From a virus: a DNA stretch of 23,092 nucleotides. Below, piece by piece: positions 1 to 23,092 of this stretch. The notes under the pieces were generated by a model. It searched no databases and was not told the DNA's origin. It was given only the letters and a program-made list of their open reading frames with translations. Location of the stretch: IMG/VR virus record IMGVR_UViG_3300021963_000682, positions 1 through 23,092 of that record. One strand, 5' to 3'. Within the stretch, counting starts at the first letter, position 1. Each line of letters starts with the position of its first letter. The position numbers were made by a program, and so were the translations under genes.

Positions 1-1
1 A

Positions 2-277
2 GCCAAGGCATTGGACATTGAACGGGGTCAACTAATCCGCCTACGGGCGTTAGGCGACCCCACAATCGCCGGGAAGGCGCCTGCAACCCCTACCGCGCAT
101 TTCTCCCTGAAGACCTACCAGAACGCTGTTACAGCCGCTTCTAGAGCTGCTAGGGGCTGTGCGCCACGCGCAATCCTTGAATCCATTGCTGCTGCCATCC
201 TTTGTTCCATCCACGCTGATGACCAAACGCAAACCACCGTTGCCAGACCTATCGGAGCTTCTCAAACTGATGGATGA
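2..277 (+). CDS. Possible 3' end of an upstream gene, unidentified
   Basis: This frame is open from base 2 to a TGA at 275-277 with no stop, so it could be the C-terminal 91 residues of a gene starting before the window. An internal ATG sits at 11 but has no ribosome binding site. The peptide is Ala/Arg-rich with low complexity and I recognise no domain. The other two forward frames are closed by stops within the first 45 bases, so this is the only frame that could be coding at the left edge. Its last 59 bases overlap the next small frame, so both may not be real. It could equally be non-coding DNA. Confidence 0.25.
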   Translation, partial: AKALDIERGQLIRLRALGDPTIAGKAPATPTAHFSLKTYQNAVTAASRAARGCAPRAILESIAAAILCSIHADDQTQTTVARPIGASQTDG

Positions 278-386
278 CTACCACACTGCTCTGTACCACC
301 AGGTCAATGACCCCCAGAAACCGCCTGAACTCACTGATCGAATCTGCCGCGTCTTCCGTCCAGCCGACTTGCCAAACGCTCGCTGA
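219..386 (+). CDS. Small hypothetical protein (55 aa)
   Basis: The ATG at 219 opens a 55-residue frame with a basic start (MTKRKPPLPDL), an amphipathic helix-like middle (SELLKLMDDYHTALYHQV) and a basic, Pro-rich end. The composition looks more protein-like than the competing frames here. The frame extends upstream to 159, but that extension is hydrophobic and less natural, so I prefer 219. There is no Shine-Dalgarno sequence, which is usual for this genome. No family is recognised and no function is assigned. Confidence 0.35.
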   Translation: MTKRKPPLPDLSELLKLMDDYHTALYHQVNDPQKPPELTDRICRVFRPADLPNAR

Positions 387-502
387 TGGCAGTGTCATGG
401 TCTGCCTTGGCACTGTTTGTGGGACTGTTTCATCGCATCATCTGATTGAACCAAAAATTAATCAACTAAAGCGATTACAGTAAAACCAAAACAAACTAGA
501 CC
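387..502. other. Non-coding gap upstream of the modification genes
   Basis: About 116 bases separate the weak small frames from the gene at 503. The right half is AT-rich. A TACAGT at 476-481 has the TAnnnT form of a -10 box about 22 bases before the 503 ATG, but no -35 box lies at the right distance (TTGAAC at 446-451 is 24 bases away). A promoter for the genes that follow is plausible here but not demonstrated. A reading frame covering 274-483 looks like a shadow. Confidence 0.3.
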
Positions 503-715
503 ATGGCTGTGTCTTTTAATGTCTCCATTAACGAAATGGACATTGAGTTCTTGTATGACACAGCCTCTGGCTCTATGACCATTGTTTCCATCAATGGGGA
601 AAAACGTGCAATCATCTGCCAGACTAAAAATCTAAAAACACTTGACGATGCCAAAGAACAGGCTAAACTATTGACGCAAAACAAGAGCAACACGCTTTTT
701 TGGCATCCAGTCTGA
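503..715 (+). CDS. Hypothetical protein (70 aa)
   Basis: The ATG at 503 opens a 70-residue protein. Its first half has an alternating hydrophobic pattern suggesting a small beta sheet (SFNVSINEMDIEFLYD, then MTIVSINGEKRAIICQT). The second half looks helical and charged (LDDAKEQAKLLTQ). It ends 9 bases before the ParB-like gene and so probably belongs to the same transcript. No Shine-Dalgarno sequence precedes it. I do not recognise the family. Its place directly before the ParB/glycosyltransferase pair hints at an accessory role there, but this rests on position only. Confidence 0.65.
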   Translation: MAVSFNVSINEMDIEFLYDTASGSMTIVSINGEKRAIICQTKNLKTLDDAKEQAKLLTQNKSNTLFWHPV

Positions 716-724
716 TAAAGCTGC

Positions 725-1492
725 ATGACCTCGATCAACAACCTAAAGCACGACCATAAAAACGCACGCAAGCGTACTGACCGTTCTGCAATGCTCATTG
801 CAGAATCGCTTAAACGTTACGGCGCTGCACGCAGCATTGTTATCGATGAAGACAATAGAATCCTTGCTGGCAATGGCACCATCGAAGGTGCAAAAGCTGC
901 TGGCATCAAAAATGTTCGCATCATTGACGCTGACGGTGACGAGTTAATTGCTGTCAGACGAGCTGGTCTTACAGAAGATGAAAAGGTCGGGCTGGCTTTG
1001 GCTGACAACCGCACCAGTGATCTCAGCGAGTGGGATGGTGCTATGCTCCATCAGCTCAGCGAAGAACACGACATCAGTGCATGGTTTGATAAAAACGAAC
1101 TAGATGACATCTTTGGCACTGAAGAAACCATTGACGAAGACAGCCCATATACGAATAAAACAAATGCTCCAATCTATGAACCAACAGGCGAGCAACACAA
1201 ACCTAAACAGCTTTACGATCCAACCAAAACAGAACGACTCCTATCTAACATCGAAACAGCCGACATCCCTGATGACGTAAGGGCTTTCCTCATTTCAGCA
1301 GCTCATCGGCATACAGCTTTTAATTACAGCAAAATTGCTGATTACTATGCGACAGCGCCAAAAGAAATCCAGTCGCTCTTCGAAGACTCTGCTCTGGTCA
1401 TTATTGACTTTGAACAAGCCATACAAAATGGCTTTGTCAAACTAGACGCCAGCGTTGAAGAAGCATTTAAGCAGGATCATCCTCATGCGTAA
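725..1492 (+). CDS. ParB-like nuclease-fold protein of the phage modification type
   Basis: 255 residues. Residues 1 to about 110 resemble the ParB/Srx N-terminal fold, with the signature AGNGTIEGAKAAG at 48-60 followed by an alpha/beta segment ending GLALADNRTSDLSEWD, as in phage ParB-domain proteins often found near DNA methylases or base-modification enzymes. The C-terminal part (about 155-245, including HRHTAFNYSKIADYY at 194-208 and SALVIIDFEQAI) matches from memory a second domain that accompanies this ParB type in many phages. There is no HTH and no parS-like context, so plasmid-style partition is unlikely. It overlaps the glycosyltransferase gene by 8 bases, suggesting translational coupling. 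Involvement in DNA modification or modification-linked processing is inferred from family context. Confidence 0.8.
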   Translation: MTSINNLKHDHKNARKRTDRSAMLIAESLKRYGAARSIVIDEDNRILAGNGTIEGAKAAGIKNVRIIDADGDELIAVRRAGLTEDEKVGLALADNRTSDLSEWDGAMLHQLSEEHDISAWFDKNELDDIFGTEETIDEDSPYTNKTNAPIYEPTGEQHKPKQLYDPTKTERLLSNIETADIPDDVRAFLISAAHRHTAFNYSKIADYYATAPKEIQSLFEDSALVIIDFEQAIQNGFVKLDASVEEAFKQDHPHA

Positions 1493-2345
1493 TGACTTTT
1501 GCGTTTTTATCCTGTCAAACCGTAGACCGGATAACATTAAAACCTTAGATACCCTTCAACGCTCCGGTTACACAGGTAAGTGGTACATTGTTATTGACGA
1601 CGAAGACCCAACTGGATCGCAATACAAAGCAGCCTACGGTGATAAAGTTCTAGTCTTCTCAAAAGCAAAAATTGCACAAACAACAGATTCCTGTGATACT
1701 TCAACAGATCGTCGCACGCCACTCTGGGCGCGCAATGCCTGCTGGGATCTAGCTAAACAAGTCAACTGCCGATTCTTTTGTCAGCTAGATGACGACTACA
1801 GTTGGTTCTCTTATCGACGTATTGGCAGAAAAGATCCTGGAGGCCCACCAAAATACTCAAACTTCAAGGCAAATAATCTCGACATTATTTTTGACGGCAT
1901 GGTGCAGTTCCTTCAAGAAACACCATCAGTCTCTAGCATTGCCTTTTCGCAAGGCGGTGACTACAACGTCAGTTCCGAAAAAGCCAGACGTGTCATGCGT
2001 AAAGCAATGAATTCATTTTTCTGCGATACAGAACGTCCATTTAAGTTCATCGGCAAATTCAACGATGATGTCAATACTTACATTTCACATGGTGCCACTG
2101 GTAAATTATTCTTTACTTACTGTCCAATTCAACTCACGCAAGGCGTAACACAGCAAAATAAAGGCGGAATCACTGAAGCCTACAAAGAATCTGGTACTTA
2201 TGTAAAATCCTTCTACACCGTTATGATCTCCCCTTCCTCAACTTGGATTGAACTCATGGGTCACTCCAATCCACGCCTACACCACACACATGATTGGAAT
2301 AAAGTTTGCCCTAAAATCATCCATGAAAAATATCGCCGTCCATAA
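1485..2345 (+). CDS. Glycosyltransferase of the TET-associated (TAGT/GREB1-like) type
   Basis: 286 residues from the ATG at 1485, which overlaps the ParB stop (ATGCGTAA); an upstream TTG at 1455 is less likely. Hallmarks of the family are visible: the N-terminal beta strand FCVFILSNRRPDNIKTL, then RSGYTGKWYIVIDDEDP, the charged DRRTPLWARNACWDLA helix, and an acidic CQLDDDYS motif with D102-D104, the expected metal/nucleotide-sugar DXD site of a GT-A fold. Phage TAGTs were proposed in comparative genomics to glycosylate oxidised 5-methylpyrimidines in DNA. The partner TET/JBP oxygenase is not in this window and may lie to the left or be absent. The sugar donor and true substrate cannot be read from sequence; a protein or capsid target is the alternative. 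Confidence 0.75.
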   Translation: MRNDFCVFILSNRRPDNIKTLDTLQRSGYTGKWYIVIDDEDPTGSQYKAAYGDKVLVFSKAKIAQTTDSCDTSTDRRTPLWARNACWDLAKQVNCRFFCQLDDDYSWFSYRRIGRKDPGGPPKYSNFKANNLDIIFDGMVQFLQETPSVSSIAFSQGGDYNVSSEKARRVMRKAMNSFFCDTERPFKFIGKFNDDVNTYISHGATGKLFFTYCPIQLTQGVTQQNKGGITEAYKESGTYVKSFYTVMISPSSTWIELMGHSNPRLHHTHDWNKVCPKIIHEKYRRP

Positions 2346-2352
2346 CCTGATA

Positions 2353-2361
2353 TGCTATACA
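2353..2361 (+). promoter_or_regulatory. Candidate extended -10 promoter before the terminase genes
   Basis: The 45-base gap 2346-2390 contains TGCTATACA, an extended -10 element (TGn followed by TATACA, 4 of 6 to consensus), about 30 bases before the small terminase ATG. No -35 hexamer is seen at 17 bases, which extended -10 promoters can tolerate. The gap is AT-rich and is one of few breaks between tightly packed genes. Confidence 0.3.
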
Positions 2362-2390
2362 CATTAAACAGCAAGCCATAACCTAGCTAA

Positions 2391-2714
2391 ATGGCTCCCA
2401 AGCGTGGACCGAAAACTGAAACCCTAGAACGCTCTGAACGTTTCGCTCGCATCATTGCTAGCGGTGGTCGGCGTTCTGATTGCATCCGTTATGCACGGGA
2501 AAACTGGGGGGTAAAAGATGACGCCTGTGATCTTTACCTCCGCCTTGCACGCGAAAAACTCAAGGCTGACTGGGATATTGAGCGACCACAAATGATCGCT
2601 GACCTACTATCTCAGTGCTCAACACTGCAGATGGAAGCCCGTCGTGCTGGGCAATATCACATTGCCTTAGGCGCCATCAATACCGCTGCACGCTTGGCGC
2701 AACTCTGCTCGTGA
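2391..2714 (+). CDS. terS: Terminase small subunit
   Basis: 107 residues. The protein is basic at its start (MAPKRGPKTETLERSERFARIIASGGRRSDCIRYA...), with a helix-turn-helix-like segment at about 12-45 followed by a helical region (LYLRLAREKLKADWDIERPQM), as expected for the DNA-recognising ring of a packaging motor. Size and position directly before the large subunit, with the GTG of that gene overlapping its TGA, are the main evidence. It would bind the packaging site (cos or pac) and load the large subunit; no site is identifiable here. The sequence is too divergent to name a specific family. Confidence 0.75.
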   Translation: MAPKRGPKTETLERSERFARIIASGGRRSDCIRYARENWGVKDDACDLYLRLAREKLKADWDIERPQMIADLLSQCSTLQMEARRAGQYHIALGAINTAARLAQLCS

Positions 2715-4030
2715 GCATCCTTAACGCAGTACCAGGTGGTTCCATCCTTGAAAATCCGATCATTGGTGGCATCAACCCAGACTGGTCACACGTCAGCAAT
2801 GATCTATTCCTCAGCCTGACAGATCCACAACGTCAAGTTTGGGAATCGCCTGAACGCTTCAAACTCCTGTGTTCTGGACGAAGGTTTGGCAAAACTTACC
2901 TTTGCATCGCACGTTTAATAGCCTGGGCAATCGACAAGCCTGGAAGCCTTAACTGGTACGTGACAGCTAACTACCGCATGGCAAAGCAAATTGCCTGGCG
3001 TCAGTTAAAAACGATGGTACCGTCTGACATCTGCGTCAAACGAAATGAATCTGAACTTTCAGTCGAGTTATATAACGGCAGCATCATCGCGTTGAAAGGT
3101 GCTGAAAATGCAGATAGCCTTCGTGGCGTTAGCCTTTCTACCTTAGTTATTGATGAGGCAGCATACGTCAAACAGACAGCATGGGAGATGGTTTTACGTC
3201 CGGCGCTCTCTGATCAAGGTGGTCCGGCGTGGTTTATCACGACGCCTGCAGGACTTAACTGGTTTCATGACTTATGGGAACAGGTTGATCAGGAAGATGA
3301 CTGGCGCACCTTTTCGTTCACGACAATCGAAGGTGGTAACGTCCCGCCCGAGGAAGTAGAAGCTGCTCGCCGCACACTAGACGAACGTACCTTCCGCCAG
3401 GAATACCTAGCCTCCTTTGAAACCCTATCCGGTCGTGTCTACCCAGACTTCTCTGATGACAACATCACCACAGACGTTGCTGATACGGGCGGTGATATTC
3501 TCTGGGGCACTGACTTTAACGTCAGCGTTATGGCTGGTGTACTTGCTAGCCGTGTTGGCGATACAATCCACATCTGGGATGAACTCGCGGTAAAACAGTC
3601 CAACACTGATGAAGTCTGTACGCTCCTTAAACAGAGATTCCCGAACCGGCGAATTGTTGCTTATCCAGATCCAACAGGGAGCGCCCGCAAGACATCTGCG
3701 GCTGGTGAAACCGACCACGGCATCATCAGACGCTGCGGCTTCCAATGCATCACACCAAAGCACCCGTGGGCAGTAAAAGACAAAATCAACGCTACCAACT
3801 GGATGATTCGTACCGCTGACGGTCATCTCAAACTATTCATCCACCCACGCTGCAAGCACACCATCAAAGCACTGAAAAACGTCACCTACAAACAAGGCGC
3901 AGACGATTACGTTATTGACAAATCAGCAGGCATTGAACACTGGACCGACGGTCTAGGCTACCTAATCCTGGGCGCCTTCAATCCGCTGTACATGCAAGCT
4001 GGCAAAGGCACTGGGATTCGGGTATATTAG
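2711..4030 (+). CDS. terL: Terminase large subunit (packaging ATPase and nuclease)
   Basis: The preferred start is the GTG at 2711 (439 residues), overlapping the small subunit stop; a GTG at 2615 would add 32 residues that fit only as a shadow of the small subunit. The N-terminal ATPase has a Walker A-like SGRRFGKT (55-62), a Walker B LVIDEA with catalytic D148-E149, and a TTP coupling motif (WFITTPAGLNWF). The C-terminal RNase H-like nuclease shows the acidic triad: D268 in GTDFNVSVMAG, D320 in YPDPTGS, D413 in HWTDGLGY. All key residues are intact. It translocates DNA through the portal and cuts it at the end of packaging. The length is usual for the family. Confidence 0.95.
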   Translation: MSILNAVPGGSILENPIIGGINPDWSHVSNDLFLSLTDPQRQVWESPERFKLLCSGRRFGKTYLCIARLIAWAIDKPGSLNWYVTANYRMAKQIAWRQLKTMVPSDICVKRNESELSVELYNGSIIALKGAENADSLRGVSLSTLVIDEAAYVKQTAWEMVLRPALSDQGGPAWFITTPAGLNWFHDLWEQVDQEDDWRTFSFTTIEGGNVPPEEVEAARRTLDERTFRQEYLASFETLSGRVYPDFSDDNITTDVADTGGDILWGTDFNVSVMAGVLASRVGDTIHIWDELAVKQSNTDEVCTLLKQRFPNRRIVAYPDPTGSARKTSAAGETDHGIIRRCGFQCITPKHPWAVKDKINATNWMIRTADGHLKLFIHPRCKHTIKALKNVTYKQGADDYVIDKSAGIEHWTDGLGYLILGAFNPLYMQAGKGTGIRVY

Positions 4031-4055
4031 TACGCGTTCATCTTTGAGCCTACCA

Positions 4056-4373
4056 ATGCTCGTCGGTCAAGAACTACTCGCTAAAGTCCGCGAACTGAAA
4101 GACCTCAACAAGTCTGATCTGGTTCGTGAATGCGGCTACGTCAAAAATGACAAACTCTGCTTTACTCAGTTTTATGAGGCGCTTCTGGAAGCCAAAGGCG
4201 TTGAACTGACCAAACCTGCCAAGCGTGGTCGTGCCTTGACCTACAAGACCAAGGTTCAATTCAATGGCAAACTGATGGTTGGTGAAAGCTACGTCCAGGA
4301 AATGGGTTTCCAACCTGGCGATGAGTTTGAAATCAAACTCGGGCGGAAGTCTGTTACCCTCGCCGCTATCTAA
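4056..4373 (+). CDS. Cyanobacterial-type AbrB (cyAbrB) transcriptional regulator homolog
   Basis: 105 residues from the ATG at 4056; a TTG at 4044 would add four. The sequence follows the cyanobacteria-specific cyAbrB pattern almost segment by segment: GQELLAKVRELKDLNKSDLVRECGYV, then FTQFYEALLEAKGVELTKP, then a C-terminal AbrB-like DNA-binding beta domain (VQFNGKLMVGESYVQ... GDEFEIKLGRKSVTL). Unlike Bacillus AbrB, this family carries the DNA-binding domain at the C-terminus, as here. The loop after CGYV is short, and the acidic tail of cellular copies is missing. Cellular cyAbrBs are broad regulators of carbon/nitrogen metabolism and redox-linked genes. It sits 25 bases after terL and 26 before portal, so it would be made late. 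Reprogramming or competing with host cyAbrB is inference. Confidence 0.88.
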   Translation: MLVGQELLAKVRELKDLNKSDLVRECGYVKNDKLCFTQFYEALLEAKGVELTKPAKRGRALTYKTKVQFNGKLMVGESYVQEMGFQPGDEFEIKLGRKSVTLAAI

Positions 4374-4399
4374 ACTGATTCAAAACCTGCGGCATAACA

Positions 4400-5848
4400 G
4401 TGGTCTACACCGGGTTTAACCATTACGATCGTCAGCTCACCGCAAGAGTCGCTCACGTCAACGACCCTAATGCTGCATGGCGTAATCAAGAGCCCCACTG
4501 GATCCTGTTAGAAGATTTGATTGGCGGCACGTATGAACTACGGCGTCGCCATCGCAGGTACTTGCCACAAGAACCACGCGAGCTGGATGAAAGTTACGAC
4601 AATCGTCTGGCTCGTTCGGTTTGTCCTCCTTACTATCAACGTCTTGAGCGGATGCTGGCGGGCATGTTAACCCGTAAGCCTGTCAGGCTCAATGATGTTT
4701 CAGACTTGGTGCGCGAACAACTGTTCGACGTTGACTTGCAAGGTAATGACCTCAACGTCTGGACGTATGAAGCTGCACGCAAAATGGTGCGTTACGGGCA
4801 TGTAGGTGTTTTAGTTGATGCGCCTGCTGCTGGTGAAAATGGCAGACCATACTGGTGCAGCTATACGCCGCGTGAAATTTTAGGCTGGCGCACTGAAATG
4901 GCAGATGGTGCACAACAGCTAAGTCAGTTGCGCTTGTTAGAAAAAGTGATCGTGCCTGATGGCTTGTACGGCGAAAAAGAAGTCGAGCAGGTGCGTGTAT
5001 TGACTCCTGGTGCTTTTGAAATCCATCGTCGTAGTGACAAAGGCAATTTTGAACTGCATGATCAAGGCACCACAACCTTGAGTGAAATACCATTCACCGT
5101 TGCTTATGCCAACCGCGTGAACTTTATGGAATCACGCCCACCGTTGGAAGACATTGCAGAACTGAATCTCAAAGCCTATCAAGTTCAATCTGATCTGGAC
5201 AATCAACTGCACATTTCTGCAGTGCCAATGCTTGCATTCTTTGGTTTCCCATCATCGCCAGAAGAAGTATCCGCTGGTCCTGGTGAGGCGATCAGCTTCC
5301 CCAGTGATGGCAGGGCACAATACATCGAGCCTGATGGCAAGAGTTTTGAGGCACAGTTTCGTCGCTTGGAACAAATTGCTGTACAGATTAATGAACTTGG
5401 CTTGTCTGCTGTGCTCGGTCAAAAACTTAGTGCAGAAACGGCAGAAGCTAAGCGCATTGATCGCAGCCAAGGTGATAGCACCATGATGGTGATTGCGCAA
5501 AATATGCAAGACCTGATTGATAACTGCCTTGTGTTTCATGCTGAATATCTAAACATCCCGCAGGCTGGCAGCAGTTTTGTCAATCGTGATTTCCTTGGCG
5601 CCAGACTGGAACCTGCCGAGATTCAGTCGCTGCTCTCTCTTTATACCGCTGGCACCATCACGCAAAAAACGCTCCTTGATCAGCTTTATGAAGGCGAAGT
5701 CCTTGGGGATGAGTTTGACGTAGAGGAGGAACTGGAAGCAACTCAAAACGGTGGCTTGATTGAAATGGCACCGCCAGAGCAACAAGCTATTGAGACAATC
5801 CCAGTTGATTCCGCAAATCCGGATGACATTGACGAAATCCCGGCATGA
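4400..5848 (+). CDS. Portal protein (DUF4055-like)
   Basis: 482 residues from a GTG at 4400. The N-terminal region (WILLEDLIGGTYELRRRHRRYLPQEP, then NRLARSVCPPYYQRLERMLAGMLTRKPV) is characteristic of DUF4055 phage portals, and the middle has the wing/stem pattern (YGHVGVLVDAPA..., RPYWCSYTPREILGWR...). A long helical region (ADIAELNLKAYQVQSDLDNQLH) corresponds to the clip/stem area. The C-terminus is acidic and Glu/Pro-rich. The portal forms the dodecameric ring at the capsid vertex through which terminase pumps DNA and to which the connector binds. Its place between terL and the head morphogenesis gene supports the call. Its end overlaps the next gene by ATGA. Confidence 0.88.
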   Translation: MVYTGFNHYDRQLTARVAHVNDPNAAWRNQEPHWILLEDLIGGTYELRRRHRRYLPQEPRELDESYDNRLARSVCPPYYQRLERMLAGMLTRKPVRLNDVSDLVREQLFDVDLQGNDLNVWTYEAARKMVRYGHVGVLVDAPAAGENGRPYWCSYTPREILGWRTEMADGAQQLSQLRLLEKVIVPDGLYGEKEVEQVRVLTPGAFEIHRRSDKGNFELHDQGTTTLSEIPFTVAYANRVNFMESRPPLEDIAELNLKAYQVQSDLDNQLHISAVPMLAFFGFPSSPEEVSAGPGEAISFPSDGRAQYIEPDGKSFEAQFRRLEQIAVQINELGLSAVLGQKLSAETAEAKRIDRSQGDSTMMVIAQNMQDLIDNCLVFHAEYLNIPQAGSSFVNRDFLGARLEPAEIQSLLSLYTAGTITQKTLLDQLYEGEVLGDEFDVEEELEATQNGGLIEMAPPEQQAIETIPVDSANPDDIDEIPA

Positions 5849-6129
5849 TGTATTCATGCACTGGCGGCAGGACTATGGGAGCATCCAGACCACGTAAGCA
5901 GGTCCTGTTCTGCAGTCAAAAGGACATGCCGCCACATGTCTTTGCTGTCCTCAGGATTTCTTGGTACCGGCAAGGCAAACCAGAGTCTGTCGAGGAATTG
6001 CAAATGAAAGGCAAACTGAACGATGAAATGGCAGACTCGATTCAAATCATCATTGAGCAAGCCCTGCGTAATGGTGCTGACGTTTCAGTTTTAACAGCAC
6101 ATGACCCCAAGAAACTTGGCATTGACTGA
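5845..6129 (+). CDS. Hypothetical protein between portal and head morphogenesis genes (94 aa)
   Basis: The start at 5845 overlaps the portal stop (ATGATG). An alternative in-frame ATG at 5875 gives 84 residues and removes an odd Cys/Gly-rich leader. The core reads QVLFCSQKDMPPHVFAVLRI, then SVEELQMKGKLNDEMADSIQIIIEQALRNGADVSVLTAHDP: a short mixed alpha/beta protein with a long amphipathic helix. No family is recognised. It stops two bases before the GTG of the following gene, so it is clearly part of the head operon, but no function can be assigned. Confidence 0.7.
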   Translation: MMYSCTGGRTMGASRPRKQVLFCSQKDMPPHVFAVLRISWYRQGKPESVEELQMKGKLNDEMADSIQIIIEQALRNGADVSVLTAHDPKKLGID

Positions 6130-6131
6130 CA

Positions 6132-7325
6132 GTGGCTACACCATCAAGTTTGTACCGCAATGCGATTGATCTAAACCGCTACAGCAATAGCGTTGCCAAA
6201 GGTATTGTCAGTGCTTACAACGACATCATCGTTGATGCTGTTGCTCAGTTACGCACCATCGATGAATTATCAGCGCCGGTCAAAGCAGCAAGACTGCGAG
6301 CAATTTTGGCGCAGTTAAAAGAATCCTTAGCAACATGGTCAAATAGCAGTGTTCAAAATCTTGTTGGTGAACTGCAAGGGTTAGCATTGCTGCAATCTCA
6401 GTTTGTCACTGATCAACTAGCACGCGCATTGCCTGCCGGGGCACGGAACATCGTCAACACTGTTGAAATCAGCCCGCAGTTTGCTCAATCTGTTGTCACG
6501 ACAGATCCAACCCGCATCAATGTTGTCACTCTTAGCGATGACCTTACTGCTGCTGTGCAAGGCGCACCGCAAACTTACAGTTTGACCGCAGCCAAAGGTG
6601 CCACCATCACCTTGCCAAATGGTGAAGTTGTCGTCAAAGCGTTTAACGGCATTGTCGAGTCTCAGGCTGAGTTGTTTTCGCAGGTGGTACGCAATGGTCT
6701 GCTGACCGGCGAAACTACCCAAGAGATTGCTAAGCGTTTGACCGGCAAATTGCAAATTGGTCAAACTGGTAGCGTTCGCCAAATTGCAGAAGCTGGTGGT
6801 CAAGCAACAATCGCTGCCAACAATCAAGTCATCACGCTAGTACGCACTAGCATCAATCAAGTTGCCAATGCTGCTAGCCAGCAAGTGTACGAAGCCAATC
6901 AAGACATCACCAAAAAATACAGGTACACGGCAACGCTTGATATGCGCACGTCACCTATCTGTCGAGCACTTGATGGGCAAGAGTTCCCTTACGGCAAAGG
7001 TCCAACACCACCGCAGCACTTCAACTGCCGTTCAACAACAGTTCCAGTCATTGACTACAAAGAACTTGGTTTCAACCCGCCGCCACCAGGGCGTCGTGCA
7101 AGCATGGATGGTCCTGTTCCAGCCAACACGACATACGGTCAATGGTTAAAAGAGCAGTCTGCTCAAGTGAAAGCTGAAGTTTTAGGCAAAGAAAAGGTGC
7201 GGTATTTTGACTTACTGTCAGAAAAGTACGGACCGCAAAAGGCTTTAGCCAAACTGGTTAGCACTGACGGTTCAGAGTTAACCTTAGACCAGCTTCGTAA
7301 ACGTTATGGAGCGTCCGATTCTTAA
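6132..7325 (+). CDS. Phage head morphogenesis protein (SPP1 gp7 / Mu F-like)
   Basis: 397 residues from a GTG at 6132. The long helical N-terminal region is followed by the diagnostic minor-head domain at about 264-306: RYTATLDMRTSPICRALDGQ, a proline turn, then PPQHFNCRSTTVPV, with conserved C278-type and C299 cysteines and the His/Asn before the second one. These proteins sit inside or at the base of the procapsid next to the portal and are thought to help head assembly or DNA injection. Position directly after portal is classical. A C-terminal extension with helices (YFDLLSEKYGPQKALAKLV) is present. Its end overlaps the next frame by 20 bases. Confidence 0.9.
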   Translation: MATPSSLYRNAIDLNRYSNSVAKGIVSAYNDIIVDAVAQLRTIDELSAPVKAARLRAILAQLKESLATWSNSSVQNLVGELQGLALLQSQFVTDQLARALPAGARNIVNTVEISPQFAQSVVTTDPTRINVVTLSDDLTAAVQGAPQTYSLTAAKGATITLPNGEVVVKAFNGIVESQAELFSQVVRNGLLTGETTQEIAKRLTGKLQIGQTGSVRQIAEAGGQATIAANNQVITLVRTSINQVANAASQQVYEANQDITKKYRYTATLDMRTSPICRALDGQEFPYGKGPTPPQHFNCRSTTVPVIDYKELGFNPPPPGRRASMDGPVPANTTYGQWLKEQSAQVKAEVLGKEKVRYFDLLSEKYGPQKALAKLVSTDGSELTLDQLRKRYGASDS

Positions 7326-7599
7326 ATACACCTACGCCGACGGGCATCAGGCTTCTGAGTTTTTTACCGTTACCATCAACGGCAAAACTGTTGATGCCAG
7401 GCTGACGGTTTATCACGACGGCACTGAAGTTTGGTGCGATAGGAACGGGCTACCATTAGAGCAACCGCCAACGACCGATGGCAAAGAAACCAACCAAAGC
7501 CGAGAAGAAAATCGGCAAAGTGATGAAGGAGTACAAAGCCGGTCAACTGCACAGCGGCAAACCGGGTCCAGGAAAAGGACCAACCGTAAAAAGCCGTAA
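7306..7599 (+). CDS. Small hypothetical protein with long 3' overlap (up to 97 aa)
   Basis: The ATG at 7306 lies inside the end of the head morphogenesis gene. The first 57 residues look like a compact beta-rich domain (ILKYTYADGHQASEFFTVTINGKTVDARLTVYHDGTEVWCDRNGLP). The remaining 40 or so residues (rich in Gln, Arg, Ser, Asn) lie entirely in the region that also encodes the next protein in another frame and look like a by-product of that frame. Either it is a genuine 97-residue protein with a disordered tail, or the original stop was lost by a small deletion. The family is unknown. Confidence 0.6.
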   Translation: MERPILKYTYADGHQASEFFTVTINGKTVDARLTVYHDGTEVWCDRNGLPLEQPPTTDGKETNQSREENRQSDEGVQSRSTAQRQTGSRKRTNRKKP

Positions 7600-7666
7600 G
7601 CAGGCGATCGCTATTGCCCTGTCCGAAGCTGGCATGAGCCGCAAAGGCAAAGGTAAGAAAAAATGA
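7478..7666 (+). CDS. Small basic DUF6496-like protein (62 aa)
   Basis: A very lysine-rich protein. It carries the arrangement I associate with DUF6496 phage and bacterial proteins: KKIGKVMKEYKAGQLHSG, then KSRKQAIAIALSEAGMS, ending in a basic KGKGKKK tail. It starts at the ATG at 7478 inside the preceding frame and ends overlapping the next start (ATGA). The highly basic composition suggests nucleic-acid or capsid-interior contact, but no role is established. It is one of several small conserved proteins between the head morphogenesis and scaffold genes. Confidence 0.78.
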   Translation: MAKKPTKAEKKIGKVMKEYKAGQLHSGKPGPGKGPTVKSRKQAIAIALSEAGMSRKGKGKKK

Positions 7667-7884
7667 AACGCGGTGATCGTGTTAGTTGGTTGTACCAAGG
7701 TGTTCGCACCTACGGCGTTGTAACCGGCATTGGTGGTGAACGCGCCACTATCAAAACGGAAGGCGGTGGCAGTGTTACCCGTGTTGGCAGCCAAGATGAT
7801 CCGATTGTGCGGATCAAATCTGAATCCACCGGCAACTCTGTTATCAAGAAACGCTCTGAGCTGCAGGCTGCCCCACGCAAATGA
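7663..7884 (+). CDS. HVA1/DUF2945 TUDOR-like small protein (73 aa)
   Basis: The ATG at 7663 overlaps the previous TGA. The pattern KRGDRVSWLYQGVRTYGVVTGI..., ERATIKTEGG, then PIVRIKSESTGNSVIKKRSEL fits the small SH3/TUDOR-like beta barrel of the HVA1 (formerly DUF2945) family: an opening G-D-x-V-x-W, a central turn, and a closing strand with a K-S-E-L-type end. The family is found in bacteria, phages and fungi and its biochemical role is unclear. The next gene starts within its stop codon, so it is part of a tightly coupled run. Confidence 0.7.
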   Translation: MKRGDRVSWLYQGVRTYGVVTGIGGERATIKTEGGGSVTRVGSQDDPIVRIKSESTGNSVIKKRSELQAAPRK

Positions 7885-8153
7885 TTACGTATCGCGGCGA
7901 ACAGTTTGACGGCTACAACAAGCCGAAGCGGACGCCGAAGCATCCGACCAAATCACATGCCGTGTTAGCCAAAGACGGTGATCAGGTCAAACTGATTAGG
8001 TTCGGTCAGCAGGGTGTGTCAGGCTCACCAGCACAAAAAGGAGAGTCAGCAGCAGACAAGGCCAGAAGGACATCGTTTAAAGCACGGCACGCCAAGAACA
8101 TTGCTAAAGGCAAAATGTCCGCTGCGTACTGGGCTGACAAGGAAAAATGGTGA
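7881..8153 (+). CDS. Conserved phage protein, DUF6321-like (90 aa)
   Basis: The protein contains the block I know from many uncultured and cyanobacterial phages: FDGYNKPKRTPKHPTKSHAV, then VKLIRFGQQGVSG, then DKARRTSFKARHAKNIAKGK followed by SAAYWADKEKW. The strict order of Arg/Lys-rich helix, KARH and the Trp-ended tail is typical for this family, often annotated as a structural or hypothetical protein near the head genes. It is strongly basic. Its start overlaps the preceding TGA. Only one base separates its stop from the stop of the minus-strand gene that follows. Function is unknown; a DNA- or capsid-associated role is a guess from charge and location. Confidence 0.82.
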   Translation: MITYRGEQFDGYNKPKRTPKHPTKSHAVLAKDGDQVKLIRFGQQGVSGSPAQKGESAADKARRTSFKARHAKNIAKGKMSAAYWADKEKW

Positions 8154-8154
8154 G

Positions 8155-8349
8155 CTACTGACTTTCTTGTTGGTGAATCCAGTCTTTAAGCTCAGCAACG
8201 TACCAGCGCAGGTCTTGAGCTTTGGCAGCGTGCCAACAGTTCCCTGATTCTCGATACTGCTCCATGTGCCGGTCAATAGCCTTCAGGCATTGATGGATCA
8301 TCGGGTTCCACGGTTCCCGCACAACCGTGTTCCACTCCCGTTTTGACAT
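8155..8349 (-). CDS. Lone minus-strand hypothetical protein (64 aa, Trp-rich)
   Basis: This is the only convincing gene on the minus strand. It fills a space with no competing plus-strand gene. The product starts MSKREWNTVVREPWNPMI, continues with a helix carrying CLKAIDRHMEQYRESGN, and ends in DLRWYVAELKDWIHQQE; it has five tryptophans and a two-helix appearance reminiscent of small orphan proteins in cyanophages. It converges with the DUF6321-like gene with one base between stops. Its start codon overlaps the -35 box of the candidate capsid promoter (8343-8348). No Shine-Dalgarno sequence is seen, and no promoter is obvious. Function is unknown; a regulatory antisense role is possible. Confidence 0.6.
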   Translation of the reverse strand: MSKREWNTVVREPWNPMIHQCLKAIDRHMEQYRESGNCWHAAKAQDLRWYVAELKDWIHQQESQ

Positions 8350-8372
8350 TCTTGGCTACCAACCACTAATCT
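8343..8372 (+). promoter_or_regulatory. Candidate sigma70-type promoter for the scaffold/capsid genes
   Basis: A perfect -35 hexamer TTGACA (8343-8348) is followed after 18 bases by TAATCT (8367-8372), which keeps the key T, A and final T of a -10 box. Transcription would start near 8379, about 20 bases upstream of the scaffold ATG. It is the best promoter-like pair I found in the window and sits where the head operon is interrupted by the antisense gene. The -35 box overlaps the start codon of that antisense gene. Confidence 0.45.
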
Positions 8373-8383
8373 AGGTCCGCACT

Positions 8384-8398
8384 AAACCCTGTGGGTTT
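8384..8398 (+). promoter_or_regulatory. Leader hairpin immediately before the scaffold start codon
   Basis: AAACCC-TGT-GGGTTT forms a perfect 6-bp stem with a 3-base loop, ending two bases before the scaffold ATG. If transcription starts near 8379, this would be almost the whole leader. It may stabilise the mRNA end or restrain ribosome access. It is too weak and too T-poor outside the stem to be a convincing terminator. Confidence 0.35.
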
Positions 8399-8400
8399 TC

Positions 8401-9072
8401 ATGTCAGATGAACAGCAGTCTCCTGTGGAGCAAACTGCAGACAACAGCAAGATGGCAGCAGAGCTGGAAGCAATGCGCCGCAAAAATGCTGAACTGCTCG
8501 ATGAATACAAGAAAGCAGTAGAGCGCGCCAAGGCAGTCCCCGATGGGGTCAACATCGATGAACTGCTGGAGTTCAAGCGCAATTATGAACAACAGCAGCT
8601 TGAGCAACAGGGCAAATACACCGAAGCCCGTCAAGCCTTAGAGCAACAGTTCCGCGAGGCAACTGCACAAAAGGATCAACGCATCAGCGACCTTGAAGCA
8701 CGCGTCCGTGAACTAGAGCTGTTGACACCTGCTGTCAGTGCATTGGCAGATGTTGTCCATGATCCTGACCTGATCCTCAAAACCAAGCTGTCGTCTGAGC
8801 AGATTGAACGCGAAGCTGACGGCACCGTGGTCGTCGTTGACGGTTATCAACGCACACCAGTGCAGGAATGGGCAAAGACTTTGCCATCGTGGATGCAGAA
8901 GCAACCCAAACCGCAAGGCAGTGGCGCACCAGTCGGTCGTACCACCGGCGATGCACCAGTGGGCATCAAAAACCCGTTCCTGCCTGAATCTTTCAACCTC
9001 ACAGAACAATCGCGGCTGTTCCGCACAGACCGTGATTTATACGAACGGTTGAAAGCTGCAGCGGGACGTTAA
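8401..9072 (+). CDS. Capsid scaffolding protein
   Basis: 223 residues. Residues about 15-105 are strongly charged and helical (MAAELEAMRRKNAELLDEYKKAVERAK, then KRNYEQQQLEQQGKYTEARQALEQQFREATAQKDQRISDLEARVREL), predicting a long coiled coil. A short globular part follows (TPAVSALADVVHDPDLILKTKL) and then a Pro/Gly linker and a basic C-terminal helix (DRDLYERLKAAAGR). Coiled coil, basic end and position directly before the major capsid gene are the marks of scaffolds that template procapsid assembly and then leave. It starts at the ATG at 8401, without a Shine-Dalgarno sequence but with a hairpin just upstream. Confidence 0.85.
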   Translation: MSDEQQSPVEQTADNSKMAAELEAMRRKNAELLDEYKKAVERAKAVPDGVNIDELLEFKRNYEQQQLEQQGKYTEARQALEQQFREATAQKDQRISDLEARVRELELLTPAVSALADVVHDPDLILKTKLSSEQIEREADGTVVVVDGYQRTPVQEWAKTLPSWMQKQPKPQGSGAPVGRTTGDAPVGIKNPFLPESFNLTEQSRLFRTDRDLYERLKAAAGR

Positions 9073-9132
9073 ACTTTTTGATAACCGGCTGTGCTGGGTA
9101 AGGGCTGTGCCCGACAACGTAAACCCATCTCA

Positions 9133-9137
9133 AAGGA
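9133..9137 (+). promoter_or_regulatory. Shine-Dalgarno site of the major capsid gene
   Basis: AAGGA lies 6 bases before the ATG at 9144. Most starts in this window have no such site, so its presence marks the capsid gene for strong translation. The rest of the 71-base gap 9073-9143 holds a small GGGC/GCCC hairpin (9102-9112) but no T-run or clear promoter. Confidence 0.75.
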
Positions 9138-9143
9138 TGAATC

Positions 9144-10172
9144 ATGGCGACCCTTCGCTCTGACATCATCATCCCCGAGGTATTTACGCCGTACGTCATT
9201 GAGCAAACCACCCAGCGCGATGCCTTCCTGGCTAGCGGTGTGGTGCAGCCGATGGCTGAGCTGAATGCTTCGGAGGGCGGTGATTTTATCAACGTGCCTT
9301 TCTGGAAAGCCAACCTTTCCGGTGATTTTGAAGTGCTGTCTGACAGCTCTTCCCTGACGCCCGGCAAGATTTCTGCTGACAAGCAAGTTGGCGTTATCCT
9401 GCACCGTGGTCGTGCTTTTGAGGCTCGTGACCTGGCTGCTCTGGCTGCTGGTTCCGATCCCATGGCTGCTATCGGCGCTAAAATCGCTGACTACGTTGCC
9501 AACCAGCGCCAAAAGGACCTGCTGTCCTGCCTCGGCGGTGTGTTCGGCAGCCTGGGCACCACCAGCAGCTCTGCCGCTTTCTTTGGTTTGACCATTGATG
9601 GCGAGTCTGCTGACACCCCGACTGTGCTGAGCCCCCGTCACGTTGCTGAAGCTCGCTCCCTGCTGGGCGATCAAGGCGACAAGCTGACTGCCGTTTGTAT
9701 GCACAGCAAGGTCTATTACGACCTGGTTGAGCGCAAGGCGATCGACTACGTTTCCACCAACGAAGCCCGTGGCACCTCCACGACTCAATCTGGTGGTTCG
9801 CTGGTTGCCGCTTACGGTGGCGATGTGACCGTGCCGACCTACATGGGTCTGCGTGTGATCGTGTCTGACGATGTGCAGACCGATGGCAGCGGTGCTTCCA
9901 CCGAGTATGCCACCTACTTCTTCACTGCTGGCGCTGTTGCTAGCGGTGAACAGATGGCAATGCAGACGGAAACCGACCGTGACATCCTCGCCAAGAGCGA
10001 TGCCATGTCGATCGACCTGCATTATTGCTATCACCCCGTTGGCGCCAAGTGGGCGGTGACTACCACCAACCCCACCCGCGCTCAACTGGAGACCGTGGGC
10101 AACTGGTCGAAAGTGTACGAGCTGAAGAACCTCGGCATCGTGCGCGCGACCAATACCTCCAACATGGATTGA
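9144..10172 (+). CDS. Major capsid protein (HK97-fold)
   Basis: 342 residues. The N-terminus (MATLRSDIIIPEVFTPYV) with the IP-E-F start, then NVPFWKANLSGDFEVLSD and PGKISADKQVGVILHRGRAFEARDLA, followed by SPRHVAEARSLLGDQGDKL, VCMHSKVYYDLVERKAIDYV and TYMGLRVIVSDDV, is the order of strands and helices seen in coat proteins of siphoviruses with a separate scaffold. Its place after the scaffold gene, strong ribosome binding site and sharply biased codon use (mostly CTG for Leu, GCT for Ala) all point to the most highly expressed structural gene. There is no protease domain in this gene, nor did I find one nearby, so head maturation probably does not use a fused protease. Confidence 0.92.
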   Translation: MATLRSDIIIPEVFTPYVIEQTTQRDAFLASGVVQPMAELNASEGGDFINVPFWKANLSGDFEVLSDSSSLTPGKISADKQVGVILHRGRAFEARDLAALAAGSDPMAAIGAKIADYVANQRQKDLLSCLGGVFGSLGTTSSSAAFFGLTIDGESADTPTVLSPRHVAEARSLLGDQGDKLTAVCMHSKVYYDLVERKAIDYVSTNEARGTSTTQSGGSLVAAYGGDVTVPTYMGLRVIVSDDVQTDGSGASTEYATYFFTAGAVASGEQMAMQTETDRDILAKSDAMSIDLHYCYHPVGAKWAVTTTNPTRAQLETVGNWSKVYELKNLGIVRATNTSNMD

Positions 10173-10175
10173 GGT
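10171..10175 (+). promoter_or_regulatory. Shine-Dalgarno site of the decoration-like gene
   Basis: GAGGT lies 8 bases before the ATG at 10184 and overlaps the major capsid stop codon (TGA at 10170-10172). Ribosomes finishing the capsid gene could restart directly, giving matched amounts of the two products. Confidence 0.65.
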
Positions 10176-10183
10176 AACTAATC

Positions 10184-10555
10184 ATGGCTTCTCTTTTTGA
10201 AGTAACTGCTGGCAGTGCCATTGGCTACGTCAGCGGCACTGGTGGTGCGGTTACCCAAGCCACTAGCAAATCTACTGGTGTCACCCTCAACAAAGTTTGT
10301 GGGGCAATTACCATGAACGGCGCAGCACTCGCTGATGCCACCAACGTTAGCTTCACTGTCACCAACAGCACTGTTGCTGCTAATGACGTTGTGATCGTTA
10401 ACCACTCGTCGGGTGGCACTGCCGGTGCCTATGCCGTCGAAGCCAACGCTATTGCAGCGGGATCTTTTGCGGTCACCGTGCGTAACGTGTCTGGTGGTTC
10501 GCTTAGCCAAGCCATCGTGCTTAGCTTTGCTGTAATCAAGGCTGCAAACGCCTGA
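10184..10555 (+). CDS. Decoration-like capsid-associated protein (123 aa)
   Basis: The protein is poor in charged residues and beta-rich, with Gly/Ala/Thr/Val runs. Recognisable blocks are GGAVTQATSKSTGVTLNKVCGAITMN, NVSFTVTNSTVAANDVVIVNH, GAYAVEANAIAAGSFAVTVRNV and SLSQAIVLSFAVIKA. This layout is common in proteins encoded directly after phage major capsid genes. It has its own Shine-Dalgarno site and lies before an intrinsic terminator, so it belongs to the capsid transcript and is probably abundant. A head decoration or cement role is inferred from position and composition; I know of no direct proof for the family. Confidence 0.7.
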   Translation: MASLFEVTAGSAIGYVSGTGGAVTQATSKSTGVTLNKVCGAITMNGAALADATNVSFTVTNSTVAANDVVIVNHSSGGTAGAYAVEANAIAAGSFAVTVRNVSGGSLSQAIVLSFAVIKAANA

Positions 10556-10761
10556 TGGGGCTGTTCGCTTTTAGGCGACTGCGTGATCGTGAGGCTCTGG
10601 TTACGGCTAGAGCCTCTTTTCCTATTGCAGAGCCCACTCCTAAACTTCAACTAACAGAAGACCAACCGCTGTCAACCGATGGCAATAACAATCGACGCAA
10701 CAGTGGGCGGCGCAAACGCCAACAGTTACCTAACTCTGGCAGCAGCGGAACTGGTGATTGA
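10555..10761 (+). CDS. Small hypothetical protein spanning a terminator (68 aa)
   Basis: The ATG overlaps the previous stop (TGATGG). The start MGLFAFRRLRDREAL is of a kind seen in small proteins after phage capsid genes. The middle (IAEPTPKLQLTEDQPLSTDGNNNRRN) looks disordered and the end (RRKRQQLPNSG) is basic. The frame includes the full terminator hairpin 10591-10616 and its last 83 bases overlap the connector gene. The coupled start argues for a real gene; the terminator inside it and the disordered composition argue against. Translation and termination might both occur. Confidence 0.42.
   Translation: MGLFAFRRLRDREALVTARASFPIAEPTPKLQLTEDQPLSTDGNNNRRNSGRRKRQQLPNSGSSGTGD
10591..10620 (+). 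terminator. Intrinsic terminator after the capsid genes
   Basis: GAGGCTCT (10591-10598) pairs perfectly with AGAGCCTC (10609-10616). Two further pairs (G-T, G-C) can close the loop, and TTTT follows at 10617-10620. The short T-run suggests partial rather than complete termination, which would give high capsid and lower connector/tail expression. It is the only classical terminator I see in the window. Confidence 0.72.
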
Positions 10762-11245
10762 AGGTTTTGTGCAAGATGATGACGTAACGGCTTGGGCATC
10801 GGCTACCACTGATCAAAAAAATCGTGCGTTGTACACGGCAACGCAACGTCTCGATCGTGAACGGTTCCTTGGTGCTCGCGCTACTGACACCCAAGCGTTG
10901 CAATGGCCTCGTGATGGTGTCCGCAAACCTGATACCTACATCAACACGTACGCTGTTGGCTTTCCGTTTCGCATCACGACTGACTATTACACCAGCACTG
11001 AAATCCCAGATCAGATCAAAAAAGCCCAGTGTGTCCTAGCTGTTTACCTGAACAACAACAAGGATGGTATGGCGCTGAGCGGGCTTGAAGACTACAAGCG
11101 TGTACAGATTGGCAGCTTGAGTGTTGAAACCGCTGGTGCTAGCAGCACCGCAACAGGTGCTGACCGGGTGCCACCGATCTTTGAAAGGTATCTGACTGGT
11201 CTTAGAATTAGTGGACCGGGCAACATTTCCATTCGCCGGAGCTGA
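10679..11245 (+). CDS. Head-tail connector / DnaT-like family protein
   Basis: 188 residues. It begins MAITIDATVGGANANSYLTLAAAE, followed by DQKNRALYTATQRLDRERFLG, ALQWPRDGVR and a helix ending IKKAQCVLAVYLN. This is the pattern of the phage family annotated as putative DnaT-like ssDNA-binding protein, which by gene order acts as the first head-completion (adaptor) protein under the portal. The W-P-R motif and the helix carrying QC are characteristic. The second part (VQIGSLSVETAG... PPIFERYLTGLR) is also typical. I favour an adaptor role and regard the DnaT label as historical. Its stop is followed by TC and the next ATG. Confidence 0.82.
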   Translation: MAITIDATVGGANANSYLTLAAAELVIEGFVQDDDVTAWASATTDQKNRALYTATQRLDRERFLGARATDTQALQWPRDGVRKPDTYINTYAVGFPFRITTDYYTSTEIPDQIKKAQCVLAVYLNNNKDGMALSGLEDYKRVQIGSLSVETAGASSTATGADRVPPIFERYLTGLRISGPGNISIRRS

Positions 11246-11247
11246 TC

Positions 11248-11484
11248 ATGTCTGACAACGGCTATTACAACATCGGGTTTGAATACATCACTGACACCGC
11301 TGCTCATACGGGTCGTTTTTGGAAGCTATACGCCCTGGCAGATGCTGTGATTAGCACCGCCACGGTAATGAACGCTAGTGGAAATACATTCAGTTCCGTG
11401 CCGCTAGCTGCTGGTGATGAAATCGAGGGTGTTTTCACTAGCGTGACGTTGGCTTCTGGCAAAATCGTCGCCTACAAAATCTGA
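11248..11484 (+). CDS. Small structural-type protein, tandem paralog A (78 aa)
   Basis: The sequence shares a clear pattern with the next gene: ITDTAAHTGRF, then a strand-loop-strand, NASGNTF, a Pro/Ala-Ala-Gly-Asp segment, and a C-terminus GVFTSVTLASGKIVAYKI. This mainly beta motif (THTGRF ... F.G..L.AG..I.G.FT...L.SG..IAYK) recurs in small phage proteins near head, connector or fibre genes. Both copies keep the whole motif, so neither is degenerate. It starts two bases after the connector stop with a TGATCATG junction. Its role is unknown; a surface decoration or neck-whisker-like protein is possible. Confidence 0.72.
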   Translation: MSDNGYYNIGFEYITDTAAHTGRFWKLYALADAVISTATVMNASGNTFSSVPLAAGDEIEGVFTSVTLASGKIVAYKI

Positions 11485-11486
11485 TC

Positions 11487-11741
11487 ATGAGCTTTAAAGG
11501 ACACCAGGGCAACGGCATTGACTACACCATCGGTGGTGAAGTCATTACTGACACGGCAACGCACACTGGGCGTTTCCACCACATTGATTTTTACGAGAAC
11601 ACCCAGATTGATACCATTGTCAGCACCAACATGACTGGCAATAGCCTCAACGGTGAGTCGTTCCCTGCTGGCTCTGAAATCCGTGGGGTATTTACCAGCA
11701 TCAAGCTTCAGAACGGCGCTTGCATTGCGTACAAAATCTGA
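11487..11741 (+). CDS. Small structural-type protein, tandem paralog B (84 aa)
   Basis: A paralog of the preceding gene with six more residues at the start (MSFKGHQGNGIDYTIGG). The shared core is VITDTATHTGRF ... TNMTGNSLNGESFPAGSEIRGVFTSIKLQNGACIAYKI. The identical ends (AYKI) and the identical TGATCATG junction upstream indicate an in-place duplication. Divergence is concentrated in the middle strands, as if the two proteins contact different partners while keeping one fold. Its stop overlaps the next start (TGATGG). Function is unknown. Confidence 0.72.
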   Translation: MSFKGHQGNGIDYTIGGEVITDTATHTGRFHHIDFYENTQIDTIVSTNMTGNSLNGESFPAGSEIRGVFTSIKLQNGACIAYKI

Positions 11742-12097
11742 TGGCACTTGCAACGTCGCTACGTAAAGTTGCCCAAAAGGTCATCAAGCAATTTGGCGGT
11801 AGCGTTACGGTGCGGTTTGTTACGCCTGGAACCTATAACACAACAACTGGTGCCATTACGGAAACCACGAGTGACAGCGCAATTCAAGGCGTGCTGGATA
11901 ATGTAAATGTTCGAGAAGTCAATGAACTAGTGCAAGCCAGCGATCGGAAGCTAATTGTTGCTGCTGCTGATTTAACAACTGTGCCAAATACTGAAGACCG
12001 TGCTGTAATCAGTAATGTGAGCTATCAAATCATCCAAGTGCAGACCATTGAGCAGGATAATACGGCAATCGTTTATGAACTAATTTTGAGGACATAG
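11741..12097 (+). CDS. Head closure / stopper-like protein (118 aa)
   Basis: The ATG at 11741 overlaps the previous TGA; an upstream TTG at 11720 is disfavoured. A short basic helix (LRKVAQKVIKQFG) is followed by a beta-barrel-like region (SVTVRFVTPGTYNTTTGAITET, IQGVLDNVNVREVNELVQASDRKLIVAAADL, ISNVSYQIIQVQTIEQDNTAIVYELILR). This is the layout of the second connector protein (SPP1 gp16 / HK97 head-closure type), which plugs the neck after packaging. Order adaptor > closure > gp10-like > tail terminator supports the call. Sequence resemblance is of fold pattern rather than strict motif. Confidence 0.72.
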   Translation: MALATSLRKVAQKVIKQFGGSVTVRFVTPGTYNTTTGAITETTSDSAIQGVLDNVNVREVNELVQASDRKLIVAAADLTTVPNTEDRAVISNVSYQIIQVQTIEQDNTAIVYELILRT

Positions 12098-12099
12098 TA

Positions 12100-12507
12100 A
12101 TGGCAAGACGCATTAGGATTGATCAAATCGGTGAATTTGCTTCCGACCAATACGAACAGTTACTGCGTTCGACTGTTTTTGAAACTGATAAACGCTTGAA
12201 GGAAGAAAGCCCTGTTGATACTGGGCGTTTTCGCATTAGCTGGGCAATCGGTCAAAATCAGCAAATTGATTATGACGCTGGTCCACAGTCAAGCCCATCA
12301 GGCATAAACCCACCACGACGCTTAAATTATCAGCAAGAAGTACTTGGGAATGTTTATCATATTTCCAATAGCCTTCCTTATGCTGAACGTCTTGCCTACC
12401 AGGCTTGGTCAAAACAAGCACCTAATCCAGGTTGGCCTGATCGCATTGCTGCTGAAATGGCTAAATGGGCACGTTCAGAAGCTGATCGCATTGGGAGGTC
12501 TGCATAA
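12100..12507 (+). CDS. HK97 gp10-like neck / tail-completion protein (135 aa)
   Basis: A helix at the start is followed by the signature FETDKRLKEESPVDTGRFRISWAIG (charged helix, then S-P-V-D-T-G-R-x-R-x-S-W), the usual identifier of HK97 gp10-like proteins. After a proline-rich loop it continues with ISNSLPYAERLAYQAWSKQAPNPGWPDRI and a final helix. These proteins act at the head-tail interface. The terminal part holds the strong Shine-Dalgarno site for the next gene. Confidence 0.85.
   Translation: MARRIRIDQIGEFASDQYEQLLRSTVFETDKRLKEESPVDTGRFRISWAIGQNQQIDYDAGPQSSPSGINPPRRLNYQQEVLGNVYHISNSLPYAERLAYQAWSKQAPNPGWPDRIAAEMAKWARSEADRIGRSA
12493..12498 (+). promoter_or_regulatory. Shine-Dalgarno site of the tail terminator gene
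   Basis: GGGAGG lies 8 bases before the ATG at 12507, inside the end of the gp10-like gene. With the capsid and decoration sites it is one of the few clear ribosome binding sites in the window. Confidence 0.65.
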
Positions 12508-12932
12508 TGGCTGCCGTTGATCTAAATACTGTCCGGTCCACTATCGAAGGCAGGCTTGCTACTGAGCTTGCTTTGTCCCCGGCAATACCTGTTATCTTTC
12601 ACAATCAGCCCTACACGCCTACGCCAAGCAATAGTTGGGTTCAATGCCTAGTCAGCTTTGGAAATAACAACTACCTGACAATGGGCGGAACATCAGGTTC
12701 CAGCAACAGTGTTATTGGTGTTGTGGTGATCAACGTTTTTACCGCCAAAGGCGTTGGTCCAGGCGCTAATCTAACGATCGGGAAAAGAGTTCGTGATCTT
12801 TACAATAGAATCCTTGTAAGTGGCGTTCATTTTGATCCGCCCACCGGACCCGAGGTGGTGGCTAACCCATCCCCAGAGGGTTTCTTCCAAACACAGGTCA
12901 GACTGACCTTTGAAACCTTTGAGGATCTGTAA
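12507..12932 (+). CDS. Tail terminator protein (DUF4128 / gpU-like)
   Basis: 141 residues, TAATG overlap with the previous gene. The order helix (LNTVRSTIEGRLATELAL), PVIFHNQPYTPTPSNSWVQCLVSFG, a Gly/Ser loop, VIGVVVINVFTAKGVGPGANLTIGKRVRDLYNRIL, then FQTQVRLTFETFE fits the small tail-terminator fold: a beta sheet packed against a helix with an I-x-V-F-x-x-x-G-x-G motif, as in DUF4128 proteins. Tail terminators cap the growing tail tube and make it ready for joining to the head. Position directly before the tail tube genes is the strongest evidence. Confidence 0.82.
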   Translation: MAAVDLNTVRSTIEGRLATELALSPAIPVIFHNQPYTPTPSNSWVQCLVSFGNNNYLTMGGTSGSSNSVIGVVVINVFTAKGVGPGANLTIGKRVRDLYNRILVSGVHFDPPTGPEVVANPSPEGFFQTQVRLTFETFEDL

Positions 12933-12934
12933 CC

Positions 12935-13351
12935 ATGGCTTTTTACCGTGGACAGCAGGGCTCCGTCAAATTCGACGACGCGGGTTCCTCTGCTGCAACC
13001 ATCACCAGCACCCGCTCTTGGTCTATGACCGTTGAAAAGGAATCGCTGGACACTACTGCCCTTGGCGCCACCTATCGAGCCAATGTTGGCGGCTTGATTA
13101 GCGGCTCTGGTACCTGCGAAGTGCTGTACACCGCCAGCAGCGCAGACGAAACCAACGCCTTCATCGAAATGGTGAATACGGCCAACGATGAAGGTGCTGC
13201 GCTCTTTGAGCTGTACATGGACACCACTGGCACCAAGAAAATTAGTTTTGATGGTGTCATCACCTCGGCTGAATACTCTGCCACTGTCGGTGAGATCGAA
13301 GTCATTACCCTGAACTTCGTGACCAACGGCGCCATCACTCTGGACATCTGA
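12935..13351 (+). CDS. Major tail (tube) protein, tandem copy 1 (138 aa)
   Basis: The start MAFYRGQQGSVKF, the central SWSMTVEKESLDTTALGATYRANVGGLISGSGTCEVLY, and the end ITSAEYSATVGEIEVITLNFVTNGAITL are the marks of a short major tail protein of the lambda V/HK97 gp6 kind without an Ig-like domain. It lies between tail terminator and chaperone genes, where the tube gene is expected. A second, very similar gene follows after a TGATCATG junction. This copy may form the main tube, or the two may form different parts of it. Confidence 0.88.
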   Translation: MAFYRGQQGSVKFDDAGSSAATITSTRSWSMTVEKESLDTTALGATYRANVGGLISGSGTCEVLYTASSADETNAFIEMVNTANDEGAALFELYMDTTGTKKISFDGVITSAEYSATVGEIEVITLNFVTNGAITLDI

Positions 13352-13460
13352 TCATGGCTTTTTATCGCGGCCAACAAGGCACCGTCTTCTTTGACAAAGC
13401 TGGCAGCGGCGGTCTTTCTGAGATCGCGGCTGTCCGCTCTTGGTCTATGACCGTTGAAAA
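13012..13460 (+). repeat. 27-base exact direct repeat within the two tail tube genes
   Basis: Bases 13012-13038 and 13434-13460 are identical (starting CCGCTCTTGG and ending GTTGAAAA), 422 bases apart, encoding the shared RSWSMTVEK block. Longer near-identity continues downstream in both genes with mostly third-position changes. It is a trace of tandem duplication and a possible site for recombination that would fuse the copies. Confidence 0.85.
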
Positions 13461-13773
13461 AGAGTCATACGACGTGTCTGCTCATGGCGCCACCTACCGC
13501 GCCAACGTTGGTGGTCTGATCAGCGGGTCAGGCACCATCGAAGTCATGTATGACGCCCCCGGTTCTGGCGACAAACTTGATCTGATCAAGGATGTGAACC
13601 AAGCCACCGACGAAGCCGATGCAGCCGTTGAGCTGTATTTGGATGAAACCGGCGGCAAAAAGATCACGGGCACCATCGTGGTGACGAGCACCGAATACAG
13701 TGCTACGGTTGGCGAGATCGAGATTGTTACTCTCAATTTCGTTTCTAGCGGAACCCTGACTCTTAGCATCTAA
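13354..13773 (+). CDS. Major tail (tube) protein, tandem copy 2 (139 aa)
   Basis: The start MAFYRGQQGTVFF matches copy 1, as do RSWSMTVEKES, GATYRANVGGLISGSGT and TEYSATVGEIEIVTLNFVSSGTLTL. The loops between these blocks differ, especially SADETNAFIEMVNTANDEGA versus SGDKLDLIKDVNQATDEADA. The core is intact, so it is a working paralog and not a remnant. A 27-base stretch is identical between the copies, suggesting recent duplication or gene conversion. Its stop overlaps the next start (TAATG). Which copy dominates the virion cannot be told from sequence. Confidence 0.88.
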   Translation: MAFYRGQQGTVFFDKAGSGGLSEIAAVRSWSMTVEKESYDVSAHGATYRANVGGLISGSGTIEVMYDAPGSGDKLDLIKDVNQATDEADAAVELYLDETGGKKITGTIVVTSTEYSATVGEIEIVTLNFVSSGTLTLSI

Positions 13774-14132
13774 TGCCCGCCGCAAATCAGCGCCCTGTTG
13801 ATCTTCTCACCGGGGCGTTTGACCTAAATCAGCGTCGTCGGTTCGACATCAAAGGACCGGACGGCGCTGTTGTCTTGTCGCTGTATTTCAAGCCGATTAC
13901 CCGTGCTGACCGTAAGCGGGCAACGACCTTGGCAGGCAGCGAAGAGGCTCTGGAGATCAGCACGCAGATGCTGTGCCAGATGGCTGAGCTTGAGGATGGC
14001 ACCAAGGCTTTTGCTGCTGCTGATGCTGCCAAACTGCAACGCGAACTGCCTGAATCGGTACTGAACGAACTGGAGTTGTTCCTGTTTGGTCTTGGCAATC
14101 CAGAAAGCCTGCCGGAAGCAAAAAACGGCTAA
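13773..14132 (+). CDS. Tail assembly chaperone, short form (gpG-like, 119 aa)
   Basis: The start ATG overlaps the tube gene stop. The protein (FDLNQRRRFDIKGPDGAVVLSLYFKPITRADRKRATTLAG..., TQMLCQMAELEDGTKAF..., VLNELELFLFG) has the composition of a tail assembly chaperone N-terminal domain: one beta part and a helical part ending in a Leu/Phe-rich helix. It lies immediately before the frameshift site and the tape measure gene, the universal location of lambda G. The chaperones coat the tape measure protein during tail assembly and are absent from the mature particle. Confidence 0.85.
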   Translation: MPAANQRPVDLLTGAFDLNQRRRFDIKGPDGAVVLSLYFKPITRADRKRATTLAGSEEALEISTQMLCQMAELEDGTKAFAAADAAKLQRELPESVLNELELFLFGLGNPESLPEAKNG

Positions 14133-14311
14133 AGGAAGACTCATGGCTATTTTTTGAGTTCTTCCTGGCTACCGAATTAGGCAAAACCGTCAGTGAAATG
14201 CGTCAGCAAATGACGGAGGCAGAGTTTGTCATGTTTGCGGCCTACTACGAAGTGAAAGGGGAACGAGAAAAAGAAGAAATGGAAAAGGCTAAGGCAAGGG
14301 CACGGCGATAG
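13773..14311 (+). CDS. Tail assembly chaperone, frameshifted long form (gpGT-like, 179 aa)
   Basis: A -1 frameshift at A AAA AAC (14120-14126) lets the ribosome pass the TAA at 14130 and continue from base 14126 to the TAG at 14309-14311, adding 61 residues. The added part begins RLKEDSWLFFEFFLA and contains TVSEMRQQMTEAEFVMFAAYYE before a Lys/Glu/Arg-rich tail, a good match to the T domain of lambda-like chaperones. This region has no useful start codon of its own for the whole domain, which favours frameshifting. GT binds the tape measure and recruits tube protein. Confidence 0.85.
14120..14165 (+). promoter_or_regulatory. Programmed -1 ribosomal frameshift signal (slippery site and hairpin)
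   Basis: The heptamer A AAA AAC (14120-14126) is a canonical X XXY YYZ site in the correct frame (gcA AAA AAC). A hairpin follows after 7 bases: GGAAGACTCA (14134-14143) pairs with TGAGTTCTTCC (14155-14165), ten pairs with one bulged base and an 11-base loop. Both the spacing and the presence of a downstream stem are typical for stimulated -1 frameshifting. Confidence 0.82.
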
Positions 14312-14338
14312 ACTGCAAATAAGGGATTTGGTGCAACT

Positions 14339-16489
14339 GTGGCAGTCGCCGTCGTTGATGTACAAGTAAACAGCACAGGTGCGGTAAATCAGATCCGCAA
14401 TGTTGCCAATGCTTCTAAAACGGCACAAGCCAGTGTCAATGGTCTTGAAAATGCTGTTAAAGGGCTTGTCGGTGCTTTTAGCGCAGCTCAAGCTGTTCGG
14501 TTTATTTTTGGTAAAACTGCAGAAATTGAGTCGCAGGTAAAAAGTCTGCAGGTTTTAACTGGCAGTGTTCAGCAGGCAAAGCAAATTATTCAAGAACTGC
14601 AGCAGTTGGGTGCTGTTACACCTTTTACAAGCACGGAACTGATTGATGCTGCTAAACGGCTTAATGCTTTTGGTGTTGAAGCAAAAAATGTAGTTGAAAC
14701 CACGCGGCGGTTAGCCGATGTTTCTGGTGCTACTGGCGCCGAACTTCAAGGTCTTGTTACTGCTTACGGTCAAGTTCAAGCCAAAGGCAGGTTGCAGGGT
14801 GAAGAACTACTGCAGTTCCAAGAACGTGGTGTTGCACTGCAAAAAGAATTGCAGCGCATGTATCGCATGTCTGGCGATGAATTTAGAGAAGCACTCTCTA
14901 AAGGCAGAATCAGCGCAGAAGCGGTACAAGTGGCAATACAGAACCTCACAAATGCTGGTGGTAAATACGCAAACGGGGCAATCGCACAATCTGACACCCT
15001 GCAGGGTAAGTTCAGCACCTTGCAAGATGCTGTTGAGGGTTTGGCGAGAACCATTGGGCAAGTGTTTGCACCGTTGTTCAAATACTTGATGGATGAGGCG
15101 ACGAAAGTCATAACGGTTATTACTGATGCAATAAATATGGCGGCAATGGGTCCGCAAAAGGCAAAGGTTTTGTCTGAAGCAAGGGCTGGAAGACTGCCTA
15201 CATCTAGCCTGAATCCGCTTGACTTTTTCACTGGCAATACCAGTCAGCAAAAACTTTTTGAATTACTTGGCAAGGGCAATGCAAAAGCTGGTGAAACAAT
15301 CTTCAAGAGACTGGCAGAACAAAGCCGTGAAGGTCCAGGTTTTTTGCCGAATTTAGAAAAACTTGGCAAATTAGTTTCACAACAGCCTGGAATTAAAGCT
15401 CCGCCTGCACCTGCACAAAAACCTGGTGCCCAACCGCCATCTTTGCTCACCCCAGTAGGCGGGGGCGGTGGAAAAGATAGAACAAAAGCTGCAGAAGCTG
15501 AACGTAAGCGGCAGGCACAACAAATAGCAGACGCGCAAAGTCTGTTAAGTCTTACTCAATCGCAGTTCAACATAGAAGGCCAAATCCTTCTTGCACGTTC
15601 TCAGAACAATGATGCTCTTGTAACTACAAGAACAGCTCAAAAAGAATTGGCTGCTATAACAAATGAAATTGCAGATGTTCGTGCAAATAAAGAAATACCC
15701 GATGCAGCAAAGCTAGCAAAAATCGCTGATCTCGAACTCAAGGCAAAAGGAGTATCAAGGCAACTTGCTTTTGACTTAGCAATAGCAGAAAAAGAAAAAG
15801 CAAAGAACGCTGCAGATGCAATGCAAAAACTCGTGGATGAACAGGCATTGATGCAAGCCCGGCTCAATGGAAATGAAGCAGAAGTTTTATTGAATCAGCA
15901 AATTAGAGATTTGAAAGCTCAGTATCCGGGTCTAAATGAAGCTGATGTAAGGACAACACTAGAAAAAACAAATGCGTTAAAAGAACAGGTATCTGCAGCC
16001 GAACAACTTAAACAGCTTTATGGTGATATAGGCATGACAATTAAAAGTGGTGTTGTTGAGGCGATACAAGGCGCGATTGACGGAACCAAATCATTGCAAG
16101 AAGTAGCCAATAATTTGTTGAGTAGCATTGCTAATAAATTGCTTGACGTTGCTGTCAACCTTGCCCTGTTCGGCACAATGTCGGGCACTGGCACTGGCGG
16201 TGGATTGCTGGGCGGTTTATTTAAGCGTGCCAATGGCGGCTCTGTGATGGCTGGTCAGAGTTATTTGGTTGGTGAGCGTGGTCCCGAGCTGTTTACGCCT
16301 GGTCGCAGTGGTGGCATTGCTCCTGCGGGTTCTTTTGGCGGAGTTGGCAATATTGTGGTGAACGTTGACGCCAGCGGTTCCAGCGTGCAGGGTAATGGAC
16401 CTGACTCCGCTGCTTTAGGTCGTGCCGTTGGTGCTGCTGTGCAGGCAGAATTGATTAAACAGAAGCGACCAGGAGGCTTGCTGGCGTAA
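14339..16489 (+). CDS. Tail tape measure protein (716 aa)
   Basis: The GTG at 14339 is the only start between the T-domain stop (14309) and the conserved region. Residues about 60-185 match the tape-measure N-terminal domain (VQQAKQIIQELQQLGAVTPF, RLNAFGVEAKNVVETTRRLADVSGATGAELQGLVTAYGQVQAKGRLQGEELLQFQERG). A Pro/Gly-rich linker (about 350-380) leads into a long Gln/Glu/Lys-rich coiled coil (about 380-560). A hydrophobic segment (about 590-630) precedes a tail with the RANGGSVMAGQSYLVGERGPELF block typical of tape measures. It sets tail length and is ejected during infection. At 0.15 nm per residue it predicts a tail near 107 nm. No lytic enzyme domain is seen. Confidence 0.95.
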   Translation: MAVAVVDVQVNSTGAVNQIRNVANASKTAQASVNGLENAVKGLVGAFSAAQAVRFIFGKTAEIESQVKSLQVLTGSVQQAKQIIQELQQLGAVTPFTSTELIDAAKRLNAFGVEAKNVVETTRRLADVSGATGAELQGLVTAYGQVQAKGRLQGEELLQFQERGVALQKELQRMYRMSGDEFREALSKGRISAEAVQVAIQNLTNAGGKYANGAIAQSDTLQGKFSTLQDAVEGLARTIGQVFAPLFKYLMDEATKVITVITDAINMAAMGPQKAKVLSEARAGRLPTSSLNPLDFFTGNTSQQKLFELLGKGNAKAGETIFKRLAEQSREGPGFLPNLEKLGKLVSQQPGIKAPPAPAQKPGAQPPSLLTPVGGGGGKDRTKAAEAERKRQAQQIADAQSLLSLTQSQFNIEGQILLARSQNNDALVTTRTAQKELAAITNEIADVRANKEIPDAAKLAKIADLELKAKGVSRQLAFDLAIAEKEKAKNAADAMQKLVDEQALMQARLNGNEAEVLLNQQIRDLKAQYPGLNEADVRTTLEKTNALKEQVSAAEQLKQLYGDIGMTIKSGVVEAIQGAIDGTKSLQEVANNLLSSIANKLLDVAVNLALFGTMSGTGTGGGLLGGLFKRANGGSVMAGQSYLVGERGPELFTPGRSGGIAPAGSFGGVGNIVVNVDASGSSVQGNGPDSAALGRAVGAAVQAELIKQKRPGGLLA

Positions 16490-16830
16490 TGGCTACTTTC
16501 CCCGCAATTACCCCGTCATACGGCGCCCAAAAAACCAGCCAGCCATCAGTCCGTAACGTCAAATTCGGCGACGGCTACAGCCAGCGCTTGCGCTTCGGTC
16601 TCAATCAAGACGCAAAGCAGTGGGACCTAACTTGGCAAAACATCAGCGAGACAAATGCCGACACAATCGAAACCTTCTTAGAAGCCAGAGCTGGCGCAGA
16701 ATCCTTTGACTGGACACCTCCCGACTCCGCAACGTCTTACAAGTGGATCTGTCAGCAGTGGAGCAAGACAATACCTTACGTAAACCGGGCCACAATTACC
16801 GCAACTTTTGTTCAGGTATTTGAACCATGA
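16489..16830 (+). CDS. Minor tail protein (gpM-like, 113 aa)
   Basis: The TAATG overlap couples it to the tape measure. The pattern FPAITPSYGAQKTSQPSVRNVKFGDGYSQRLRFGLN, then WDLTWQNISETNADTIETFLEARAGAESFDWTPP and a final beta section is that of the phage minor tail (lambda gpM) family, with the G-D-G-Y-x-Q-R and W-T-P-P signatures. It forms part of the distal tail adapting the tube to the L/J tip. Its stop overlaps the start of the L-like gene (ATGA). Confidence 0.93.
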   Translation: MATFPAITPSYGAQKTSQPSVRNVKFGDGYSQRLRFGLNQDAKQWDLTWQNISETNADTIETFLEARAGAESFDWTPPDSATSYKWICQQWSKTIPYVNRATITATFVQVFEP

Positions 16831-18401
16831 GCGAAATGTTCAAGGAGCTACTTAGCTCCAACCCTTACGCGATCATTGAACTATTCGAGCTGCATCTTGA
16901 CTTGGATTTGCACGGCAGTGCGGAGATTGTTCGCTTTCATGCTGGCGTCAACCAAAAAACACCAGCGGGCGATATTTACTGGCAGGGCGAACCGTACCAG
17001 CCGCTGCCCATTGAAGCTGAAGGGTTTGAGTACAACGGCAACGGCCAGCTCCCGCGTCCACGCATCCGCATCTCCAACTTGCTTGGCAGTATCTCCGCGC
17101 TACTGCTTGGCGTCAACGAGATCACGCCCGGCAATGACCTGACTGGCGCCAAGCTGATCCGCATCCGCACGCTCAGCCGTTTCCTCGATCCAGTCAACTT
17201 CACTGGCGGCACCAATCCTTACGGCACACCCGCGAACGAGGAAATGCCGCGTGAGGTCTATTACATCGACCGCAAATCAGTCGAAAACCGCGAGATCGTC
17301 GAGTTTGAGCTTGCCGCTGTCTTTGACTTAGCCGGTGTGCGCGCACCAAAGCGTCAAGTCATCGCCAATATCTGCCAATGGAAATACCGCAGCGCAGAGT
17401 GCGGTTACACGGGGACAAATTATTACGACGAATACGACAATCCGCTTGGTGCCACACCTGCCGTCAACTTCGCCGCCAGTGTATTTGGCAATCAGCTAAC
17501 CGCTGGCGAGACACTCAGCAATGGCGATTACATCACATCCGCCAACGGCTGGTACAAAGGCATCATGCAAAACGACGGCAACTTTGTCGTCTACAAAAAG
17601 CCTGGTCCGCAAGGCATCCCTGGCAACAATGCAGTTTGGGCAACCAACACTGTTCGGGGCAGTGGGTCGTACCAGCTCAGGATGCAGACCGACGGCAATG
17701 TGGTTTTATACAAGGATGGCAGCGAAGTGCTGTGGGCAAGTAACACCGCTTCCACAGCCTCTCCCACTACCGTCTCGTTCATTAACTGGTATCCAACCAA
17801 CGTCAATGTTGGACGCAGCGGAGGCTTTGGTTACGAGATGGTGGGATCCTCGCCCAGCGCACTGGGTCAAACGCAATCCGTCACTTACACATTCACAATC
17901 AGCACCGGCAAAACAATCCGGCTAACTATCGGATTCACATCTTTTGAAATACCAGCCGACCCCCCGCACTACTCCGGCCAGTCCTTTGGCTGGGGCGCCA
18001 GTTCTTACACAATCGTCAGCTCGACTGGCATTTGGTATCTAAATGAAGTCTTTAACGCCACGCGCACCCTCAGCGACGGCAACCCGTTTAAGTACAACAA
18101 TCCCGATAGTGGCACATTGTCATCTGCTGGTCCTCAACTTCAAGTCACAGGTGTCACCGGCAACGTAAACAACCGCTTGACCCTCAACGCTGATGGTGGC
18201 TTGACCGTCTACACCAACACAAATACCGTCTTGTACGCCTCGGGCTACAGCAACAGCAACGAACCTTTAGTGACCACTGGCACGGTCGACCCACTGCGGG
18301 ATGTATGCGGCAAGCGCATCAGCTCCTGCAAAAAGCGTTTCGGCGATTATGCCGACCTACCGTTTGGGTCATTCCCCAGCGCTGGCACCTTCTACGGATG
18401 A
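16827..18401 (+). CDS. gpL-like tail tip protein with inserted bulb-type lectin domain (524 aa)
   Basis: Residues 1 to about 195 and about 490-524 form a gpL-like minor tail protein. The iron-sulfur cysteines are all present as C183-x8-C192 and C494-x6-C501, the spacing seen in lambda gpL, where only about 20 residues separate the two pairs; here about 300 do. The insertion starts near 220 with a bulb-type (D-mannose-binding) lectin: QxDxNxVxY motifs QNDGNFVVY (248-256) and QTDGNVVLY (287-295), plus a degenerate third, NADGGLTVY (454-462), separated by about 130 residues of another beta-rich segment. The frame is uninterrupted. A lectin at the tail tip suggests binding of host surface glycans; this is inference. 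Iron-sulfur binding is inferred from lambda gpL. Confidence 0.9.
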   Translation: MSEMFKELLSSNPYAIIELFELHLDLDLHGSAEIVRFHAGVNQKTPAGDIYWQGEPYQPLPIEAEGFEYNGNGQLPRPRIRISNLLGSISALLLGVNEITPGNDLTGAKLIRIRTLSRFLDPVNFTGGTNPYGTPANEEMPREVYYIDRKSVENREIVEFELAAVFDLAGVRAPKRQVIANICQWKYRSAECGYTGTNYYDEYDNPLGATPAVNFAASVFGNQLTAGETLSNGDYITSANGWYKGIMQNDGNFVVYKKPGPQGIPGNNAVWATNTVRGSGSYQLRMQTDGNVVLYKDGSEVLWASNTASTASPTTVSFINWYPTNVNVGRSGGFGYEMVGSSPSALGQTQSVTYTFTISTGKTIRLTIGFTSFEIPADPPHYSGQSFGWGASSYTIVSSTGIWYLNEVFNATRTLSDGNPFKYNNPDSGTLSSAGPQLQVTGVTGNVNNRLTLNADGGLTVYTNTNTVLYASGYSNSNEPLVTTGTVDPLRDVCGKRISSCKKRFGDYADLPFGSFPSAGTFYG

Positions 18402-19108
18402 CCCACTGGAAACACGACGCACAAGAACACGCGCTGCAAGAAGCGCCACGGGAGGCGTGCGGCCTGGTGCTGGTTGTCAAAGGGCGCGAACGCTACTGGC
18501 CGTGCAAAAACCTTGCCGCCGACCATGACTTTTTTGTCATTGACCCAGAGGACTATGCCGCCGCCGAGGATGCTGGCGAAATCACGGCAATTTTCCACAG
18601 CCACCCGCGCAGTCCCGCGCAACCCAGTGAAGCCGACCGCATGTCCTGCGAAAAGTCAGGCTTGCCTTGGTTCATCTGCAATCCCGGCACCCAGATGTGG
18701 TGCGAGATCAAACCATCCGGCTACAAGGCACCACTGATCGGACGGCAGTGGGTGTGGGGCGTCAGCGACTGCTGGACGCTGGTGCGCGACTGGTACAAGG
18801 AAGAGCTGGATCTTGACCTACCGGACTGGGATCGCCCGGCATCCATGATGGACTTCCACCAGGCGCCCATGTTTGAAGAGTGTTTTGCCAAGGCTGGTTT
18901 CGTGGACATGGGACTGGAGCTGCCTCAGTACGGCGATGCAATCCTGATGCGCCTTGATGGATCACCAGGTCTCAACCACGTCGGCGTGTATCTAGGCGAC
19001 CAGCTTTTTCTGCATCACCTGCGGGGTCGACTCAGTAGCCGCGACCTGTGGGGTGGCTACTATCAGAAGAGCACAGGCTTGATTGTTCGGCATACCAGCA
19101 GGTGTTGA
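18398..19108 (+). CDS. gpK-like tail tip peptidase (JAB/MPN plus NlpC/P60, 236 aa)
   Basis: The start ATG at 18398 overlaps the L stop; an upstream ATG at 18305 would extend only into L. The N-terminal JAB domain has an intact JAMM metal site: E19 in PREACG and H67-S-H69-x7-S77-x2-D80. The C-terminal NlpC/P60 domain has a catalytic C125 in GVSDCW, H194 in LNHVGVYLG and H206/H207 in LFLHHL as the third polar residue. Lambda K has the same two-domain layout. The pair is thought to act in tail assembly processing and in local cell wall cleavage during injection. All catalytic residues are present. Confidence 0.93.
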   Translation: MTHWKHDAQEHALQEAPREACGLVLVVKGRERYWPCKNLAADHDFFVIDPEDYAAAEDAGEITAIFHSHPRSPAQPSEADRMSCEKSGLPWFICNPGTQMWCEIKPSGYKAPLIGRQWVWGVSDCWTLVRDWYKEELDLDLPDWDRPASMMDFHQAPMFEECFAKAGFVDMGLELPQYGDAILMRLDGSPGLNHVGVYLGDQLFLHHLRGRLSSRDLWGGYYQKSTGLIVRHTSRC

Positions 19109-19109
19109 A

Positions 19110-19742
19110 ATGTTCCGGGTCATCAAGGTCTACGGTAAGCTGGCAAAGCACCTGGGACAGCGGAGTTTCAAGGCTGCGGTGAAGTCACCGGCTGAGGCAA
19201 TCCGTTTCTTGCTGGCTAATTTTCCCAGCCTTCGTGGCGTGATGAGCGAAGGCGAATACCAAGTAACTGTTGGCCGGCTTGGTTTGCAGCTTGCAGATGA
19301 ACCGATGCAACTGCACTACCCAGCCGCACCACAGGAAGCCATCAGGATCGTGCCCGTCGTTGGTGGTGCTGGCAGCGGCACTGGACAGATCTTGGCTGGC
19401 GTCGGTCTGATTGCAGCCGCGATCCTGCTTGGTCCAGTAGGCGGTGGTTTTCTGGGATTGGGCGCAAACGTGTTGGGCAGTACTTTCACTCTTGGTGCAA
19501 GTGCATCTCTTGCGATTGGCGCGATTGGTTCCGCATTGGTACTGGGTGGCGTCTCTCAATTATTGACCCCAACCTCAACAATCAGCTCTGGAACTGACAG
19601 CGCAACCGACCCGAAACGTTCATATTCATTTAGCGGCATCCAAAACGTCAGTCGCCAAGGCGTGCCAGTTCCTGTTATTTACGGTGAAGTGTTAACCGGC
19701 AGCGTGATTATTTCTGCCGGCATCAACACCGAAGAAGTTTGA
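19110..19742 (+). CDS. gpI-like tail assembly protein (210 aa)
   Basis: The start is the ATG at 19110, with AGGTG 5 bases upstream; a TTG at 19083 is disfavoured. A ubiquitin-like N-terminal part (MFRVIKVYGKLAKHLGQRSFKAAVKSPAEAIRFLLANFP) leads to IRIVPVVGGAGSGTG. A long glycine/alanine-rich hydrophobic region (about 90-155) follows, and then RSYSFSGIQNVSRQGVPVPVIYGEVLTGSVIISAGI. This is the lambda tail component I family, needed to assemble the tip with J and absent from, or scarce in, the finished virion. It lies one base after K and one base before J. Confidence 0.92.
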   Translation: MFRVIKVYGKLAKHLGQRSFKAAVKSPAEAIRFLLANFPSLRGVMSEGEYQVTVGRLGLQLADEPMQLHYPAAPQEAIRIVPVVGGAGSGTGQILAGVGLIAAAILLGPVGGGFLGLGANVLGSTFTLGASASLAIGAIGSALVLGGVSQLLTPTSTISSGTDSATDPKRSYSFSGIQNVSRQGVPVPVIYGEVLTGSVIISAGINTEEV

Positions 19743-19743
19743 T

Positions 19744-22700
19744 ATGGAAAAGCATCTGATTGCTGGTGCTGGCGGCGGCGGTGGCGGTGGCGGCAAGGGC
19801 GGTGGTGGCGGTGGCGGTGGGTCGGCCAATGTCACCCGCGACAACCTTGATTCACGTCAAGTTGCACGAATCATTGACTTAATTGGTGAAGGTGAAATTG
19901 AGGGATTCCCCTCTGCCAAGGATTACACCGTTGGCACGACAAATTACAACGTCGCAATGTTGAAGGATGTTTACCTCAACAACACACCAATTCTCCGTGG
20001 CGATGCCGACCCGACCAACGCCCAAGCATCCGATTACAACTTTGACATCACAAATGCTGCCTTCGAGTTTCGCACTGGCACGCAAAACCAGACCTACACC
20101 CAGAACGTAGGTGACGCCAACCAGAGCACAACGCTGGTTAACACAAAAGTTACGCAGGCATCGGCAGTAACCCGATCTATTACCGACACCGATGTCAACT
20201 CAGTGCGCGTAACGATTGGTACGCCAGCTCTGCAAATTTTTAAGAGCAACGGAGACGTTGAAGGTGCTGTAATCCAGTACCGCATCCAAACCTCGTATAG
20301 CGGCGGTCCTTTTTCAACTGTTGTTGAAAGTGAAATCCGTGGCCGCACCGCTGACCTGTACCAGCGCATCCACCGCATTGATCTAACCGCAGCACCACCT
20401 GTTGATATTCGCGTGGTGCGTGTCACTGCTGATGCTGCACCCTCAGGCAGCACGACTGAAAACAGTGACTTTTATTGGTACGACTACACCGAAAAGATCA
20501 ATGCCAAAACAACTTATCCCAACAGTGCATTATTTGCGGTCAAGCTAAACGCAGAGCAGTTCAGCAGTATCCCGTCGCGTGCTTACAAAATTCGCGGCAT
20601 CAAGGTACGCATCCCCAACAATGCAACCGTCAACCCGCAAAACGGTCGCCTGATTTACGCAGGCACTTGGAATGGCACGTTTGCTGCAGCGCAGTGGACA
20701 ACTGACCCAGCTTGGATCCTCTGGGATTTGCTGGTCAGCAAACGTTACGGCTTTGGTGATCACGTCGACGCAGCACAGCTCGACAAATGGAGCTTTTTGG
20801 CTGCCAGTCAGTATTGCGCGGAGGTTGTTGCGGATGGCAAAGGTGGTCAAGAACCGCGCTTCGCCTGCAACGTTGTCATCCAGACGCAAGAAGAAGCGTT
20901 CAAGCTGATCAACGATCTGTGCTCAGTGTTCCGTGCCATGCCGTTTTGGTCGGCTGGTGCACTGGAAATCTCGCAGGATCGCCCGCAGGATTACTCATAC
21001 ATCTTCAACCAGACCAACGTCACCGAGGAAGGCTTCACCTACAGCGGCAGCAGTCTCAAAACTCGCCACACCGTTGCAGTGGTGCAGTATTTCGACATGG
21101 AACTGCGCGACCTTGCCTACGAGGTCGTTGAAGACAAGGAAGGCATCGACAAGTTCGGCGTCGTCAAGATCGAGGTTTCTGCCTTTGCCTGCACTAGCCA
21201 AGGACAAGCGCGGCGTGTTGGTGAGTGGCTGCTGTACACCGAACAAAACGAGACGGAGATCGTCAGCTTTAGCACTGACATTGCCGCTGGCATCACTGTT
21301 CGTCCTGGCGACCTGATCAAAATCGGCGATCCAGTCCGTGCAGGCGTCATGCGCTCTGGCCGTTGCACCACCGGATCAACCACCACCCGCGTCCGCTTGG
21401 ATCGCACAGACGTTGATCTGTTCCCCAGCGGTCCGCCTGCCAGTTTCACTTTCAACGTGCTGCTGCCCAGCGGTCAACTTGCCATCAACGAAGGCTCCTC
21501 GCTGGTGGGTAACTCTGTCTTTACCGGCAGCACCTTGGCCGAGGCACCTGCTGCTGGTGCGCCGTGGACGATCGGCACAACAGAAGTCCAGATGTCGACT
21601 TGGCGTGTGCTGAACGTCAAGGAAACAGACGGCGCAACCTATGACATTACCGCTGTCGCTTACAACTCCACCAAATACGACTATGTGGAGCGGGATGTTC
21701 CACTCGGCACCCGCGACGTTTCTGACCTAAACGAACCGCCTCTGGCACCAACCAATTTGGTGGTCAATGAGGTGCTCTACGAAAGCAATGGTCAGGTGTT
21801 AGCCAAGCTGATTGTCGGCTGGCGTGCTGCAGAACGTGCCCTTACCTATGAGGTGCGCTACCGCTACAACAACGGCAACTGGGTCACCACCAACGTCCGC
21901 TCTGTCGACTTTGAGATCCAGAACAGTGACGTGGGGCGCTACGAGATTGAAGTGACCGCCGTTGGTGCGATCAACAGCAAGCGATCCCCTGCTGCCACCA
22001 AGACCTATGACGCCATTGGCAAGACGGCGCCACCGGAAACCATCCCAGATCTGTTCATTGCCCCGATTGATGAACACACCGCTGAGCTGTACTGGCCACA
22101 GGCGGTTGACCTTGACGTGAAGATCGGCGGCAAAGTCCGCATCCGCCACACCCCGCTGACCGACGTAACCGCCACATGGGGGCGCTCGAACGACATCGTG
22201 CCTGCAGTTGCCGGCAGCAGCACCCGCAAAATCGTTCCACTGCTGGAGGGCACCTACTTCATCCGTGCCGTTGACTCCCTCGGCAACGAATCTGCTGATA
22301 CAGCCAGCGTGGTGGTTGATTTGCCCGCACCACAGGATCTGTTCTTGGTGCAGGAATACCGCGAGGAGGACAACAGTCCGCCCTTCAACGGCACTGCCAC
22401 TGACATGTACTACAACGAGACTGAGGTCGGTCTGGTGCTGTCAGCGGATGAGTTGATTGATGACATGGCCACCGATAACAACTGGGATGGCTTGGGTCTG
22501 ATTGATTACATCGGTGGTGCGGTGAGCGAGGGCGAGTACCAGTTCGCTGAAACTCTTGACCTAGGCGCTGTCTACGACTTGGGTCTGCAGCAGATTCTTA
22601 AGACACGCTCCTACGAACCCGGCAACACTTGGGATGAGCGCCTGGAGTTGATCGACCTGTGGGACGACATCGACGGCGACGACCTTGGTGCGGCCAACTG

Positions 22701-23092
22701 CCAACTGTTTGTCCGTACAACATCCGACAACCCATCAGGCACCCCGACCTGGCGGGACTGGCAGCCATTCGTCAACAACAACCACCGTGGTCGCGGCTTC
22801 CAGTTCAAGTTGGTGGCCACCAGCAGCAACCCAGCGCAGAACGTGGTGGTGGAGGAGCTGGGCGTCAAGGCTGACTTCGAGCGCCGCACCGAACAGCAGC
22901 GCAACCTCAGCAGTGGTGCTGCAGCCTATAGCGTGACCTTCCCAACCGCCTTCTATGGCACACCAAGCGTTGGCATCACGGCGCAGGATATGGCCACCGG
23001 CGACTACTTCACCCTTTCCAGTATTAGCCGCACAGGATTCACAGTGACCTTCAGAAACAGTGGAGGTAGCATGGTGAGTAAGACCTTTGACT
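19744..23092 (+). CDS. gpJ-like host specificity tail tip protein (partial, at least 1116 aa)
   Basis: The ATG at 19744 opens a frame with no stop to the end of the window. After a Gly8-Lys-Gly8 tract (residues 10-26) the J core begins (DNLDSRQVARIIDLIGEGEIEGF, LKDVYLNNTPIL). Central blocks include NPQNGRLIYAGTWNG, AWILWDLLVSKRYGFGDHV and FRAMPFWSAGALEISQDRP, typical of J. Two fibronectin type III-like domains follow (about 663-755 and 757-863), then a Tyr/Asp-rich region and a C-terminal beta domain (about 1052 on: YSVTFPTAFYGTPSVGITAQ) of the type that forms the receptor-contacting end. J determines host range. The length is already near that of lambda J (about 1130), so the stop is probably close beyond the window. 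Confidence 0.95.
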   Translation, partial: MEKHLIAGAGGGGGGGGKGGGGGGGGSANVTRDNLDSRQVARIIDLIGEGEIEGFPSAKDYTVGTTNYNVAMLKDVYLNNTPILRGDADPTNAQASDYNFDITNAAFEFRTGTQNQTYTQNVGDANQSTTLVNTKVTQASAVTRSITDTDVNSVRVTIGTPALQIFKSNGDVEGAVIQYRIQTSYSGGPFSTVVESEIRGRTADLYQRIHRIDLTAAPPVDIRVVRVTADAAPSGSTTENSDFYWYDYTEKINAKTTYPNSALFAVKLNAEQFSSIPSRAYKIRGIKVRIPNNATVNPQNGRLIYAGTWNGTFAAAQWTTDPAWILWDLLVSKRYGFGDHVDAAQLDKWSFLAASQYCAEVVADGKGGQEPRFACNVVIQTQEEAFKLINDLCSVFRAMPFWSAGALEISQDRPQDYSYIFNQTNVTEEGFTYSGSSLKTRHTVAVVQYFDMELRDLAYEVVEDKEGIDKFGVVKIEVSAFACTSQGQARRVGEWLLYTEQNETEIVSFSTDIAAGITVRPGDLIKIGDPVRAGVMRSGRCTTGSTTTRVRLDRTDVDLFPSGPPASFTFNVLLPSGQLAINEGSSLVGNSVFTGSTLAEAPAAGAPWTIGTTEVQMSTWRVLNVKETDGATYDITAVAYNSTKYDYVERDVPLGTRDVSDLNEPPLAPTNLVVNEVLYESNGQVLAKLIVGWRAAERALTYEVRYRYNNGNWVTTNVRSVDFEIQNSDVGRYEIEVTAVGAINSKRSPAATKTYDAIGKTAPPETIPDLFIAPIDEHTAELYWPQAVDLDVKIGGKVRIRHTPLTDVTATWGRSNDIVPAVAGSSTRKIVPLLEGTYFIRAVDSLGNESADTASVVVDLPAPQDLFLVQEYREEDNSPPFNGTATDMYYNETEVGLVLSADELIDDMATDNNWDGLGLIDYIGGAVSEGEYQFAETLDLGAVYDLGLQQILKTRSYEPGNTWDERLELIDLWDDIDGDDLGAANCQLFVRTTSDNPSGTPTWRDWQPFVNNNHRGRGFQFKLVATSSNPAQNVVVEELGVKADFERRTEQQRNLSSGAAAYSVTFPTAFYGTPSVGITAQDMATGDYFTLSSISRTGFTVTFRNSGGSMVSKTFD

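Follow-up and report, generated by a model that had tools for sequence, protein, structure and literature searches.

CyAbrB proteins (PF14250; Sll0359 and Sll0822 in Synechocystis) are the host family closest to the gene described here. ChIP-seq in Synechocystis identified cyAbrB2 as a nucleoid-associated protein of AT-rich tracts and IS elements, which tends to repress the tracts that it coats and has been proposed as a guard against foreign DNA (PMC11368403). Phage-carried homologues of host nucleoid proteins are known from other systems, namely CgpS, the Lsr2 of actinobacteriophages and the H-NS of EPV1, and phage-borne Lsr2 and H-NS have been proposed to act as silencers as well as counter-silencers (PMC8612146, PMC7074111). 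The morons of lambdoid phages are extra genes with their own promoter, located between two transcription units and found in some relatives only. We found no report of cyAbrB or AbrB in cyanophages in the open-access papers.

Here, we analyzed a viral record of 23,092 bases (the window), which carries packaging, head and tail genes of the siphovirus type. One ORF between the genes for the terminase large subunit (TerL) and the portal encodes a PF14250 protein (85.5 bits, E 2.7e-24; gathering cut-off 25). The first-pass annotation had named it a cyanobacterial AbrB regulator between terminase and portal. Both statements are borne out, because the match is above the cut-off, FYEALLEAKG and GDEFEIKLGRK are found letter for letter, and the ORF starts 25 nt after the end of TerL (4030) and stops 26 nt before the portal (4400). 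No PHROGs family was found for the protein. The ORF is not a chance one, since the same gene order recurs in scores of contigs and the median dN/dS is 0.13 (same-length members; dS is high and the values are rough). We propose, at a probability of about 0.5, that it is a moron-type cassette in a picocyanobacterial siphovirus, whose basic, nucleoid-type product displaces host cyAbrB or forms mixtures with it. The features are collected in Table 1.

Table 1. Features of the cyAbrB slot and its borders in window coordinates.
Feature	Position	Strand	Remarks
TerL, left border of slot	2615..4030	+	phrog_2, E 2.6e-42
-10-like element TATATT	4023..4028	+	from last TerL codons (GTA TAT TAG); 56/56 loci, codon choice
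Cassette leader	4029..4055	+	conserved TTT..CCTAC directly 5' of ATG
cyAbrB ORF, tail-less and loop-shortened	4056..4373	+	ATG at 4056, TAA ending 4373, 105 aa
N-terminal helical domain, residues 1-48, with Cys26 and added Cys34	4056..4199	+	AlphaFold2 pLDDT 83-89
Cys26 codon	4131-4133
Cys34 codon	4155-4157
PF14250 AbrB-like domain, C-terminal, residues 38-102	4167..4361	+	Pfam; weak Foldseek matches
-10-like element TAAACT, 5' of portal	4371..4376	+	TAA doubles as the cyAbrB stop codon
Portal, right border of slot	4400..5848	+	phrog_145, E 5.9e-112

Several other regions of the window are recorded here in their own right. A TET-associated glycosyltransferase gene (1455-2345; PF20691, E 3.9e-30) adjoins a ParB-like gene (725-1492), and this pair hints that the phage DNA is hypermodified. 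A mosaic joint lies between the small ORF upstream of TerL and TerL itself (2391-4030). The small ORF is mostly about 79-98% like its counterparts in phages with a distant TerL (27-30% alike), and kin with a TerL 74-91% alike mostly carry a 29-49% version of it. At 16827-18401, a minor tail protein L match (PF05100) precedes a long stretch in which a weak B-lectin match scores below the Pfam cut-off; this may be a receptor-binding part.

We investigated the distribution of the gene in IMG/VR. At least 173 stretches encode a close relative, and 268 do so by profile. In the best 80 of the at least 173, cyAbrB always lies 3' of TerL and, on every contig long enough to show it, 5' of the portal; the order is unchanged in the majority of viral relatives at greater distance. 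The TerL types beside the slot differ widely: in the best 80 they are 27-36% or 59-91% identical to that of the window, and a second tally of loci with this slot gives 25-36% or 67-91%. Further genes may share the slot with cyAbrB. When the count was anchored on the portal, 31 of the 68 loci holding both borders carried cyAbrB and 37 did not, so that the gene is present or absent among close relatives at one site, as in morons. In most loci without it, TerL and portal are separated by a bare 31-50 nt, whereas other genes occupy the slot in a few. Examples of other genes in the TerL-portal slot are L035:4312-5971, L045:2108-2972, L047:3217-4001 and L012:4312-4883, some of them HNH-like by eye; six other slot ORFs gave no Pfam match. 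No broken cyAbrB copy occurred among the slot-borne loci read.

The cultured phages closest by portal and capsid are KBS-S-2A, S-H1, MED4-117, MED4-184 and P-HS2. KBS-S-2A, S-H1 and MED4-184 have portals of 63-80% and capsids of 66-90% identity, but PF14250 found no match in these three genomes, nor a copy elsewhere in the contigs whose slot lacks cyAbrB. In the slot, KBS-S-2A has a small ORF of 85 aa and S-H1 one of 144 aa, neither with any visible likeness to cyAbrB. When 50,697 phage records were searched at the protein level, the only match was to the N-terminal half, in P-TIM68. Judged by this distribution, cyAbrB is a facultative cassette and not a core packaging gene, and it must be dispensable somewhere because many sister phages do without it. 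The suggestion that it is made with the packaging proteins is not supported, as the gene is facultative and is preceded by its own conserved -10-like element. A regulator that the late genes require is rejected, as the cassette is absent from half of the kin.

The cassette apparently has its own promoter. TANNNT was found at -34 to -23 of the cyAbrB ATG in all 56 distinct upstream regions, whereas background stretches of equal length had it in 3.5% of cases (7% at most). These include 18 of 18 regions in which TerL is more than 100 nt away or was not found. A promoter scan of the window returned CTGGCA-18-TATATT. Where cyAbrB directly follows TerL, the second-last TerL codon is ATA, GTA, CTA or TTA (19/19), and its final A completes TATA(C/T)T. 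By comparison, A is the third base of that codon in only 10 of 65 other kin, and inside the same TerL genes such codons end in A in 16% of cases. The nominal Fisher p-value of 6e-12 is too small because the loci are related, and descent of one cassette including its box would yield the same codon pattern and the same point. In the host, too, abrB1 is reported to have an extended -10 element but to lack a true -35 box (PMC4264147).

The leader pattern, searched for elsewhere, gave only one match per matching locus. A cassette with a similar box and leader occurs in another phage type (L329 and L334), beside a phrog_617 head protein. A hairpin with a T-run is seen by eye just 5' of the box in L028, L044 and L048; it is absent from the window, whose + strand yielded no terminator. 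Upstream of the portal, TANNNT lies at -36..-22 in 48 of 48 distinct loci with cyAbrB and in 21 of 21 without it (background 12-17%). Since this element is kept with or without the facultative gene, the idea that late-gene tuning is a required function of the protein was not upheld.

We then consider its origin in a tree of 139 rows, whose few columns leave the finer forks unsure. All 37 slot-borne proteins fall with those of L329 and L334 into one 39-row clade (support 98/96). This clade is nested inside the picocyanobacterial cyAbrBs, which part from those of other cyanobacteria at 100/100. The cyanobacterial affinity that the first-pass annotation asserted thus stands, with Synechococcus and Cyanobium as the surrounding hosts. 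Its use as host evidence gains from the same nesting and from the closest isolates, which infect Synechococcus WH7803 and Prochlorococcus MED4. The restriction of the family to cyanobacteria also agrees with our controls, in which one of 14 genomes matched, that of Synechococcus elongatus. Of 146 genomes sampled from the phylum to which a Cyanobium belongs, 64 had PF14250 matches. Paralogues are numerous in picocyanobacteria (11, 7 and 5 in three genomes), and most other cyanobacteria drawn have two; the 11 matches, in the 3 Mb of Cyanobium ATX 6A2 (G001, L082), are far over this usual number. The comparison of sequences shows that an ancestral phage acquired cyAbrB from a Synechococcus/Cyanobium-type host, after which the protein lost its acidic tail and became basic. 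In the branch of the window, the loop was lost and a second cysteine gained later.

The phage protein shares with host cyAbrB the motifs, the CGY cysteine and the domain order, with the AbrB DNA-binding domain C-terminal, after the N-terminal domain, as described for AbrB1 (PMC4264147). Unlike the host form, it is tail-less, basic, loop-shortened and only 105 aa long, has the extra Cys34 and is encoded in the terminase-portal slot. Compared with 87 distinct picocyanobacterial copies, it has five residues fewer in the loop after CGYV, whose shortness had been noticed at first reading, and its linker is also shorter. The reported lack of an acidic tail, a trait typical of the cyAbrB family although not defining, extends to all slot-borne rows (0/37 with a tail), whereas 55 of 56 picocyanobacterial rows have one. 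Its net charge of +4 compares with a median of 0 in the host copies. The short loop is real in the branch of the window. However, it changed twice on the tree among phage and picocyanobacterial rows, once within the phage group, so it arose later within the phage clade and is not a general phage hallmark.

The widely conserved family cysteine, Cys26, is kept across the phage clade. Cys34 replaces host Asn34 in 57 of 58 distinct loop-shortened phage proteins (45 + 13 as split by the loop cut-off of the script). Glutathionylation of the host AbrB2 cysteine alters oligomerisation and DNA binding (PMC4264147), and Cys26 and Cys34 are a possible redox pair. The AlphaFold2 model, built from 33 sequences, is fair for the N-terminal helical domain. 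For the AbrB domain it is poor (pLDDT 46-66), too poor to discuss a dimer, and such low values are expected for the monomer of a swapped dimer. The best Foldseek matches were the N-domain of B. subtilis AbrB, MazE and SpoVT, all weak (E > 0.3). DUF1244, the sole match in the PDB sequence search, was weak (E 0.03) and was rejected.

CyAbrB also appears in other viral contexts. Host-like copies, mostly acidic-tailed, adjoin psbA-type, ferredoxin, endolysin, DNA polymerase, RecT, dCTP deaminase or unrelated terminase genes on viral contigs, some of which could be misclassified host DNA. Examples are L331:3941-4354, beside two photosystem II D1-type genes, and L309:3965-4351, beside a phage ferredoxin gene. 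These host-like copies require about nine label changes on the tree, only two of them forced by strongly supported branches; tailed cyanophages have likely captured cyAbrB several times, the number being unsure. Three further copies from viral contigs, of 161-166 aa, end in very long and highly acidic tails (L289:4001-4486, L297:4001-4495, L300:2947-3447), the opposite of the slot clade. The marine T4-like cyanophage P-TIM68 (L162:4001-4159) and a low-GC viral contig (L368:4001-4156) encode 52 aa of the N-terminal domain only, 83% alike and with the same end point, which by analogy are possible H-NST-like antagonists. In gp246 of Synechococcus phage B23 (L166:2965-3393), the N-terminal cyAbrB domain is fused to an unrelated C-terminal part.

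At the family level (PF14250 and the tree), the window protein is homologous to a nucleoid protein of the host. Its basic charge, its missing tail and its apparent own promoter would suit competition with the host coat or mixing into it. We suggest that host RNA polymerase would transcribe the gene from its own box, apart from the late operon. The product would dimerise and coat DNA, as host cyAbrB does, and by number and stronger DNA affinity it could outcompete or join the host coat. Silencing of the lower-GC phage genome would then be lifted and host transcription reset. Median GC is 0.54 in the phages and 0.67 in the host loci, a loose comparison as the latter may not be from the host of the window. 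The DNA sites bound by host AbrB1/2 are themselves poorly defined. By analogy, phage cyAbrB would be the cyanobacterial counterpart of phage-borne H-NS and Lsr2, although its fold is unrelated and the host phylum is different. Lsr2 is moreover linked with lysogeny, whereas only one of ten large TerL-portal contigs, which may be incomplete, has a Pfam integrase; a role in prophage maintenance is not favoured for this reason. From the lambdoid morons the cassette differs in encoding a chromatin-type regulator and in its missing + strand terminator.

The same features might be explained in other ways. The phage protein might be no regulator itself but a dominant-negative poison, whose mixed oligomers with host cyAbrB cannot coat DNA, so that silencing collapses. 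CyAbrB1 and cyAbrB2 do interact (PMC11368403), the N-terminal domain is closely kept in the phage protein, and the marine-type records P-TIM68 and L368 with that domain alone recall truncated H-NST beside H-NS (PMC8612146, PMC7074111). We nevertheless hold this unlikely, because a working DNA binder fits better with purifying selection on the DNA-binding domain and a more basic protein. It is rather less probable that the gene is a regulatory auxiliary gene that reprograms metabolism at defined host carbon, nitrogen or redox promoters and does not antagonise silencing. Host cyAbrBs regulate such genes (PMC11368403, PMC4264147), and host-like copies adjoin the psbA-type and ferredoxin genes of L331 and L309. 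However, those copies lie outside the clade of the window, the window showed no photosynthesis gene, and sequence alone cannot reveal target specificity.

A purely local regulator, which represses its own promoter and times that of the neighbouring portal, seems improbable to us. The two flanking -10-like elements and the conserved leader would suit it, and host AbrB2 represses its own gene (PMC4264147), but 37 of 68 loci have no cyAbrB, the portal element persists in loci without it, and in L329 and L334 the cassette sits elsewhere. We give very little credence to a free rider, brought into a slot that gathers genes by homing or recombination and of no benefit to the phage. The other, partly HNH-like ORFs in the slot at several loci speak for such traffic, whereas the low dN/dS, the lack of broken copies among the slot-borne loci read and the host-like copies in several unrelated phage contexts speak against it.

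Counter-silencing by a basic cyAbrB remains the reading that we prefer. A broader form of it is offered tentatively, as possible but on balance doubtful: a cyAbrB coat would be the means by which cyanobacteria silence the low-GC DNA of infecting phages, and altered cyAbrBs of several kinds (tail-less basic, hyper-acidic-tailed or N-domain-only) would be carried independently by diverse cyanophages as counter-silencers. If true, this would be a chromatin-level arms race of a kind not yet described in photosynthetic bacteria. The recognition of cyAbrB2 as a nucleoid protein dates from 2024, and a widespread phage version is a ready tool for testing the proposed guard against foreign DNA. A phage copy of cyAbrB in a replaceable slot may help to overrule host gene control and, if so, chromatin control joins the known routes by which cyanophages take over their photosynthetic hosts.

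Follow-up and report, generated by a model that had tools for sequence, protein, structure and literature searches.

In the tail tip (hub) protein gpL of phage lambda, the iron-sulfur cluster is coordinated by Cys173, Cys182, Cys205, and Cys212, and the loop site of the protein lies at the tail tip surface (PMC10721106). The C-terminal region of gpL is near the cell wall, and its hypervariability has been remarked upon (PMC13243795). In the RcGTA hub (gp13, Rcc01696) the ion-binding domain is split in two by a putative oligosaccharide-binding domain (PMC7296036), and a putative oligosaccharide-binding domain likewise splits the ion-binding domain of the roseophage R4C hub, vBDshSR4C_014 (PMC10276861). 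The R4C hub sequence has cysteines at positions 147, 157, 244, and 251, with the insert between C157 and C244. In both hubs the inserted domain comprises approximately 82 residues and is OB-like, akin to the insertion domain of LKA1 gp49. Separately, the three-repeat beta-prism II fold with QxDxNxVxY sites is shared by GNA-type (monocot mannose-binding, B_lectin) proteins, pyocin L1, and putidacin L1; pyocin L1, with the same motif, prefers D-rhamnose in LPS (PMC3916391).

The window analyzed here, a 23,092-nucleotide stretch of viral DNA (IMG/VR record IMGVR_UViG_3300021963_000682), encodes a 524-residue protein that, like the RcGTA and R4C hubs, is of the gpL type and carries additional sequence between its iron-sulfur cysteine pairs. 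In contrast to those hubs, whose inserts are three to four times shorter, contain no QxDxNxVxY motif, and hold no nested second domain, the insert of the 524-residue protein is predicted to be a beta-prism II lectin interrupted by a further small domain. An insert in the gpL iron-sulfur loop therefore has published precedent, and the assertion in a first-pass annotation of this DNA that no described gpL has such a design was too strong, since the RcGTA and R4C hubs carry a domain at the same position; what differs is the class of the insert, a predicted beta-prism lectin of a better characterized kind, and the domain nested in it. A search of literature largely outside the subscription journals found no description of phage tail proteins that carry bulb-type lectins. 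The UniProt entry A0A6J5REC2, from an uncultured Caudovirales, is named 'Bulb-type lectin domain containing protein' and related proteins may thus already be annotated in databases. The features of the locus are as follows:

16827-18401, plus strand: gpL-like tail tip (hub) protein with lectin insert, 524 residues (PF05100, phrog_18, 98% identical full-length homologs)
16827-17441, plus strand: gpL N-terminal half, residues 1-205, with the lambda HDI-type domain and the first iron-sulfur cysteine pair (profile alignment to 8iyk_L and 25vf_7; dN/dS 0.044)
17373-17402, plus strand: first iron-sulfur cysteine pair, C183/C192 (spacing 9, as for lambda C173/C182)
17490-17747, plus strand: predicted bulb-type lectin repeats 1 and 2, residues 222-307 (phmmer, profile, AlphaFold2)
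17568-17594, plus strand: sugar-binding motif I, QNDGNFVVY, residues 248-256 (sequence; Q-D-N-V-Y in 34 of 43 non-redundant homologs)
17685-17711, plus strand: sugar-binding motif II, QTDGNVVLY, residues 287-295 (sequence; Q-D-N-V-Y in 35 of 43 non-redundant homologs)
17757-18164, plus strand: nested domain, residues about 311-446, some 135 residues (AlphaFold2 of the domain alone, pLDDT 95.5, pTM 0.88)
18165-18257, plus strand: predicted lectin repeat 3, residues about 447-477 (Foldseek alignment across the nested domain)
18186-18212, plus strand: degenerate sugar-binding motif III, NADGGLTVY, residues 454-462 (8 of 43 non-redundant homologs have all of QDNVY)
18294-18398, plus strand: gpL C-terminal half, residues 490-524, with C494 and C501 (profile alignment; dN/dS 0.045)
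18305-19108, plus strand: gpK-like peptidase, JAB and NlpC/P60 (PF14464, E 1e-15; PF00877, E 5e-14)
19744-23091, plus strand: gpJ-like central fibre protein, incomplete at the window end (phrog_31, E 2.5e-202; FNIII-A_GpJ, E 3.5e-30)

Several lines of sequence evidence identify the 524-residue protein as a hub of the lambda gpL type, belonging to a lambda-type siphophage tail. The Pfam model Phage_tail_L (PF05100) matched residues 32-208 with an E-value of 4.2e-57 (193 bits; cut-off 25), and phrog_18 (PHROG 18, minor tail protein) matched two stretches with an E-value of 4e-84. Further, lambda gpL (8iyk_L) and the F2-pyocin hub (25vf_7) could both be aligned with a family profile over the two halves of the protein, including its four cysteines; the C-terminal half was aligned to DRCGGRVSDCKLRFG of 25vf_7 and to DKCSKCLSGCKFR of lambda gpL. 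The protein contains four cysteines only, at positions 183, 192, 494, and 501, and the interval 17373-18329 extends exactly from the C183 codon to the C501 codon. Within the first and second pairs the cysteines lie 9 and 7 positions apart, exactly as in lambda gpL, with which the protein also shares the HDI-type N-terminal domain and the K-I-J neighbor order. However, 301 residues separate the pairs, compared to just 22, with no extra domain, in lambda. The observation in the first-pass annotation that the four cysteines keep lambda-like spacing while a loop of about 20 residues is replaced by about 300 was thus confirmed, because intra-pair spacing is identical and both halves align to lambda gpL. 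C183 and C192 are invariant in an alignment of diverse homologs, and the cysteines appear to be conserved as ligands of a putative [4Fe-4S] cluster.

The reading frame is open throughout 16827-18401, as the annotation had also noted in calling the insertion in frame, and the lectin shares this one frame with gpL, ruling out a separate lectin gene. Full-length homologs that are 65-98% identical were recovered from dozens of IMG/VR contigs from different metagenomes, indicating that gpL proteins with this lectin (hereafter lectin-gpLs) are not an assembly artifact; an assembly chimera or a chance open reading frame is ruled out by these independent contigs. In an AlphaFold2 model built from a shallow alignment of 30 sequences, the gpL halves had pLDDT values of 22-43, and the argument that the gpL fold survives the insertion is therefore one of sequence conservation.

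The nature of the insert was suggested first by sequence. In a phmmer search of the PDB, residues 222-307 matched the snowdrop-type lectin gastrodianin (1xd6) with an E-value of 3.7e-14, as well as pyocin L1 and GNA-type agglutinins, while the family profile matched 1xd6 at an E-value of 1.3e-23 and also matched pyocin L1 and GNA. The identification of a bulb-type lectin in the first-pass annotation was upheld by these matches to GNA-type lectins but not by the Pfam B_lectin model, which scored the insert at 23.1 bits, under its curated cut-off of 32.4. For this reason, structural evidence for a lectin matters. The AlphaFold2 model was of high confidence over most of residues 221-470, and its Foldseek comparison with 1xd6 gave a target-normalized TM-score of 0.88 (rmsd 2.7). 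The alignment to the whole 110-residue 1xd6 occupied 255 columns of the model, with the nested domain skipped, because prism repeat 3 comes only after the nested domain; where lectins were aligned over repeats 1 and 2 alone, the TM-score was about 0.65. Repeats 1 and 2 were modeled with pLDDT mostly between 77 and 90, falling to near 58 at residues 260-269. Based on these models, the insert is predicted to be a bulb-type (GNA) lectin with a three-repeat beta-prism II fold, located, as had been claimed, in the loop between the cysteine pairs.

Two perfect QxDxNxVxY motifs and a degenerate third had been noticed previously, and all three were recovered as described. Shuffling of the insert yields 0.0001 such motifs per shuffle, and two perfect ones are observed. 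Motif III is intact in some relatives, reading QSDGNLVYY in L156 and QNDGNLVYY in L138. Since motif III stands on the far side of the nested domain, the lectin is split into residues 222-307 and 447-477. The beta-prism II fold that had been placed at residues 220-309 is therefore present there in its first two repeats, but it is interrupted by residues of about 311-446 and resumes with repeat 3. A self-contained lectin at 220-309 followed by chance residues is ruled out by the position of repeat 3. Pyocin L1 and the plant lectins are free proteins, whereas the prism described here belongs to a virion hub and has a domain of about 135 residues between its repeats 2 and 3.

The nested domain was folded by itself (residues 308-447, with 41 diverse homologs in the alignment), and the resulting model has about seven strands and one helix. 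A Foldseek search of this model against the PDB returned nothing better than an E-value of 0.42, searches of Pfam and PHROGs gave no convincing match, and the lone sequence-profile match in the PDB, 6xi1, was weak and short. The domain was found in 81 of 81 intact, complete lectin-gpLs. The exception is a contig from a MAG (L202, 2335 onwards; RGVP01000028), in which a 98% identical gpL leaves the frame just after repeat 2 and joins unrelated sequence; this contig is probably an assembly chimera.

Taken as a whole, these observations are best accounted for, with a probability that we place at roughly 0.7, by a gpL hub with a split lectin that provides trivalent, weak, and reversible docking on host polysaccharide ahead of the gpJ receptor. 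A bulb-type lectin would have taken the place of the exposed loop of the iron-sulfur domain, and an additional small beta domain in turn interrupts the lectin. By homology to lambda gpL, the insert would be displayed outside the tip, near the membrane and beside gpJ, and three copies of gpL per tip would present three lectins. Each could offer two intact sugar sites in this virus and up to three in its relatives. Low-affinity sites presented as a trivalent array are well suited to reversible docking, and we infer that, before gpJ engages its final receptor, weak, multivalent, and reversible contacts might hold the tip on a mannose- or rhamnose-type polysaccharide in the host envelope. Sugar binding, the ligand (including a mannose specificity), and the role in adsorption are likewise inferred.

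Conservation of the insert bears directly on whether it binds sugar at all. Sugar-site residues have a conservation of 0.88, compared to 0.63 for other lectin positions (permutation p 0.0004), and few residues of the lectin are better conserved than the Q, D, N, and Y of motifs I and II. Pooled dN/dS was lowest in the gpL halves (0.04) and rose through lectin repeats 1 and 2 (0.08) and the nested domain (0.10) to repeat 3 (0.13). Lectin-gpLs are under purifying selection, and the low dN/dS together with the sugar-site conservation indicates that the lectin module is maintained, most strictly at sites I and II. In a few homologs, motifs I and II have been lost along with III, as in L161 and L164, where the motifs of all three repeats are degenerate; some members of the family may therefore not bind sugar, and those with degenerate sites may have changed ligand or lost binding. 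Such homologs are compatible with an unlikely alternative, namely that the insert is a structural spacer or tip stabilizer, for example one that contacts gpJ or gpM, with a lectin fold that has no need of sugar binding and a motif retained for the sake of that fold. Curculin and neoculin, lectin-fold proteins in which sugar binding has been lost, are among the phmmer matches to the insert, and the inserts found in the same loop of sister proteins include coiled-coil-like and beta-repeat kinds, both of which would be in keeping with a spacer. However, motif I and II residues are retained in 34-35 of 43 homologs, and the loop needs no stabilizer, because insert-free gpLs share the same flanks. 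Docking on host polysaccharide by a functional lectin is accordingly the reading retained below.

Lectin-gpLs were sought beyond the close homologs. A lectin-profile scan detected a related lectin in 263 contigs, and the best 80 of these were kept; all newly found divergent lectin contigs that were read had the same gpL architecture, and the more distant lectin-gpL clades are 46-59% identical overall. A tblastn search of 50,697 phage records with the insert gave no match, and a second, full-length lectin-gpL query matched gpL halves only among the records listed. Scanning of bacterial and archaeal genomes yielded 16 loci, one of which is the chimeric contig with a partial lectin. In prophage-like loci (Limnohabitans, Polynucleobacter, and others), the gpL lacked an insert in 12 of 12 that were read.

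Among 210 complete, unique gpL open reading frames, 46 had a loop of ordinary length (at most 45 residues, counted from the first to the third cysteine), 80 carried the lectin, and 14 carried other inserts, frequencies that are not population estimates because sampling was by similarity to a few queries. The other inserts are of four kinds, of about 45, 86, 140, and 160 residues, and occupy the same site. Inserts of one type are homologous (42-91% identical), and different types are essentially unrelated; one type weakly resembles an endosialidase beta-barrel (PF12195, 7e-5, under the cut-off). Insert-free sister gpLs share both flanks with lectin-gpLs, and the loop therefore tolerates insertion, in agreement with the first-pass suggestion that the site is a permissive loop; the survey also showed that insertions at this loop recur among gpL homologs. 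In a maximum-likelihood tree of the gpL core with the insert removed, all 24 lectin representatives fell into one clade (support 100/99), and the lectin insert is inherited vertically within that clade. In contrast, the four other insert types are each spread over two or more branches, and the AU test rejects a single clade for each (p 1e-73 to 0.02). An earlier quick tree in which long branches were kept agrees on the multi-branch insert types, and one small supported group of four sequences holds four different modules. This multi-branch pattern fits repeated loss as well as transfer.

At this site, several gpL branches carry other modules (AU p 0.02 or less), a pattern that would be expected of a host-range determinant, and the site is on the tip surface (PMC10721106). 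From this it could be argued that specificity is determined by the lectin as the main receptor-binding element and that gpJ is the trigger only. This seems quite improbable given that the lectin insert itself is vertically inherited in one clade, that gpJ is large and, in the part covered by the window, intact, and that the monosaccharide affinity of such motifs in pyocin L1 is in the millimolar range (PMC3916391). A lectin that docks reversibly before gpJ engages its receptor remains the preferred reading.

The genes around gpL follow the lambda order M-L-K-I-J, with open reading frames beginning at 16489, 16827, 18305, 19083, and 19744. The M, L, K, and J positions were matched by profiles, including a gpM-like protein at 16489-16830, and the open reading frame in the gpI position (19083-19742) had no Pfam match. 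The gpK-like gene probably starts at 18398, where ATGA overlaps the gpL stop (18398-18401), rather than at the ATG at 18305. Near the window end, residues 1063-1110 of gpJ (22930-23091) have a weak match to H_lectin (PF09458, E 0.003, under the cut-off), and a second lectin-like domain may lie past the window end in gpJ. Upstream of the terminase, at 725-1492, is a ParB-like partition or nuclease protein (phrog_620, E 1.9e-32).

The portal shares 79.7% identity with its counterpart in Synechococcus phage KBS-S-2A, 74% with that of S-H1, and 63% with those of Prochlorococcus phages MED4-184 and MED4-117, and the best matches of gpJ are Prochlorococcus phages (36-37%). The virus therefore appears to be related to cyanosiphophages, and the portal and gpJ relatives make a picocyanobacterial host likely, chiefly on the basis of the head gene. 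The gpLs of KBS-S-2A and S-H1 are related to the 524-residue protein and have four cysteines (172/182/205/212 and 174/183/205/212, respectively), but they are 235 and 233 residues long and lack the insert. Portals of other lectin-gpL viruses were 78% identical, 34% identical, or not detected, several of these being fragments. Because the portals differ, the lectin-gpL tail module appears to be mosaic, associated with different head modules.

As the virus comes from a metagenome and has no isolate, and as bulb-type lectins may be a versatile class, it is conceivable that the insert binds a surface other than that of the host, for example the extracellular polysaccharide found in aggregates or some other part of the virion, and thereby raises residence near hosts. 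We regard this as highly improbable, since a tip position beside gpJ points to a role at the host envelope, as in the docking proposed above.

The iron-sulfur loop of gpL looks like an exchangeable socket for attachment parts. A broader, tentative, and still somewhat doubtful proposal is that it might be a general second adhesin socket of lambda-type tails that is exchanged independently of gpJ, with the lectin clade representing a doll-in-doll adhesin whose innermost domain would be a new fold with a second ligand. The gpL domain would then be a mounting point for adhesins near the membrane, separate from gpJ and side fibers, which is testable. The distance between cysteine pairs could serve as a sequence rule by which adhesins of this kind are located in any gpL-type phage, and lectin-gpLs could provide a route to reading the host glycan specificity of uncultured cyanophage-related viruses.

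Other departures from the ordinary gpL design were observed during the survey. Two proteins (L229, 2986-4455, and L221, 2989-4509) have a 45-residue insert between the pairs and beta repeats of about 150 residues after the fourth cysteine. A third (L276, 2986-4344) has an insert of roughly 220 residues made of repeated TYSMTGTTITVTSASHG-type units, an enlarged form of the 140-residue type. In Marine virus AG-345-A17 (L052, about 3001-3990), an extra domain is present at a different site, before residue 130, and the cysteine domain is lost. Finally, gpLs of the Prochlorococcus-phage type (L284-L363 and L054) are about 192 residues long and are without the iron-sulfur domain altogether.
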